The position numbers and the translations under genes were made by a program. From positions 1 through 56,966 of the forward strand of contig JALQYJ010000034.1 in assembly GCA_023254175.1 (NCBI GenBank): 56,966 nt of DNA, in the 5' to 3' direction. The notes beneath the pieces were generated by a model. That model searched no databases. It was not told the DNA's origin and was given only the letters and a program-made list of their open reading frames with translations. Positions 1 to 56,966 of the stretch are shown here, one piece after another; position 1 is the first letter of the stretch; each line of letters starts with the position of its first letter. The stretch is from Runella sp. Its GTDB lineage: Bacteria > Bacteroidota > Bacteroidia > Cytophagales > Spirosomataceae.

Positions 1-1
1 A

Positions 2-1024
2 TATGACAAGCAGATACGAAAGTTTGAGGATGAGATTGAATCAGATTTCGATTTTGAAGACCTTGATGTAAAGCTTCTGAATAGGTACAAGGAAAAAATT
101 AATTATGCCGGAGACGCACTTGATTTACTTGTGAAAAGACATTTGGCAATTAAAAATGACGGGCAATACAAAATCAAAAAAGCCGGCGTGCTGCTTTTTG
201 CCAAAGATCCTGAAAAATATATTACATCAGCAACACTCCGATATATACGATATGAGGGTGTAGAAGCTAGAACAGGCACCGAACACAATGTAGTTAAGGA
301 TGAACGTTTTGAAAATAATATCCCTTGGATAATTGATCACGTTAAGAAGTTCCTGAAAGCAAGTCTGAAAGACTATTTCTTTTTAGATTTGGAAACTGGT
401 CGTTTTATAAAGGTTCCGGAATACCCTGAGGAAGCCTGGCTTGAGGGGGTTGTAAATGCTTTGTGTCATCGGTCGTATAATGTTCAGGGGAATGCCATTT
501 ATATTAAACACTTTGACGATAGATTGGAGATTTCAAATAGCGGGCCATTGCCTGCTCAGGTAAATGTTGAAAATATAAGAACTGAAAGATTTTCCAGAAA
601 CCCCAGAATAGCAAGAGCTTTGGAAGATATGGGATTTGTGAGGCAATTGAATGAAGGTGTTTCACGCATTTATCAATCGATGGAAAAATCAATGCTTTCA
701 ACACCTGAATATGTTGAGAGAAATGGTAATGTTTATTTAACGCTTCGTAACAAGATTAGTAATCACACAAAAACAATTTCAGACTCAATTCTGAAAGCAA
801 TTCAAGACAATTGGAAATCATATAATGATACTCAAAAGAGAATTCTTCAATATCTTTTTTATCACAACCAGGCTACAATTGATGAATTAGTAGAGGTTAC
901 GGGAATTCATGAGAAAAATGTAAGGCTATACTTGAACCAATTTATGGATAATGAAAAAATCCTAGATAGATTAAGTGAAAAGCAGCGGGATAAAAATGCC
1001 AAATATGCCTTTAAGAAACTTTAG
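2..1024 (+). CDS. AlbA_2/RecG-like ATP-binding transcriptional regulator, C-terminal part (5' end outside window)
   Basis: The reading frame is open to the left edge; a GTG at 131 is internal, and at least 43 further codons continue upstream of it. Seen: an RecG C-terminal-type HATPase_c_4 region with NALCHRSY, DRLEISNSG and a segment around RFSRNPRIARALEDMGFV, then a C-terminal winged-helix-like segment (YNDTQKRILQYLFYHNQ, followed by a TIDELVEVTG helix). Proteins of this family (COG2865) have an N-terminal AlbA_2/Schlafen-like domain, which here would lie outside the window. They are annotated as putative transcriptional regulators or helicase-like proteins, and their true role is mostly unknown. 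The gene is visibly more AT-rich than the genes from 1401 onward, which fits acquired DNA. Confidence 0.8.
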   Translation, partial: YDKQIRKFEDEIESDFDFEDLDVKLLNRYKEKINYAGDALDLLVKRHLAIKNDGQYKIKKAGVLLFAKDPEKYITSATLRYIRYEGVEARTGTEHNVVKDERFENNIPWIIDHVKKFLKASLKDYFFLDLETGRFIKVPEYPEEAWLEGVVNALCHRSYNVQGNAIYIKHFDDRLEISNSGPLPAQVNVENIRTERFSRNPRIARALEDMGFVRQLNEGVSRIYQSMEKSMLSTPEYVERNGNVYLTLRNKISNHTKTISDSILKAIQDNWKSYNDTQKRILQYLFYHNQATIDELVEVTGIHEKNVRLYLNQFMDNEKILDRLSEKQRDKNAKYAFKKL

Positions 1025-1144
1025 ATGCCATTTAAGGAACAGAAGAAATTGCATTTATATAATTGATTATCAATGTGTTTTTGGGGATAAGGAACGTTTG
1101 TAGCAAATTAAAGAACATGACACCAAAGCCAACGTTTCACAGCC

Positions 1145-1204
1145 ACACACATTGCCAAGTTGCACCAGCCAGCCCTCAAACCAAAGCTTGGCAGCAGCGT
1201 GTGT
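1145..1204. repeat. Imperfect inverted repeat (stem-loop) in a gene-free stretch
   Basis: Left arm ACACAC-ATT-GCCAAGTT (1145-1161) and right arm AAGCTTGGC-AGCAGC-GTGTGT (1184-1204) are complementary in two blocks (6 bp and 8 bp). They are separated by an asymmetric internal loop, and one base (G1186) is extrahelical. The 1025-1400 gap holds no convincing gene; a 78-codon TTG-initiated frame runs across this repeat and is probably spurious. The shape recalls a folded recombination site, but no R-box-like GTTRRRY is present at the right end. Confidence 0.5.
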
Positions 1205-1350
1205 CTGTCTCAGCCTACCACAGACTTAGAAAATCAAATAGACCAATTGGTTTATCAGACTTGACGGAAGAAGAAATAAAAATTGTGGAGGAGAAATGAG
1301 GCTGTGTACTGCTTATTGGTGGGTGAGAACACCTGCCGCCAAGACAAAAT

Positions 1351-1381
1351 AAATCCCGCGTCAGTAATTGGCGCGGGATTT
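1351..1381. terminator. Bidirectional hairpin terminator
   Basis: Stem AAATCCCGCG / CGCGGGATTT with an 11-nt loop, followed by T-rich sequence on the plus strand and preceded by A-rich sequence. It lies between the convergent AlbA_2-like gene and the 3' end of the PQQ-type dehydrogenase, so it can serve both. Confidence 0.75.
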
Positions 1382-1400
1382 GTTTTGCAATTAGGAAAAC

Positions 1401-2681
1401 CTATTTCTTAGGAGCCTTGTACGTAATTTTGTATAACGTTCCGTTCAAATCGTCGGTAACGTAGAGGGCGCCGTCGGGGCCTTGGGCAAGGCCGGTGGGG
1501 CGGTGCTGAACGGGGCCTGTGGGTTTGGCCAAATCAGTGCCTGCGAAATTGTCGGCAAAAATCTCCCAAGGCCCAGAGGGTTTGCCGTTTTTGAACGGTA
1601 CAAAAGCCACCATGTAGCCCTTTTTCAACACAGGCGACTGCCCGTGGAAGGCAATAAACGCACCGTTTTTGTACTTGGCAGGAAACATGTTACCTGTATA
1701 AAACAACAAGGCATTGGGGCCAAGGTGTGCCGGAAAATCAGCTACAGGGTTCACGGCCTTTTCTCCTCCCGTTTTTTTGCCGTCGCCGCCGTATTCGGGG
1801 CAGAGGATTTTCTTCTTTTGGAAAGGGTCATAATAGACATAAGGCCAGCCGGCATCGTCGCCTTGGCGGAGTTCGTAGAGAGTTTCGGCAGGCAATTTTT
1901 CGCTGTCTTGAGGGGTATAATACTGAGGAAAATCTTCGTGGAACTTCCCGCGACCGTGCATGAGGGCAAAAAGCGAATTGTTAGCTGAGTTCCAATCCAA
2001 ACCTACCACGTTTTTCAAGCCTGTGGCATAGCGGATTCCGTCGCTGTAATATTGGTTCATGCGGTCGGTTTTGAAGCGCCAAATCCCCCCGATAGAATCC
2101 AACAACGGGCAAGGCATAATGCCCTGTTTGGTACCAGGTTGTTTGCAAGTTTCGTCGTACGAACCCACGTTGACATACACATAGCCATTGTTATCGACGG
2201 TCAAGTTTTTGGCTTCGTCGCGGCCGCGAGCTACCAGCCCTTTAACAATGAGTTCGGGATGTTCGTAGTCGATAACCTCTTCTTTATCATTGAGTTTGTA
2301 GCGATAAACACTGGTAGACGATGACGCGTACAAATAACCACCACGGATGTACATACCCGAGCCTTTGTAATCGCCAAAGCCGATTTTTTCGTCGATAACA
2401 CCGTCGCCGTTGGTATCGCGGAGGCGGTAAATCGCTTTACCGTCTTTAAGTTTATTGATTTTGACGTAAATATCGCCGCCCTTAGAAACGGCCAAATGTC
2501 GCGGTGTTTCTAAGTCTTCGGCCAAAATGCTCACGTTAAAGCCTGCAGGCACTTTTATATCGGCTGCGGCCAAGGTTGGTTTTTTAGAGGTACGCGGGGA
2601 GGACCCGCTTTTGTAAGATACAAGCGTAGTGGCAGCGGTCAAGGCTGCGGCCACCGAAAGAGTTCGTAGATAAATACTCAT
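1401..2681 (-). CDS. Secreted PQQ-dependent sugar (sorbosone-type) dehydrogenase family beta-propeller
   Basis: This 426-residue protein has an N-terminal hydrophobic export segment (residues about 8-24). The body is of the soluble glucose/sorbosone dehydrogenase (GSDH) six-bladed propeller type. Visible landmarks are VPAGFNVSILAEDLETPRHL at the start of the propeller, GRDEAKNLTVDNNGYVYVNVG, YATGLKNVVGLDW, GDDAGWPYVYYDP and the closing blade HRPTGLAQGPDGALYVTDD. Family members oxidise sugars or aldehydes in the periplasm with PQQ, but many homologues have unknown substrates, and no PQQ biosynthesis gene is in the window. It is the last gene of a minus-strand run after the XRE-cupin regulator and M28 peptidase (gap 75 bp), with a terminator just downstream. 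Confidence 0.85.
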   Translation of the reverse strand: MSIYLRTLSVAAALTAATTLVSYKSGSSPRTSKKPTLAAADIKVPAGFNVSILAEDLETPRHLAVSKGGDIYVKINKLKDGKAIYRLRDTNGDGVIDEKIGFGDYKGSGMYIRGGYLYASSSTSVYRYKLNDKEEVIDYEHPELIVKGLVARGRDEAKNLTVDNNGYVYVNVGSYDETCKQPGTKQGIMPCPLLDSIGGIWRFKTDRMNQYYSDGIRYATGLKNVVGLDWNSANNSLFALMHGRGKFHEDFPQYYTPQDSEKLPAETLYELRQGDDAGWPYVYYDPFQKKKILCPEYGGDGKKTGGEKAVNPVADFPAHLGPNALLFYTGNMFPAKYKNGAFIAFHGQSPVLKKGYMVAFVPFKNGKPSGPWEIFADNFAGTDLAKPTGPVQHRPTGLAQGPDGALYVTDDLNGTLYKITYKAPKK

Positions 2682-2756
2682 GAGGTTACTAAAAAGAATT
2701 TGGTGTTTATTCTCGATAAAGCACCAAAGCCCATAAATATAACGAGAAGAGATAGG

Positions 2757-3698
2757 TTACTTCACTTCTGTAAAATTCAATTTTGGTAACTTCATCGCAT
2801 TTTCGATGAGTTGAATTTCAATGTTCAAGATACCTACTTCAGACACAAGGTCGATTTTTTCGATGTCGTCGGTCGGTTTATGATAATCGTCGTGGCCACC
2901 CGTGTGGAAAAACAAGACGGGGATTTTCTTGGCATAAAACGAAGCGTGGTCTGCCCCGCCGCTGCCCGACTTATCCGTAAAAAATTTGACGTTCCCACCA
3001 TTCACGTCCTTAAAAATGGCAGGCCAAGCATCACTAGTACCGTAGCCCCCAATGCCCACACCACGGTCGGGAGCGTAGCGGCCAATCATGTCCATGTTGG
3101 CCATAAAATTTATTTTTTCCAACGGCAAAGTAGGATTATTTACAAAATACCGCGACCCTACCAAACCTAGTTCTTCGGCTTCGAAGGCAATAAACAAGAA
3201 ATTATAGGACTCTTTGACGTTGTTTTTGGCAAAATACCGCACCAATTCTATCAATCCTGCCACGCCCGACGCGTTATCGTCAGCGCCGTTGTGAATTTGC
3301 CCTACGGCGTTGGCGTCGCGCAGACCTCCCTGGCGGCCTTCGCCCAAGTGGTCGTAATGCGCTCCGATGACGATGGTGTATGGCGCGCTATTGTCCAGAA
3401 AACCAATTACATTAGAAGCGGTACGAATACTGTCGGGGACAACCACACGGCGTACTTTTGCCGTAAAAGGTTGCAAAAAACCGTCGGTGCCAAGGGGAGT
3501 AAGCCCATTTTTCTTAAATTGTTTGATGATATACGCCGCCGCTTTTTTATTCTCTTTGCTACCGGTACCCCGTCCTTTCATTTTATCGGAGGCCAAAAAC
3601 CGAATGTGTTTTGCGACAGATTCCGTGGTTGGACGTACCGACTGGCTGTATAACAACGGAGATACGAGAAAAAAAGCGAGTACCAAAAAAGGTTTCAT
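2757..3698 (-). CDS. Secreted M28-family zinc aminopeptidase/carboxypeptidase-like protein
   Basis: At 313 residues this has a clear signal peptide (MKPFLVLAFFLVSPLLYSQ). The di-zinc M28 core shows its usual ligands in order: IGAHYDHLG (His), GADDNASGVAGL (bridging Asp), FEAEELGLVGS (general base and ligand Glu-Glu), MANMDMIGR (Asp) and HTGGHDDYHKPTDD (His). The family cleaves N-terminal residues from peptides, and some members act on other amides. In Bacteroidota such proteins are periplasmic or surface enzymes. It lies 58 bp upstream of the 426-residue dehydrogenase and 49 bp after the XRE-cupin gene, so the three may be co-transcribed. The active site looks complete. Confidence 0.9.
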   Translation of the reverse strand: MKPFLVLAFFLVSPLLYSQSVRPTTESVAKHIRFLASDKMKGRGTGSKENKKAAAYIIKQFKKNGLTPLGTDGFLQPFTAKVRRVVVPDSIRTASNVIGFLDNSAPYTIVIGAHYDHLGEGRQGGLRDANAVGQIHNGADDNASGVAGLIELVRYFAKNNVKESYNFLFIAFEAEELGLVGSRYFVNNPTLPLEKINFMANMDMIGRYAPDRGVGIGGYGTSDAWPAIFKDVNGGNVKFFTDKSGSGGADHASFYAKKIPVLFFHTGGHDDYHKPTDDIEKIDLVSEVGILNIEIQLIENAMKLPKLNFTEVK

Positions 3699-3747
3699 AC
3701 AATTGAAAAAATAAAAATGGGGGATATACTAAAACAGAGGAAAGAGT

Positions 3748-4320
3748 TTATTCTTTAAAGAAATACATAACGAGCATAGATGCGGTAGTATCTCCCATAT
3801 TGGCGGGTTTGTGTGGCAGATTAGCATCAAAGAAAATGGAGTCGCCCGCATTCAAGGTATATTTTTGGTCACCCACGGTGTATTCCACTTGTCCGCTGAT
3901 GATGTATTTGTACTCGTAGGCATTGGTTTTGACCATAAAAGCGCGGGTAGCTTTGGGGGCTAGTTCCAGAATCACAATGTCAGTAGGAAGGCTTTGGATG
4001 TTGCGCGTCATGATGCGTTTGTACAAAAAACCTTTTGATTGCTCTTTTTCAAACGATTGGTACTCTTCACTGCGCTTGACCAATACCTTGGCTTCGGATG
4101 CTTGTTCGACGTCGGCAAAAAAATCGTTTAAATCGACCCCTAAAGAGCGAATAAGGTTGATAAGTACCAACAGCGAAGGAATGGTTCGATTGTTTTCAAT
4201 TTGAGAGATAAGCCCCTTGCTCACTTGGGCGCGGTCTGCCAATTGTTGAATGGTTATCCCTTTCGACTTGCGGTAATCTTTCAGTTTGCTACTGATTTGC
4301 AGAAGTACTTCGTTGGCCAT
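3748..4320 (-). CDS. XRE-family transcriptional regulator with C-terminal cupin domain
   Basis: This 190-residue protein has an N-terminal HTH_3 domain (residues about 8-65, with KSKGITIQQLADRAQVSKG and LISQIENNRTIPSL). A C-terminal cupin_2 barrel follows (about 110-188, with YKYIISGQVEYTVGDQ, LNAGDSIFFDANLPHKPAN). This two-domain layout is that of SutR/PuuR-like regulators, whose cupin binds a small effector. What it senses here is unknown. Its own promoter region carries an inverted repeat (4345-4378) that may be its operator. The genes directly downstream (M28 peptidase, PQQ-type dehydrogenase) are plausible targets, but this is inference from position only. Confidence 0.88.
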   Translation of the reverse strand: MANEVLLQISSKLKDYRKSKGITIQQLADRAQVSKGLISQIENNRTIPSLLVLINLIRSLGVDLNDFFADVEQASEAKVLVKRSEEYQSFEKEQSKGFLYKRIMTRNIQSLPTDIVILELAPKATRAFMVKTNAYEYKYIISGQVEYTVGDQKYTLNAGDSIFFDANLPHKPANMGDTTASMLVMYFFKE

Positions 4321-4344
4321 AACTACAGAACAAACAATTTAGGA

Positions 4345-4378
4345 TTTGGGTAGACAAAGTAGGAGTATCTATCCCAAA
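4345..4378 (-). promoter_or_regulatory. Inverted repeat upstream of the XRE-cupin gene, candidate autoregulatory operator
   Basis: TTTGGGTAGA (4345-4354) and TCTATCCCAAA (4368-4378) are complementary over 10 bp with one bulged base. They lie about 25-58 bp upstream of the minus-strand start codon. On the minus strand a CTACTTTG box resembling the -7 element sits between the arms. XRE proteins commonly bind such dyads; no binding evidence exists here. Confidence 0.35.
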
Positions 4379-4469
4379 AACCCAAACCTATTCTATAAAT
4401 ACTTCTCTACCTACCTATGAAAAGACCTGTGTGGCAGTTTTCAGTACACTACCCTGTCCTATTGGGAAC

Positions 4470-6293
4470 TTAGCTTTGCATTAAACTCAACTTCCGATAA
4501 AAGCTTTTCTCTTCCTTCAAAAGTTCGTCATGCGTACCTCGTTCGATGATCTTTCCTCCGCTCAATACCAATATTTCGTCGGCGTGTTGAATAGTACTAA
4601 GGCGGTGAGCGATGACCAAAGTGGTACGATTTTTCATCAAATTAGTCAAAGCCTCTTGCACCAACTTTTCCGATTCGGTGTCTAAGGCCGAAGTAGCCTC
4701 GTCCAAAATCAAAATCGGTGGGTTTTTCAAAATCGCACGTGCAATGCTCAAACGCTGGCGTTGGCCCCCTGAAAGCTTAGTGCCTCGGTCGCCGATGATT
4801 GTTTGGTAGCTGTCGGGCTGTTCCAGAATAAAATCATGGGCATTGGCGATTTGAGCCGCCGCCATCACTTCGGCTTCGCTGGCTTCGGTGCCAAAAGCGA
4901 TGTTATTAAAAATCGTATCGTTAAACAAAATCGACTCTTGCGTTACAATCCCCATTTGGTCGCGTAGCGATTTTGTAGTGATGGAGCGCAAATCCAGTCC
5001 ATCAATCAAAATTTGCCCTTCAGTAGGGTCATAAAAACGGGGAATCATATCTGCAATGGTTGATTTACCCCCACCCGACGAACCAACAAGGGCGACGGTT
5101 TTGCCTTTTTTGAGAGAAAAAGAGATATTTTGTAATACAGGAATTCCCTTTTCGTACTCAAACGACAAATTTTTCACTTCAATGGTTGAGTTAAACTGCT
5201 TGAACTGCTGGGCATTGGGTGCATCTTGGACTTCCAAAGGCATATCAATCAAACGCATGATGCGCTCGCCCGATGCTACTCCGCGCTGAATACCACTGAT
5301 GGCGTTAGAAATCTCTTTGGCAGGACGTAATACCTGTGAAAAAATGATAATGTATGTCACGAAGGTAGAGGCCGAAAGCTCAAAGTTATCCGAAAGCACC
5401 ATCGAGCCACCGTACAATAAAATTCCGGCGACGACCGATACTCCCATAAATTCGGACATCGGTGGGGCAAGTTCTTGACGAAATACCATACGCAATAATG
5501 CGTGACGATACCCTTGGTTTTCTTCTTCAAAACGGCGACGAATGACTTTTTCGGCATTAAAACCTTTAACCACCCGAATCCCGCCAAACGTTTCGTCGAG
5601 GACGCTGATGATATTACTCAAACGCTGCTGTACTTCCGACGCCGACTCTTTGAGTTTTTTGGCCAACGTGCCAATAATAATACCCGAAAGAGGAATGACG
5701 ATGAGCGTAAAAAAAGTCAGTTTGGCTGACATGGCAAAGAGCGTAACGAAGTAAAAAATAAGCGTAAACAACTCTTTGAACAACGCACTAAACGCCCGCC
5801 CGAGCGAGTTTTCGATTTCTTGGACGTCGGTAGTAACGCGGGAAATGAGGTCGCCTTTGCGCTCGTTTGAGAAAAACGAAAGGCTCAAACGAATGGCACT
5901 GTCAAAGACCGCTTGGCGCAGCTGGGCTACGGTGTGCGCCTTGAAATTTTCGATAATACGAATGGAAAGGTATTTAAAGACGTTGGCCAAAAAAACGCAC
6001 AACAAAATAGCCCCGCAGACAAATTGCAACGCTCCTAGTTTGCCATATTGCTGAATGGCGTGCCCAAAGTAATATTGGAACAAATCGACCAAATAGGCGG
6101 CATCAAAACGAAAAGAAGGAAAAATGAGTTGAGACGGGATTTTTGCTTTCCCAAAAAGGACATCTAGTAAAGGTTGAATCAGTGTAAAATTGAGTACCCC
6201 AAACAAGCTACCCAATAAAGAGGTAAAAAAGTACGGCCCAACGTATCGGCTAAGTGGGCGGGCGTACTGTAAAATGCGCCAGTAAATTTTCAT
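4470..6293 (-). CDS. ABC exporter half-transporter, MsbA/lipid A type
   Basis: This 607-residue fusion has an N-terminal six-helix exporter domain (residues about 15-325) and a C-terminal nucleotide-binding domain. The ATPase motifs are complete: Walker A GSSGGGKST, signature LSGGQRQRLSIARA, Walker B ILILDEATSALD and switch histidine IAHRLST. Length and topology match MsbA/BmrA-type homodimers that move lipids, lipopolysaccharide precursors or drugs across the inner membrane. The substrate cannot be told from sequence. The gene stands alone: 149 bp separate it from the XRE-cupin gene, and upstream lies a 400-bp gap holding a decayed DUF433 gene. A role in envelope lipid export is the default inference. 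Confidence 0.9.
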   Translation of the reverse strand: MKIYWRILQYARPLSRYVGPYFFTSLLGSLFGVLNFTLIQPLLDVLFGKAKIPSQLIFPSFRFDAAYLVDLFQYYFGHAIQQYGKLGALQFVCGAILLCVFLANVFKYLSIRIIENFKAHTVAQLRQAVFDSAIRLSLSFFSNERKGDLISRVTTDVQEIENSLGRAFSALFKELFTLIFYFVTLFAMSAKLTFFTLIVIPLSGIIIGTLAKKLKESASEVQQRLSNIISVLDETFGGIRVVKGFNAEKVIRRRFEEENQGYRHALLRMVFRQELAPPMSEFMGVSVVAGILLYGGSMVLSDNFELSASTFVTYIIIFSQVLRPAKEISNAISGIQRGVASGERIMRLIDMPLEVQDAPNAQQFKQFNSTIEVKNLSFEYEKGIPVLQNISFSLKKGKTVALVGSSGGGKSTIADMIPRFYDPTEGQILIDGLDLRSITTKSLRDQMGIVTQESILFNDTIFNNIAFGTEASEAEVMAAAQIANAHDFILEQPDSYQTIIGDRGTKLSGGQRQRLSIARAILKNPPILILDEATSALDTESEKLVQEALTNLMKNRTTLVIAHRLSTIQHADEILVLSGGKIIERGTHDELLKEEKSFYRKLSLMQS

Positions 6294-6389
6294 TTAGCTA
6301 TGTAAATCAATAATGAGTTTTCGGGGCTGTTTTTTTAGGAGAAAGGAGTTATTGAAGTCTTTGTTTTTGTGACGAGGCTATGATTATTT

Positions 6390-6518
6390 TCAATCGCTAT
6401 CGCCACCCGCGAGATATTCCAGCAACCCTTCTACCAAATAACGCGTATTACGAATAGTAGGTTTTCGGTGACCCACACTAGGGTTTAGCGTAATTCGGCT
6501 CAAATAGGTTGTGTCCAT
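6390..6518 (-). pseudogene. Truncated DUF433 (antitoxin-like) gene remnant
   Basis: A 42-codon frame begins at an ATG and reads SRITLNPSVGHRKPTIRNTR, then YLVEGLLEYLAGGDSD and a stop. This closely matches the N-terminal half of DUF433 proteins (RITxNPxVxxGKPTIRxTR, then ILEYLAGG and an acidic stretch). The family's usual second half (EEILEDFPxLxxEDILACLxxA) is missing; in another frame downstream IIIASSQKQRLQ may be a relic of it. DUF433 proteins are small HTH-like proteins often paired with DUF5615 PIN-like toxins; no partner is present here. I read this as a decayed gene. It is the only coding-like content of the 6294-6660 gap. Confidence 0.6.
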
Positions 6519-6661
6519 ACAATTCGATTTTAGGGTTCAAAGGTACAAAAAAATACCCATTGTGAATGAGCTACTACATAACGTAGATGACCCAAAAACA
6601 ATTTTGGTAAAAAGAAAAAGACCGCAGATGAGTATAAATTAGTTTTTAATATTTTTTAAAA

Positions 6662-6669
6662 TATATTTG
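6662..6669 (+). promoter_or_regulatory. Candidate Bacteroidota -7 promoter element
   Basis: TATATTTG matches TAnnTTTG exactly, 37 bp upstream of the ATG at 6706, within an AT-rich stretch. The -33 element is weak (TTAG at 19-bp spacing). It would drive the three-gene cytochrome/DUF1501 set. Confidence 0.45.
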
Positions 6670-6705
6670 TACTTATTATAAACTGTTCCTGCCTTTATCG
6701 TGAAA

Positions 6706-9069
6706 ATGAATCGAAAAATACTTACTTACCTGTTCAAAAACAGGCTTTTAATAGGAGTGGGCGTGGCGGTCAGTTGTGTAACTACTGCTTGCTTTCTGAA
6801 TGGAGGTAGTACCTCGGCAGCGACTGTCCCTGACGAGGTTGACTACAACTACCACATCCGGCCGATTCTCTCAGATCGGTGCTTTAAATGTCATGGTCCT
6901 GATGCTAACAAACGGGAGGCTGCTTTGCGTTTAGATACCGAAGAAGCCGCCTATGCTGCGCTGAAAGATAATGCCAAACTCCATGCGATTGTCCCAGGCA
7001 AACCCGACGAGTCGGCGGTGTGGCAACGCATCATCACCAAAGACACGGCCGAAATTATGCCGCCGTTGGAGTCCAACCTCAAACTAAACGAACACGAGAT
7101 TGCGCTGATTGAAAAGTGGATTAAACAAGGCGCTAAATACAAGCCTCACTGGGCGTTTATTGCGCCAGAAAGGCCCCAATTGCCCGCCGTTGACAACGAT
7201 GCTTGGCCCAAAAACCCTATTGATTATTTTACGTTGGCCAAAATGGAAGAGAGTGGCCTGAAGCCCAATGCAGAAGCCGATAAAGAACGACTTCTGAAAC
7301 GGGCGGCTTTGGATATTACGGGACTTCCTCCTTCGCTCGATTTGCAAGAACGTTTTTTGAAAGACGAATCGCTCAATGCGTACGAAAAAGTGGTGGACGA
7401 GCTGCTAAGTTCGAAACACTACGGCGAAAAAATGGCGATTCCGTGGTTGGATGCTGCCCGTTATGCCGATTCGCACGGGTATCAAGATGATGGATTGCGG
7501 ACAATGTGGCCGTGGCGTGACTGGGTAATTCATGCCTTTAATCAAAATTATAGCTACAGTAAATTCCTGACGTGGCAGTTGGCAGGAGACTTAGTCGTGA
7601 AACGTCAGAAGGGTAATCTTGCTAATCCACGCATCAAAGAGGCATTGCTGGCAACGGGCTTCAACCGTAACCATAAAATTACGCAAGAAGGTGGGGTAAT
7701 CGACGAAGAATACCGCATCGAATACGTAACCGATCGCACCAATACGTTTGGGAAAACGTTTTTGGCACTGACCTACGAGTGTGCTAAATGTCATGACCAT
7801 AAGTACGACCCTATTCTACAAAAAGATTATTACAGTGCTTTTGCCTTTTTTAACCAAGTGCCCGAAAAAGGCTTGGTAGGAACCATTGACGCTTCCTTTG
7901 CAGATCCACCAAATCTCAAACTGACAACCAAGGATGTTAAGAGTATTCTGACCTTTGTCAATAAAACCGATACTGCCGATGTGACGGTCATGGTGATGCA
8001 AGACTTGGATACGTTGCGCAAAACACATGTACTGAATCGGGGTAGTTATGATCAGCCTACCGATGTGGTTAAGGCACAGATGCCTAATGTTTTACTTCCA
8101 TTTGATACCCAAAAATACCCTCAAAACCGCTTAGGGCTTGCTCAATGGATGCTTGATGCGAAAAACCCACTGACAGCGCGGGTGTTTGTGAATCGGGTAT
8201 GGCAGGAGTTTTTTGGGCGCGGAATCGTCAAAACCGTTGGCGATTTTGGAATGCAAGGGGAGCTGCCTTCACATCCACAGTTGTTGGACTGGTTAGCGGT
8301 GGATTTTCGTACCCACAATTGGAACATCAAACGTTTGGTAAAACAAATCGTCATGTCGGCGACCTATCGGCAGTCGGCCGTGATTACCAAGGAACACTTG
8401 GCCAAAGACCCCGAAAATGTGTTGTTGGCGCGTGCCCCTCGAATGCGCCTTTCGGCAGAATTAATACGCGATTTTGTGTTATCCACAAGCGGGCTGTTGA
8501 GTCCGGTTATTGGTGGGCCAAGCGTTAAACCTTACCAACCAAAAGGTTTATGGGAGGTGGCAACTTCGGGGCGTGGAACCCTTAAAAACTACATCCAAGA
8601 CCACGGTGATAGCTTGTACCGAAGAGGGATGTATGTGTTTATTAAACGAACGGTGCCGCCGCCGTCGATGTTGATTTTTGATGCTTCAAACCGCGACCAA
8701 TGCGAGGTGAAACGCTCGCGAACCAACACGCCATTGCAAGCATTGGTGATGCTCAATGACCCTGTTGTACTGGAATCCGCGCGAGTTTTGGCTGAAAAAC
8801 TAGCATTGGAAAAGAACTCGGACGAGGATAAAATCAAGAAAGCATTTCGCATCGTTGTGTGCCGAACTGGAAAAGAAAAAGAACTCAGTGTGCTCGAAAA
8901 ATATTTTGAAAGTGAGCAATCGGTGTTTGCCAAAGACCCCAAAAAAGCAGCGAAGCTGCTGAGTGTAGGAGAGCGTCCGCAAGCACGAATCGCTAATCGC
9001 CCCATGGTAGCAGCTCTTATGCAATCCATACTGATGATGTATAACTTGGAAGAAGCGATTATGAAATAA
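6706..9069 (+). CDS. PSCyt1-DUF1549-DUF1553 (PSD1-type) c-type cytochrome domain protein
   Basis: This is about 787 residues from ATG 6706; a GTG two codons earlier (6700) is a possible alternative. It has an N-terminal export segment with a possible lipobox Cys, then a planctomycete-type cytochrome domain (YHIRPILSDRCFKCHGPD; haem motif CFKCH near residue 59). A DUF1549 region follows (ITGLPPSLDLQERFL, WLDAARYADSHGY, YECAKCHDHKYDP with a second CxxCH) and then DUF1553 (NPLTARVFVNRVWQEFFGRG, GMQGELPSHPQLLDWLA, FDASNRDQCEVKRSRTNTPL). Such proteins are common in Planctomycetota, Verrucomicrobiota and some Cytophagales and are nearly always followed by a DUF1501 gene, as here (33-bp gap). They are presumed periplasmic, linked to sulfated or complex glycan breakdown; the enzymatic role is unproven. 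Confidence 0.9.
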   Translation: MNRKILTYLFKNRLLIGVGVAVSCVTTACFLNGGSTSAATVPDEVDYNYHIRPILSDRCFKCHGPDANKREAALRLDTEEAAYAALKDNAKLHAIVPGKPDESAVWQRIITKDTAEIMPPLESNLKLNEHEIALIEKWIKQGAKYKPHWAFIAPERPQLPAVDNDAWPKNPIDYFTLAKMEESGLKPNAEADKERLLKRAALDITGLPPSLDLQERFLKDESLNAYEKVVDELLSSKHYGEKMAIPWLDAARYADSHGYQDDGLRTMWPWRDWVIHAFNQNYSYSKFLTWQLAGDLVVKRQKGNLANPRIKEALLATGFNRNHKITQEGGVIDEEYRIEYVTDRTNTFGKTFLALTYECAKCHDHKYDPILQKDYYSAFAFFNQVPEKGLVGTIDASFADPPNLKLTTKDVKSILTFVNKTDTADVTVMVMQDLDTLRKTHVLNRGSYDQPTDVVKAQMPNVLLPFDTQKYPQNRLGLAQWMLDAKNPLTARVFVNRVWQEFFGRGIVKTVGDFGMQGELPSHPQLLDWLAVDFRTHNWNIKRLVKQIVMSATYRQSAVITKEHLAKDPENVLLARAPRMRLSAELIRDFVLSTSGLLSPVIGGPSVKPYQPKGLWEVATSGRGTLKNYIQDHGDSLYRRGMYVFIKRTVPPPSMLIFDASNRDQCEVKRSRTNTPLQALVMLNDPVVLESARVLAEKLALEKNSDEDKIKKAFRIVVCRTGKEKELSVLEKYFESEQSVFAKDPKKAAKLLSVGERPQARIANRPMVAALMQSILMMYNLEEAIMK

Positions 9070-9102
9070 CTGGGCAAGAACACACAACAATTCATTAAAA
9101 CT

Positions 9103-10560
9103 ATGAATAAGAACGAATTTTTAGAAAACCGTTTGAATGTCAACCGTCGGCATTTTATGGGAAAAATGGCGGCGGGGATTGGTAGTGTTGCGCTCGGGTC
9201 GCTGCTCGTTCCTGATTTGTTTAAAGGCGCAGGCGATGATTCCGAAGAACTACCTTTGGGGATTGCTCATTTTGCGCCTAAGGCAAAGCGGGTTATTTAT
9301 TTGTTCCAAAACGGTGCACCATCTCAGTACGAAAGCTTTGAATATAAGCCGTTGCTAAATAAAATGGCAGGCGAGGAACTACCCGCCTCGATACGAATGG
9401 GGCAGCGCCTTACGGGGATGACCGCTAACCAAGCCAAATTTCCGTTGGTAGGGTCTTACTTTAAGTTTGCCCAACATGGGCAGTCAGGGATGTGGATGAG
9501 CGAGTTGTTTCCCAACATTGCTAATATCGCCGACGACCTGTGCATGATTAAAACCATGAACACCGAGGCCATCAACCATGACCCTGCACTCACTTTTATG
9601 CAAACCGGTGCGCAACAAGGCAACCGCCCCAGCATGGGGTCATGGGTGAGCTACGGCTTAGGTAGTGAAAATAAAAACTTACCTGCGTTTTCGGTACTGC
9701 TATCGCGTGGTCGAGGAAATGGCCAGGGCGTGTATTCAAAACTTTGGTCTAACGGGTTTTTGGATTCGACGCACCAAGGGGTGGTATTTAGCAGCGGCGA
9801 AGACCCTATTTTATATCTCAATAACCCCGCTAATGCTGATAGAGCGTCGCACCGAAAAATGCTTGATAATCTGGCAGAATTGAATAGCATAGCATTTGAT
9901 GATTTTGGTGACCCCGAAATCAAAGCCAAAGTTCAGCAATACGAAATGGCGTATCGGATGCAAACCGCCGTTCCTGAGTTGACAGATTTGAGCAAAGAGC
10001 CTGACCATATTGTCAAAATGTACGGCCCCGAGTGTTTGGTGCCAGGCACTTTTGCGGCTAACTGTTTATTGGCGCGTAAACTTTCGGAAGCAGGGGTACG
10101 TTTTGTGCAGTTGTATCACCAAGGATGGGACCAACACGGAAACATGGTGGGAGAGATGCCATTGCAAGCCAAAGATACCGACCGCGCTTCGGCGGCTTTG
10201 ATCACCGATTTGAAGCAACGAGGCTTGCTCGACGAAACATTGGTGATTTGGGGAGGTGAATTTGGGCGTACCAACTACGGACAGGGGAACTCAACCAAAG
10301 ACAACTACGGCCGCGACCACCATCCACGGGCGTATTGTACGTTCATGGCAGGTGGAGGCGTAAAGCCTGGGACGGTTTATGGCCAAACAGATGACTTTGG
10401 GTACAATATTGTGCGTGACCCTGTTCATATCAATGATTTCCACGCAACGGTGATGCACTTGATGGGTATCAATCACGAAAAACTAACCTACAAGCACCTT
10501 GGCCGTCGCTATCGTCTCACTGACTTGGCTGGAAAAGTATTGCCCGGGCTAATAGCGTAA
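9103..10560 (+). CDS. DUF1501 family exported protein (sulfatase-like fold)
   Basis: This is a 485-residue protein with a Tat-like N-terminus (NVNRRHFMGKMAAGIGSVALG). The body shows DUF1501 landmarks: KRVIYLFQNGAPSQYESFEY, MIKTMNTEAINHDPA, GSWVSYGLGSENKNLPAF, FVQLYHQGWDQHGN, LVIWGGEFGRTN and the C-terminal GRDHHPRAYCTFMAGGGVKPG. The fold is related to alkaline phosphatase/sulfatase, with Asp and His residues (WDQHGN, GRDHHPRA) in metal-ligand-like positions. It is the standard partner of PSD1-type cytochrome proteins. A Tat signal suggests folding with a cofactor before export. The reaction catalysed is not established for the family. Confidence 0.9.
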   Translation: MNKNEFLENRLNVNRRHFMGKMAAGIGSVALGSLLVPDLFKGAGDDSEELPLGIAHFAPKAKRVIYLFQNGAPSQYESFEYKPLLNKMAGEELPASIRMGQRLTGMTANQAKFPLVGSYFKFAQHGQSGMWMSELFPNIANIADDLCMIKTMNTEAINHDPALTFMQTGAQQGNRPSMGSWVSYGLGSENKNLPAFSVLLSRGRGNGQGVYSKLWSNGFLDSTHQGVVFSSGEDPILYLNNPANADRASHRKMLDNLAELNSIAFDDFGDPEIKAKVQQYEMAYRMQTAVPELTDLSKEPDHIVKMYGPECLVPGTFAANCLLARKLSEAGVRFVQLYHQGWDQHGNMVGEMPLQAKDTDRASAALITDLKQRGLLDETLVIWGGEFGRTNYGQGNSTKDNYGRDHHPRAYCTFMAGGGVKPGTVYGQTDDFGYNIVRDPVHINDFHATVMHLMGINHEKLTYKHLGRRYRLTDLAGKVLPGLIA

Positions 10561-10588
10561 TAGGCTGGAAGCCTGCTAGCTAATAGTC

Positions 10589-10611
10589 GTCGCTCGGCTC
10601 AGCCGAGCGAC
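10589..10611. repeat. Near-perfect 11-bp palindromic hairpin between cluster genes
   Basis: GTCGCTCGGCT and AGCCGAGCGAC are separated by one base, in the 96-bp gap between the DUF1501 gene and the membrane cytochrome gene. A smaller hairpin AGGCT-GGA-AGCCT starts at 10562. No T-tract follows, so it is more likely an mRNA processing/stability element or mobile palindrome than a terminator. Confidence 0.55.
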
Positions 10612-10656
10612 TGCCTTAAAATTCGACATTCTGCCCTCTAACCTCGACACTTAAAA

Positions 10657-12792
10657 ATGTTTCGTTTCCAAACCCTTCTATCTTATTTACTGGTTGGCTT
10701 TCATGTACTATTGTTGTTTTTGTTGATTTTTCAGGAAAAAGTCATGTTGCCCGCTTGGCTTCAGCCCGTCGGACGAATGCACCCGATGGTGCTGCACTTG
10801 CCCATTGGCTTGTTGGTCATTGTTGGGCTATTTTGGCTTTTTAAGCGGGAGTTTGCGGGTGAAAGTTTTGAAAAACTCATGAAATTTGTCTTGGGCATAA
10901 CCGCTCTGTCGGCCGCAGTAGCCGCGCTGATGGGCTTCTTCTTGTCGAGAGAAGAAGGTTATACCGCCGACGTCCTCAGCTGGCACAAATACACGGGCAT
11001 CGGGTTGAGTTTCTTGTGCTATGGCTTATGGGCTTTGTATCAGACGCCCCAAGAACAACGCCTCTTTACGCCACTTTTGGGGGTTAGTGCCGTTGCGATG
11101 TTCGTGACGGGGCATTTTGGAGCAAGTTTGACCCACGGCGAAGACTACCTGTTTCCTAACGCTGCCTCGCAGTTGGCATTTACGGACGATACGCCAGTGT
11201 TTGAAGCTGCTATCCAACCCATTTTGAAAGCCAAATGTTACCAATGCCATAACGAACAAAAAACCAAAGGAGAACTGTTGATGACCACCCTTTCGGGCTT
11301 GCTCAAGGGCGGGAAAAACGGCCCGATATGGGTAGCGGGCGATGCGCTAAAAAGTCACCTTATCCAACGCGCTAATCTGCCATTGGAAGATAAAAAACAC
11401 ATGCCACCCAAAGGTAAAGCCCAGTTGGAAGCCGACGAAATCGGCGTGCTAACGGCTTGGATTAATGCAGGTGCTAATACCAAACAAACAGTGGGGCAGT
11501 TGGCTGTTAATGACCCTATTAGGGCTTTTTTGAACAAAGAAAAGAGTGCTGAGACTCAAGTGGCCACGTACGACTTTGAACCTGCTAGTACCGAAACGAT
11601 TGAGAAGCTAAATAATCCTTTCCGCGTTATTTTTCCGATGGCCAATGGTTCGCCTGCATTGCAAACCGATTTCTTTGTGCGTCAGGCTTACAAGCAAGAG
11701 CAGTTGGGTGAGTTGTCCGAAATCAAAGAGCAATTGGTGGTATTGAACTTGTCAAATATGCCCGTCAAAAACGAAGATCTAAAAACCATTGGACAATTTG
11801 AACAACTGGAAAAATTGGTGCTAAACAATACCGATATTACCGACGCTGCCTTGTCAAACTTACAAGCTTTGACCAAATTGAAGTCATTGTCTCTTTCAGG
11901 AACAAAACAAACCAAAGCAGGTATGGCGGCGTTGGCAAAACTCCCAGCCCTTAAAGAAGTGTTTATTTGGAATACCCCTATTTCGGAGGCCGACGCCAAA
12001 GAACTTCAAAAGCAATACCCTGCTATTCGCTTTGAAATGGGTTATGTACCTACCGATGCCGAAAAGTTGAAACTTAATCCGCCTGTATTGGTTAACGAAA
12101 ATTTGGTTTTAACAAATGCCACGCCCGTTTCGTTTAAGCACCCTCTTAAAGGTGTCACCATTCGTTATACCACCGACGGTACTTTACCTGATTCGCTGAC
12201 GGCATCAGCTTATCAAAAACCATTTGCTTTAAACGGTTATACTGTTGTAAAAGCACGGGCGGTGAAAGACAAATGGTATGCCAGCGATATAGTCGAATAT
12301 ACTTTTTTCAAAGGAGGATACCGCCCCAAAACAGTAGAATTACTCAATGAACCCAATCCACAATACATGGGAGAGGGAGGTGGAACATTGGTAAACTTTA
12401 AAAAAGGGGAGGCCAACGACTTTAAAAACAAAGCGTGGCTGGGCTACCGAGAAAAGCCATTGGAAGCACTTTTTGTTTTTGATAAACCAACGCCTGTCAA
12501 ATCGACGATGTTGAGTATTGGGCGAAATATTGGTGGTTATATCTTCCCACCAGCGTCGATAGAAGTGTGGGCAGGAAACGACCGTACTCAACTCCAATTG
12601 ATGCAAAAACTGAGTCCTGTGCAACCTACCAAGGAGGAATCGCCTCGAATAGAAGCCATTGAGATGAAGTTGAAAGAAGGCCGTTACACATTTATCAAAG
12701 TGATTGCTCGACCTGTAGGCAAGCTCCCCGAATGGCACGGAGGTAAAGGGCAACCTGCTTGGGTGTTTGTGGACGAGGTATTTTTTAATTGA
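10657..12792 (+). CDS. Composite membrane c-type cytochrome with LRR and chitobiase C-terminal-type domains
   Basis: This 711-residue protein is a chain of separate modules. Four transmembrane helices come first (residues about 5-155, DUF2231-like: GRMHPMVLHLPIGLLVIVG). A planctomycete-type cytochrome domain follows (AAIQPILKAKCYQCHNEQ; CYQCH at 194-198, with distal Met in KKHMPPKGK). Next are leucine-rich repeats (about 360-460: LVVLNLSNMPVKNEDLKTI, LEKLVLNNTDITDAALSNL, LKSLSLSGTKQTKAGMAAL). A CHB_HEX_C-type domain (about 475-550: GVTIRYTTDGTLPDSLTAS) and a C-terminal jelly-roll-like region end the chain. It closes the PSD1/DUF1501 gene set. Inference: an inner-membrane electron carrier with a periplasmic protein- or glycan-binding arm. 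Confidence 0.8.
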   Translation: MFRFQTLLSYLLVGFHVLLLFLLIFQEKVMLPAWLQPVGRMHPMVLHLPIGLLVIVGLFWLFKREFAGESFEKLMKFVLGITALSAAVAALMGFFLSREEGYTADVLSWHKYTGIGLSFLCYGLWALYQTPQEQRLFTPLLGVSAVAMFVTGHFGASLTHGEDYLFPNAASQLAFTDDTPVFEAAIQPILKAKCYQCHNEQKTKGELLMTTLSGLLKGGKNGPIWVAGDALKSHLIQRANLPLEDKKHMPPKGKAQLEADEIGVLTAWINAGANTKQTVGQLAVNDPIRAFLNKEKSAETQVATYDFEPASTETIEKLNNPFRVIFPMANGSPALQTDFFVRQAYKQEQLGELSEIKEQLVVLNLSNMPVKNEDLKTIGQFEQLEKLVLNNTDITDAALSNLQALTKLKSLSLSGTKQTKAGMAALAKLPALKEVFIWNTPISEADAKELQKQYPAIRFEMGYVPTDAEKLKLNPPVLVNENLVLTNATPVSFKHPLKGVTIRYTTDGTLPDSLTASAYQKPFALNGYTVVKARAVKDKWYASDIVEYTFFKGGYRPKTVELLNEPNPQYMGEGGGTLVNFKKGEANDFKNKAWLGYREKPLEALFVFDKPTPVKSTMLSIGRNIGGYIFPPASIEVWAGNDRTQLQLMQKLSPVQPTKEESPRIEAIEMKLKEGRYTFIKVIARPVGKLPEWHGGKGQPAWVFVDEVFFN

Positions 12793-12804
12793 GGAAAAGA
12801 GAAG

Positions 12805-12863
12805 GTAAAAGTTTGATAATTAGCAAATTCATGATTAATGGCCTTTCAATTTTAAACTTTTAC
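12805..12863. repeat. 10-bp inverted repeat between convergent genes, possible terminator
   Basis: GTAAAAGTTT (12805-12814) and AAACTTTTAC (12854-12863) flank a 39-nt loop and are followed by TTTT. The site lies between the 3' ends of the composite cytochrome gene and the DUF2141 gene. The loop is long for an intrinsic terminator. Confidence 0.4.
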
Positions 12864-12931
12864 TTTTAATGGATAGGCATCTTGGTTCTGGGCATGGGAT
12901 ACCACCAAAGTGGTAGTTGCTTGTAAATAAC

Positions 12932-13486
12932 CTAGTCAATGAGCTTGATTTTTTGGCGGTTTTGGGGACTGTTTTCCTTGATTTCAATGGCGCAGTCCTC
13001 AAAACTTGGTGCCGAAAGAATCGGCCTGAAATTCTTACTAAACCCAAAAGGTTCTTTGGGATAGCCTACCATATTTTTATCAAGTTTGCCGTTGTCGTTG
13101 AGGTCATGATAGACCGCAATGACGTATCTTCCTGCGGGTAAACCCACGACTGCTTGCTGCGTTGTTGCGGCGGTAATCGGTACTACTTTAAAGACATCTG
13201 GCTTTGCTTTTGGGCCTGTAAAAGGGTTCCCTTCTCGAAAAAATCCGACGCGGAGGCTGCCTTTCGCTTGTGTAATATTAGAGACATCCACCGATACCGA
13301 AATGATATTTTCACTGGGAGGCTGGTTGCTTTCCCCGTGTAGATGGTTACTCACGACCAGCTTGTAGTTCGCAATAGCATTCCGAGGCATTTTATGTGCG
13401 GTTGATTGAATCGAAAAAAGGAGAAAAAAAAGGCTTACAAGAAGATTTTGCATGAGATAATGGTGGAGGTGGTTTATTGTTTTCAT
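12932..13486 (-). CDS. Exported DUF2141 family protein
   Basis: This 184-residue protein has a hydrophobic export segment at about residues 12-30; a second ATG at residue 12 (MQNLLVSLFFLLFS) would give a more typical signal peptide. The DUF2141 core covers residues about 65-170: GSLRVGFFREGNPF, VGLPAGRYVIAVYHDLNDNGKLDKNMVGYPKEPFGFS. The family is a small secreted beta-sandwich of unknown function common in Bacteroidota and Proteobacteria. DLNDNGKLDKN resembles a calcium-binding loop. It is divergent from the MFS transporter gene, and the promoter-embedded palindrome at 13525-13541 lies in the shared intergenic region. Confidence 0.85.
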   Translation of the reverse strand: MKTINHLHHYLMQNLLVSLFFLLFSIQSTAHKMPRNAIANYKLVVSNHLHGESNQPPSENIISVSVDVSNITQAKGSLRVGFFREGNPFTGPKAKPDVFKVVPITAATTQQAVVGLPAGRYVIAVYHDLNDNGKLDKNMVGYPKEPFGFSKNFRPILSAPSFEDCAIEIKENSPQNRQKIKLID

Positions 13487-13520
13487 CCTAATTTTTATAA
13501 CTTAAATGTAAACCAGAAGG

Positions 13521-13551
13521 TTTGCAATTCGTTACGAATTGTCTATACTTG
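13521..13551 (+). promoter_or_regulatory. Promoter with operator-like palindrome filling the spacer
   Basis: TTTG (13521-13524) and TATACTTG (13544-13551; one mismatch to TAnnTTTG) are spaced by exactly 19 bp. The palindrome CAATTCG-TTA-CGAATTG (13525-13541) fills nearly all of that spacer. The expected transcription start is near 13558, upstream of ATG 13584. A repressor bound here would block the promoter of the transporter gene and might also affect the divergent DUF2141 gene. Confidence 0.6.
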
Positions 13552-13583
13552 CAGAAATACTCGATTTTAAACTTAACCTAGTG

Positions 13584-15050
13584 ATGAAAGAAAAACCGAA
13601 TTTAAGTTTTTGGCAAATTTGGAACATGAGTTTCGGATTTTTGGGGATTCAATATGGCTTTGGATTACAGCAGGCCAACATGAGTCCCATCTTCCGTTAT
13701 CTTGGCGCCGACGAAGCTTCAATCCCTGGCCTTTGGCTGGCGGGTCCGCTTACGGGGCTATTACTTCAACCGATTATTGGCGCAGTATCCGACCGTAGTT
13801 GGTCGCCCAAATGGGGCCGTCGTCGTCCGTTTATTTTAGTGGGGGCGCTTGTTGGAAGCCTTGCCATGATTCTGATGCCAAATTCTTCGGCAGTATGGAT
13901 GGCGGCTGGATTGATGTGGATGCTCGATGCGGGTCTCAATTCGGCTATGGAGCCTTTTCGCGCTTTTGTGGGTGACATGCTCAACGAAAAACAACGCCCA
14001 GTAGGTTTTGCAGTACAATCGTTTTTTGTTGGTTTTGGACAAACCCTTGCCAATCTTATGCCATATATTCTACCGCTTTTGGGGGTATCGATGGTCTTGA
14101 GTGATGAGCAATTGGCCAATGGGATTCCCAACTCGGTACGCTATCCTTTTTACATCGGAGCGGCTTCTATTTTATTAGCGGTATTTTGGACCATGCGGAC
14201 TACCAAAGAGTACCCACCCGAGAACGATGATTACAAAAAACAGCATGCTTTTACCGAAGAAGAGAAAAAATCAATTTCTTTTTGGCACTTATCGCTTGCC
14301 GTAGGAGCTGCTATTTTAGGCTTTGGCTTTGCGTATTTTTCAGGAGGATTGGCAATGGGGCTTCAGTGGGGGTTAGGCATTTTAATCGGAGGTTATTTGA
14401 TTTTGATGCTGCCTGTGTTTAAAGAAATTTTAGCGCCATTGTCTTCAATGCCTACGGTGATGCGTCAGCTTTGGTGGGTGAAGTTTTTTACGTGGTATGG
14501 GCTTCCATTGATGTGGCAATACTTATCTCTTGCCGTGGCAAAATATTCTTTCAGTGCTCCCGATGCCGTTTCTAATCCAACTGGTTTTGAGGAAGGAACA
14601 AAGTGGGGAGGGTTGTGCTTTGCTATGTTTAGTGTATCCTGCGCCGTGATTTCGTTTTTTATTCCTCGTATTGTAAAAATCGTGGGTAGCTCGCGCGGAA
14701 CGCACGCATTATTTCTGGTTCTTGGGGCGATGGGCTTTTTTATGACATTACTTTCCAACGATAAAATGGTGTATTTAGCTGGAATGACCATCATTGGTTT
14801 GATGTGGGGGTCAATCATGTCAATGCCTTATTTGATGCTTGCAGCGGCTGTGCCTAAAGAAAAAATGGGGGTGTATATGGGGATTTTCAACGGCTTTATC
14901 TGCGTACCTCAGTTTATTGGTATGTTGACTGTGCCTATTTTCTACAAAACCCTCCTTGGCGATGACCCACGCAATGCCCTTGTCTTAGCGGGTGTGTGTA
15001 TGCTATTGGCAGCAGGGTCTTGCTTTCTTGTAAAAGAACAACAAGCGTAG
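13584..15050 (+). CDS. MFS transporter, SLC45/GPH-like sugar:proton symporter
   Basis: This is 488 residues from ATG 13584 (MKEKPNLSFWQIWNMSFG). The frame is open back to a TTG at 13539, but that lies upstream of the inferred transcription start, so 13584 is preferred. About 12 transmembrane helices are visible. Family marks are GFLGIQYGFGLQQANMSPI in helix 1 and GPLTGLLLQPIIGAVSDRSW followed by KWGRRRPFI (the loop 2-3 signature of sucrose/maltose-type carriers). Relatives import disaccharides such as maltose or sucrose with protons. No glycoside hydrolase lies beside it, so the substrate is not fixed. Regulation by a repressor is suggested by the palindrome in its promoter. Confidence 0.87.
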   Translation: MKEKPNLSFWQIWNMSFGFLGIQYGFGLQQANMSPIFRYLGADEASIPGLWLAGPLTGLLLQPIIGAVSDRSWSPKWGRRRPFILVGALVGSLAMILMPNSSAVWMAAGLMWMLDAGLNSAMEPFRAFVGDMLNEKQRPVGFAVQSFFVGFGQTLANLMPYILPLLGVSMVLSDEQLANGIPNSVRYPFYIGAASILLAVFWTMRTTKEYPPENDDYKKQHAFTEEEKKSISFWHLSLAVGAAILGFGFAYFSGGLAMGLQWGLGILIGGYLILMLPVFKEILAPLSSMPTVMRQLWWVKFFTWYGLPLMWQYLSLAVAKYSFSAPDAVSNPTGFEEGTKWGGLCFAMFSVSCAVISFFIPRIVKIVGSSRGTHALFLVLGAMGFFMTLLSNDKMVYLAGMTIIGLMWGSIMSMPYLMLAAAVPKEKMGVYMGIFNGFICVPQFIGMLTVPIFYKTLLGDDPRNALVLAGVCMLLAAGSCFLVKEQQA

Positions 15051-15070
15051 GTGTTAAGTGGCTTATGCAC

Positions 15071-15754
15071 TTATTTTTTTCCGAAGTTATAACCCAAGGT
15101 GACAAAGAAAATTTTTGATTCCGTATTGGCATGAGGTTTTATCCCATTTTCAGAAAAATTAGGATTCAAAAAGTCGCTGAGGTAGTACTGAACTTTCAAT
15201 CCAAAACCTTGTTTAGTTTGGAATCCCGCAAAAACGGCAGGCATAAAAGGGTTAGAACGATTGCTAAACCACTCGTTGAATTTATCTACTTTCTCGCCAT
15301 TGATAAACGTTTTTTGCTTGAAATTTATAGCATAGGCGACTTCTGCACCTCCATAGACATAGAACTTACGAAGGTCTCCAATTTTGATACCTACGGGTAC
15401 TCCTACAGCATACACCCGTTGCTTGTATTTGAATACATCTGTTTTGACAGTCCCAACGATTGTTTCCTCAGTAATCATTCCAACATTGGTCAAATTCAAC
15501 CCAGCAAAAAGGCCCAAATGGTTGCCCAAGTCGACGTTGGCGTTGGTACCAATGTTGAGGAACATCGTAAAACGAGGAATGGTGGACATCTCATTGCCTT
15601 TGCGGGTGACTTGAGCAAACGACAACAAACTGGCGTTGCCTCCTTTGGTATAGTATATTTTGGCGTCATTTTTTTTCCCAGATTCGTTTCCTGAATCTTG
15701 AGCAAATGTGCTGAATGAAGTAGCGAAGGCGATAGAGAAAAGTAATTTTTTCAT
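15071..15754 (-). CDS. Outer-membrane beta-barrel protein of unknown function
   Basis: The start at 15754 is chosen because it places a clear signal peptide (MKKLLFSIAFATSFSTFAQ) at the N-terminus; the frame extends 20 codons further upstream without one. The mature protein of about 208 residues shows alternating polar and hydrophobic strands (FTMFLNIGTNANVDLGNHLG, LFAGLNLTNVGMI, AVGVPVGIKIGDLRKFYVYG) and ends IFFVTLGYNFGKK, typical of an outer-membrane barrel end strand. No specific function can be assigned. It converges on the MFS transporter gene with a 20-bp gap. Confidence 0.75.
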   Translation of the reverse strand: MKKLLFSIAFATSFSTFAQDSGNESGKKNDAKIYYTKGGNASLLSFAQVTRKGNEMSTIPRFTMFLNIGTNANVDLGNHLGLFAGLNLTNVGMITEETIVGTVKTDVFKYKQRVYAVGVPVGIKIGDLRKFYVYGGAEVAYAINFKQKTFINGEKVDKFNEWFSNRSNPFMPAVFAGFQTKQGFGLKVQYYLSDFLNPNFSENGIKPHANTESKIFFVTLGYNFGKK

Positions 15755-15938
15755 GGCTATAAATTTGTTTAGTTTAAGTACTGATTTCGATAGCAAGATG
15801 GAGCAACGCCCCAAAAAGTTGCAAGATTGGGATAAACGGCACGATTTACAGGATAAGTGGTTTATAAAGTAGTTGGAAGAAAAAGAAATGGCTAACTCTT
15901 GGAAAAACCCGTTAAAAAACAGCAGAAACTTTTTTTGA

Positions 15939-15970
15939 TTTGTGATTATTAATAATTAGTTCTAACTTTG
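15939..15970 (+). promoter_or_regulatory. Promoter for the DUF177-rpmF operon
   Basis: TTTG (15939-15942), 20-bp spacer, TAACTTTG (15963-15970), an exact TAnnTTTG match. The expected start near 15977 leaves a leader of about 14 nt before the GTG at 15991. Confidence 0.6.
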
Positions 15971-15990
15971 CAGCCCATTTTGACAGAGAA

Positions 15991-16536
15991 GTGAAAGCGC
16001 TAACACAGTACGACATAGACATTTACGGCTTAAAAGAAAAGCAATACGCTTACGATTTTGAGTCGAGAAGCGAGTTTTTTGAAGAACTGGAGCAGGAACT
16101 CATTGAGAATGGGCATTTTAAGACCCATTTGACGCTAGATAAATCGGCTACGATGCTGATTCTTAACTTTCACATCGTAGGAAATGTAGAATTAGTGTGT
16201 GATCGTAGTCTTGAGATATTTGAAGAACCTCTAAACATTCAGGAACGGTTAATTCTCAAGTACGGCGACCACAACGAACAGCTATCGGACGAAATTGAGT
16301 TGATCCGTCAAGATACAGTTCGCATTAATGTCGCTAGCCATATTTTTGAGTACATCGCATTGGCATTACCAATGAAGAAACTTCACCCTCGGTTCCGTAC
16401 CGACGAGGAAGAGATGGAAGACGAAGAGGAAATCGAAGGAATTTTGGTGTATCAAACTCCCGAGGATGAAACCCCAGAAGAACCTGAAGAAGAAGACCCA
16501 CGCTGGGCAGCCCTAAAAAAGCTGAAAGGCAACTAA
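15991..16536 (+). CDS. DUF177/YceD family protein
   Basis: This 181-residue protein starts at GTG 15991, the only start that fits the promoter just upstream. The core is YceD-like (FFEELEQELIENGHFKTHLTLDKS, VELVCDRSLEIFEEPL, ALALPMKKLHPRF) with a strongly acidic C-terminus (DEEEMEDEEEIEG). YceD/DUF177 proteins are nearly always encoded just before rpmF and are implicated in 23S rRNA or 50S assembly (plant homologues act on plastid 23S rRNA). It heads the operon with rpmF 60 bp downstream. The two usual conserved Cys of many homologues are reduced to one (CDRS). Confidence 0.88.
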   Translation: MKALTQYDIDIYGLKEKQYAYDFESRSEFFEELEQELIENGHFKTHLTLDKSATMLILNFHIVGNVELVCDRSLEIFEEPLNIQERLILKYGDHNEQLSDEIELIRQDTVRINVASHIFEYIALALPMKKLHPRFRTDEEEMEDEEEIEGILVYQTPEDETPEEPEEEDPRWAALKKLKGN

Positions 16537-16596
16537 TACGCGCTTTTTTAAGTATTTATAAATAGAAAACGAACAATTAATTAACGACATAAGGTA

Positions 16597-16788
16597 ATGG
16601 CACATCCCAAACGAAGACACTCAAGCACACGCCGTGACAAGCGCCGTACGCACGACGCATTGACGGGCAAGGCACTTTCTACTGACCCAACAACGGGCGA
16701 AGTACACGTAATGCACCGCGCCCACGTTTTTGAGGGTAATTTGGTTTACAAAGGCAAAGTAGTAGTAGAAGGCTACGCGAAAGCCTAG
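16597..16788 (+). CDS. rpmF: 50S ribosomal protein L32 (cysteine-free form)
   Basis: This 63-residue protein has the diagnostic N-terminus MAHPKRRHSSTRRDKRRTHD. The zinc-ribbon cysteines of the C+ form are absent: the segment reads TTGEVHVMHRAHVFEGN, so the protein should fold without zinc. L32 sits near the peptidyl-transferase exit of the large subunit. It is followed by a strong hairpin terminator before plsX. Confidence 0.95.
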   Translation: MAHPKRRHSSTRRDKRRTHDALTGKALSTDPTTGEVHVMHRAHVFEGNLVYKGKVVVEGYAKA

Positions 16789-16808
16789 TTTATAAAGCAT
16801 TGTATATG

Positions 16809-16858
16809 AAAGCATTTCATCACAACTTGTATAGAAAGTTGCGATGAAATGCTTTTTT
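16809..16858 (+). terminator. Strong intrinsic terminator between rpmF and plsX
   Basis: Stem AAAGCATTTCATC-A-CAACTT / AAGTTG-C-GATGAAATGCTTT is 19 bp with one mismatch and a 7-nt loop, followed by a run of Ts. It should end or attenuate transcription from the rpmF promoter before plsX. Confidence 0.85.
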
Positions 16859-16916
16859 AGTATTGCTTATCTACTATTTTTACAGCCACTTTCTACCCAA
16901 TATCTACAATAGAAAA

Positions 16917-17855
16917 ATGAAAATAGGAATAGATGCAATGGGAGGGGATTTCGCCCCTGAGGCAATTGTCAAAGGTGCTGTTCTAGCGACTCCCGATTTA
17001 CCGAACAATGTCCAACTAGTACTCATTGGCAAACAAGATATTGTGAATGAGTTATTAGCGAAGTACAACTATCAAGGCTCGCAGATTGAGGTTGTACATG
17101 CAGAGGACGTAGTAGAGATGGGCGAACACCCAACGAAAGCGTTATCTCAAAAACCTCATTCGAGCATTTCGGTTGGCTTTAAGTTGCTTAAAGAAAAAAA
17201 TATAGATATTTTTTGCGGAGCAGGGAACACAGGTGCGATGCACGTGGGGGCACTGTTTAGCATCAAAGCCATCGAAGGGATTATTCGCCCTGCTATCGTG
17301 GGGCTTGTTCCTCAGAAAAAAGGAGGATACGCTGCTATGCTTGACATTGGCGCCAATGCTGACTGCAAACCTGAAGTATTGGAGCAGTTTGGAGTGATTG
17401 GTTCTATCTACGCTCAATACACTTTTGGTATCGATAACCCTCGGGTAGCGTTGATGAACATTGGAGAAGAAGAGCAAAAAGGCTCTCTTATAGCACAAGC
17501 AGCTCATCAACTTTTGAAAGAAAACTCCCGTATCAATTTTGTTGGTAACATGGAAGGGGGGGATTTTTTTGATGATAAGGCCGACGTAATCATTACCGAT
17601 GGTTTTACTGGCAACGCCCTTTTCAAACTCGCTGAGTCATTTTACACGGTTGCAAGTGAACGTGGTATTAAAGATGACTACATTGACAAAATGAATTACG
17701 AAGCGGTGGGAGGAAGTAGTATCGTGGGCGTAAACGGAAACGTTATGATTGCACACGGTATCTCGTCGCCGATAGCTATTAAGAATATGATTAGTTGGGC
17801 TCGCAAACAAGTAGAAGCTCAAACGCATGTTCATATTGCTAAAGCATTAAGTTGA
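16917..17855 (+). CDS. plsX: Phosphate acyltransferase PlsX
   Basis: This is 312 residues from ATG 16917. The frame extends 18 codons upstream, but the conserved PlsX N-terminus MKIGIDAMGGDFAPE begins here, and the upstream stretch overlaps the terminator tail. Family motifs include VEMGEHPTKALSQK, IFCGAGNTGAMHVG, MLDIGANADCKPE and ITDGFTGNALFKLAES. PlsX converts acyl-ACP and phosphate to acyl-phosphate for phosphatidic acid synthesis at the membrane. The neighbours fabH, accB and accC belong to the same lipid-building pathway. Confidence 0.96.
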   Translation: MKIGIDAMGGDFAPEAIVKGAVLATPDLPNNVQLVLIGKQDIVNELLAKYNYQGSQIEVVHAEDVVEMGEHPTKALSQKPHSSISVGFKLLKEKNIDIFCGAGNTGAMHVGALFSIKAIEGIIRPAIVGLVPQKKGGYAAMLDIGANADCKPEVLEQFGVIGSIYAQYTFGIDNPRVALMNIGEEEQKGSLIAQAAHQLLKENSRINFVGNMEGGDFFDDKADVIITDGFTGNALFKLAESFYTVASERGIKDDYIDKMNYEAVGGSSIVGVNGNVMIAHGISSPIAIKNMISWARKQVEAQTHVHIAKALS

Positions 17856-17880
17856 AATCACCTTTATTGTCATACCTTTG
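17852..17880 (+). promoter_or_regulatory. Internal promoter upstream of fabH
   Basis: TTG (17852-17854), 18-bp spacer, TACCTTTG (17873-17880), an exact TAnnTTTG match. It begins at the plsX stop codon and gives an expected start near 17887 for fabH (ATG 17925). Confidence 0.55.
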
Positions 17881-17924
17881 AGTTGTAAAAAGTTGATATA
17901 TAATCACTTATATTAAAGTAAAAA

Positions 17925-18914
17925 ATGAGTCAAATTCGCGCGGCTATTACGGGAATACACGGATACTTACCCGATTATGTACTAACCAACGCAGAGTTGG
18001 AGAAAATGGTAGACACCAATGACGAGTGGATTACCGCACGTACTGGTATTAAAGAACGCCATATCCTCAAAGGCGAAGGACTGGGTACATCTCACATGGC
18101 CGCCGAAGCAGTGAAAGGGCTGTTGACCAAAACAAACACTGCAGCAGGTGATATTGATTTGCTGATTTGTGCCACTACTACCCCCGATTTTGTGTTTCCA
18201 AGTACAGCGAACCTCATTTGCGATATGGCGGGAATTAAGTCGATTGGAAGCTTCGATATTCAGGCGGCTTGCTCGGGCTTTATTTATGCTTTGACGGTGG
18301 GTTCTCAATTTATTGAGACAGGTAAATACAAAAAAGTGATTGTAGTAGGAGCAGATAAAATGTCGGCTATTATTGACTACACCGACCGTACTACCTGTGT
18401 GTTGTTTGGTGATGGAGCAGGTGCTGTTTTGCTCGAACCTAACACTGAAGGGCTCGGAATTTTAGATACTATTATCAAGTCAGACGGAGCGGGTCAGCCG
18501 TTCTTGCACCAAAAAGCAGGAGGTAGCCGCTTTCCACCCACGCACGAGACGATTGATAAGCGCTGGCACTATGCCTACCAAGATGGTCAATCGGTATTTA
18601 AGTTTGCCGTCACTAATATGGCCGATGTAGCGGCTGAAATCATGGAGCGTAACCACCTCTCAGGCGACGATATAGCGTGGTTGGTGCCTCATCAAGCTAA
18701 TAAACGCATCATTGCTGCGACGGCTAATCGTATGAAAGTGGGGATGGATAAGGTGATGCTGAACATTCATAAATACGGAAATACGACTGCGGCAACTATT
18801 CCACTTTGTCTGTGGGACTATGAATCGCAGCTTAACAAAGGCGATAACCTCATCTTTGCCGCCTTCGGCGGAGGCTTTACGTGGGGGTCGGTATATGTGA
18901 AGTGGGCTTACTAA
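17925..18914 (+). CDS. fabH: Beta-ketoacyl-ACP synthase III
   Basis: This 329-residue protein has the FabH catalytic triad: Cys in [13 protein letters not shown], His in [12 protein letters not shown] and Asn in [10 protein letters not shown]. The N-terminus has [15 protein letters not shown] and the C-terminus [17 protein letters not shown]. It condenses acetyl-CoA (or a branched acyl-CoA) with malonyl-ACP to start fatty-acid synthesis. It lies 69 bp after plsX with its own candidate promoter and precedes efp. Confidence 0.96.
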
Positions 18915-19009
18915 CAAAAACACTTCTCAATTCTCAAAAATCAAACTTTCGATGAAAGGCTTCCTAAAAAGAAAGCCTACTATTTAATGAATTAACGATT
19001 CATACTAAA

Positions 19010-19573
19010 ATGGCAACAACTGCAGACATCCGTAACGGATTAGTAATTAATTTTAACAACGATTTGTTTCAAATCATCGAATTCCAACACGTTAAACCAG
19101 GTAAAGGTGCGGCTTTTGTTCGTACAAAACTGAAAAGCCTGACCAGTGGTAAAGTATTGGATAATACCTTTAACTCAGGCGTTTCTATTCAGCCTGTGCG
19201 CGTAGAGCGTCGTGAGTTCCAATTCCTGTACAAAGATGAGGCAGGCTTCAACTTTATGGACAATGAGTCGTTTGAACAAATTTCTCTTGATGAAAAATTG
19301 ATTGACGGTGCCGACTTAATGAAAGAAGGCCAACTCGTAGAAATCTTATTGAATACCGAAAACGAAGCACCCCTCACGTGCGAACTTCCAGCTACGGTAG
19401 ATTTGGAAGTAGTATATGCAGAGCCTGGAATTAAAGGCGATACAGCCAACAACCCTCGCAAGGCAGTAGAAGTAGAGACGGGAGCGCGCATTATGGTGCC
19501 TATGTTTATCGAACAAGGTGATAAAATCCGCATCAAAACGGCCACCAGAGAGTACTCAGAACGCGTTAAGTAA
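19010..19573 (+). CDS. efp: Translation elongation factor P
   Basis: This 187-residue protein has three OB/KOW-like domains. The tip loop reads HVKPGKGAAFVRTKLK, with Lys at the modification position. The C-terminus carries the EF-P signature (NNPRKAVEVETGARIMVPMFIEQGDKIRI). EF-P relieves ribosome stalling at proline runs. No modification gene (epmA/B, ymfI) is in the window. It sits between fabH and accB, the usual Bacteroidota arrangement. Confidence 0.97.
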   Translation: MATTADIRNGLVINFNNDLFQIIEFQHVKPGKGAAFVRTKLKSLTSGKVLDNTFNSGVSIQPVRVERREFQFLYKDEAGFNFMDNESFEQISLDEKLIDGADLMKEGQLVEILLNTENEAPLTCELPATVDLEVVYAEPGIKGDTANNPRKAVEVETGARIMVPMFIEQGDKIRIKTATREYSERVK

Positions 19574-19609
19574 GACGTAAGTCCCCAAAAAACCTAACTT
19601 CAAACAACA

Positions 19610-20077
19610 ATGGAAATTAAAGACATTCAGAAACTACTCGATTTCATCGCTCACTCTAGTTTGGACGAAGTAAACATCGAAACTGGTGAGTTTAAAGTGA
19701 GTGTAAAACGTAATGCAGTAACGACGGTAGTAACTACGGCGGCTCCTGCTCCAGTAGTGGCTGCCCCAGCTCCAGTAGCGGCTGCCCCTGCTCCCGTAGC
19801 CGTAGCTACTTCTGCGCCTAAAGCAGATGAGTCGAAGTATTTGACTATCAAGTCGCCAATGATTGGTACATTTTACCGTTCGGCAGGTCCAGATAAGCCA
19901 TCGTTTGTGGAAGTAGGCGATGAAGTTTCGACAGGAAAAGTGGTTTGTATTGTAGAGGCGATGAAGCTTTTCAACGAAATCGAATCGGAAGTTTCAGGAC
20001 GCATTGTGAAAGTGTTGGTTGAAAACGCTACTCCTGTTGAATACGATCAACCATTGTTCTTGGTAGAGCCTGCTTAA
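19610..20077 (+). CDS. accB: Biotin carboxyl carrier protein of acetyl-CoA carboxylase
   Basis: This 155-residue protein has an N-terminal helix region ([20 protein letters not shown]), a long Pro/Ala-rich swinging linker (residues about 43-73) and a C-terminal biotinyl domain. Biotin attachment Lys is in [10 protein letters not shown], with the preceding [10 protein letters not shown] typical of AccB. It carries the carboxyl group between AccC and AccA/D. accC follows after 16 bp, so the two are co-expressed. Confidence 0.96.
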
Positions 20078-20093
20078 TAATTTCCTAAAACTC

Positions 20094-21437
20094 ATGTTCA
20101 AGAAAATACTAATCGCCAATCGCGGGGAGATTGCCTTGCGCGTCATCCGTACGTGCCGCGAAATGGGTATCAAAACAGTCGCTGTGTATTCTACTGCCGA
20201 TCGTGATAGCCTTCACGTTCGTTTTGCAGATGAGGCTGTTTGTATTGGCCCTCCGCCGAGCCGTCAATCGTATCTAAGTATCCCTAATATTATTTCGGCA
20301 GCGGAAATTACCAATGCCGACGCCATTCATCCAGGCTACGGATTTTTGTCTGAAAATGCCGAATTTTCGCGTATTTGTGCCGAATACGGTATCAAGTTTA
20401 TTGGAGCAACGGCTGAGCAAATCAATTTCATGGGGGATAAGTCAACTGCCAAAGCAACGATGAAGTCGGCGGGTGTACCAGTTATCCCAGGTTCAGAAGG
20501 TTTGTTGGAATCGGTAGAAGAAGGCAAAGCTTTGGCCAAAGAAATTGGCTATCCTGTGATTGTGAAAGCTACCGCAGGTGGCGGTGGTCGTGGGATGCGA
20601 ATTATCAAAGAAGAAAGTGAATTTCAGAAGGCATGGGACGATGCCAAAATGGAGTCAGGGGCGGCATTCGGAAACGATGGCTTGTATCTTGAGAAATTTG
20701 TTGAGGAGCCTCGTCACATCGAAATACAGGTCGTAGGTGACCAATACGGTAATGTTTGTCACCTTTCTGAACGTGATTGCTCGATTCAGCGTCGTCACCA
20801 AAAATTGGTCGAAGAAACACCTTCGCCGATTGTTTCGCCCGAACTTCGTGAACGTATGGGGCAAGCGGCTATCCGTGGAGCCTCGGCGATTGCCTACGAA
20901 GGAGCAGGAACGATTGAGTTTTTGGTGGACAAATACGGAGAGTTTTATTTCATGGAAATGAACACACGTATTCAGGTTGAGCATCCTATTACGGAGGAAG
21001 TCACTGATTTTGATCTTATTAAAGAACAAATTAAAGTGGCTGCAGGTGAGCGTATTTCAGGCCAAAACTATACGCCAAAGTTGTACGCAATGGAGTGCCG
21101 TATCAATGCTGAAGACCCCGCCAATGGTTTCCGTCCAAGCCCAGGAAAAATTACGCAGTTGCATTTCCCTGGTGGACACGGGGTTCGTATCGACAGCCAC
21201 GTGTACGCAGGCTATACCATCCCGCCAAACTATGATTCAATGATTGCGAAAGTAATTGTGAGTGGCCAGTCGCGGGCAGAAGTAACAACGCGTATGAAGC
21301 GTGCCTTGCAAGAGTTTGTGATTGAAGGTATCAAAACGACGATTCCTTTCCACATTCGTTTGATGGATGATGCGGGCTTCCAATCGGGAATGTTTACGAC
21401 AAAATACCTCGAAACATTCGATTTTAGCGGTTTGTAA
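20094..21437 (+). CDS. accC: Biotin carboxylase subunit of acetyl-CoA carboxylase
   Basis: This 447-residue protein is full length for AccC. Motifs: N-terminal [23 protein letters not shown]-grasp loop [29 protein letters not shown], and [20 protein letters not shown] with catalytic and metal residues intact. It carboxylates biotin on AccB using ATP and bicarbonate, the committed step of fatty-acid synthesis. It ends the housekeeping operon and is followed by a strong terminator. Confidence 0.97.
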
Positions 21438-21473
21438 TAGGACGCAAAACGGATTTCGTTGCTTAAAATAAAT

Positions 21474-21507
21474 AAAAAAAAGTGGGCCATATAGCCCACT
21501 TTTTTTT
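21474..21507. terminator. Intrinsic terminator after accC
   Basis: A run of As, then stem AGTGGGC-CATATA-GCCCACT and a run of seven or more Ts. Symmetric, so usable from both strands. Confidence 0.9.
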
Positions 21508-21546
21508 ATGTCGTTATACCGATTAGGATTACAAAGTTGAAGCCAA

Positions 21547-21632
21547 CTAGCTTACAATTTTAGTACGAGCAGCGGCTTTGGCTACTGCATCGTTGCCTGC
21601 TTTCAAATCTTAGCAGCTTTGGCATCGAGATG
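21547..21632 (-). pseudogene. Possible frameshifted remnant of an Ala/Lys-rich protein C-terminus
   Basis: The minus strand reads DLKAGNDAVAKAAARTKIVS and a stop. With one base restored at about 21610, LDAKAAK joins in front. The Ala/Lys pattern and uniform codon use look like a decayed coding end. No family can be named, and chance is possible. With the terminator and the promoter below, it accounts for the 21438-21781 gap. Confidence 0.3.
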
Positions 21633-21712
21633 AAGAAAAAAATAATTTCAGTTCTATAATTATTTAGCAAAACAATACTAAACGTGACGAAAAACATTTT
21701 TTTATATGAGTA

Positions 21713-21744
21713 GTCCTACTAGTTTTGGTAAAATACTATAGGAC
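21713..21744 (+). promoter_or_regulatory. Promoter element flanked by a short inverted repeat, upstream of the InsA-like gene
   Basis: TAGTTTTG (21720-21727) matches TAnnTTTG exactly; the -33 element is poor. GTCCTA (21713-21718) and TAGGAC (21739-21744) form a dyad around it. This is a candidate autoregulatory site. Confidence 0.4.
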
Positions 21745-21781
21745 ACTTCCTCTATTAACGTTCTTAACCAATCTTTTCTTT

Positions 21782-22204
21782 ATGGCAGCAACACTCAAAT
21801 GCCCCAAATGTGACAGTCTCGAGACTGTCAAAAACGGAATCATCAAAGACCGTCAGCGCTTCCGTTGTAAAAAGTGTGATTATAACTTTACGGTCGATAA
21901 ACTAGGTAAAGGAATTAGCTCTTACTACGTGATTAAGGCACTTCAGCTATACATAGAAGGGGTTAGCTACCGTGAAATAGAGCGACTTCTGGGCGTGAGC
22001 CATGTATCAGTGATGAACTGGGTAAAGAAATATCAAATCAAAATGCCCGATCGTATTACGCACCATGCTACCTATAAAGTGATGAATCATAAGGAGCTGG
22101 CAGAGTTTTATGCTGACCGCAAAAATTTGGAAGGAACGGGTATGATTGTGACCGAATTAGGAGACAAGTTTATGATGATTAAATGGGAAAGATTCAAAGA
22201 TTAA
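21782..22204 (+). CDS. Orphan InsA-type zinc-ribbon/HTH DNA-binding protein (no transposase catalytic domain)
   Basis: This is 140 residues from ATG 21782; the frame runs 19 codons further upstream without a good start context. An N-terminal zinc ribbon (CPKCDSLETVKNG, FRCKKCDYNF) is followed by an HTH (ALQLYIEGVSYREIERLLGVS, HVSVMNWVKKYQIK), as in IS1 InsA and related transposase N-termini. The remaining 50 residues (NHKELAEFYADRKNLEGTG, MIVTELGDKFMMIKWERF) contain no DDE motif. No terminal inverted repeats or InsB frame are seen. It is therefore more likely a domesticated DNA-binding protein than a live IS. It directly precedes the porin/MFS/kinase/acs cluster and could be its regulator (inference from position). 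A terminator follows. Confidence 0.75.
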   Translation: MAATLKCPKCDSLETVKNGIIKDRQRFRCKKCDYNFTVDKLGKGISSYYVIKALQLYIEGVSYREIERLLGVSHVSVMNWVKKYQIKMPDRITHHATYKVMNHKELAEFYADRKNLEGTGMIVTELGDKFMMIKWERFKD

Positions 22205-22230
22205 TGAGGTCGATAAAGACATTGAGGAGA

Positions 22231-22261
22231 GGGTAACAGACGATGTTGCCCCTATTTTTTT
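22231..22261 (+). terminator. Terminator after the InsA-like gene
   Basis: GGGTAACA / TGTTGCCC pair with one G-T wobble around a 5-nt loop and are followed by about seven Ts. Confidence 0.65.
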
Positions 22262-22327
22262 ATATAAAATGGCCGTTTATTGCTAAATTACTATATTTTT
22301 GCTAAATTAAAATAGGTGATTTTCTTG

Positions 22328-22465
22328 CTATATCTCCCGAATTTTATGATGACATATTGCTTCTAGTCTCTCCTTTCTAAGGTTAAACACCATTTTTTCA
22401 AAATCTTTATGCAGGTTTTTTGCGAAAAACAGCCCTTTTTCTTGCAAACTATATGCGTTTAGCAT
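22328..22465 (-). other. Short coding-like frame, 45 codons, possible small gene or remnant
   Basis: The minus strand reads MLNAYSLQEKGLFFAKNLHK then DFEKMVFNLRKERLEAICHH and stops. The frame remains open 15 codons upstream of the ATG (KVLEIHLGDVV) before a stop. The composition is protein-like, but no family is recognised and no promoter is evident. It could be the tail of a decayed gene. It is the main content of the 22262-22507 gap. Confidence 0.25.
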
Positions 22466-22507
22466 AACAACATCACCTAGGTGGATTTCTAAAACCTTTC
22501 TTTCACT

Positions 22508-22543
22508 TTTGTCGAGTGATTATTCAAAAAAATATTTGAATAA
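22508..22543 (+). promoter_or_regulatory. Promoter overlapped by a perfect 9-bp palindrome, upstream of the porin gene
   Basis: TTTG (22508-22511), 19-bp spacer, AATATTTG (22531-22538; one mismatch to TAnnTTTG). The dyad TTATTCAAA-N6-TTTGAATAA (22520-22543) covers the spacer and the -7 box. The expected start is near 22545, leaving a 50-nt leader before ATG 22595. The geometry is that of a regulated operator. Confidence 0.6.
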
Positions 22544-22594
22544 CACAAAACGAACCGACCTCTTTTTTTAACCTCTTTGTTCTAAAAATTACCT

Positions 22595-23986
22595 ATGAAA
22601 AAGTGTTTATCATTACTGGTGTTGATGGCCAGTAGTATTCTGGCAACAAACAGTTATGGCCAAGGCTCAACTGACTACGGAACGGGCATCAAGCTTGATT
22701 TAAACCCAGAAAAAACGAAGTACATTCGCCTCATTACTTGGAATCAAACGTGGTTCAGAGCGACTGAACTGAACCCAGGGACAACCATTGGCGGCGAAGC
22801 CAAGAAAACAAATTTTGATATTTCGGGGCGTCGCCTTCGGATGTTGGCGTATTCGCAAGTGAGTAAGCGTTATATGGTATTGGCACACTTTGGTATCAAC
22901 AACCAAACGTTTATTAATGGCGGTGGTTCGGGAAGTACAGGGACAGGGGGGTACGGAAATGGTAAAAAACCTCAGTTGTTTTTTCACGATTTTTGGAATG
23001 AATATCACGTGGTATTACCCACAAAAGAAAACAAAAACTCAAGCTTGAGCATTGGGGCAGGTTTACACTACTTTATGGGATTATCACGGATGACCATGGC
23101 CTCTACGCTTAACTTTATGGCGGTGGACTCACCTATTTTCTCATGGGCAACGATTGATAATGCCGATCAATTTGCGCGTCAATACGGCTTTTTTGCCAAA
23201 GGAAAGTTGAATAAACTTGAGTACCGCTTTGGATTAAATAAGCCTTTTAGTACTAGTCTTACACCCTCCAACGTTACTGACGGGGTCAAGGCGGTGGCCG
23301 TTGATAATAACGGAAGCAGCAAATGGGCCAAAACGGGTTATGTTGAGTATCAGTTCTTAGACTCAGAATCAAACTTGTTGCCATTCAAAGTGGGTACTTA
23401 TTTAGGGACAAAGCGAGTATTTAACATTGGTGCAGGATTTTACAGCCAGCCTGAAGGAACACGTTCGTCGGTCAATGGATCCATTGCAAAACATAATGTG
23501 AACTTAATGTCAGTGGATGCCTTCTTAGATATGCCCATTGGTAAAAAGGAAAAAAACACGGCTATTACGGTTTATTCGGGCTTTTTCAAGTATAACTTCG
23601 GACCAAATTACTTGAGAAATATCGGTATCATGAACGAAGGTGTAGTTGACGCTACTTACACCGGTGCTGATAAAGTAATGGCAGGTGCAGGGAATGCACA
23701 ACCTATGATAGGCACTGGAAATATTTTCTATACGCAAGTAGGGCTTTTATTACCAAAAGCGACCGATAAACCTAAAATGCGTGTACAACCTTTTATGGCT
23801 TACACCAACAAAAACTTTGATGCACTCCCTAAAGCTGTGTCGAATTTTGATGCAGGTATCAACTGGTTGATTGATGGACACCATGCCAAAATTACGACTC
23901 AGTATTCGTTGCGACCAGAGTTAACAATGTCAGGAGCAGGGAAGAAATACGGAGAATTTATTGCTCAGCTTCAAATTTATCTCTAA
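22595..23986 (+). CDS. Outer-membrane porin-like beta-barrel protein
   Basis: This 463-residue protein has a signal peptide (MKKCLSLLVLMASSILATNS, cleavage near SYGQ). Many amphipathic strands follow (YIRLITWNQTWFRATEL, MVLAHFGINNQTF, AKTGYVEYQFLDSESNLLPF, FKVGTYLGTKRVFNIGAGFY), and the C-terminus YGEFIAQLQIYL fits a porin end strand. The size resembles substrate-selective porins. It sits 46 bp before the MHS-family transporter, so it probably lets the same acid cross the outer membrane. The cluster context (acs, prpE-like) suggests acetate or propionate, but the selectivity is inferred. Confidence 0.8.
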   Translation: MKKCLSLLVLMASSILATNSYGQGSTDYGTGIKLDLNPEKTKYIRLITWNQTWFRATELNPGTTIGGEAKKTNFDISGRRLRMLAYSQVSKRYMVLAHFGINNQTFINGGGSGSTGTGGYGNGKKPQLFFHDFWNEYHVVLPTKENKNSSLSIGAGLHYFMGLSRMTMASTLNFMAVDSPIFSWATIDNADQFARQYGFFAKGKLNKLEYRFGLNKPFSTSLTPSNVTDGVKAVAVDNNGSSKWAKTGYVEYQFLDSESNLLPFKVGTYLGTKRVFNIGAGFYSQPEGTRSSVNGSIAKHNVNLMSVDAFLDMPIGKKEKNTAITVYSGFFKYNFGPNYLRNIGIMNEGVVDATYTGADKVMAGAGNAQPMIGTGNIFYTQVGLLLPKATDKPKMRVQPFMAYTNKNFDALPKAVSNFDAGINWLIDGHHAKITTQYSLRPELTMSGAGKKYGEFIAQLQIYL

Positions 23987-24032
23987 TACCTTTTAACCTA
24001 ATCAATTTTAAAAACTCACAACCTTTTCAATC

Positions 24033-25592
24033 ATGTCTGAGAAAAAACAAAGTTTGGCGTACATCATCGGAGCTTCGTCTGTTGGTACGCTCATCGAATG
24101 GTACGATTTCTACATATTCGGAAGCTTGGCTACTGTAATCGCTACCAAATTTTTCCCGCCTGATAACCCAACGGCGGCCTTCCTTTCAACGTTAGCAACA
24201 TTTGCTGCAGGTTTTGTTGTTCGTCCTTTTGGAGCCTTATTTTTTGGCCGCCTCGGTGACCTTATCGGCCGTAAATATACTTTTATGGTAACCCTCATTT
24301 TGATGGGAGGTGCTACCTTCTTGATTGGGTGTATTCCAAGCTATGAAACTATCGGCTTCATGGCACCTGTATTGGTATTGTTACTCCGTTTCTTACAGGG
24401 GCTCGCACTCGGTGGAGAGTACGGTGGGGCAGCTACTTACGTAGCAGAACACTCACCTGCCGAAAAGCGCGGATTCTGGACATCTTGGATTCAGACTACT
24501 GCAACCATTGGTTTGTTTGTTTCATTGTTGGTTATCATGGTGACTCGTAACAGCCTTGGAACCGAAGCGTTTAATGATTGGGGATGGCGTGTTCCTTTCT
24601 GGGTATCATTGGTGATGGTAGGGGTATCGTTTATCATTCGTCGTAATATGCACGAGTCGCCACTGTTTGCCAAAGCAAAAGCAGAAGGAAAGACCTCAGC
24701 GAACCCATTGAAAGAATCGTTTGGTAATAAATATAACTTCAAGTTTGTGTTGTTGGCACTTTTTGGCGCAACGATGGGACAAGGCGTAGTTTGGTACACG
24801 GGTCAGTTTTATGCGTTGAGCTTCTTGCAAAAAATCTGTAATGTTGACGATAACCAAGTGAACGTCATTATTGCTCTAGGGTTGTTGTTAGGTACGCCAT
24901 TCTTCGTTGTATTTGCTTCGTTGTCTGATAAAATTGGCCGTAAAGGTATTATGTTGGCGGGTATGTTGTTGGCGATTATTTGCTATCGCCCGATTTTTGA
25001 GAAAATTTACCAAACTACCAATCTCAAAAACAAAGAAGAGATTGTGGCCAATACTAAAATAGATGTAAAACGTGAACTTGCGCCTAAATCGGAGGTAGAT
25101 TCGCTTATCACTACCACTACTACTAAAGAGTACACCGATGGCACGAAGTACAAAGAAGTGAAGAAGGTGACTATCTTAGCCGATGCTAGCAAAGAAGCCC
25201 CTAAGCCAGAAGTGAAAAAGGTAGTAACGGTAAATAGCAGCGACCGTACTACGCTAGTCTTGATGGTATTTGTTTTGTTACTTTTCGTAACAATGGCCTA
25301 CGGACCTATTGCGGCATTCTTGGTGGAAATGTTCCCAACCCGCATTCGTTACTCGTCGATGTCGTTGCCGTACCATATTGGGAACGGGGTGTTTGGTGGA
25401 TTGATGCCTGCGATTGCGACTTACTTGGCGACCCGTGCCAAAGATGCCAACGATGCTGCTGAAAAAGCAGGGCAAGCTATTGTGAATACACAGCCTTATT
25501 TGGAAGGTTTGTGGTATCCAATTATCCTTGCTGGGGTATGCTTTGTGATTGGCTTGCTTTACATCAAAGAAGACAAAAACGCTAACGACTAA
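24033..25592 (+). CDS. MHS-family MFS transporter with a long charged loop
   Basis: This 519-residue protein is a metabolite:H+ symporter. Motifs: GASSVGTLIEWYDFYIFG in helix 1, RPFGALFFGRLGDLIGRKYT (loop 2-3), RFLQGLALGGEYGGAATY and FASLSDKIGRKG (repeat in loop 8-9). MHS members carry organic acids or zwitterions such as ketoglutarate, shikimate and proline/betaine. Between two late helices lies a hydrophilic insert of about 78 residues (about 322-400) rich in Lys, Thr, Val and Glu (for example TTTTTKEYTDGTKYKEVKK). Some MHS relatives have long loops at this place. It is co-directional with the porin and DUF6814 genes (gaps 46 and 29 bp). An acetate or propionate carrier is the likely role, by context. 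Confidence 0.87.
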   Translation: MSEKKQSLAYIIGASSVGTLIEWYDFYIFGSLATVIATKFFPPDNPTAAFLSTLATFAAGFVVRPFGALFFGRLGDLIGRKYTFMVTLILMGGATFLIGCIPSYETIGFMAPVLVLLLRFLQGLALGGEYGGAATYVAEHSPAEKRGFWTSWIQTTATIGLFVSLLVIMVTRNSLGTEAFNDWGWRVPFWVSLVMVGVSFIIRRNMHESPLFAKAKAEGKTSANPLKESFGNKYNFKFVLLALFGATMGQGVVWYTGQFYALSFLQKICNVDDNQVNVIIALGLLLGTPFFVVFASLSDKIGRKGIMLAGMLLAIICYRPIFEKIYQTTNLKNKEEIVANTKIDVKRELAPKSEVDSLITTTTTKEYTDGTKYKEVKKVTILADASKEAPKPEVKKVVTVNSSDRTTLVLMVFVLLLFVTMAYGPIAAFLVEMFPTRIRYSSMSLPYHIGNGVFGGLMPAIATYLATRAKDANDAAEKAGQAIVNTQPYLEGLWYPIILAGVCFVIGLLYIKEDKNAND

Positions 25593-25621
25593 TCTTTAAC
25601 CCTTTAAAAAGACTCAGAATT

Positions 25622-25840
25622 ATGAACGCAATAAAAAGAATATTAGGAATTGCCTGGATTGGTATTGGTCTATATGCAGGCTATTATCTTTTCATCAACC
25701 AAGCATTGCCAATGTGGGATAAAGGTGGTACCGATTTAGTACCGGCCATCATTTATACGTTCATTTTGGCACCAATCATCGCAGGTGGGATGTCGGTTCT
25801 TGGCTACTATGCACTCACTGGCGAATACGACGAAAAATAA
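25622..25840 (+). CDS. DUF6814-like small membrane protein
   Basis: This 72-residue protein has two transmembrane helices (RILGIAWIGIGLYAGYYLF and LVPAIIYTFILAPIIAGGM) and ends YYALTGEYDEK, a tail I associate with DUF6814. Such proteins sit next to MFS transporter genes in Bacteroidota and may be accessory subunits. It lies 29 bp behind the MHS transporter and is followed by a terminator-like hairpin. Confidence 0.7.
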   Translation: MNAIKRILGIAWIGIGLYAGYYLFINQALPMWDKGGTDLVPAIIYTFILAPIIAGGMSVLGYYALTGEYDEK

Positions 25841-25870
25841 ATAAGGTTAGGTTTAGGGTTTATAATTAGG

Positions 25871-25922
25871 AATGGTTGTCGAGCGTGCTACAAACCCTCG
25901 GCAGCCATTTTTCACATTCTTA
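25871..25922 (+). terminator. Hairpin terminator or attenuator between DUF6814 and the kinase unit
   Basis: AATGGTTGTCGAG pairs with CTCGGCAGCCATT (13 bp with two G-T wobbles) and is followed by five Ts. It ends only 5 nt before the next ATG (25928). It may therefore be an attenuator inside a longer transcript, or the hairpin may mask that start. Confidence 0.6.
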
Positions 25923-25927
25923 ATCGT

Positions 25928-26137
25928 ATGTCAAAAACACGCGAATTGGCCTTAGTGGCGCTGAGTTTACTCGCTTGGGCGTTCTATAATAACCCCATTT
26001 TAAGTATTTTCAACCGCTTGAGTTTCAAGTGGCGCATTCCTGTGTTGTACATAGGAATTTTCGGAATCTGGTTTTTAATTATTGGGCTTACTTTCTTGAT
26101 TGTTAATAACACTAACAACCATCATTCTGATGAATAG
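25928..26137 (+). CDS. Small two-helix membrane protein preceding the SLC5-type kinase
   Basis: This 69-residue protein has helices at about 8-25 and 38-60 (IPVLYIGIFGIWFLIIGLTF) and a polar tail (NNTNNHHSDE). Small DUF997/DUF3311-like proteins often precede sodium:solute symporters; a similar helper role for the sensor's transporter domain is inferred. Its last codons overlap the kinase start by 8 nt, implying translational coupling. Confidence 0.65.
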   Translation: MSKTRELALVALSLLAWAFYNNPILSIFNRLSFKWRIPVLYIGIFGIWFLIIGLTFLIVNNTNNHHSDE

Positions 26138-28829
26138 CTTTTGGTTGGTCTTTGGGTCAGTTTCTTATCTGTTGGTTTTGTTTTTTGTGGCCAATTGGGC
26201 CGAGCAACGTTCGGCTAGAAGGCGTAGTTTGGTCAATAATTCGTACGTCTATGCCTTGTCATTGGCTGTTTATTGTACAGCATGGACGTTTTATGGAAGC
26301 GTGGGGCGAGCGGCTGAGTCGGGAGTAGATTTTATCGCCGTTTTTATTGGGCCTACCATTACGATGCCTCTTTGGTGGGTTATTTTTCGAAAAATTATTC
26401 GCATCTGTCAGGTTCAACGTATTACTAATATCGCCGATTTTGTGTCGGCACGTTACGGCAAAAGCCAAGCACTCGGGGTGGCTGCTACAATTTTGTGTGT
26501 TATCGGCACGATTCCCTACATTTCAATTCAACTTAAAGCGATTTCAAGTGGCTTTGGGATTCTAACTACTGCCAACGATACGGATAGTTTTCCTTGGATT
26601 GACAAAGCTTTCTATATTTCGATTCTCCTGACGATTTTTACTATTCTATTTGGCGCACGCAAGCTCGATGCCAACGAGCGGCATGAAGGGATGGTGGCAG
26701 CGATAGCTTTTGAATCGCTTTTTAAGCTATTTGCTTTCTTAGCCGTAGGCCTTTTTGTGACTTTTGTTGTTTTTGATGGATTTGACGACATTGTTCAAAA
26801 GGCTTCTACACTCATTGATTTAAATAAAATATTTACTATTAGAGAAGAAAAAACCAGTGACTGGTTTTGGTATTGTTTATTGGCTTCCTTAGCCATTATG
26901 TTTTTGCCACGTCAGTTCCAGGTGACAGTCGTGGAGAATGTAAACGAAAACCACCTTCGTAAAGCGCTCTGGATTTTTCCACTGTACTTATTGGTCATCA
27001 ACATTTTTGTCGTTCCAATTGCGTTGGGAGGGAAAATTTTGTTAGGTACAGCCGTGAAGGCCGACCAGTTTGTGTTGTCTATCCCTTTGCATTTTAATGA
27101 AAAAGTACTGGCCTTTGTGGCGTATTTAGGTGGATTTGCGGCTTCAACGAGTATGATTATTGTGGAATGTACGGCCTTGACGGTGATGCTAACCAACAAC
27201 TTGGTGATGCCTTGGCTGGTAAGTCGTACCGATTTTCAGCGACGTTTTGGCGGAGACATGGGGCAGGTCGTCATTATGTTGAGGCGTTTTTTTATTGTTC
27301 TGTTGATGGCAGGGTCGTATTTATACTATAAAAACGTCAGCGACAAATACAGTTTGGTTTCGGTTGGAATGGTGTCGTTTGCGGCGGTAGCTCAGTTTGC
27401 CCCCATCGTTTTAGGCGGTATTTTCTGGAAACGGGGGTCATTGGTGGGAGCTATGGGGGGGCTTTTGGTAGGAGGATGTGTTTGGTTTTATACCCTGATT
27501 ATTCCGTCGATGGTGTCGGCAGGGTATATGTCACCTGATATTCTCAGCAAAGGCCTTTGGGGGATGGAGGGGTTACGGCCCGAATCGCTATTGGGGGTAA
27601 CTGGATTAGATAACATTTCTCACGGAACGTTTTGGTCATTATTACTGAACATACTTTTTTACGTGGTTGGGTCGTTGTTGTCGCAACCTACAGCGTTGGA
27701 ACACAACCAAGCGGCATTATTTGTAGATGTTTTTAAATATTCAAAAACCTACGAAAGCTCAGTAGCCTGGAAGGGAAAAGCGCTGGTGACAGATATCAAA
27801 TCTCTACTGACGATTTTTTTTGGGAAAAATCATACTGAAGAAACACTCCAACTGTATGCAAAACAAAATAAGTTGGATTTAAATACAAGGTATGCGGACT
27901 CTCAGGTAGTTAACTACGCCGAAAAAATGCTGGGAGGAGCTATCGGGGCAGCGTCGGCGCGTATTTTAGTATCGTCGGTAGCAAAAGAAGAACAAATTAG
28001 TGTAGAGGAGGTGATTGATATTCTAAAGACATCGCAAGAATTAAAGACACTAAATGAAGAATTGACGCGAAAATCAGAAGAACTGGAACAGTTAACACAG
28101 CAGCTCAAACAAGCCAATGAACTTTTGCAAATTGCTGATATTCAAAAAGATGATTTTTTGTCGACGGTGACGCACGAAATTCGGACACCATTGACGTCGA
28201 TACGGGCTTTGTCAGAAATTGTTCATGATAATCCTGACATGGACGAAGAGCAACGGTCGCATTTTGTGAATACTATTACTAAAGAATCTGAGCGTTTGAC
28301 CCGGCTGATTAACCAGGTGCTGGCCCTCGAACGTTTTGAAACGGGAAAACAAGAGTTGGACATCGACGAATTTTTGATGGAAGACATTGTGGAAGAATCC
28401 TTGGAAACGCTTGACCAACTAGCAAAAGAAAAAAATATTAAAATTGAAGTAACTTATGAAGGAATTTATGACCCAATCCGCGCCGATCGTGACAGACTTA
28501 TTCAGGTGATTATCAATTTAGTATCTAATGCGATTAAATTTTGTCCTGCTGAAACGGGAAAAATTCAAATTAATACTATGCAAACTGATTCATCTCTATC
28601 ATTTAGCATATCAGATAATGGTCAAGGCATAGATAATAAATATCAAGAGCTTATATTTGAGAAATTTTATCAAACTCGTGATCAATCGGTACGGAAACCG
28701 AAAGGAAGTGGGCTAGGATTAGCCATCTGCAAAAAAATAATAGAACTGCATCAAGGTACTATAAAAGTAGAAAGCGAGCTAGGTAAAGGAAGTGTATTTA
28801 CGTGCGAAATTCCTCTGAATAAAAACTAA
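26130..28829 (+). CDS. SLC5-STAC sensor histidine kinase (CbrA/CrbS-like)
   Basis: This is 899 residues from ATG 26130, which overlaps the preceding stop by 8 nt; the frame extends 10 codons upstream. The N-terminal sodium:solute symporter (SLC5) domain has about 13 helices (to residue about 530), with TTNIADFVSARYGKS-like features (ITNIADFVSARYGKSQALG) and LPRQFQVTVVENVNENHLR. A STAC-like linker follows (about 550-640; AEKMLGGAIGAASARI), then a coiled coil. HisKA has DDFLSTVTHEIRTPLTS (phospho-His 682), and HATPase has NLVSNAIKFC, ISDNGQGID and GSGLGLAICKK. No PAS domain is seen. CrbS/CbrA proteins of gammaproteobacteria control acs and carbon use. Here the cognate receiver follows after 49 bp, and acs is in the same cluster. 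Confidence 0.93.
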   Translation: MNSFWLVFGSVSYLLVLFFVANWAEQRSARRRSLVNNSYVYALSLAVYCTAWTFYGSVGRAAESGVDFIAVFIGPTITMPLWWVIFRKIIRICQVQRITNIADFVSARYGKSQALGVAATILCVIGTIPYISIQLKAISSGFGILTTANDTDSFPWIDKAFYISILLTIFTILFGARKLDANERHEGMVAAIAFESLFKLFAFLAVGLFVTFVVFDGFDDIVQKASTLIDLNKIFTIREEKTSDWFWYCLLASLAIMFLPRQFQVTVVENVNENHLRKALWIFPLYLLVINIFVVPIALGGKILLGTAVKADQFVLSIPLHFNEKVLAFVAYLGGFAASTSMIIVECTALTVMLTNNLVMPWLVSRTDFQRRFGGDMGQVVIMLRRFFIVLLMAGSYLYYKNVSDKYSLVSVGMVSFAAVAQFAPIVLGGIFWKRGSLVGAMGGLLVGGCVWFYTLIIPSMVSAGYMSPDILSKGLWGMEGLRPESLLGVTGLDNISHGTFWSLLLNILFYVVGSLLSQPTALEHNQAALFVDVFKYSKTYESSVAWKGKALVTDIKSLLTIFFGKNHTEETLQLYAKQNKLDLNTRYADSQVVNYAEKMLGGAIGAASARILVSSVAKEEQISVEEVIDILKTSQELKTLNEELTRKSEELEQLTQQLKQANELLQIADIQKDDFLSTVTHEIRTPLTSIRALSEIVHDNPDMDEEQRSHFVNTITKESERLTRLINQVLALERFETGKQELDIDEFLMEDIVEESLETLDQLAKEKNIKIEVTYEGIYDPIRADRDRLIQVIINLVSNAIKFCPAETGKIQINTMQTDSSLSFSISDNGQGIDNKYQELIFEKFYQTRDQSVRKPKGSGLGLAICKKIIELHQGTIKVESELGKGSVFTCEIPLNKN

Positions 28830-28878
28830 ATACCTACTTTTATTGGTTTACTTATAAAAATATAAAAAAACAACGGGT

Positions 28879-29259
28879 ATGAAAATTTTGATTGTTGATG
28901 ATGAGCCTAACATTTTAATGTCTTTAGAATTTTTGATGAAAAAAGAAGGGCATAAAGTGTTTATTGCTCGTGACGGTGCCGAGGCATTTGACATCATTGA
29001 AGCAAACATCCCTGATATTGTCTTACTTGATATTATGATGCCCAAAGTGGACGGATATCAAGTCTGTGAATTTATTAAAAAACATGATGCTTATAAGCAT
29101 GCTCGGGTTGTTTTTATGAGTGCTAAAAGCAAAGAGGCCGACGTTTCAAAAGGCTTGGAGTTGGGGGCAAGTCTATATGTGCCGAAACCGTTTTCCACCC
29201 GCGAATTAATGGCTAAAGTCAACGGATTGATAAAGGATATTGCACAGGCAGCAGCCTAA
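28879..29259 (+). CDS. Single-domain response regulator (CheY-like)
   Basis: This 126-residue protein is a receiver domain only. Acidic pocket VDDEP (Asp 7-8), phospho-acceptor Asp51 (DIVLLDIMMPKVDG), Ser/Thr switch in FMSAKS and Lys in VPKPFS are all present. There is no DNA-binding domain, unlike CrbR, so the signal must pass to another protein or act by protein contact. It follows the SLC5-STAC kinase by 49 bp and is clearly its partner. Confidence 0.92.
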   Translation: MKILIVDDEPNILMSLEFLMKKEGHKVFIARDGAEAFDIIEANIPDIVLLDIMMPKVDGYQVCEFIKKHDAYKHARVVFMSAKSKEADVSKGLELGASLYVPKPFSTRELMAKVNGLIKDIAQAAA

Positions 29260-29337
29260 CAATCAGGGGGTTATAATATAAAATATTAACTATACCAACT
29301 TAGCGAAAAATGTTGCTATTCCTTGAATATTTTAGAT

Positions 29338-29345
29338 TACTTTTG
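29338..29345 (+). promoter_or_regulatory. Candidate -7 promoter element before the small-protein/ligase unit
   Basis: TACTTTTG matches TAnnTTTG exactly, with a TTG 22 bp upstream (longer than ideal). It lies about 40 bp before ATG 29386. Confidence 0.4.
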
Positions 29346-29385
29346 GATAAAAATTCAGTTGTCCAACTCTCTAATCTTATTCGTC

Positions 29386-29520
29386 ATGGAAGAAAATAAG
29401 CCCTCGTCTGGTATTGTTACCAAAGTAGTTATCGCGGTTGTTGTTCTAGTATTTATCTATGGTATTTACTGGCTTTTGAATGGCGGTATGGATGGAGCTT
29501 CACTTGAGGGAAGTCACTAA
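29386..29520 (+). CDS. 44-residue single-helix membrane protein
   Basis: The start at ATG 29386 gives MEENKPSSGIVTKVVIAVVV then LVFIYGIYWLLNGGMDGAS. This is one transmembrane helix with a short acidic N-tail. An upstream in-frame TTG (29323) lies before the promoter element and is rejected. It sits 36 bp before the acyl-CoA ligase. The function is unknown; small membrane proteins recur in this cluster. Confidence 0.55.
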   Translation: MEENKPSSGIVTKVVIAVVVLVFIYGIYWLLNGGMDGASLEGSH

Positions 29521-29556
29521 GGTTGTTTTATTTTCATTCTTTCAACTGCCTGTGCC

Positions 29557-31488
29557 ATGCCTAGCAATACACAATCCACAAACTATACTTCAATATTTGC
29601 GGCAAGTTTAACCAACCCCGAAACGTTTTGGGCCGAACAAGCCGAGCAGATTACGTGGTTTAAGAAACCCGAAACGATGCTTGAGAAAGATACCAACGGT
29701 CTAGACCGTTGGTATCCGGGTGGGCTTCTCAACACTTGTTATTTAGCAGTAGATTACCACGTTGAGAATGGAAGAGGGGAGCAAATAGCGATGGTTTATG
29801 ATTCTCCCGTTACAAATACAATCCAGAAATATACTTTTTCAGAGTTACAAAACAACGTAGCTAAATGTGCAGGAGCATTGCGAGCATTGGGAGTTGAAAA
29901 AGGCGATAGAGTGGTTATTTATATGCCCATGATTCCCGAAACAGCATTTGCTATGCTAGCTTGTGCCCGTTTGGGTGCAATACACTCGGTTGTTTTTGGG
30001 GGCTTTGCACCGCACGAGTTGGCCATACGTATAGAAGATGCCGAACCTAAAGTGATTATTTCGGCTTCTTGTGGAATTGAGTTTGACCGTATTTTACCTT
30101 ACAAACCACTGTTGGATGAAGCTATCGAATTGGCTTCTTTTAAACCCAATCACTGTCTTATCTATCAACGTTCGATGTGTCATGCACCAATGATACAAGG
30201 GCGTGATGTGGATTATGCCGAAGCTGTTGCACAGGCTGATCCTGCGGAATGTGTACCTGTAGACGCGACTCACCCACTTTATATTTTATATACCTCAGGA
30301 ACTACGGGAAAGCCTAAAGGGGTAGTGCGCGACAATGGAGGACATGCCGTTGCTCTTAAATTTAGCATGCACCATGTCTATGATGCCCATGCAGGAGATG
30401 TTTTTTGGGCCGCGTCTGATTTTGGTTGGGTCGTAGGGCATAGCTATATTTTGTATGGGCCGTTGATTGCAGGGTGTACAACCGTCTTGTTTGAAGGAAA
30501 GCCCGTTCGGACGCCTGATGCTGGTACATTTTGGCGGGTGATTGCTGAACATAAAGTAAAGACGTTTTTTACGGCTCCAACGGCCTTTAGAGCGATAAAA
30601 AAAGAAGATCCCGACGCTTCATTGAAAGCGAAATACGATACGTCAAGTTTGCAAAATATTTTTGTGGCAGGTGAACGCTGTGACCCTCCAACGCTAGAGT
30701 GGCTCCAAAAAATAGCCCAACTTCCCATCACCGACCACTGGTGGCAAACTGAATCGGGATGGCCGATGGTGGCCAACATGATGGGCGTAGAGTCTTTTCC
30801 TGTCAAGGCAGGCTCGGCAACTAAGCCTGTATGTGGGTATAATCTCAAAATTGTGGGCGAAAACGGCCAAGAACTGGAAGCCAACCACGAAGGATATGTA
30901 TGTTTGAAACTACCACTTCCTCCAGGTTTCACTCCTACGCTTTGGAACGATGACGCTCGTTTTAAAAACTCGTACCTCAAAAAATTTGAAGGGTATTATC
31001 TGTCAGGAGATGGAGGATATGTAGACGACGACGGTTATGTGTTTATTATGGGGCGCGTGGATGATGTCATCAATGTGGCAGGGCATCGCCTTTCGACGGG
31101 AGAAATGGAAGAATTTGTGGCGTCACATTCTGCCGTGGCCGAGTGTGCCGTGGTTGGAATCGCCGACGAACTTCGTGGGCAGCGGCCTGTGGGTTTGGTA
31201 GTCTTAAAAGACGGTATTACAATTGAAGAATCAACGCTGGAATCGGAGTTGGTGGGTATTGTGCGAGACCAGATTGGTGCCGTGGCGTTTTTCCGAACGG
31301 CTATTGTGGTGAAGCGTTTGCCCAAAACCCGCTCAGGAAAAATCTTGCGGAAGACGATTCGCCAAATTGCCGATGGAGAGTCCTATACGGTGCCATCAAC
31401 GATAGATGACCCCGCTATTTTAGAGGAAATTGCTGGAAGCTTACAACGCAGAGGGGTGGGGCAAGCCTTTGAAAATCAAAAAGTATAA
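29557..31488 (+). CDS. prpE: Acyl-CoA synthetase, propionyl-CoA synthetase (PrpE/ACSS3)-like
   Basis: This 643-residue ANL-family ligase has the AMP-binding motif YTSGTTGKPKGVV, YGPLIAGCTTVLFEG, TDHWWQTESGWP, GRVDDVINVAGHRLSTGEMEE and catalytic Lys in TRSGKILRKTIRQI. The stretch VRDNGGHAVALKFSMHHVYD is characteristic of PrpE/ACSS3 rather than Acs. It should activate propionate (or another short acid) to its CoA ester. A strong terminator separates it from acs downstream. Confidence 0.88.
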   Translation: MPSNTQSTNYTSIFAASLTNPETFWAEQAEQITWFKKPETMLEKDTNGLDRWYPGGLLNTCYLAVDYHVENGRGEQIAMVYDSPVTNTIQKYTFSELQNNVAKCAGALRALGVEKGDRVVIYMPMIPETAFAMLACARLGAIHSVVFGGFAPHELAIRIEDAEPKVIISASCGIEFDRILPYKPLLDEAIELASFKPNHCLIYQRSMCHAPMIQGRDVDYAEAVAQADPAECVPVDATHPLYILYTSGTTGKPKGVVRDNGGHAVALKFSMHHVYDAHAGDVFWAASDFGWVVGHSYILYGPLIAGCTTVLFEGKPVRTPDAGTFWRVIAEHKVKTFFTAPTAFRAIKKEDPDASLKAKYDTSSLQNIFVAGERCDPPTLEWLQKIAQLPITDHWWQTESGWPMVANMMGVESFPVKAGSATKPVCGYNLKIVGENGQELEANHEGYVCLKLPLPPGFTPTLWNDDARFKNSYLKKFEGYYLSGDGGYVDDDGYVFIMGRVDDVINVAGHRLSTGEMEEFVASHSAVAECAVVGIADELRGQRPVGLVVLKDGITIEESTLESELVGIVRDQIGAVAFFRTAIVVKRLPKTRSGKILRKTIRQIADGESYTVPSTIDDPAILEEIAGSLQRRGVGQAFENQKV

Positions 31489-31522
31489 GCTTATAATTGA
31501 ATTATACGTTAGGTTAAGTTCG

Positions 31523-31554
31523 AACGCCAGACTTGTCTCAAGTCTGGCGTTTTT
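31523..31554 (+). terminator. Strong intrinsic terminator after the prpE-like gene
   Basis: AACGCCAGACTTG-TCT-CAAGTCTGGCGTT, a perfect 13-bp stem, followed by T4. Confidence 0.9.
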
Positions 31555-31716
31555 GGTAGGTTTAGGGCATGATTTTTATCATTTTCTATATAAAGTTAGC
31601 AATTTTGTGACACTAATTTCACCTAAACGAGAAAATGTTTTGCTATTTTTATACCCATAATTCAGTAACAGACTTTCCTTTTAATAACCTTAATCAATCA
31701 AACACCTTTTGAAATC

Positions 31717-33606
31717 ATGCGTATTCGTACATTTGAAGAGTATCAGGCCGCTTACCAGCATAGTGTAGAAGATCCTGAAGGCTTTTGGGCAGAAGTGGCT
31801 CAAGAGTTTAAGTGGCACAAGCCGTGGAAAAAAGTACTAGATTGGAATTTCACCGGACCTGATGTAAAATGGTTTGTGAATGGCAAAACAAATATTACCG
31901 AAAACGCACTCGACCGCCACTTACGTGAACTAGGTAATCACCCAGCGATTATTTGGGAACCCAATGACCCCCATGAGCCAAGTGTTACGCTTACCTACAA
32001 AATGTTGCACGACCAAGTATGTCGTTTTGCCAACGTACTGAAACGCAATGGAGTCCAAAAAGGTGATCGTGTTTGTATTTACTTACCAATGGTGCCTGAG
32101 GCAGCTATTGCGATGTTGGCCTGCGCACGTATCGGAGCGATTCACTCGGTGGTGTTTGGAGGTTTCTCGGCACAATCATTGACCGATCGTATCAATGATT
32201 CTGATTGTAAGGTAATTATCACCTCGGACGGTGCGGCGCGTGGCTCTAAAAGTATCCCTATGAAAGATACCGTTGACGATGCCTTGATTGGATGCCATTC
32301 GGTAGAAAAAGTGATTGTACTTACCCATACTCGTACGCCAATTTCGATGATTAAGGGGCGTGATGTATGGTGGGAAAGTGAAATGAAACAAGTTACTTCC
32401 GACTGCCCTCCAGAAATCTTGGATTCTGAAGACCCCCTGTTCATTTTATATACTTCTGGGTCAACGGGTAAACCCAAAGGGGTGGTTCATACTACGGGGG
32501 GCTATATGGTGTATTCGGCCTATACATTTCAAAATGTTTTCCAATATGAGACAGGTCAAATCCACTTTTGCACCGCTGACGTAGGTTGGATTACGGGACA
32601 CAGTTATATCGTTTATGGTCCCTTGTTGAGTGGTGCTACTACTTTGATGTTTGAGGGAGTGCCAACGTATCCTGATGCAGGGCGTTTTTGGGACATTGTC
32701 GATAAGCACAAAGTAGATATTTTATACACGGCTCCCACGGCGATTCGTTCGTTGATGGGCTTTGGTTTAAAATATGTTGAAGGTAAAGACCTTAGCTCCC
32801 TCAAAGTGTTGGGCTCGGTAGGGGAGCCTATCAACGAGGAAGCGTGGAATTGGTACAACGAACACATCGGAAAAGGGCGATGCCCAATCGTAGATACCTG
32901 GTGGCAAACCGAAACAGGGGGCATTCTCATTTCACCAATTGCGGGAGTAACTAAAACCAAACCCACGTATGCAACTCTGCCATTGCCAGGCGTACAACCG
33001 ATTTTGGTGGACGAAAATGGCGTTGAGATTGAAGGAAATGGCGTGAGTGGTAACTTGTGTATCAAGTATCCGTGGCCATCGATTATTCGTACGACTTGGG
33101 GCGATCATGAGCGCTGCCGTCAAACCTATTTTTCAACCTATCCGGGACGTTATTTTACAGGCGATGGATGCTTGCGTGATGAAGACGGATATTACCGTAT
33201 CACTGGACGAGTGGATGATGTATTGAACGTATCGGGACACCGTATCGGAACGGCCGAAGTTGAAAATGCCATCAATATGCACGCCGACGTGATTGAAAGT
33301 GCCGTGGTTGGCTATCCGCACGACATTAAAGGGCAAGGAATTTATGCATTTGTGATTTGTGAAAATACCCTCGATGATGAAGACTTGTCTCGTCGCGATA
33401 TTTTGGCCACTGTAACGCGTATCATTGGGCCTATTGCTAAACCTGATAAAATTCAATTTGTGAGAGGGTTGCCAAAAACACGCTCAGGAAAAATAATGCG
33501 ACGAATTTTGCGTAAAATCGCCGAAGGTGATACGTCAAATTTGGGCGATACGACCACACTACTCGATCCAACGGTGGTGGAAGATATCAAAGATGGAGCT
33601 TTGTAA
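31717..33606 (+). CDS. acs: Acetyl-CoA synthetase
   Basis: This 629-residue protein is full length for Acs. Motifs: YTSGSTGKPKGVVHTTGGY, CTADVGWITGHSYIVYGPL, DTWWQTETGG, GRVDDVLNVSGHRIGTAE and catalytic/acetylatable Lys in TRSGKIMRRILRKIAEGD. It converts acetate, ATP and CoA to acetyl-CoA via acetyl-AMP. It has its own transcription unit between two strong terminators, 228 bp after the prpE-like gene. As in CrbS/R systems it is likely regulated by the nearby kinase, though the porin-type palindrome is not found upstream of it. Confidence 0.96.
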   Translation: MRIRTFEEYQAAYQHSVEDPEGFWAEVAQEFKWHKPWKKVLDWNFTGPDVKWFVNGKTNITENALDRHLRELGNHPAIIWEPNDPHEPSVTLTYKMLHDQVCRFANVLKRNGVQKGDRVCIYLPMVPEAAIAMLACARIGAIHSVVFGGFSAQSLTDRINDSDCKVIITSDGAARGSKSIPMKDTVDDALIGCHSVEKVIVLTHTRTPISMIKGRDVWWESEMKQVTSDCPPEILDSEDPLFILYTSGSTGKPKGVVHTTGGYMVYSAYTFQNVFQYETGQIHFCTADVGWITGHSYIVYGPLLSGATTLMFEGVPTYPDAGRFWDIVDKHKVDILYTAPTAIRSLMGFGLKYVEGKDLSSLKVLGSVGEPINEEAWNWYNEHIGKGRCPIVDTWWQTETGGILISPIAGVTKTKPTYATLPLPGVQPILVDENGVEIEGNGVSGNLCIKYPWPSIIRTTWGDHERCRQTYFSTYPGRYFTGDGCLRDEDGYYRITGRVDDVLNVSGHRIGTAEVENAINMHADVIESAVVGYPHDIKGQGIYAFVICENTLDDEDLSRRDILATVTRIIGPIAKPDKIQFVRGLPKTRSGKIMRRILRKIAEGDTSNLGDTTTLLDPTVVEDIKDGAL

Positions 33607-33627
33607 ATAATGTAAACTGATGCTTGA

Positions 33628-33665
33628 AAAGGGCTTGAAGCAATTTGCTTCGAGCCCTTTTTTTT
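33628..33665 (+). terminator. Intrinsic terminator after acs
   Basis: AAAGGGCTTGAAGCA pairs with TGCTTCGAGCCCTTT (15 bp, one wobble) around a 3-nt loop, then a T run. Confidence 0.9.
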
Positions 33666-33932
33666 AGCTGAATTTGTAAGAAATAAGAGTTGTCGTTGGG
33701 TTGTGAGTAACCCTATGTTAACCCCATAAGTGTATGTATTTTATGGCGATTATTGTAAATGCGCACGAAGACATATTTTTGGGCTGTCCGTTTGTTAGTT
33801 CCCTTTTGTTCAATGAGTACCTAATTGAGTGTCATACTTAGGCGCTTGAGCAAGAATCATCTTATAAACTTAGGCTAACACCCCTACCTTACGCTCACTA
33901 TGATTCGAGCCTCGCTAAATTTACTTTCTTTC

Positions 33933-34021
33933 ATTGTTCTACATGGTCGCCAACGCGATTGTGAAAATTAAGAAATTTCCTCCAATTTTAAATGGTTACG
34001 TCTTGTGGAAAGTAGAACAAT
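33933..34021. repeat. 10-bp inverted repeat 89 bp apart in a 480-bp gene-free gap
   Basis: ATTGTTCTAC (33933-33942) and GTAGAACAAT (34012-34021) are perfect inverted copies. The enclosed 69 bp hold no open frame of note. The rest of 33666-34115 shows no gene I can support; it may be decayed DNA or a small mobile remnant. Confidence 0.4.
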
Positions 34022-34115
34022 AAGTACTCAAAATGATAACGGCCTTTTATTTACATTAGACATTTTGCTCAATATTATACTCGTAAGGTGGCTCCGACCC
34101 AATGGGGAATTAATA

Positions 34116-34139
34116 GTTCGGGGTGCTTACACCCCGAAC
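34116..34139 (-). terminator. Hairpin after the SDR gene
   Basis: GTTCGGGGTG-CTTA-CACCCCGAAC, a perfect 10-bp stem 6 bp past the stop codon of the minus-strand SDR gene. The downstream T-run on the minus strand is weak. Confidence 0.6.
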
Positions 34140-34145
34140 CACCTG

Positions 34146-34919
34146 CTACTCAGGCGTTACGTAGGCCGCAGTGATACCTCCATCTACGAGAAACTCCGTA
34201 CCAGTTACGTACGAAGATTCATCCGATGCTAAATACAAAACAGCGTAGGCCATTTCTTTCGCTTCGCCAAAACGACCCATTGGAATGTGTACCAAACGGC
34301 GTTGTTTTTTCTCTTCTGTATTCAAAAACTTCATCAATAATTCGGTGCGAAGCGGGCCTGGACAAAGTGCATTTACACGGATATTTTCGCGCGCGTGAAT
34401 CACTGCTAATTCGCGGCTCATCGAAAGAACCGCCCCCTTGCTTGCCGTGTAAGCCACTTGTGGCGTCGCTGCACCCAACAAGGCCACAAACGAAGCCGTA
34501 TTGATGATGCTTCCTCCACCCGCACGACGAAGCGCAGGAATTGCGTATTTACAACCAAAAAATACCCCTTTTACGTTGATATTCATGGTCAAGTCCCAAA
34601 CTGACTCTTCGGTCGTAACGGCGTTGTCGTCATCGCTGTGCATAATACCCGCGTTGTTGAAAACCACATTCAACTTACCGAATGTTTGTTCAGCAACTGC
34701 CACCATGTTTTCACAGTCAGCCGCTTTCGATACGTCGGCACGTACATATACAGCTTGTCCGCCTTGGGCTTTGATGAGGTTAGCCGTTTCTTGTCCTGCC
34801 GTGTCATTGACATCAGCCACGACTACCGCTGCTCCTTCTTTGGCAAACAATAATGCCGTCTCACGGCCAATTCCGCTACTTCCTCCAGTAATAAGGGCTA
34901 CTTTGTCTTTTAAACGCAT
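34146..34919 (-). CDS. Short-chain dehydrogenase/reductase (SDR)
   Basis: This 257-residue protein is a classical SDR. NAD(P) motif TGGSSGIGRETALLF, Asp in VVVADVNDTAG (favouring NAD), NNAG motif VVFNNAGIMHSD, catalytic Ser region NTASFVALLG and YTASKGAVLSM (Tyr and Lys). The C-terminus SSYVTGTEFLVDGGITAAYV is typical. The substrate is unknown; related proteins are labelled glucose 1-dehydrogenase or 3-oxoacyl-ACP reductase. It stands apart from its neighbours. Confidence 0.9.
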   Translation of the reverse strand: MRLKDKVALITGGSSGIGRETALLFAKEGAAVVVADVNDTAGQETANLIKAQGGQAVYVRADVSKAADCENMVAVAEQTFGKLNVVFNNAGIMHSDDDNAVTTEESVWDLTMNINVKGVFFGCKYAIPALRRAGGGSIINTASFVALLGAATPQVAYTASKGAVLSMSRELAVIHARENIRVNALCPGPLRTELLMKFLNTEEKKQRRLVHIPMGRFGEAKEMAYAVLYLASDESSYVTGTEFLVDGGITAAYVTPE

Positions 34920-34958
34920 GTTCTTAAAAATATAATATGTGTGTTTAGATTGGTGTTA

Positions 34959-35423
34959 TTAAAATCTCATCTCTTTGGGAATCATCCCCATAAACGCTTT
35001 GTAAACCCGTACAGCCCCTTCAGGTGCGGGGTGTTTGGGATCGCCCCAGCTTACTTTACTCTCTTTTTTCCCTTTTTTATAAATCAGAAAGTACGAAATA
35101 CGGCTCGGATGCTGAAATTCTAGTTTTTCAAAATCAATGTCTTTCAACGACTTAAAAGCCATTTCAATGTTTCTTGGTGTTTGATTCCCCAAAACTTCCA
35201 ATTCTTTGGCGGAATTGATGCGGCGATAAATGCCTCCATCTTCCAACAAACGGTATTCTTTTTCTAAATTTCCAATACTTTGCCCCACAATCAGCTGCCG
35301 TCCCTCGTACGTAAAAGGGTGTTTAGAAACCGCAAACGGCGTCGGTTTTGGCGTAGTATCTTGTCCAAAAACCACCGAAATTGTTCCAACAACCAAAATG
35401 ATTAGAACTAATAGGTGCTTCAT
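34959..35423 (-). CDS. Exported hypothetical protein
   Basis: This 154-residue protein has a signal peptide (MKHLLVLIILVVGTISVVFG, cut near GQD). The mature part is small and basic-acidic mixed, with WGDPKHPAPEGAVRVYKAF near the end. No family recognised. It follows the M20 amidohydrolase gene on the same strand (12-bp gap), so the two are probably co-transcribed. Confidence 0.65.
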   Translation of the reverse strand: MKHLLVLIILVVGTISVVFGQDTTPKPTPFAVSKHPFTYEGRQLIVGQSIGNLEKEYRLLEDGGIYRRINSAKELEVLGNQTPRNIEMAFKSLKDIDFEKLEFQHPSRISYFLIYKKGKKESKVSWGDPKHPAPEGAVRVYKAFMGMIPKEMRF

Positions 35424-35435
35424 TGCTTTTTGGAC

Positions 35436-36623
35436 TTAGCTGATTTTTAATTCTTCCAACGCCAACCATGTCATCAAACCTGGACCAATTTCCAGCGCCG
35501 ATTCGTCAATATCAAACGTAGGGGTGTGTACCCCCGAAACAATACCTCTTGCTTCGTTGCGCGTTCCTAAACGGTAGAAACAAGCATCGGTAACTTGCGA
35601 ATAGAAAGCAAAATCTTCACCTGCCAACCACAAATCAAGGTCAATCACGTTCTCGGCTCCCATATACGACACCGCCGCTGCTTTGGTACGGCGCGTAAGT
35701 TCAGGGTGGTTTTTGAGGTAAGGATACCCTTTACGCACTTCTACATCGCAGCTACCTCCCATGGCTTCAGCCAATCCCTGCGCAATTTTGGTAATGCGTT
35801 TCCAGCCTTCTTCGCGCCACTCTTCGTCCATACAACGGAACGTACCTTCTATATATACTTCATTCGGAATCACGTTGGTCGCACCATTGGCAATCACTTT
35901 TCCAAACGACAACACCGACGGTGCAGCGGGTTTACGGTTACGGCTAATGACCTGCTGTAACCCAACAACAACATGCGCCGCAATCAACACAGGGTCGATG
36001 AGCGTATCGGGCATCGCTCCGTGGCCGCCTTTCCCTTTTACAGTCAAATACAATTCGTCCGTACTAGCCATGTACATGCCTTCGCGGAAACCAATTTTCC
36101 CCACAGGAATATTAGGCGCAACGTGTTGCCCTAAAATGCTCGCTGGACTAGGGTTTTGCAGCACCCCTTCTTTAATCATCAACGAGGCTCCTCCAGGAAT
36201 TTTTTCTTCGCCAGGTTGGAAAATCAGCTTTACCGACCCTTCAAATTCGTCGCGGAGTTCGTGCAAAATACGCGCTGTAGCTAACAACGACGACGTATGC
36301 ACATCGTGCCCACAGGCGTGCATCACGCCTGGGTTTTGTGATTTATAAGGAACATCATTTGCTTCGACAATCGGGAGGGCATCCATATCAGCCCGAAGTG
36401 CAACGACTCTGCTGCCTGGATTACGGCCTTCAATGAGCGCCACAACCCCCGTAGCAGCTACTCCTTCTTGGGGCGTAATTCCTATTTGTTTCAATTCGTT
36501 GGCCACAAATTTTGCCGTATTATACTCTTGAAACGATAACTCTGGATTGGTATGTAAGTAATGTCGGTTAGCCACGGTAGCTGCGGCATACGCCTTCGAC
36601 AAGGCTTTGATTTTTTCTAACAT
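35436..36623 (-). CDS. M20-family amidohydrolase (hippurate/IAA-amino acid hydrolase type)
   Basis: This 395-residue protein is full length for M20D. Metal site motifs: MHACGHDVHTSSLLATA and FQPGEEKIPGGASLMIKEG, with a His in LGQHVAPNIPVGK and a C-terminal His (SGVHTPTFDIDE). The lid domain has GKGGHGAMPDTLIDPV. The family hydrolyses N-acyl or N-aroyl amino acids and related amides in the cytoplasm. No signal peptide. The physiological substrate is not predictable. Confidence 0.9.
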   Translation of the reverse strand: MLEKIKALSKAYAAATVANRHYLHTNPELSFQEYNTAKFVANELKQIGITPQEGVAATGVVALIEGRNPGSRVVALRADMDALPIVEANDVPYKSQNPGVMHACGHDVHTSSLLATARILHELRDEFEGSVKLIFQPGEEKIPGGASLMIKEGVLQNPSPASILGQHVAPNIPVGKIGFREGMYMASTDELYLTVKGKGGHGAMPDTLIDPVLIAAHVVVGLQQVISRNRKPAAPSVLSFGKVIANGATNVIPNEVYIEGTFRCMDEEWREEGWKRITKIAQGLAEAMGGSCDVEVRKGYPYLKNHPELTRRTKAAAVSYMGAENVIDLDLWLAGEDFAFYSQVTDACFYRLGTRNEARGIVSGVHTPTFDIDESALEIGPGLMTWLALEELKIS

Positions 36624-36731
36624 GGTAATTAGTCTTAACTTTGACCAGACAAAACTACAAAATAGAACACTCGGAAGACGCAGATACGGGCGATTTTCGC
36701 AGATAAATTCTATTTTTCTATACGCTGACGC

Positions 36732-37304
36732 ATGAAAATCGGACTATTCTTTGGCTCATTTAATCCCATTCACATGGGGCATCTTATTATTGCCAATACC
36801 ATGGCTACAGCGACCGACCTCGGCCAAGTTTGGTTTGTGGTTTCGCCCCAAAATCCGTTCAAGAAAAACAAGAGTCTATTGCACGAGTTCGACCGCTTTG
36901 ACATGGTAGACCGCGCAATTTCGGACAATACTAAATTTAAAGTTACTGACATTGAGTTTTCGATGCCTCGTCCGAGCTATACCATTGATACTCTGACGAA
37001 ATTGCAAGAAAAATTCCCCCAACACACCTTTAAATTAATCATCGGAGAGGACAATTTAGCGCAATTTAAAAACTGGAAAAACCACGAAGCCCTCCTTCAG
37101 TACTATGGTTTATACGTTTATCAACGTCCAAATTCAGCTCCTCACGAATTTGGCAATCACCCTGCTGTACAATTCATTTCGGCCCCGCTACTCGATATAT
37201 CCGCAACATATATTCGTGATTGTATCAAAAACAAGCGTTCTATTCGGTACATGGTACCTGACATTGTCGAAGAAATGATTTCAAGGAAGAAATTTTATAT
37301 TTGA
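36732..37304 (+). CDS. nadD: Nicotinate-nucleotide adenylyltransferase
   Basis: This 190-residue protein has the nucleotidyltransferase motif GLFFGSFNPIHMGHLIIA near the N-terminus and DISATYIRDCIKNKRSIRYM (ISxTxIR) near the C-terminus, with FKLIIGEDNLAQFKNW between. It makes NaAD from NaMN and ATP in NAD synthesis. It precedes acpP; the acpP -33 box lies within its last codons. Confidence 0.95.
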   Translation: MKIGLFFGSFNPIHMGHLIIANTMATATDLGQVWFVVSPQNPFKKNKSLLHEFDRFDMVDRAISDNTKFKVTDIEFSMPRPSYTIDTLTKLQEKFPQHTFKLIIGEDNLAQFKNWKNHEALLQYYGLYVYQRPNSAPHEFGNHPAVQFISAPLLDISATYIRDCIKNKRSIRYMVPDIVEEMISRKKFYI

Positions 37305-37331
37305 CAATATGCTTTGAAATACATTACTTTG
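37300..37331 (+). promoter_or_regulatory. Promoter for acpP-fabF-rnc
   Basis: TTTG (37300-37303), 20-bp spacer, TTACTTTG (37324-37331; one mismatch to TAnnTTTG). The expected start is near 37338, upstream of ATG 37362. Confidence 0.5.
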
Positions 37332-37361
37332 CAGCGATTTTGAACCAAACTTCTCACAAAA

Positions 37362-37598
37362 ATGTCAGAAATTGCAAGCAAAGTAAAACAGATTATTGTT
37401 GACAAATTAGGCGTAGATGCCGCTGAAGTGACTGATGAAGCAAGCTTCACAAACGATCTTGGGGCGGATTCGCTTGACACCGTAGAATTGATTATGGAAT
37501 TCGAAAAAGAATTCAATGTATCAATTCCTGATGACCAAGCTGAAAATATCGGTACTGTAGGTCAAGCGGTAAAATACCTCGAAGAAAACGTCAAATAA
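37362..37598 (+). CDS. acpP: Acyl carrier protein
   Basis: This 78-residue acidic four-helix protein has the phosphopantetheine Ser in [17 protein letters not shown]. It carries growing acyl chains for fatty-acid synthesis. fabF follows after 31 bp, then rnc, the common acpP-fabF-rnc arrangement. Confidence 0.98.
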
Positions 37599-37629
37599 GC
37601 ATATTTTTTGTAATTTATAGATCCATTTT

Positions 37630-38883
37630 ATGATTCTAAAACGAGTCGTTGTGACAGGGATGGGTGCGTTGACGCCCATCGGTAACACGCTATCGGAATA
37701 CAAGGAAGGGTTGTTCAACGGCGTCAGCGGAGCTGGCCCCATCACCCGATTTGATGCGACCAAATTCAAAACCCGCTTCGCTTGCGAAGTGAAGGGACTT
37801 GACATGGCCCAGTTTATTCCTCGTCAAGAAGCTCGTAAAATGGATCTTTTTACACAATTTGCTGTCGTCGTTGGCGATGAAGCGGTAAAAGACAGTGGGC
37901 TTGACCTTGAAAAAGTAAATCTCGACCGTGCAGGCGTGATTTGGGGTTCAGGAATCGGAGGTCTCAAAACGTTTGAAGAAGAAGTGCTTTCTTTTGGAAA
38001 AGGCGACGGTACTCCGCGTTTTAATCCGTTCTTTATTCCTAAAATGATTGCCGATAGCGCTTCCGGAATTCTTTCGATGCGTCATGGATTCCGTGGACCT
38101 ACTTATGTTACGGTTTCGGCTTGTGCCTCTTCTAACAACGCTATCATCGACGCTTTTAACTACATTCGTTTGGGCAAAATTGATTTTTGCTTGACAGGTG
38201 GGTCAGAAGCTGCCGTTACGCAAGCGGGTGTGGGTGGATTCAACTCCCTCAAAGCCCTTTCGGAACGTAACGACGATTATTTAACGGCATCTCGCCCGTA
38301 TGATCAAGACCGTGACGGTTTTGTGTTGGGCGAAGGCGGTGCAGGATTGATTCTTGAAGATTATGACCATGCGATTGCCCGTGGAGCTAAAATCTACGCC
38401 GAACTTATCGGTGGTGGCATGTCTTCGGACGCGTATCACATCACTGCTCCGCACCCTGATGGTATCGGCGCTTATTTGTGCATGAAAAATGCCCTTGAAG
38501 ATGCAGGTATTAACCCTGAGGACGTGGATTATGTAAATACCCACGGAACATCGACACCGATTGGAGACCCTCAAGAAATTAAAGCGATTGAGCGGCTTTT
38601 TGGCGAACATGCGTACAAACTCAACATCAGTTCAACCAAATCAATGATTGGGCACTTGTTGGGAGGAGCAGGAGCGGTAGAAGCGGTGGCGTCGATTCTA
38701 GCTATTCAGCACGGAATTATTCCGCCAACCATCAACCACTTTACGGATGATCCAGACATCAACCCTCGCTTGAACTTGACATTCAATAAAGCGCAAGAAC
38801 GCGAAGTGAAAATTGCACTTAGCAATACTTTTGGCTTCGGTGGACATAATACTTGCGTCATATTTCGTAAATTTGAAGGATAA
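37630..38883 (+). CDS. fabF: Beta-ketoacyl-ACP synthase II
   Basis: This 417-residue protein has the catalytic Cys in VTVSACASSNNAI, His in VNTHGTSTPIGD, Lys in SSTKSMIGHLLGGAGAVEA with its second His, and FGFGGHNTC near the end. It elongates acyl-ACP chains with malonyl-ACP. It lies between acpP and rnc. Confidence 0.97.
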   Translation: MILKRVVVTGMGALTPIGNTLSEYKEGLFNGVSGAGPITRFDATKFKTRFACEVKGLDMAQFIPRQEARKMDLFTQFAVVVGDEAVKDSGLDLEKVNLDRAGVIWGSGIGGLKTFEEEVLSFGKGDGTPRFNPFFIPKMIADSASGILSMRHGFRGPTYVTVSACASSNNAIIDAFNYIRLGKIDFCLTGGSEAAVTQAGVGGFNSLKALSERNDDYLTASRPYDQDRDGFVLGEGGAGLILEDYDHAIARGAKIYAELIGGGMSSDAYHITAPHPDGIGAYLCMKNALEDAGINPEDVDYVNTHGTSTPIGDPQEIKAIERLFGEHAYKLNISSTKSMIGHLLGGAGAVEAVASILAIQHGIIPPTINHFTDDPDINPRLNLTFNKAQEREVKIALSNTFGFGGHNTCVIFRKFEG

Positions 38884-38895
38884 AATTCATCCCAA

Positions 38896-39642
38896 TTGCC
38901 TACGGTATTAAATCCCATAATTGATTTCTTCAAGCCTGGGAACTTATCCCCAGATAAGAAGTTTAAAAAGGCCGTGGAGCTAATCATCGGCGCAAAACCT
39001 TCTAATATAGAGGTTTACCAGTTAGCTTTTCGCCATACTTCAGCGTCTAAGGAGACGTCGATTAAGGGATTCAGAGAATCGAACGAGCGTCTTGAGTACC
39101 TCGGCGATTCGGTATTGGGCATGGTCATTGCCGAATATCTCTTCAAAAAATTCCCTTACAAAGACGAAGGATTCCTTACTGAAATTCGCTCACGCATCGT
39201 AAATCGTGAGACGCTTAATGGAATTGCCCGTAAAATCGGCCTCGACCGTCTGATTGAATTTGACGGCAGCCGTCGGGGAATGCCCCCCAACTCTTCTATG
39301 TATGGCGATGCCCTTGAGGCACTCGTCGGAGCGGTATATTTGGATAAAGGATTTCGGTTTACCAAGAAATTCATCACCAAAGAGCTCCTTACCCACTACG
39401 ACCTAGACGCGCTTATCAATAACAACGCCAACTTCAAGAGTCGCCTTATCGAATGGGCGCAACGCGAAGGTAAAGAAGTGCGTTTTTCGATTGTCCAAGA
39501 AAATGGTAGCCGTCACTTCCGCGAGTTTATTTCGCAAGTGACCCTCGATGGTGAGGTTTTCGCAACGGGCAACGGTTATTCTAAGAAAAAAGCTGAACAG
39601 TCGGCCGCCGAAAAAGCTTGCGAGATTTTGGAATTGAAGTAA
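38896..39642 (+). CDS. rnc: Ribonuclease III
   Basis: This 248-residue protein starts at TTG 38896, 13 nt after the fabF stop. No ATG or GTG lies in frame before residue 75, so the TTG is needed for an intact enzyme. RNase III signature ESNERLEYLGDSVLGMVIAE, second acidic site YGDALEALVGAVYLD and a C-terminal dsRNA-binding domain (FKSRLIEWAQREGK to YSKKKAEQSAAEKAC). It processes rRNA and cuts double-stranded RNA. A rare start codon may keep its level low. Confidence 0.94.
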   Translation: MPTVLNPIIDFFKPGNLSPDKKFKKAVELIIGAKPSNIEVYQLAFRHTSASKETSIKGFRESNERLEYLGDSVLGMVIAEYLFKKFPYKDEGFLTEIRSRIVNRETLNGIARKIGLDRLIEFDGSRRGMPPNSSMYGDALEALVGAVYLDKGFRFTKKFITKELLTHYDLDALINNNANFKSRLIEWAQREGKEVRFSIVQENGSRHFREFISQVTLDGEVFATGNGYSKKKAEQSAAEKACEILELK

Positions 39643-39727
39643 TTATTTTTTGATTGATAACGGGGTAGGTCGTATGGAAGCCTTGGAGTAATGGCACGAG
39701 CGCGGAATGCTCGCACTATCCATATTT

Positions 39728-40318
39728 TTAAAATACGAAGCCAAACCGCACTGCCATTCGGTTATAGACACGGTTTTCCCACTTCTCTATTTCACCCCAA
39801 CCCAAAGGCTCGGTAGCTTTGGCATGCTGCCGCTTGTAACCGAGAGAAAGCAACAACGCGCTTCCTGATTTTAGACCAAATTTTAAGCCTAACCCTGGGC
39901 TAATCATCATTCCGCCGTCGGTTTTGTAGCCCGTTGCGTCGGCATGAAGCCATTGAAATCCGTAGCCTGCGTCCAACATCCCTAATAAGGTCACGTTGTT
40001 TTTACTTTTGGCTAAATCGTAGCGGATGCCTGCGGCAATGGGCATCAATAAGGCCAATTGGTACCAATCTAGTCCCGTCGTGAGTCCTACTGCCATGCGC
40101 GGTTTTAGTTGGACTCCGTTAAATGTTTGCAATGTTAAACTAAGGCGATTTTCGACTTGTTGTTGTGCAGGTACACTCCACGGAATATCATACACTACTC
40201 GCCCAAACAAGCCTCCCACTTCCGTCATATTGACGTAATGAGGCTTAAATTGGGCGGATGCAGTGAATGTACAACCAAGTACATAGATGAATATCAGCGC
40301 AATACATATCTTTTTCAT
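39728..40318 (-). CDS. Outer-membrane beta-barrel protein of unknown function
   Basis: ATG 40318 is chosen because it starts a good signal peptide (MKKICIALIFIYVLGCTFTA, cut near SAQ). The frame runs 24 codons further and overlaps the LVIVD gene, without a signal. The 196-residue protein shows barrel-like strands (GGLFGRVVYDIPW, LALLMPIAAGIRYDLAKS, GLKFGLKSGSALLLSLGYK, RMAVRFGFVF) and ends in Phe. Adjacent to and probably co-transcribed with the LVIVD lipoprotein gene. Confidence 0.7.
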   Translation of the reverse strand: MKKICIALIFIYVLGCTFTASAQFKPHYVNMTEVGGLFGRVVYDIPWSVPAQQQVENRLSLTLQTFNGVQLKPRMAVGLTTGLDWYQLALLMPIAAGIRYDLAKSKNNVTLLGMLDAGYGFQWLHADATGYKTDGGMMISPGLGLKFGLKSGSALLLSLGYKRQHAKATEPLGWGEIEKWENRVYNRMAVRFGFVF

Positions 40319-40379
40319 GTTTTCATGAGTTGGTTTTAGAGGCTCGTACAGGCGTCCCTGTCCAGCATGACCAAATTGT

Positions 40380-41663
40380 TTAAATTTCAACCCGTTTTAC
40401 TGGAATTTTACTGATTTCACGAAGTGCCGACGGATTTGAAATATCAAACTGATAAAGTCCGTCTTTCCCAATCATCAAAAGCGTTTTGTTAGACAACGGA
40501 ATCACGTCGTACGCGTCCATGTCTTTTAGATGTTGAAGTTGTTTTACGTCAAAATCATTAGCAATATTAAATGATTTAAGCCCGTGCGGGCCTTCACACA
40601 AGTATAAATTAGGGTAATCGACGCCCAAGCCGTGCGGATTTTGCATTGGATACGATTTCAACAAACGCGGTGTCCGTAAATCCGTAATATCAATTACATC
40701 AAGTTGATTTAGCCCACGGTTGCAAGTAGTGCCCGAACGCAACGTGACATAAGCGCGGTTGTCGGTCACCACCACGGGGTCGCACGACATGGCATGTTGG
40801 AAGGTTGACATGTGCTGCGGGTTTTCGGGGTTACTATTATCGTAGATAAACATTCCTGTGGTAGAACCGATAAACAGCTTATCGCGGTACGGGAAAATGG
40901 TTTCAATGCCCCAACCCAATCGGATTTTTGTTGAAGCCTTGGGCTGCGAAGGGATACCAATGTCAAAAAGCTGCATATCGCTTTGGCTTACAGTATATAA
41001 GTACTTGTCGTACAACGCAAAACGCGCCATCGACCCTGCTTGTCCTTGCGCGTTTGAATTGGAAGGAGCCGTACTTGACTGAAAAGCAGCGCTGCGGCTA
41101 TCCATCGCAAAAAATACGCCTCCCCACCACGAACCGTTGCTATTTTCGCAGTTGGTTTGAATAGTTTCGGTAACAATCTGCACATTTTGATCTTGAATGG
41201 CACCCGTAGTAGTATTAAGCGACCACCAAGCCCCGTCGAATTGCCCTGTTTGAAATACCTCCTTTTGGCGACTTATTTCTTTTACTTCCAACGGATTAGA
41301 AATGTCCAACGCCACTAAATCAGAATAACTATCGGCGTACAAAATATTCCCACGGACGGCCATGTCACCATTGCCTGGAATGGTGATGAATGAAATGATT
41401 TTGGGAGAGGCAGGATTGGAGTTATCGACGACATGTAAGCCCTTTTTTTGCTCGTTGATAAACAAATAATTTCCTTTGGCGTATATTTTTCCTGGGGTTT
41501 CTAGTTCGTGCGCCGTTTCGGTGCGTACCCCTTGGCGAATTTCGGCCAATGAAATGGTCACGGGTGTGAAGCGTTTGTACTTACGTGTTTCGGTACAGCG
41601 GTCGGTGCACGACCATTGCGCAAGACCAACAATAAAAAGAATAGCTAAAAGTAAAGGTCTCAT
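40380..41663 (-). CDS. LVIVD-repeat beta-propeller lipoprotein
   Basis: This 427-residue protein has an export signal and lipobox-like Cys (LAILFIVGLAQWSC). Multiple LVIVD-type repeats follow: LHVVDNSNPASPKIISFI, LVALDISNPLEVKEI, MQLFDIGIPSQPKAS, MFIYDNSNPENPQHM, LDVIDITDLRTPRLL and LYQFDISNPSALREI. Such cell-surface propellers are common in Bacteroidota and probably bind other surface molecules; no enzyme activity is known. The barrel gene downstream may encode its outer-membrane partner. Confidence 0.88.
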   Translation of the reverse strand: MRPLLLAILFIVGLAQWSCTDRCTETRKYKRFTPVTISLAEIRQGVRTETAHELETPGKIYAKGNYLFINEQKKGLHVVDNSNPASPKIISFITIPGNGDMAVRGNILYADSYSDLVALDISNPLEVKEISRQKEVFQTGQFDGAWWSLNTTTGAIQDQNVQIVTETIQTNCENSNGSWWGGVFFAMDSRSAAFQSSTAPSNSNAQGQAGSMARFALYDKYLYTVSQSDMQLFDIGIPSQPKASTKIRLGWGIETIFPYRDKLFIGSTTGMFIYDNSNPENPQHMSTFQHAMSCDPVVVTDNRAYVTLRSGTTCNRGLNQLDVIDITDLRTPRLLKSYPMQNPHGLGVDYPNLYLCEGPHGLKSFNIANDFDVKQLQHLKDMDAYDVIPLSNKTLLMIGKDGLYQFDISNPSALREISKIPVKRVEI

Positions 41664-41666
41664 GGC

Positions 41667-41706
41667 AAGCGTGGGGGTTTAAGGTGTTTTTACCCCAATG
41701 ACGCTT
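41667..41706. repeat. Hairpin in the gap between helicase and LVIVD genes
   Basis: AAGCGT/ACGCTT outer arms and GGGGT/ACCCC inner arms pair with unpaired bases between. No clear T-tract in the minus-strand direction, so terminator function is uncertain. Confidence 0.4.
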
Positions 41707-41741
41707 TTCTGTTCTATTGCGTTGGAACACAAATAAAATAA

Positions 41742-44700
41742 TCACTTTTCTCTCCACCACTCACGGCTCCAACGGCGCTCAAAACTCCACCCTTTCGCCC
41801 GAAGCAGCAATGGGATATAAGCGTGTGATTCTTTGACTGAAAGCGCTTGTTGGTACAACTCATCATCCGTTAGAATAACCCTTTCGTAATGCGCTGCCCG
41901 CTTCACTGTCAAATCTGCAAAAGGGAGTTCTTCCAAAACCTCCACTCCCTGTTCAGCAGTAGCTTGTTGTAAACGGTGCTTCAAAAGCCAATTCGACGAT
42001 TGTTTGGTCTGTTCCAAAGGCCGTGGGCGGTAGGCGCCCGAAGACACATTCAACGCATATGCCAAGTACGATTTTAACAGTTTAGGTCCTGAATACACTG
42101 CCGTTTCTACCAGAAGTTGGTCAGGCCAGATGCTTGTCACTACATACACCTTTTGTCGTGCCCGAGTGACCGCCACATTCAACCGATTTTCTCCTCCCCT
42201 GGCATTCAAACTCCCAAATTGAGCACGCAATCGCCCGCGAGTGTCAGGTGCGTATCCCACCGAAAAAATAATAATATCACGCTCGTCTCCTTGCACATTT
42301 TCAATGTTTTTGACAAAAAATGACTTCTTCCATCCTACCTCGCCTTGCTCGACCGTTTCTTGCAGCAACTGTTCAATCAACTGTTGCTGAGGATAGTTGA
42401 ATGTCACCACACCCACCGACGCGTTGGGTTGCTCATTTTGCAACATTTTCACCAACTCTACTACCCTCTCAGCCTCTGTCGTATTACGATTTTGTTCCCA
42501 AACCCCATCCACTTTGATGTATTCAATCGCAGGAGCGCCTTCGTTTATATCCTGAAAATGAGGCAGTAACTGAAGTTTATTTTTATAAAAATGTTGGTTT
42601 GAAAAATCAATCAAATCCAAAGAACGGCTTCGATAATGCCCTTGCAGCAATGTATCTGGGTAGAAATGTTTGGCCAAATCCAACAACGACTCCACTTCCA
42701 AAGCGACCTGCTCTTTTTCGGTTTCGTCTTCATAGCGTGCGCGGTACAAATCGTACGGTGCCAACTGCTTGCTATCGCCTACAATCACGGCTTGTTTGGC
42801 CCGATAAATCGCGGGAATGCCGTACTCAGCATAGCACTGAGAAGCTTCGTCAAAAATCACCACATCAAACCATCCATGCCTAAGTGGAAAAACGGCCGAA
42901 ACCGTCTCGGGCGATGCCATCCAACACGGTACCAAACGAAACACTTCCTCTCCATGGTATTCCATTAGTTTCCGTACGGGCCAAATCTTTCGCTTTTTGG
43001 TTACTTGGTGCTGCAATTCGCGGTAGGTTGTGCGGTTTTGCAAGCGATTGAAGTTCATCTCTTTGTAGGTTTGCTCGCGAAGCTGCATTCCCAAAATTTC
43101 TCTACTCAACGCCTGTTTTTGTTCAATAAGCTGCTGAAGTTCTTCTTCCCACTGACTCATTTTTAAGGATGAAACCGCCCTAAGCACAGGATTTTTTTCT
43201 TCTAAATGCGCCAACCAAGCCAGCCGTAGCGAGTTTTGAACTACGTCTATCCACGAATACGCCGTTTCAGTTTGCAGCTTTTCGTATATTTCTCGTTCCG
43301 ATTCGGACAATTCATTTTTTAACGAATCCATTTCTACCAAAGCATCAAAATTGGTATCCAACGCTTTTTTAAGTTCCGCCCCGTACGCAGTCGTACCTTC
43401 CAACCGTAATAATTGCCCTTGGGTCAAATAACCCTGCCAACGTCGGTAACTGTCTGAAAACTTCGAAGCCAACGTCAATAGCTGTTTTGTCACCCAATCC
43501 CATTCTTCTTTGCCTTTTAAAGTCAGTTTTACTAAAAAAGGGGCATTTTGTTGTATCTCAACATATAGTTGTTCTGCTTGCGCAATCGCGTCACTGACTT
43601 CTTCCCACCGAAGTAAGGTCTGACTTATACTCGCTTCACGAATCGAAATCGCTAACTTATTTTCCACCTCGTCCACCCACTGCTCCAGAGCTTTTCGGTT
43701 TTCAAGTCGCTGTCGAAGTTGGTACAAATCCGTCAACTCCAGCGTTAATCCAAACGAAGCCATAAGCTGCCGAAAATAATCTTTATCCGGATAAAAGAGC
43801 CATTTTACCACTGACTGACGTACCTGTATCAACGCCTCTAGCCGGCGTTCAAAACGAAGCAATTCGGGCGTTGGTACTTCATCATTTAGAATCGTATCGG
43901 TTAGTAATTTCTGCTCGTTTTTGCGTGCTTTGGCAAACCATTGCGTAAGCGATTTGGTCATTTTTCCGCTGACTTTACGCTCAAAAAAATCCCAAAGAAT
44001 CGGATTTTGAAAACGTTCATGCCATATTCTTACCTGATTATCAATAAGATGAAATTTATGTAAATCATCGACATTCAACCCTTGCCCTAGCCACTCTATT
44101 GTCGATTTTTGAGCCTGTTCGTAGAACTGAACAACCTCTTCTATCGTATTTTTGACGGCCGGTATTTCCTGAAAACCTATGTGAGAAAAGTCAACCCGCT
44201 CTTCCCAAGGGTGCGGTGATGGCAACCAACGATGATATTGTTCCAAGCGGCGCAGTTTTTGTAAGAATGTATCCAAGCGGTCGTCAAAACGAAACGTGCG
44301 AAACGAGGAGATGAGTATCGTTTGAAACTTTGTATCAGTCGTCAAATACAATTCTTTGGGTGACAAACCACATTCACTTGCCTCAAAAAGCGCCTCTTTG
44401 AAAGTATTTAGCTCACTACAAAGCTGCTCAATCGAACGACTTACTTGTAAAAACTGCCTTTCTAGCACAATCGAATCCAACGCATAATTTTGCTTTTGGT
44501 AATGTTCAACTTTGCTAATCTGAGCATCAAGTTGGTCGTACAAATCGGTTCGATCATTTTTAAAATCGTGAATAAGTGCGGCAAAGGGTGCTACTCCCAC
44601 TTGCCGAAGCCGTTCGTGTACCACATCCAACGCAACCCGTTTTTGACATACTAAAAGCACACGTTTGCCACGGGCAGCAAAATCAGTCATTAGGTTCGCA

Positions 44701-45656
44701 ATCAACTGTGATTTTCCCGCCCCTGGCGGGCCTTCCACGACCAACGATTCCCCCTGCTTTACCCGCAACAGCGCTTGTTCTTGTGAAGCATCCTGCGGGA
44801 ATGCAGTAAACGTATTGGCTTCTTTTATTGAGGCCGAAAAAGCATTCACATCTTCTTCCCTAGCAGGTTCAAAACTTTGCTCAATAAGTGCTTCGTAATC
44901 GGGTGCTAAATAGCTCCCTGCTTGCGGAAAAAAACCTAAAACAGCCTCAGAAAACAGTTTCAGTTCGCCAGTTTGTTCCAAAAGTTCAAGGTCTGCCTTC
45001 GAACATTCATCAAAATACTGCAACGTATCCTGAAAAATATCTTGATTAAAATTCAGTTCAAGCGCACTTTGTTTGAGTAATTCGTACAACTCCGTCCGAA
45101 ATACCAACGGGTCGCGGCTCAGTTCTTCCAAGTTTTTTTCTAATAGCTCATCAGGAATAGTTATCTGATTAAAATACCCATACGCTAGCAAAAAACTACG
45201 ATTGAGCAAGGTAGGTTCGGGGCGACGAATAAGCGCCCAGTACCCTACATTTTCTTCAGTCGTTTGAAGAGTTACGGGAAAATATACCAAAGGTGCGTGT
45301 ATCACCGTACCATCCATCAATTTCCCTCTGACAAACGGATAGCCCACATACAAATCCTCTGAACCCCGTTCTTCTTCGATAAATCGCTCTGTACGAGCCA
45401 ATTTTCTCAACCGCTTGCTTATTTCATTCCCTTTTTCCGAACGCGGGTCAATCACCTGTCCCAACCGAACCGTTTTTTTCTGGGCAATCACGTCGCACAA
45501 AACATCAAATGCCGAGCGGTTATCTACAAAATCTAACGCTTTCCAATCCAGAAACTGGTCAGCCGAAAGAGTTGATAACAACAACGAACGGTTACGGCTG
45601 CTCAGATTCGTCAAACGACGCAGGTACTTTTTAAGAATATCAAGAGTCAGATTCAT
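41742..45656 (-). CDS. Large DUF4011-type SF1 (COG1112, Upf1-like) helicase with degenerate nuclease-like C-terminus
   Basis: This is 1304 residues from ATG 45656 (MNLTLDILKKYLRRLTNLSS); a start 13 codons upstream (45695) lacks support. The DUF4011-like N-terminus has NLSSRNRSLLL. The Walker A is VEGPPGAGKSQLIANL at about 310, followed by a long coiled insert (about 370-900). The Walker B is VVIFDEASQC at about 934, then VIVGDSKQLAPYD, GHYRSRS, VVTFNYPQQQL, ENVQGDERDIIIFSVGY and NVAVTRARQKVYVV. The last 25 residues (LLLRAKGWSFERRWSREWW) resemble the end of REase_MTES_1575 nuclease domains (LGW-x-RIWSTDWF). The preceding VILTDDELYQQ lacks the family's ECDG/R-D-R pattern. Related helicases occur in defence loci, but none is visible around it. 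Confidence 0.87.
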   Translation of the reverse strand: MNLTLDILKKYLRRLTNLSSRNRSLLLSTLSADQFLDWKALDFVDNRSAFDVLCDVIAQKKTVRLGQVIDPRSEKGNEISKRLRKLARTERFIEEERGSEDLYVGYPFVRGKLMDGTVIHAPLVYFPVTLQTTEENVGYWALIRRPEPTLLNRSFLLAYGYFNQITIPDELLEKNLEELSRDPLVFRTELYELLKQSALELNFNQDIFQDTLQYFDECSKADLELLEQTGELKLFSEAVLGFFPQAGSYLAPDYEALIEQSFEPAREEDVNAFSASIKEANTFTAFPQDASQEQALLRVKQGESLVVEGPPGAGKSQLIANLMTDFAARGKRVLLVCQKRVALDVVHERLRQVGVAPFAALIHDFKNDRTDLYDQLDAQISKVEHYQKQNYALDSIVLERQFLQVSRSIEQLCSELNTFKEALFEASECGLSPKELYLTTDTKFQTILISSFRTFRFDDRLDTFLQKLRRLEQYHRWLPSPHPWEERVDFSHIGFQEIPAVKNTIEEVVQFYEQAQKSTIEWLGQGLNVDDLHKFHLIDNQVRIWHERFQNPILWDFFERKVSGKMTKSLTQWFAKARKNEQKLLTDTILNDEVPTPELLRFERRLEALIQVRQSVVKWLFYPDKDYFRQLMASFGLTLELTDLYQLRQRLENRKALEQWVDEVENKLAISIREASISQTLLRWEEVSDAIAQAEQLYVEIQQNAPFLVKLTLKGKEEWDWVTKQLLTLASKFSDSYRRWQGYLTQGQLLRLEGTTAYGAELKKALDTNFDALVEMDSLKNELSESEREIYEKLQTETAYSWIDVVQNSLRLAWLAHLEEKNPVLRAVSSLKMSQWEEELQQLIEQKQALSREILGMQLREQTYKEMNFNRLQNRTTYRELQHQVTKKRKIWPVRKLMEYHGEEVFRLVPCWMASPETVSAVFPLRHGWFDVVIFDEASQCYAEYGIPAIYRAKQAVIVGDSKQLAPYDLYRARYEDETEKEQVALEVESLLDLAKHFYPDTLLQGHYRSRSLDLIDFSNQHFYKNKLQLLPHFQDINEGAPAIEYIKVDGVWEQNRNTTEAERVVELVKMLQNEQPNASVGVVTFNYPQQQLIEQLLQETVEQGEVGWKKSFFVKNIENVQGDERDIIIFSVGYAPDTRGRLRAQFGSLNARGGENRLNVAVTRARQKVYVVTSIWPDQLLVETAVYSGPKLLKSYLAYALNVSSGAYRPRPLEQTKQSSNWLLKHRLQQATAEQGVEVLEELPFADLTVKRAAHYERVILTDDELYQQALSVKESHAYIPLLLRAKGWSFERRWSREWWREK

Positions 45657-45794
45657 TCTTTCAACGCTGAAATAGGGAGTAAAACAAATATACACCTACT
45701 TGTTTAAGTTCGATAAACTTTCACGATATTTGTCAATGGTATGCTTGCAGACCACCGACGATTTGATAACGTATAATCAACCCTAAAAACCAAA

Positions 45795-47126
45795 ATGCAG
45801 ATAGCTCAACAAGTTCTTTTTGCCGTGGCGTTAGGACTAACGGCATGGCTTATTTCAAAACGGGTAGGAATCATTAAAAAAACGATTCAGCTAGGAAAAT
45901 CCGACAACCGAACCGACCGCCCCAATGAACGCCTGAGTACTATGATACGGGTGGCTTTTGGTCAAAAGAAAATGTTTGACCGCCCCGTTGTTGGGATTAT
46001 GCACTTTGTCATTTATGCGGGTTTTCTACTGATTAACCTCGAAGTGCTCGAAATCGTTTTGGATGGTTTGTTAGGCACCCACCGTCTGTTTGCTCCTGTT
46101 TTGGGGAGTTTTTACCCTGTGCTTATCAATTTCTTTGAGTTTTTGGCAGTAGGAGTACTTGTGGTATGCGTCATTTTCTTAATTCGTCGCAATGTAACCA
46201 AAGTAGAACGCTTGCAACCTTCTCACCACCGCGAACTAAATGGTTTTCCCGTGTTGGATGCCAACGCTATTTTGGTGACAGAAATTATCCTCATGTTCGC
46301 TATTTTAAGCATGAATTCAGCCGATGCCCTGCTTCAAGAACGTGGTGCTGACCATTATCCACTAGTGGGTGGTTTCTTTTTTAGTACTTTTTTACAGCCC
46401 TTGTATTCAGGCTTATCAGACGGTGCTCTTGTTGCCATTGAGCGTGGCGCGTGGTGGTTGCACATTTTAGGAATTTTTGCTTTTGCTTTGTACGTTACCT
46501 ATTCAAAACACCTACACATCTTTTTAGCCTTCCCCAATACCTATTTTGCTAATTTAACGCCCAAAGGTGAAATGCAAAATATGCCAGAAATCACAAAGGA
46601 AGTAAAAATCATGCTCGGTTTGGAGCAACCTGACGCCACAGAGGCTCCTGCCGAAATCGGTCGTTTTGGTGCAAAGGACGTGACAGATTTGAGCTGGAAA
46701 AACTTAATGGACGCTTATTCTTGTACCGAGTGTGGGCGCTGTACTTCTGCTTGTCCCGCCAACATTACGGGGAAAGCCCTTTCTCCACGCAAAATTATGA
46801 TGGATACCCGCGACCGCTTAGAAGATATAGGAAATATAATGCTAGCCAACGGAGGCGAATTTAAAGACGATGGCAAAAGCTTGCTCGGTGACTATATCTC
46901 AGAAGAAGAGATTTTGGCTTGCACCACTTGTAATGCCTGCGTTCAAGAGTGCCCCGTCCTGATTAGTCCGTTGGACATTATCCTTCAATTACGCCGCTAT
47001 AAAATCATGGACGAAGCCCAAGCTCCTAGCTCATGGAATGCCATGTTTAACAACCTTGAAACGAATCAAGCTCCTTGGAAGTTTTCACCGAGTGACCGCT
47101 TCAACTGGGCCGATAACTTAAAATAA
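45795..47126 (+). CDS. Membrane-bound 4Fe-4S oxidoreductase (HdrC/NarI-like fusion)
   Basis: This 443-residue protein has about five transmembrane helices in its first 250 residues, with conserved His (GIMHFVIYAGF, WWLHILGIFAFALYVTYSKH LHIF) suited to b-haem as in NarI. Two 4Fe-4S motifs follow: CTECGRCTSACP (residue about 310) and CTTCNACVQECP (about 376). This is the electron-input half of Hdr/GlpC-like quinone-linked complexes. In related genomes a CCG-domain protein usually follows; here the next gene on either strand is glf, so the partner is missing from the window. Confidence 0.85.
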   Translation: MQIAQQVLFAVALGLTAWLISKRVGIIKKTIQLGKSDNRTDRPNERLSTMIRVAFGQKKMFDRPVVGIMHFVIYAGFLLINLEVLEIVLDGLLGTHRLFAPVLGSFYPVLINFFEFLAVGVLVVCVIFLIRRNVTKVERLQPSHHRELNGFPVLDANAILVTEIILMFAILSMNSADALLQERGADHYPLVGGFFFSTFLQPLYSGLSDGALVAIERGAWWLHILGIFAFALYVTYSKHLHIFLAFPNTYFANLTPKGEMQNMPEITKEVKIMLGLEQPDATEAPAEIGRFGAKDVTDLSWKNLMDAYSCTECGRCTSACPANITGKALSPRKIMMDTRDRLEDIGNIMLANGGEFKDDGKSLLGDYISEEEILACTTCNACVQECPVLISPLDIILQLRRYKIMDEAQAPSSWNAMFNNLETNQAPWKFSPSDRFNWADNLK

Positions 47127-47160
47127 TAACAAATAAACGTCCCTATTGTAAATAATACTA

Positions 47161-47193
47161 AAAAAAGCGGAACAAAATTTGCTCCGCTTTTTT
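47161..47193. terminator. Bidirectional intrinsic terminator
   Basis: AAAAAAGCGGA / TCCGCTTTTTT with an inner CAAA/TTTG stem, between the convergent Fe-S oxidoreductase and glf genes. Both strands get a T run. Confidence 0.85.
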
Positions 47194-47218
47194 GTTTTGT
47201 TGGGAAAATTTCCCTGTT

Positions 47219-48319
47219 TTATTCACCAAAGTGTTTACGTACTTTCACTAAAGCCGAGCCAATCACTTGGTGCATATCATAGTAGCGGTATTCGGCTAGG
47301 CGTCCACCAAAAATCACGTTGGTTTCAACCTCTGCCAATTTACGGTATTCTCTCAACAAACGGTCGTTTTTATCGTCATTGACAGGGTAATAAGGCTCCT
47401 GCCCAGGCGTCCACTCTTGAGGATATTCGTGCGTAATTACCGTTTTTTCCTGCGTTCCAAACTCAAAATGTTTGTGTTCGATGATTCGTGTAAAAGCCGT
47501 TTCTCCATCGGTATAGTTCACCACTGCATTTCCTTGGTGGTTGGCGGTATCCAGCGTTTGGTGCTCAAAACGCAAGCTGCGGTACTCCAAATACCCTAAT
47601 TGAAAACCGAAGTACTCATCCAATTGCCCCGTATAAACGACTTGTTTGGCCAAAGCCTCTAGTTGAGCACGATTTTGAAAGAAATCAACTCCTAGACGCA
47701 CCTCGCTTCCTTCTAGCAAGGCTTCGTTCAATTTGTTGTATCCCCCAATCGGGATTCCTTGGTAGCGGTCGTTGAAATAGTTATTATCAAACGTAAAACG
47801 AACGGGCAAGCGCTTGATGATAAAGGCCGGTAAATCCACGCATTTACGCCCCCATTGCTTTTCGGTATAGCTTTTAATGAGTTTCTCGTAGATGTCTGTT
47901 CCTACCAAAGAAATGGCTTGTTCTTCCAAATTTTGAGGGTCTTTGATATTCGCCGCCTCAATTTGCTCCTGAATTTTAGCTTTTGCTTCTTCAGGCGTTT
48001 TCACCTTCCACATTTGGTAAAAAGTGTTCATATTGAATGGTAAGTTATACAACTCCCCATAATAATTAGCAATAGGCGAATTGGTGTAGCGATTAAACTC
48101 CACAAACGAATTCACGTAGTCCCAAATCTCTTTGTCATTGGTATGGAAAATATGCGCTCCATAGTAGTGCACGTTAATACCTTCTACATTCTCGCAGTAA
48201 GTATTTCCTCCGATGTGGCTTCGACGATCGATAACCAAGCATTTTTTTCCGCGTTTAGTAGCTTCATGCGCCCAAACATTTCCAAACAATCCAGCACCAA
48301 CAATTAGATAATCGTACAT
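47219..48319 (-). CDS. glf: UDP-galactopyranose mutase
   Basis: This 366-residue protein has an N-terminal FAD motif (YLIVGAGLFGNVWAHEA, IDRRSHIGGN) and Glf landmarks: HYYGAHIFHTNDKEIWDYVN, YNLPFNMNTFYQMW, EKQWGRKCVDLP, RFTFDNNYFNDRYQGIPIGGY and FGGRLAEYRYYDMHQVIGSAL. It converts UDP-galactopyranose to UDP-galactofuranose for surface glycans. It lies beside a nucleotide-sugar dehydrogenase gene on the same strand, pointing to polysaccharide synthesis, but no flanking glycosyltransferases are seen. Confidence 0.96.
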   Translation of the reverse strand: MYDYLIVGAGLFGNVWAHEATKRGKKCLVIDRRSHIGGNTYCENVEGINVHYYGAHIFHTNDKEIWDYVNSFVEFNRYTNSPIANYYGELYNLPFNMNTFYQMWKVKTPEEAKAKIQEQIEAANIKDPQNLEEQAISLVGTDIYEKLIKSYTEKQWGRKCVDLPAFIIKRLPVRFTFDNNYFNDRYQGIPIGGYNKLNEALLEGSEVRLGVDFFQNRAQLEALAKQVVYTGQLDEYFGFQLGYLEYRSLRFEHQTLDTANHQGNAVVNYTDGETAFTRIIEHKHFEFGTQEKTVITHEYPQEWTPGQEPYYPVNDDKNDRLLREYRKLAEVETNVIFGGRLAEYRYYDMHQVIGSALVKVRKHFGE

Positions 48320-48334
48320 TTTTTTTAAAGTTGG

Positions 48335-48440
48335 CAGTCAATACTATGGTCGATAGTCAACAATCGATGGTCTATGGTTCATACGCCAACAGAAAATCAC
48401 TGTAAGCTATCAACCATGGACTATGGACTATCACTATGGA
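48335..48440. repeat. Degenerate ATAGTC/ATGGTC repeat cluster with inverted copies
   Basis: The gap between glf and the UDP-sugar dehydrogenase holds repeated words ACTATGG, GATAGTC, GATGGTCTATGG, CCATGGACTATGGACTATC and CACTATGG in both orientations. For example GGTCTATGGTT (48369-48379 region) faces AACCATGGACTAT near 48413. The arms can form an extended hairpin. This looks like an intergenic repeat family. Confidence 0.6.
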
Positions 48441-48460
48441 GTACCAGCAATCAACTGAAG

Positions 48461-49756
48461 TTAAAGTCTCCAATAAGTTATTTTCTCGTCCGTATTTTGA
48501 TACATTCCTTTCAAATCTATCAGAATAGGAGCTTCTTTCATGATTTGTTTAAAATAATCAATCGTTAGTAATCTATATTCGTTATGCCCCACCGATACAA
48601 TTACCGCATCATAATCATTTGATGGTTCATCCATCAACGTAAGGCCATATTCATGAACCACTTCATTGGGTGAAGCGTTGGGGTCAACGATATGGACATT
48701 AACCGAAAAACTCATCAATTCTTTGATTAAATCAGCTATTTTTGAGTTGCGGATGTCTGACACATTTTCTTTGAACGTAATACCCATCACTAGCACTTTA
48801 GCATTTTGAGGGCTTTTACTTTTATGAATCAGCATTTGTATCAAACGCTTAGCGATAAAAGCGGGCATTCCATCGTTGATTCGGCGGCCACTATGAATTA
48901 CTTGCGGATCGTAACCTAGTTTTTTGGCTTTATAAAGCAAATAGTAAGGGTCAACACCGATACAGTGCCCTCCTACCAAACCTGGATAAAATTTAATAAA
49001 ATTCCATTTTGTCCCTGCTGCCTCAATGACATCCTTGGTATCAATACCCATTCGGTCAAAGATAATAGCTAACTCATTCATCAACGAAATATTCAAATCT
49101 CGTTGCGTATTTTCAATCACTTTGGCCGCCTCTGCTACCTTAATCGTTGGGGCTTTATAAATACCTGCTGAAATAATTTGGCCATACACCTGCGCAATTT
49201 CTTTCAGTGCTTCGGCATCACTTCCCGAAACAATCTTCAAAATTTTATCAATTGTACGGTCTTTATCTCCTGGATTGATTCGTTCAGGTGAATACCCTAT
49301 TTTAAAATCTTCCCCTAATTTCAAGCCTGACTCTTTCTCTAAAATTGGCAAACAATCCTCTTCGGTACATCCTGGATAGACGGTTGATTCATAAATGACG
49401 TAATCTCCTTTTTTAAGGGCTTTACCGATGGCACGGGATGCTCTAATTAAAGGCTTCAGGTCAGGGACTTTATAATCATCAACGGGCGTTGGAACAGTAA
49501 CAATGAAGAAGTGAGCTTGTCGTAAATCGGCTTGATTAGCCGTAAATAAAATATCTTTTCCCTCAAACGAAGAGGATTCTAATTCGTGAGACGGGTCTAG
49601 CCCCTGTTGCATCATGGCAACACGCTCTTGACTAATATCAAAACCGATTACTTGAAAATGCTTAGCAAACTCTAGTGCAATGGGTAAACCTACGTAGCCT
49701 AAACCAATGACTGCTATTTTCTTTTCTTTTTTGAGGAGTTGTTGATACATTTTCAT
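48461..49756 (-). CDS. Nucleotide-sugar dehydrogenase, UDP-GalNAc/GlcNAc 6-dehydrogenase (TviB/WbpA) type
   Basis: This 431-residue protein has an N-terminal Rossmann motif (KIAVIGLGYVGLPIALEFAK), YESTVYPGCTEEDCLPIL, SPERINPGDKDRTI, KVIENTQRDLNISLMNE and catalytic Cys in GGHCIGVDPYYLLYKA, followed by SGRRINDGMP. This pattern is of dehydrogenases that oxidise UDP-HexNAc to the uronic acid, rather than UDP-glucose dehydrogenase. It supplies acidic sugar for capsule or O-antigen. It is 141 bp upstream of glf on the same strand. Confidence 0.9.
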   Translation of the reverse strand: MKMYQQLLKKEKKIAVIGLGYVGLPIALEFAKHFQVIGFDISQERVAMMQQGLDPSHELESSSFEGKDILFTANQADLRQAHFFIVTVPTPVDDYKVPDLKPLIRASRAIGKALKKGDYVIYESTVYPGCTEEDCLPILEKESGLKLGEDFKIGYSPERINPGDKDRTIDKILKIVSGSDAEALKEIAQVYGQIISAGIYKAPTIKVAEAAKVIENTQRDLNISLMNELAIIFDRMGIDTKDVIEAAGTKWNFIKFYPGLVGGHCIGVDPYYLLYKAKKLGYDPQVIHSGRRINDGMPAFIAKRLIQMLIHKSKSPQNAKVLVMGITFKENVSDIRNSKIADLIKELMSFSVNVHIVDPNASPNEVVHEYGLTLMDEPSNDYDAVIVSVGHNEYRLLTIDYFKQIMKEAPILIDLKGMYQNTDEKITYWRL

Positions 49757-49805
49757 CCTTAATCAGTTTACAAATATAGCATACTACTCATCTGAGTACC
49801 AAATG

Positions 49806-49838
49806 AAACGGCCCTGACATTTTGCGTCAGGGCCGTTT
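49806..49838. terminator. Strong intrinsic terminator after the OmpA-family gene
   Basis: AAACGGCCCTGAC / GTCAGGGCCGTTT, a perfect 13-bp stem with a 7-nt loop, 24 bp beyond the minus-strand OmpA stop codon. Confidence 0.85.
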
Positions 49839-49861
49839 CTAATTGACATATTTTATGAGCC

Positions 49862-51373
49862 TTATGGCATCAATTTCATTTCTACACGACGGTTTTTCTT
49901 CAATCCATCTACCATACCGTTGTCAGCTATTGGTTTGAAGGCACCGTAAGCATCCACCACAATGCGGCTTGGATCTTTCAAACCTGCTTGTGACAAGTAC
50001 TGCTTCACGGCATTTACACGCCGCTCAGACAAGGCTACGTTATAGCGGTCAGATGCACGGCGGTCGGCATGACCTGCCATCTGCAATCGACATTGCGTTT
50101 TATTCATCAATTCTACTACTTTATTCAATAAATCGTAGAATTCAGGCTTGATGATGGCTTTATCGGTATCAAACAATACGTTGGCAAAAATTTCTGAACA
50201 AGCCATTCCTGGCAGTGCATCTTTCACGTACTTATCGAAATCAATTTTTTGACCCGATCCTGTTACGATACTTCCAGCAGGCGTATTTGGCTCTTTGTCG
50301 AAATAATCAGACACACCATCGTTGTCCGTATCTGTTAACAAACGAGGGTCAATTTCCTTAGGTTTATTTGCTTTAGCAATTGAATCAATTTCTGACAACG
50401 AAAGGATTTTTGGAGGCTTAACCAGCAATCGTGGGTCAGTATAACGCAAGTGGTAGAACCCTTTACCAGCATCTAACGCATTGAAATCGTACGCCCATTT
50501 GCCGTTTTTCTTCTGTACGCGAAGAGGTTTTTTACCCAATTTGTAGGTTAAACTAACAGCAAAGAATCCGTACTTATCAAGTGCTGAGCTTCCTTTAGGA
50601 GTTCCTGAGAAACTATTGGCCGTACTACCTTGGTACAAACGCCCACCTTCGCCACCATCATAAATGGCCGATGGGTCACCCCCTACTGTTGCATCAAGTT
50701 TTTCAGTATTTACGTTGTTTAAGCGAAAATCTAAACCTAAATCTAGGCTTTTGTTTAATTCGTACGAAGTACTGAACCCTACTGGAATCACCCATTCTTG
50801 AGTGTATGCCGAGGCTTTTTTGTTCAAATCCGTGATGTTGTTTCGCAACGTCGGAGAATCATCCGAGCGGCGTTGTAAACGGCCAGAGCCTAATTGATAC
50901 GCCGTCGAACGGAACCAAACTTGGCCTACCCCGCCGTACAAATCCATTTTCCAACGCTTCATCTTTGTGGGACCAAAAAGGAGACCTTTTAGGTTAACAG
51001 TCGCTGCAACGTCTGCTTGGAAATAGTTAGCATTAAAGTACGATTGGTAAATACGGCGTTTCATCCCTTTGAGATTACCTCCACCTACATCAAGACGTGC
51101 CCCAAAAAGGTACGTAAGTTGTTTTCCAAGAGTTAACCCTACGTGCATGGTACCACGCTCCGACTGGCTGTCGAAATTATTCGTCCCTACAGACCAAAAA
51201 TCATACTCACGCAAGTCACCATAGAACTGACTTGGGCCAGCATAAACACCAAGTGACCAAGTGTTCATCTTGTAGGGACCTTCATAAGGGGCTTTCGGAT
51301 TATACTGTGCTTGGGCTTCAAGCAAGTATGTTCCCAACATTAAGAACGTGACAAGCAGAAATACTTTTTTCAT
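49862..51373 (-). CDS. OmpA-family outer-membrane protein with TSP3 repeat
   Basis: This 503-residue protein has a signal peptide (MKKVFLLVTFLMLGTYLLEA) and an N-terminal barrel region (GPSQFYGDLREYDFW, LGKQLTYLFGARLDVGGGNL, FFAVSLTYKLGKK). A calcium-binding TSP3-type stretch follows (DTDNDGVSDYFDKEPNTPAG, near residue 345), then a C-terminal OmpA peptidoglycan-binding domain (VLFDTDKAIIKPEFYDLL, MAGHADRRASDRYNVALSE, RRVNAVKQYL, KKNRRVEMKL). It anchors the outer membrane to the cell wall; in Bacteroidota such proteins also take part in gliding or secretion. A promoter element lies upstream at 51437-51444. Confidence 0.93.
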   Translation of the reverse strand: MKKVFLLVTFLMLGTYLLEAQAQYNPKAPYEGPYKMNTWSLGVYAGPSQFYGDLREYDFWSVGTNNFDSQSERGTMHVGLTLGKQLTYLFGARLDVGGGNLKGMKRRIYQSYFNANYFQADVAATVNLKGLLFGPTKMKRWKMDLYGGVGQVWFRSTAYQLGSGRLQRRSDDSPTLRNNITDLNKKASAYTQEWVIPVGFSTSYELNKSLDLGLDFRLNNVNTEKLDATVGGDPSAIYDGGEGGRLYQGSTANSFSGTPKGSSALDKYGFFAVSLTYKLGKKPLRVQKKNGKWAYDFNALDAGKGFYHLRYTDPRLLVKPPKILSLSEIDSIAKANKPKEIDPRLLTDTDNDGVSDYFDKEPNTPAGSIVTGSGQKIDFDKYVKDALPGMACSEIFANVLFDTDKAIIKPEFYDLLNKVVELMNKTQCRLQMAGHADRRASDRYNVALSERRVNAVKQYLSQAGLKDPSRIVVDAYGAFKPIADNGMVDGLKKNRRVEMKLMP

Positions 51374-51436
51374 AATAAACTTTTTTGTAATGTTGAATAA
51401 TGGGGATACGTTTATCTTTATGCCCTCTACTTATGG

Positions 51437-51444
51437 CAAAAATA
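51437..51444 (-). promoter_or_regulatory. Promoter element for the OmpA-family gene
   Basis: On the minus strand TATTTTTG matches TAnnTTTG exactly, 64 bp upstream of the start codon. A TTG lies 21 bp further upstream as a possible -33 element. Confidence 0.45.
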
Positions 51445-51539
51445 GTATTTCCTAACCAAATTCGACAACAAAAGTAGAGATTCAATTTTTATTTCAAAAA
51501 TGTTTTGTTCTTCTAAAGAAAATTCTTTTTGCCCAATTT

Positions 51540-52673
51540 TCAAAGCCGATGGGTTATTTTCTTTAAAATTTCGTTTTTCCATTGCGCAAATGTTCCTGCT
51601 AAAATTTGTTCACGAGCCTGACCCACAAGCCACAAATAGAACGTTAAGTTGTGTACACTGGCAATTTGCGAGCCTAAGATTTCTTCTGATTTAATCAAAT
51701 GGCGAAGATAGGCTTTTGAATAAAAAGAGCTCACATAGCCGCCTAAAGTCTCATCGATTGGCCTGAAATCATCTTTCCATTTCTCATTTCGGATGTTTAC
51801 TACCCCTTGGGTTGTGTACAAAATTCCATGGCGCGCGTTACGTGTTGGGAGCACACAATCAAACATATCTACCCCTAAAGCAATACTTTCTAAAATATTT
51901 TCTGGTGTCCCAACTCCCATTAAGTATCGAGGTTTGTCTTTGGGCAAAATATCACACACCAACTCGGTCATTTCGTACATATCTTCGGCAGGCTCTCCTA
52001 CCGACAATCCACCAATAGCATTTCCTTCTCGCCCCATACTCGCAATAAATTCGGCCGATTGGCGCCTTAAATCCTTATACGTACTTCCTTGTACAATGGG
52101 AAACATAGTTTGGCCGTACCCATACTTTGGTTCAGTAGCATCAAATCGTTCGCAGCACCGTTTCAACCAACGATGCGTCATCTCCATAGACTTGCGAGCA
52201 TACGAGAAATCACACGGGTAAGGAGTACATTCGTCAAAAGCCATAATGATATCTGCCCCAATCTTCCGCTGAATATCCATGACGCCTTCGGGCGTAAAAA
52301 AATGCAAAGAACCGTCGATATGCGACTTAAATTTTACTCCTTCTTCTGTAATTTTTCTCCCAGTTCCCGCCAGTGAATATACCTGATACCCACCGCTATC
52401 GGTCAAAATGGGGCGCTCCCAACCGTTAAACTTGTGTAAACCTCCTACTCTTTCCAGTATATCCAATCCTGGCCGTAAATACAGATGATAGGTATTGCCT
52501 AAAATTATTTGTGCTCCAATATCTTCCTTTAGCTCCCGTTGATGTACCGCTTTTACAGTACCAGCAGTACCTACTGGCATAAAAATAGGGGTTTGAATTA
52601 TCCCATGATCTGTATGAACAACCCCAGCGCGGGCTTTTGAATGTGGGTCGTTGGTTACTAATTCAAATTTCAT
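51540..52673 (-). CDS. tgt: Queuine tRNA-guanine transglycosylase lacking the zinc cysteines
   Basis: This 377-residue protein is full length for Tgt. Motifs: SDSGGYQVYSL-like TDSGGYQVYSLAGTGRKI, IMAFDECTPYPCDFSYARKS (catalytic Asp), GGLSVGEPAEDMYEM, LMGVGTPENILESI and FDCVLPTRNARHG (nucleophile Asp). Where the family has the CxCxxC zinc motif, this protein reads DETLGGYVSSFYSKAYLRHL, so all three Cys are gone, while the later His (SVHNLTFY) is kept. It exchanges guanine-34 for preQ1 in certain tRNAs. The gene stands alone. Confidence 0.95.
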   Translation of the reverse strand: MKFELVTNDPHSKARAGVVHTDHGIIQTPIFMPVGTAGTVKAVHQRELKEDIGAQIILGNTYHLYLRPGLDILERVGGLHKFNGWERPILTDSGGYQVYSLAGTGRKITEEGVKFKSHIDGSLHFFTPEGVMDIQRKIGADIIMAFDECTPYPCDFSYARKSMEMTHRWLKRCCERFDATEPKYGYGQTMFPIVQGSTYKDLRRQSAEFIASMGREGNAIGGLSVGEPAEDMYEMTELVCDILPKDKPRYLMGVGTPENILESIALGVDMFDCVLPTRNARHGILYTTQGVVNIRNEKWKDDFRPIDETLGGYVSSFYSKAYLRHLIKSEEILGSQIASVHNLTFYLWLVGQAREQILAGTFAQWKNEILKKITHRL

Positions 52674-52761
52674 TCTTGTTCGTTTGATTGATTACTCGCG
52701 CACTTAACGCACTTTTTTTTGCAAAAATACGGGGTGATATTGGTTTATCTAGTTCTGTAAC

Positions 52762-52793
52762 TTTCTGTATGCCAAAATAGCCAGTTATATTTG
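52762..52793 (+). promoter_or_regulatory. Promoter for the glycosyltransferase-rsmG unit
   Basis: TTTCTG (52762-52767), 18-bp spacer, TATATTTG (52786-52793), an exact TAnnTTTG match. The expected start is near 52800, just before ATG 52812. Confidence 0.5.
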
Positions 52794-52811
52794 CAGACTT
52801 ATTAAAAATAC

Positions 52812-53987
52812 ATGGATATACTTTATTTCCCTGATTGGCCTTCACATCCTATCATCAATACATCATTAGGTTTGCTAGGCATAACCGTTCTAGTCCAACT
52901 CTATTATCTTTTGGGCGTTTTTACGAGGCTACTTTTTAGGCGTTCACCAACGCCTCCTTCGCAGTTACCTCCCGTAACTGTTGTGGTATGCGCTCACAAT
53001 GAACTCGAAAACCTGCGCACATTACTTCCAATGCTCAATGAACAAGACTATCCTAACTACGAAGTGATTGTCATGGACGACCGCTCGGTGGATGGCACCG
53101 TCAATTTTGCCGATACCGAAGCCAAGCAATGGAAACGGGTTCGTTTTTTGCACATCGAACAGGAATACGAGCATGTCACACCCAAAAAGTATGCCATCAC
53201 TACAGCCGTACGTAGCGCCAAGCACGAAATTATTTTACTTACCGACGCCGACTGCCGCCCTACAACCGACCAGTGGATTAAGGGAATGGTTGCTTACTTG
53301 ACCCCCGATAAACAGATCGTCATTGGTTTTTCTCCCTATGAAAAACGATCAGGTTTTCTTAATCGCCTCATCCGTTTTGAGACCTTTTATGCAGCCATTC
53401 AATACCTCTCACTTGCCTTAGCAGGAAAACCCTACATGGCTGTTGGGCGAAATTTGATGTATCGAAAATCACTTTTTTTACAAAACAAAGGTTTTTATAC
53501 CCACTTGCGAGTGACTGGAGGAGACGACGACCTGTTGATGAATGAAATTGCCACCCCCCAAAATACTGCCGTTTGTCTCGACCCCGATACATTTATGGTG
53601 TCTATTCCTAAACGAAACTGGGCCGCATGGTATTGGCAAAAAAAACGACATCTTTCGGTAAGTAAGTACTACAAATTCCCAAATAAAGTTCGACTTGCTG
53701 TTTTATCAGGAACACATATACTAAGTTGGATATTTTTTATCGGTTTAGCAGCATGGGTTGGACTCTCCTTCCCGACTTTACAATTAGGGTACATTATCGT
53801 TATTGCTAGTATTTTTGGACTGCGTTTGGTTACTCAATGGATTATACTAGGGATAGCAAGTCGTAAACTTTACAAGTCAGTTGGGTGGTTTGTTATTCCA
53901 TTTATGGACTTTGTTTTATTCGTTTATTACATCGTGATGTCGATAGTCATGTGGGCTAACCGACGCAAAAAAGTGCGCTGGCATTAA
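52812..53987 (+). CDS. Family 2 membrane glycosyltransferase
   Basis: This 391-residue protein has an N-terminal helix (about 14-38). A GT-A catalytic domain follows: PVTVVVCAHNELENLRTLL, VIVMDDRSVDGT, EIILLTDADCRPT (DxD-like), YMAVGRNLMYRKS and VTGGDDDLLMNE, then KRNWAAWYWQKKRHLS (QxxRW-like). Three C-terminal helices end the protein (about 300-385). It resembles processive-type synthases adding sugars to envelope polymers or lipids. The sugar donor is unknown. rsmG follows after 42 bp. Confidence 0.87.
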   Translation: MDILYFPDWPSHPIINTSLGLLGITVLVQLYYLLGVFTRLLFRRSPTPPSQLPPVTVVVCAHNELENLRTLLPMLNEQDYPNYEVIVMDDRSVDGTVNFADTEAKQWKRVRFLHIEQEYEHVTPKKYAITTAVRSAKHEIILLTDADCRPTTDQWIKGMVAYLTPDKQIVIGFSPYEKRSGFLNRLIRFETFYAAIQYLSLALAGKPYMAVGRNLMYRKSLFLQNKGFYTHLRVTGGDDDLLMNEIATPQNTAVCLDPDTFMVSIPKRNWAAWYWQKKRHLSVSKYYKFPNKVRLAVLSGTHILSWIFFIGLAAWVGLSFPTLQLGYIIVIASIFGLRLVTQWIILGIASRKLYKSVGWFVIPFMDFVLFVYYIVMSIVMWANRRKKVRWH

Positions 53988-54029
53988 CTCACTTGTCGGC
54001 GCAATGATTAGCTTAATTTTTCTGTTGTT

Positions 54030-54650
54030 ATGGAAATCATCGAAAAATATTTTCCCCATCTTACTCCAACTCAACACGACCGTTTTGCGCGTTTGAAGGA
54101 GTTATATGCTCAGTGGAATGCCCAAATTAATGTTATTTCTAGGCAAGACGTTGAGAACCTCTACGAGCGCCATGTGCTTCATTCACTTGGCATTGCCAAG
54201 GTTGTACAGTTTGCCGAATTTGCTAGTATCTTGGATGTAGGTACTGGAGGGGGGTTCCCAGGGATACCATTGGCTATTATGTTTCCAGAATCCGAATTTC
54301 ATTTGGTTGACAGCATAGGCAAGAAGATAAAAGTGGTAGAAGCTGTGGCCGAAGCCCTTAACCTCACCAACGTCCGTGCCGAACACTGCCGCGCCGAACA
54401 GGCCGATAGCGATTATGATTTTGTTGTTACGCGTGCCGTCGCAAGGATTACACCTTTACACGGCTGGGTCAAAAATAAAATTAGCCGCAACCACGTTCAT
54501 TCTATCTCTAACGGCGTATTAGCTTTAAAGGGCGGGGATTTAGATGAAGAAATGAGCGAACTCAAGCGTAAATACAAAATCTACAACTTACAAGACTTTT
54601 TTGAGGAAGAGTTTTTTGAAACCAAAAAAATCGTGTACGTTCCAAACTAA
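54030..54650 (+). CDS. rsmG: 16S rRNA (guanine-527-N7) methyltransferase
   Basis: This 206-residue protein has the GidB/RsmG pattern: QWNAQINVISRQDVENLYER then HVLHSLGIAK, SAM-binding ILDVGTGGGFPGIPLAIMFP, FHLVDSIGKKIKVVE and DFVVTRAVARI. It methylates G527 of 16S rRNA. It is full length and co-directional with the glycosyltransferase gene upstream and the PH-like small gene downstream. Confidence 0.96.
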   Translation: MEIIEKYFPHLTPTQHDRFARLKELYAQWNAQINVISRQDVENLYERHVLHSLGIAKVVQFAEFASILDVGTGGGFPGIPLAIMFPESEFHLVDSIGKKIKVVEAVAEALNLTNVRAEHCRAEQADSDYDFVVTRAVARITPLHGWVKNKISRNHVHSISNGVLALKGGDLDEEMSELKRKYKIYNLQDFFEEEFFETKKIVYVPN

Positions 54651-54682
54651 ACTTGTTCAACACTATAACTCTCTCATGAATC

Positions 54683-54958
54683 ATGAACGAAATATTCAAA
54701 TCAAGTAGCATCAAAGACCCTGTTCGTCCCAACGAAGTACATCTTACTGAAAAAGGAGTAAGCTTCAAGCTAAAGAAGCTCATTGGCGGCACTGAACAGT
54801 TTGTATTTTACAGCGACATCTCAGGCGTAGAGATTGACAGCGGTATGTTTTTTGCCACTATTCGCGTTATTCCCCGTGCAAGGCCCGAAATTGTGATTGA
54901 AAACTTCACCAAAGGGGATGCCCAACGCATCAAAGAGCTCATTTTGGAGCGTGTATAA
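54683..54958 (+). CDS. Small PH-like domain protein, hypothetical
   Basis: This is a 91-residue soluble protein with alternating beta segments (VHLTEKGVSFKLKKL, TEQFVFYSDISGVEID, FATIRVIPRARPEIVIEN) and a C-terminal helix (GDAQRIKELILERV). That order recalls bacterial PH (bPH) domains. The function is unknown. It lies 33 bp after rsmG and is probably in the same transcript. Confidence 0.6.
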   Translation: MNEIFKSSSIKDPVRPNEVHLTEKGVSFKLKKLIGGTEQFVFYSDISGVEIDSGMFFATIRVIPRARPEIVIENFTKGDAQRIKELILERV

Positions 54959-55023
54959 TTGACTGATTTTAAGAGTAAAAGGCTATTTAATCAAAAAAAC
55001 AGCAAAAAAATATTAAGAAAATC

Positions 55024-55054
55024 TTGCTTGTAATTGTTAAAGCTACTAATTTTG
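55024..55054 (+). promoter_or_regulatory. Promoter for tRNA-Asn
   Basis: TTG (55024-55026), 20-bp spacer, TAATTTTG (55047-55054), an exact TAnnTTTG match, 32 bp upstream of the tRNA. Confidence 0.55.
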
Positions 55055-55086
55055 CACCACCAAATCAGAAACGATGACGGTCAAAC

Positions 55087-55160
55087 TCTCGAATAGCTCA
55101 GTCGGTTAGAGCATCTGACTGTTAATCAGAGGGTCGCTGGTTCGAGCCCAGCTTCGAGAG
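55087..55160 (+). tRNA. tRNA-Asn (anticodon GTT)
   Basis: Acceptor TCTCGAA / TTCGAGA pairs perfectly; D arm GCTC-AGTCGGTTA-GAGC; anticodon arm TCTGA-CTGTTAA-TCAGA with GTT; T arm GCTGG-TTCGAGC-CCAGC; discriminator G. CCA is not encoded (CCT follows). A hairpin terminator lies 10 bp downstream, and island-type genes follow. Confidence 0.96.
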
Positions 55161-55170
55161 CCTCTCAATC

Positions 55171-55206
55171 AAGCACTTACGAGATAAAACTTGTAAGTGC
55201 TTTTTT
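55171..55206 (+). terminator. Intrinsic terminator after tRNA-Asn
   Basis: AAGCACTTAC / GTAAGTGCTT stem with a 12-nt loop and a T6 run. Confidence 0.85.
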
Positions 55207-55230
55207 ATTTGATACACAATTTGATACACA
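55207..55230. repeat. Two tandem copies of a 12-bp direct repeat
   Basis: ATTTGATACACA occurs twice back to back just after the tRNA terminator. It lies at the junction between housekeeping DNA and AT-rich island genes, so it may belong to an integration or recombinase-binding region. Confidence 0.6.
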
Positions 55231-55246
55231 AACGCTTCACTTAGCT

Positions 55247-55510
55247 TCAAACATCTACTATCTCGAACAACGAAGATAGAAAAGGTTTTCCATAAATCGA
55301 ATAGTAAATCTGGTCTTCGGGAAGTAGGTTCACTTTTTCCACTTGCAATATCGTTTGGGCTGGATAAATAGTAACGGGTTCTCTACACCTTACTTTAAAT
55401 GGACAATGTAACCTCATCAATTTTCCATTCTCGCCAATAATCAACATTGAAAATGGGTCTAAGTACTGTATTGATTGCTTATCCATATACGAAAGAAATT
55501 TAGAGGCCAA
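55247..55510 (-). CDS. Hypothetical island-encoded small protein
   Basis: This 87-residue protein may start instead at residue 9 (MDKQSIQYLDPFSMLIIGEN). No signal or membrane helix; it has a Cys pair (LHCPFKVRCREP) and a C-terminal IYYSIYGKPFLSSLFEIVDV. No family recognised. It is the last gene of a minus-strand island run after DUF3871 (31-bp gap) and is AT-rich like its neighbours. Confidence 0.5.
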   Translation of the reverse strand: MASKFLSYMDKQSIQYLDPFSMLIIGENGKLMRLHCPFKVRCREPVTIYPAQTILQVEKVNLLPEDQIYYSIYGKPFLSSLFEIVDV

Positions 55511-55541
55511 TCATTGCTAATTGACCCCGTTGAACAAAACC

Positions 55542-56555
55542 TCATTGTAAAAACCAGTTAAAAGAACTATCCTCTAAGGTGTAGCTGATGTTCCTTACAA
55601 AATCAAACGCATTTTGACTTCTATCCAAGAAGGTATCAATGTAGCTCTGCTTGTTTGCTCCTGTAAATAGATTGTAGAGTCTCCACAACGAAATACTTCC
55701 ATCATCTAACCTGCAAAACGATTGGTCATTGTAGTAATCTTTGACAACTGTATTGAGGTGGCCGTCTGGAAATAAGAACTTGGGAATACCTTTACGCTGG
55801 GCATTGGGAAGATACTGGTACATACGGGTTCTTCCAATGAGTTTTGCAAACTGTTCTTCCTGTAAGGTATATTCTCCTAACCTATGTAAAGCATCTACTT
55901 GGCGTTTGGGTTGGAACTTAGTAAGCAATTCAAAAACAGCATTGCACAAATCCAGCATACTTTTCACTTTGAGGTCTTGTACGTACCCATCTGACCAAAC
56001 ACATAGATTGGTGCAAACTCTATTCTCAAACCCAATAAATACCTTAAAATGCTCATCTGAACCCTTCCGATTGTAAAGGTTGTCTAAATTATAGGCTTTC
56101 ACTCCTCCAATCGTAAGACTTAATTGATTCCCATTGATGGTTTCAGTAATGTTGGGTAGCTCAATCACAAAAGCACAACGCTCATAGTAAATCGTTTCTT
56201 CGTGTTTTAACAACTCCTTAGCAGGTTTGTGTCGAGCATCAGGTATTCTCCCCTTGACAGGATGGGATAAGCGAATACTGGGCGATAGAATTTTTTCCCC
56301 ACTAAAAACATGATGTGCTACTTGTTCGACCCCTTGGATAAAATCTACATGACTTATCAAGGGTTCGTTATCCTTCACAAAAACAGGGATAATGTGTTCT
56401 TGTTCAATGGTTTTTAAACTCATTGGTACAGTATTAGCCAAAATAAATGCTTTATCGTGAGAAGGTTCTACTTCTAAAATTGGGTCAAAACTCACAATGT
56501 TAGTAGATAGTTCTTTACTGCCACGTTGGACTGGTGTTAGGGCGAATGTTTCCAT
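55542..56555 (-). CDS. DUF3871 family protein
   Basis: This 337-residue protein has DUF3871-like features: VDFIQGVEQVAHHVFSGEKI, SPSIRLSHPVKGRIPDARHK, CAFVIELPNITETINGNQLS, LTIGGVKAYNLDNLYNRKGS, FVGFENRVCTNLCVWSDGY-like text (IGFENRVCTNLCVWSDGY) and LFTGANKQSYIDTFLDR. The family is found mainly on Bacteroidota conjugative and integrative elements; its function is unknown. Its start overlaps the end of the upstream AAA gene by 41 bp, which suggests tight co-expression. Confidence 0.82.
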   Translation of the reverse strand: METFALTPVQRGSKELSTNIVSFDPILEVEPSHDKAFILANTVPMSLKTIEQEHIIPVFVKDNEPLISHVDFIQGVEQVAHHVFSGEKILSPSIRLSHPVKGRIPDARHKPAKELLKHEETIYYERCAFVIELPNITETINGNQLSLTIGGVKAYNLDNLYNRKGSDEHFKVFIGFENRVCTNLCVWSDGYVQDLKVKSMLDLCNAVFELLTKFQPKRQVDALHRLGEYTLQEEQFAKLIGRTRMYQYLPNAQRKGIPKFLFPDGHLNTVVKDYYNDQSFCRLDDGSISLWRLYNLFTGANKQSYIDTFLDRSQNAFDFVRNISYTLEDSSFNWFLQ

Positions 56556-56966
56556 TGGGAATAAGTTGATTAGAATTAAAACTTGAAGTAATTGCTGGTT
56601 TTGAAGGGTTTAGCTCCTCTTTTCGACGGTCAAACTGGACTCTAAACTGCTGTTGTTCAACAGAAGATACCGAATAATAAAGCTCCCGTAGTTCATCCAC
56701 ATTGGTACATTCAGCGATGAGTAGCCCTAAATCATAATTAGGGACACCCATATTGCACCAATCAGCTATTTCTTTCCCCGTTTGAGAGTTGATTTTGAAT
56801 TCAGGTTTTCCCATGAATAACCCTGTACGGTCTTTGCTTGCAGTAGCATTATGCCGTATATCCAACTCAAATACAATGGTAAACTCATAGTCAACTCCTT
56901 CTCTTTGAATGGGTTTCATACCTACTTTTTCTGGTACCATCTTTCCATTTTTCTCAGAAAGTACAT
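56515..56966 (-). CDS. AAA-family ATPase of an integrative element, C-terminal part (5' end outside window)
   Basis: The frame stays open from the right window edge (reading VLSEKNGKMVPEKVGMKP) to a stop at 56515; the ATG at 56940 is internal. The segment GVDYEFTIVFELDIRHNATA then SKDRTGLFMGKPEFKI is typical of the C-terminal end of AAA_24-like phage/island ATPases. The last 60 residues are a polar tail (Asn, Ser, Pro rich). The P-loop would lie outside the window. Confidence 0.7.
   Translation of the reverse strand, partial: VLSEKNGKMVPEKVGMKPIQREGVDYEFTIVFELDIRHNATASKDRTGLFMGKPEFKINSQTGKEIADWCNMGVPNYDLGLLIAECTNVDELRELYYSVSSVEQQQFRVQFDRRKEELNPSKPAITSSFNSNQLIPNGNIRPNTSPTWQ

Follow-up and report, generated by a model that had tools for sequence, protein, structure and literature searches.

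In a 56,966-nucleotide stretch of DNA from Runella sp. (the window), we found a gene module that, judged from sequence comparisons, probably encodes an acetate switch with a split response regulator, the output of which would be a domesticated InsA protein of IS1 origin binding the sequence TTTGCTAAAWTANTATAG. In the proposed circuit, a porin and an MHS-family transporter with its DUF6814 partner would import the acid, and acs and a PrpE-like ligase would activate it, the acid being acetate and probably propionate too. An SLC5-STAC histidine kinase, with a CbrX-like small subunit, would sense the substrate and phosphorylate a receiver devoid of an output domain, while the output function would reside in the separate InsA-like protein, composed of a Zn ribbon and a helix-turn-helix (HTH). 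This protein would repress its own promoter from tandem sites lying over the sigma-A -7 box and activate porin and acs from upstream sites of opposite orientation. In a more detailed version, to which we grant slightly less than an even chance, the lone receiver, once phosphorylated, docks on the C-terminal β-α-β-β domain of the InsA-like protein and thereby converts it from an autorepressor into an activator of porin and acs. Many lineages of the class would then control acetate use through a dedicated transcription factor that began as an insertion-sequence regulator.

Table 1 Genes of the module and predicted regulatory sites in the window
Feature	Position	Strand	Characteristics
Predicted operator, inverted copy upstream of InsA-like gene	21654-21671	-	PWM 22.8 bits, 1 mismatch to consensus; aligned with relatives
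Predicted operator (21724-21741) overlapping sigma-A -7 box TAnnTTTG (starts 21720)	21720-21741	+	PWM 22.3 bits
IS1 InsA-like regulator, 140 aa	21782-22204	+	Zn ribbon, HTH and C-terminal β-α-β-β domain; predicted IS1 orfA-derived
Tandem predicted operator (22279-22296 and 22298-22315), 19-bp period	22279-22315	+	TAnnTTTG box at 22294
Predicted operator 146 bp upstream of porin start codon	22449-22466	-	PWM 12.5 bits, weakest of seven
Outer-membrane porin	22595-23986	+	NF040900 porin family, 44 bits, below cut-off
MHS-family MFS transporter (metabolite/H+ symporter)	24033-25592	+	PF00083; TIGR00883 365 bits, cut-off 443
DUF6814 small membrane protein	25622-25840	+	PF20664, 87.2 bits
69-aa membrane protein, CbrX-like	25928-26137	+	8-nt overlap with kinase start
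SLC5-STAC sensor histidine kinase	26130-28829	+	HisKA, HATPase, weak SSF match
Single-domain receiver, 126 aa	28879-29259	+	PF00072, 103 bits; phospho-acceptor D51
Predicted operator upstream of 44-aa ORF and PrpE-like ligase	29290-29307	-	PWM 18.1 bits
44-aa membrane protein	29386-29520	+	nearest relatives only
PrpE-like acyl-CoA (propionate) ligase	29557-31488	+	NF007815 762 bits, cut-off 955
Predicted operator 131 bp upstream of acs start codon	31586-31603	-	PWM 16.8 bits
acs, acetate-CoA ligase	31717-33606	+	TIGR02188 956 bits, cut-off 725

The nine genes named in a preliminary description of this DNA are all present on the + strand at the places given there, but the gene at the very start of the described interval, which opens with an ATG at position 21782 and encodes the InsA-like protein, had been overlooked. 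The description regarded the module as a more complete arrangement than those known, which is correct for transport, signal and metabolism; the output was missing, as the 126-aa receiver contains nothing that would bind DNA. The candidate for this role is the InsA-like gene, which opens the module and has its own predicted operator. The Acs sequence exceeds its own curated cut-off; the MHS match remains under its cut-off, as does the PrpE-like ligase under both PrpE cut-offs (762 versus 955 and 714 versus 827 bits). The porin has no Pfam match, and its NCBIfam match is also below the cut-off. The DUF6814 protein is possibly an accessory subunit of the transporter; no paper mentioning DUF6814 was retrieved from the open-access literature searched. 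The 44-aa protein, listed earlier as part of the module, is indeed present in the window but was detected by tblastn in only 2 of 80 neighbourhoods and, by this measure, is no conserved component.

The imported and sensed substrate may alternatively be a monocarboxylate other than acetate, for example pyruvate or propionate. Elsewhere, the SLC5-STAC kinase RpuS has a pyruvate symporter under its control and CbrA, of the same kind, recognises histidine; MHS transporters are diverse and a PrpE-like ligase is present. We consider this assignment unlikely, given that five kinase-less loci (L126-L130) have acs downstream of the regulator and that acs scores above the curated cut-off in the window. 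It is the ligases and the analogy with CrbS that suggest acetate and propionate.

Within the order the module occurs repeatedly, and it is also present in further orders of the same class; the shared gene order is regulator, porin/MHS, DUF6814, kinase, receiver and ligase(s). The preliminary description had made its proposal depend on a gene order conserved in relatives, and in the family sample the genes detected do follow one and the same order in all 25 genomes with the kinase; MHS was recovered in 22 of these. The joint encoding of transport, signal and metabolism that it put forward is likewise correct. Of 80 named regulator loci, 66 contain the kinase, 62 MHS, 46 porin homologues and 37 DUF6814. 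Of 12 loci from outside the order, 11 contain the kinase; the remaining one is a contig of 4 kb. The regulator is present in 24 of the 25 kinase genomes of the family sample (61 genomes) and in 41 of the 43 of the order sample (194 genomes), genome counts that ignore kinship; by genus, the latter value is 21 of 23. The co-occurrence also holds where regulator and kinase lie apart (G073, G113, G122, G138 and G168).

The InsA-like protein matches the IS1 transposase profile NF033558 with 82.8 bits, under the cut-off of 100, as well as NF050000 (42.4 bits, cut-off 28) and the HTH family PF13384 (26.5 bits, cut-off 24.6). NF033558 also matches all 80 aligned relatives, from which it follows that annotation pipelines may label the family as transposases and overlook it. 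The NF033558 matches indicate that the protein descends from InsA, which orfA of IS1 elements encodes. The sequence ends at position 128 of the 199 positions of the profile. Thirty residues are invariant over the 80 sequences, and the CxxC-CxxC ribbon retains its four Cys together with Trp80 in all of them. None has an Asp at position 104, which we take to be the first catalytic Asp of the IS1 DDE triad; in the alignment to mobile IS1 orfA, it is the Asp of the 'EIDEM' stretch that is replaced. DNA binding by the InsA-like protein is strongly predicted, and the protein is probably a domesticated form in which transposase function has been lost. That the gene is an ordinary hitch-hiking IS1 remnant is scarcely conceivable, despite the IS1 profile match and the mobile IS1 copies that occur elsewhere in the order (G231 has 21 matches and G130 has 8), and was rejected by copy number, synteny and conservation. 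The gene is the sole full-length match in its own genome, its frame is intact, its position is constant in many genera, and no + strand ORF of at least 40 aa lies between it and the porin. Its product is 98% identical to those of congeners whose kinases share 65-66% identity. In the module, this gene and acs rank with the best conserved.

Phylogenetic footprinting yielded an 18-bp predicted operator, TTTGCTAAAWTANTATAG. In the window there are seven PWM matches of at least 12 bits, all inside the module and distributed over four intergenic regions, against 0-2 in each simulated window. Pattern matches number six for 0.53 expected, four of them being the sites that define the pattern and two being new (29290 and 31586). 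Across loci, PWM matches are found upstream of the regulator in 97 of 104, of the porin in 24 of 49 (49%) and of acs in 21 of 54 (39%), compared with 2-3% in shuffled sequences. The training loci of the PWM include close relatives of the window; in loci outside the training set, a site is detected at the regulator in 21 of 25, at the porin in 3 of 14 and at acs in 9 of 19. Upstream regions of MHS, kinase, receiver, DUF6814 and the PrpE-like ligase are at or near background, the ligase with 2 of 46 loci despite the site found there in the window. In the whole genome, sites with at most one mismatch occur in the module only. With up to two mismatches, 12 matches were obtained versus 9 for a reversed-pattern control, and we therefore claim no regulon targets outside the module.

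The sites upstream of the regulator and those upstream of porin and acs have opposite orientations. At the regulator, the sigma-A -7 box TAnnTTTG (consensus taken from PMC9723704) is present in 68 of the 97 site-bearing regions, almost always at the repeat junction, and the element at 21720-21741 is predicted to be the gene's own promoter. This arrangement of tandem sites over the -7 box suggests autorepression. At porin and acs, the reversed sites are usually situated some 85-190 bp ahead of the estimated start codon, a placement that suggests activation. The box occurs there in 1 of 24 porin and 0 of 21 acs regions; as this is close to the 12% of shuffled sequences, its absence alone is no proof of activator-dependent promoters.

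The tandem form, with 19-bp spacing and at most one mismatch, is nearly exclusive to regulator-bearing genomes: it occurs in 37 of 52 genomes with the regulator and 1 of 142 without it in the order sample, the corresponding counts for the phylum sample being 24 of 30 and 2 of 365; kinship is ignored in both. In four genomes of one genus (G113, G138, G164 and G084), the regulator is located elsewhere and the tandem still lies upstream of the porin. The motif could also be the site of another DNA-binding protein or a promoter element to which the InsA-like gene is merely linked, as the -7 box at the repeat junction and the tandem-bearing genomes without the gene (one in the order sample, two in the phylum sample) might suggest. 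We regard this as very unlikely, since the association of the tandem with the gene includes kinase-less genomes, and the reversed site sits well upstream of acs and porin, where just 1 of 45 regions has the box. We infer that the InsA-like protein itself is the binder of the motif.

The kinase carries an SLC5 domain (PF00474, 25.9 bits, cut-off 22.8). The window sequence alone matches PDB chain 10ed_A by phmmer with 224 bits over residues 7-462, and a profile of 20 kinase sequences aligns through positions 5-618 to residues 9-589 of the 606 of this chain, spanning SLC5 and STAC; from its length and title, entry 10ed is presumably the CbrA SLC5-STAC structure. The gene of the 69-aa protein overlaps that of the kinase in 20 of 23 relatives, and two hydrophobic stretches were recognized by eye. 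In position and form this protein resembles CbrX, for which a PDB sequence search with the small-protein profile gave no sequence match.

The link between receiver and InsA-like protein, which may pass through the C-terminal domain of the latter, has to be weighed against two parallel branches, in which the InsA-like protein regulates alone, for example by C-terminal metabolite sensing, and kinase and receiver act elsewhere, for example on the transporter or another protein. Structure models of the InsA-like protein built from 26 and 80 sequences reached pLDDT values of 73 and 87, and with either one Foldseek returned no match at an E-value of 0.001 or below; a weak resemblance of the HTH and β-α-β-β parts to the ligand-responsive Lrp/AsnC regulators (best E 0.015) is in line with independent sensing. 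Among the 52 genomes of the order that carry the regulator, 11 gave no kinase match (for one of these, G164, the contig is broken), so that the regulator can work without the kinase; seven of these 11 keep the tandem with at most one mismatch. In kinase-less loci the receivers decay and the regulator frame stays intact: D51 is replaced by Asn in L087/L202 (one genome), and other conserved receiver residues are lost in L159/L160/L164. Parallel branches nevertheless appear somewhat unlikely to us, as only 2 of the 43 kinase genomes of the order lack the regulator and the co-occurrence persists at separate genome positions. A release of constraint on the regulator's C-terminal domain after kinase loss would be in line with 8 of 11 kinase-less loci (two from one genome), the residuals of which are so low that at most 5 of 83 kinase-linked sequences equal them, but 3 of 5 loci with the kinase elsewhere in the genome behave in the same way. 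For this count, identical proteins were merged and a list of 22 locus ids, with kinase status either split or unknown, was set aside (one id on the list did not belong to the set).

Outside the class, the regulator is absent from 13 of the 41 phylum-sample genomes that have the kinase. In all eight regulator-less loci read, from 8 of these 13 genomes, the receiver beside the kinase is single-domain, and a lone receiver may thus act on other partners. The same eight loci do not support a takeover by the InsA-like protein as the cause of the loss of the receiver's output domain.

If the split-regulator reading is true, the module represents a complete acetate circuit, from transporter-like sensor to operator, in a large environmental lineage, and also an example of an insertion-sequence repressor recruited as a transcription factor of metabolism. 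The question is open to direct testing through the operator and the 140-aa protein. No such regulator was found in open-access titles and abstract openings on CrbS in Bacteroidetes, InsA/IS1 domestication, transposase exaptation or the acetate switch. The open-access literature returned nothing combining at least three of the terms IS1 family transposase, acetyl-CoA synthetase, histidine kinase and Bacteroidota, and nothing on Runella with acetate and histidine kinase.

InsA of IS1 represses its own promoter, and the Runella protein can be aligned with it across the Zn ribbon, the HTH and the beginning of the domain that follows. The Runella gene differs in being single-copy and chromosomal, without a second transposase frame and with the catalytic Asp lost, and here predicted operators stand in front of metabolic genes. 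In ActP/DUF485 and other transporter pairs with a small subunit, a small membrane protein comes after a carboxylate transporter; in the Runella module the pair would be MHS and DUF6814. A DUF485 protein belongs to the CrbS/R regulon (PMC5715377). In RpuS/RpuR of Sinorhizobium, an SLC5-STAC kinase controls a monocarboxylate permease (PMC9100948); RpuR is a LuxR-type response regulator, whereas the Runella module has a lone receiver, and an MctP symporter with a nearby DUF3311 gene stands there in place of MHS with DUF6814. CbrX of Pseudomonas is a small membrane protein encoded just upstream of the SLC5-STAC kinase gene cbrA and overlapping it (PMC13022988), the arrangement seen here; the output of CbrA is the sigma-54 activator CbrB, in place of which we propose the InsA-like protein. 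CrbS/CrbR of Pseudomonas and Vibrio is an acetate switch in which an SLC5-STAC histidine kinase controls acs, a conserved motif lies upstream of acs, and CrbR is one LuxR-type protein with the inverted-repeat motif ACTU (PMC5715377). The kinase type and the conserved DNA motif upstream of acs are shared, and in its kinase the module is therefore not as independent of CrbS and CbrA as first described. Its independence holds for the output: CrbS is a hybrid kinase and CrbR a single protein, whereas the Runella kinase has no receiver domain, receiver and IS1-derived DNA-binding protein are separate genes, and the predicted operator is a direct-repeat motif unlike the ACTU sequences listed in that source.

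The interval proposed in the preliminary description begins, at position 21782 (+), with the ATG of a 140-residue protein whose gene was missing from its list; the nine genes that it did name were all recovered, at the right positions, by window gene calls and domain searches. The protein, here termed the regulator, has its nearest named relatives in Runella, which assigns the window to this genus. It has a predicted layout composed of a CxxC/CxxC ribbon, a helix-turn-helix and a C-terminal beta-alpha-beta-beta segment, and its AlphaFold model, built with 80 sequences, has a mean pLDDT of 87 and a pTM of 0.62. The best-matching family is the IS1 transposase (82.8 bits, profile positions 1–128 of 199, the cut-off of 100 not being reached), and all 80 aligned regulator sequences match this family with an E-value of 1e-5 or better. 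Set against orfA-like frames taken from mobile IS1 elements in three genomes (G130, G231 and G062), the regulator has another residue in place of the Asp of the 'EIDEM' motif, which we take to be the first catalytic residue of the IS1 transposase: Asp is found in 0 of 80 sequences and the next Glu is invariant. The Runella genome has one full-length regulator match, the sole other match being a 34-residue Zn-ribbon stretch (E 8e-5). In some Cytophagales genomes, mobile IS1 elements whose orfA and orfB frames are separate occur in multiple copies (loci L231 (G231:C1), L230 and L234 (G130)), and G231 carries 21 matches to the regulator profile.

Positions of the window features discussed here
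Feature	Start	End	Strand	Remark
Gene pair	6700	10560		adjacent genes resembling, by eye, the pair of large cytochrome-type and DUF1501-like proteins that is common in planctomycetes
Regulator	21782	22204	+	head of the module
MHS transporter	24033	25592		apparent long charged insertion between the halves (residues ~330–400), where the family profile breaks
DUF6814	25622	25840		

The regulator and the kinase tend to occur together. Among 194 Cytophagales genomes, the kinase (E 1e-120) is present in 43 and the full-length regulator (at least 190 bits, lower-scoring matches resembling mobile IS1 being left out) in 52, with both in 41 (Fisher 2e-29, a test that ignores shared ancestry); at the genus level, with shared ancestry likewise ignored, 23 of 93 genera have the kinase, 22 the regulator and 21 both. 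Across 395 genomes of the phylum, 30 carry the regulator, 41 the kinase and 28 both, the 13 kinase-only genomes all coming from other classes. The two genes lie apart in the genome in G073, G113, G122, G138 and G168. Kinase matches are lacking in 11 of the 52 Cytophagales regulator genomes, including G164, where the contig is broken; in kinase-less G144, G092, G213 and G129, the regulator is followed by acs within 0.6 kb.

In Spirosomataceae, 25 of 61 genomes have the kinase (E 1e-100), 26 the regulator (E 1e-10) and 24 both. The kinase-only exception, G025, has a completeness of 66%, and its contig breaks off within the porin gene; G027 and G040 have the regulator only. Whenever the two genes share a retrieved contig, they are on the same strand, with the regulator upstream. 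Neighbourhoods were surveyed by tblastn at the best 80 of the 498 loci that hold the regulator in named genomes, with flanks of 10 kb or less, so that distant genes are undercounted: the kinase was found at 66 loci, the receiver at 68, the MHS transporter at 62, acs at 47, the porin at 46, the PrpE-like ligase at 39 and DUF6814 at 37. Twelve loci from outside the order were also read, 11 in the same class and one in another; 11 of them carry regulator, kinase and receiver together, the twelfth (L246) being a 4-kb contig with the regulator and a porin-like match. The arrangement varies: acs is divergent and upstream at L245 and L248, MHS was undetected at the L250 locus, the regulator is downstream of the kinase in G235, and acs and the receiver are on the opposite strand at L136. 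The DUF6814 gene lies 3' of MHS in many of the relatives; DUF6814, of which no mention was found in the open-access literature searched, may represent a previously undescribed subunit accessory to MHS-type carriers.

In the kinase, an SLC5 domain and a STAC domain precede a HisKA/HATPase core. Its profile (20 sequences) aligned over positions 5–618 with PDB chain 10ed_A (length 606); this chain, entitled just 'histidine kinase', is taken to be the CbrA SLC5-STAC structure described in PMC13022988. According to the same source, the CbrX gene overlaps CbrA and CbrX was found bound to the CbrA SLC5 domain. In 20 of 23 relatives, the stop codon of the 69-residue protein falls within the first 8 nt of the kinase gene. 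Since a PDB sequence search with the small-protein profile found no sequence link to CbrX, the likeness between the two is an analogy of position and form.

The receiver consists of 126 residues, devoid of an output domain, with a near-invariant D51 in the alignment of relatives. D51 is replaced by Asn in the L087/L202 receiver (L087:7342-7716), from one genome without any kinase match, and Ser81 and other conserved residues are altered at L159, L160 and L164, where kinase absence was judged at the locus level. These loci form a natural series of orphan receivers in decay. The regulator frame is intact at loci with decayed receivers and without the kinase. Such decay fits a kinase-receiver pair, without proving any action of the receiver on the regulator (compare the 11 of 52 genomes lacking a kinase match).

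Alignment of the window with eight loci, seven from Runella and one from another Spirosomataceae, revealed a conserved element upstream of the regulator and between the regulator and the porin. The derived pattern, TTTGCTAAATTANTATAG, has 6 window matches at ≤3 mismatches (0.53 expected), of which 4 are the sites it was drawn from and two are new, one ahead of the PrpE-like ligase and the other ahead of acs. Over 80 loci, a slightly wider pattern has a density of 2.70 per kb within 450 bp upstream of the regulator, against 0.054 per kb elsewhere, and an upstream match persists at 56 of 72 regulator loci once the eight derivation loci are removed. A weight matrix built from 66 sites, its training loci including close relatives of the window, was scanned over 250 bp upstream of each gene: it matches at 97 of 104 regulator loci (93 forward), 24 of 49 porin loci (22 reverse) and 21 of 54 acs loci (20 reverse), and at or near the shuffle level of 2–3% before MHS (5/78), the kinase (1/86), the receiver (5/89), DUF6814 (0/47) and the ligase (2/46). 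At loci outside the training, the counts are 21/25 for the regulator, 3/14 for the porin, 9/19 for acs and 1/11 for the ligase. The whole window contains 7 matches of 12 bits or more, all inside the module, versus 0–2 in each of 20 simulated windows.

The presence of a tandem of two such sites tracks that of the regulator gene. With a 19-bp period and no mismatch, it is found in 18 of 194 Cytophagales genomes, every one with the regulator; at ≤1 mismatch, in 37 of 52 with the regulator versus 1 of 142 without; and across the phylum, in 24 of 30 versus 2 of 365. In G113, G138, G164 and G084, which belong to one genus, the regulator is encoded elsewhere and the tandem stays upstream of the transport-module porin; it is absent from the three regulator loci read (G113, G138 and G164). 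This persistence at the porin argues that the regulator protein would act in trans on the predicted sites.

In flavobacteria, sigma-A promoters have a -7 box, TAnnTTTG, according to PMC9723704. Among upstream regions that carry a site, 68 of 97 for the regulator contain this consensus, with 67 occurrences at the two equivalent offsets of the repeat. It turns up in 0 of 21 such regions for acs and in 1 of 24 for the porin, a lack that is not significant, shuffles giving 12%. We infer that the regulator autorepresses, because the predicted site overlaps its own promoter, and activates the porin and acs, because the sites there are distant and reversed.

The module may be read as an acetate switch with a split response regulator: a kinase, a lone receiver and a transposase-derived DNA-binding output. 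Several points count against this reading: the single-domain receiver also occurs without the regulator outside the class, a site is detectable in only about half of the porin and 39% of the acs upstream regions, and relatives do not generally share the window site that precedes the PrpE-like ligase. Translations inspected by eye at eight kinase loci from other classes of the phylum showed an ArsR-type-HTH-like ORF near the kinase at L255, L258 and L259 and, at several, an ORF resembling a PAS or exonuclease protein next after the receiver; lineages with such loci may use other partners.

No earlier report of such an arrangement was found in the open-access literature searched. The kinase itself is a member of a known family; the module differs from both CrbS/CrbR and RpuS/RpuR by its proposed split, transposase-derived output and its own predicted operator.
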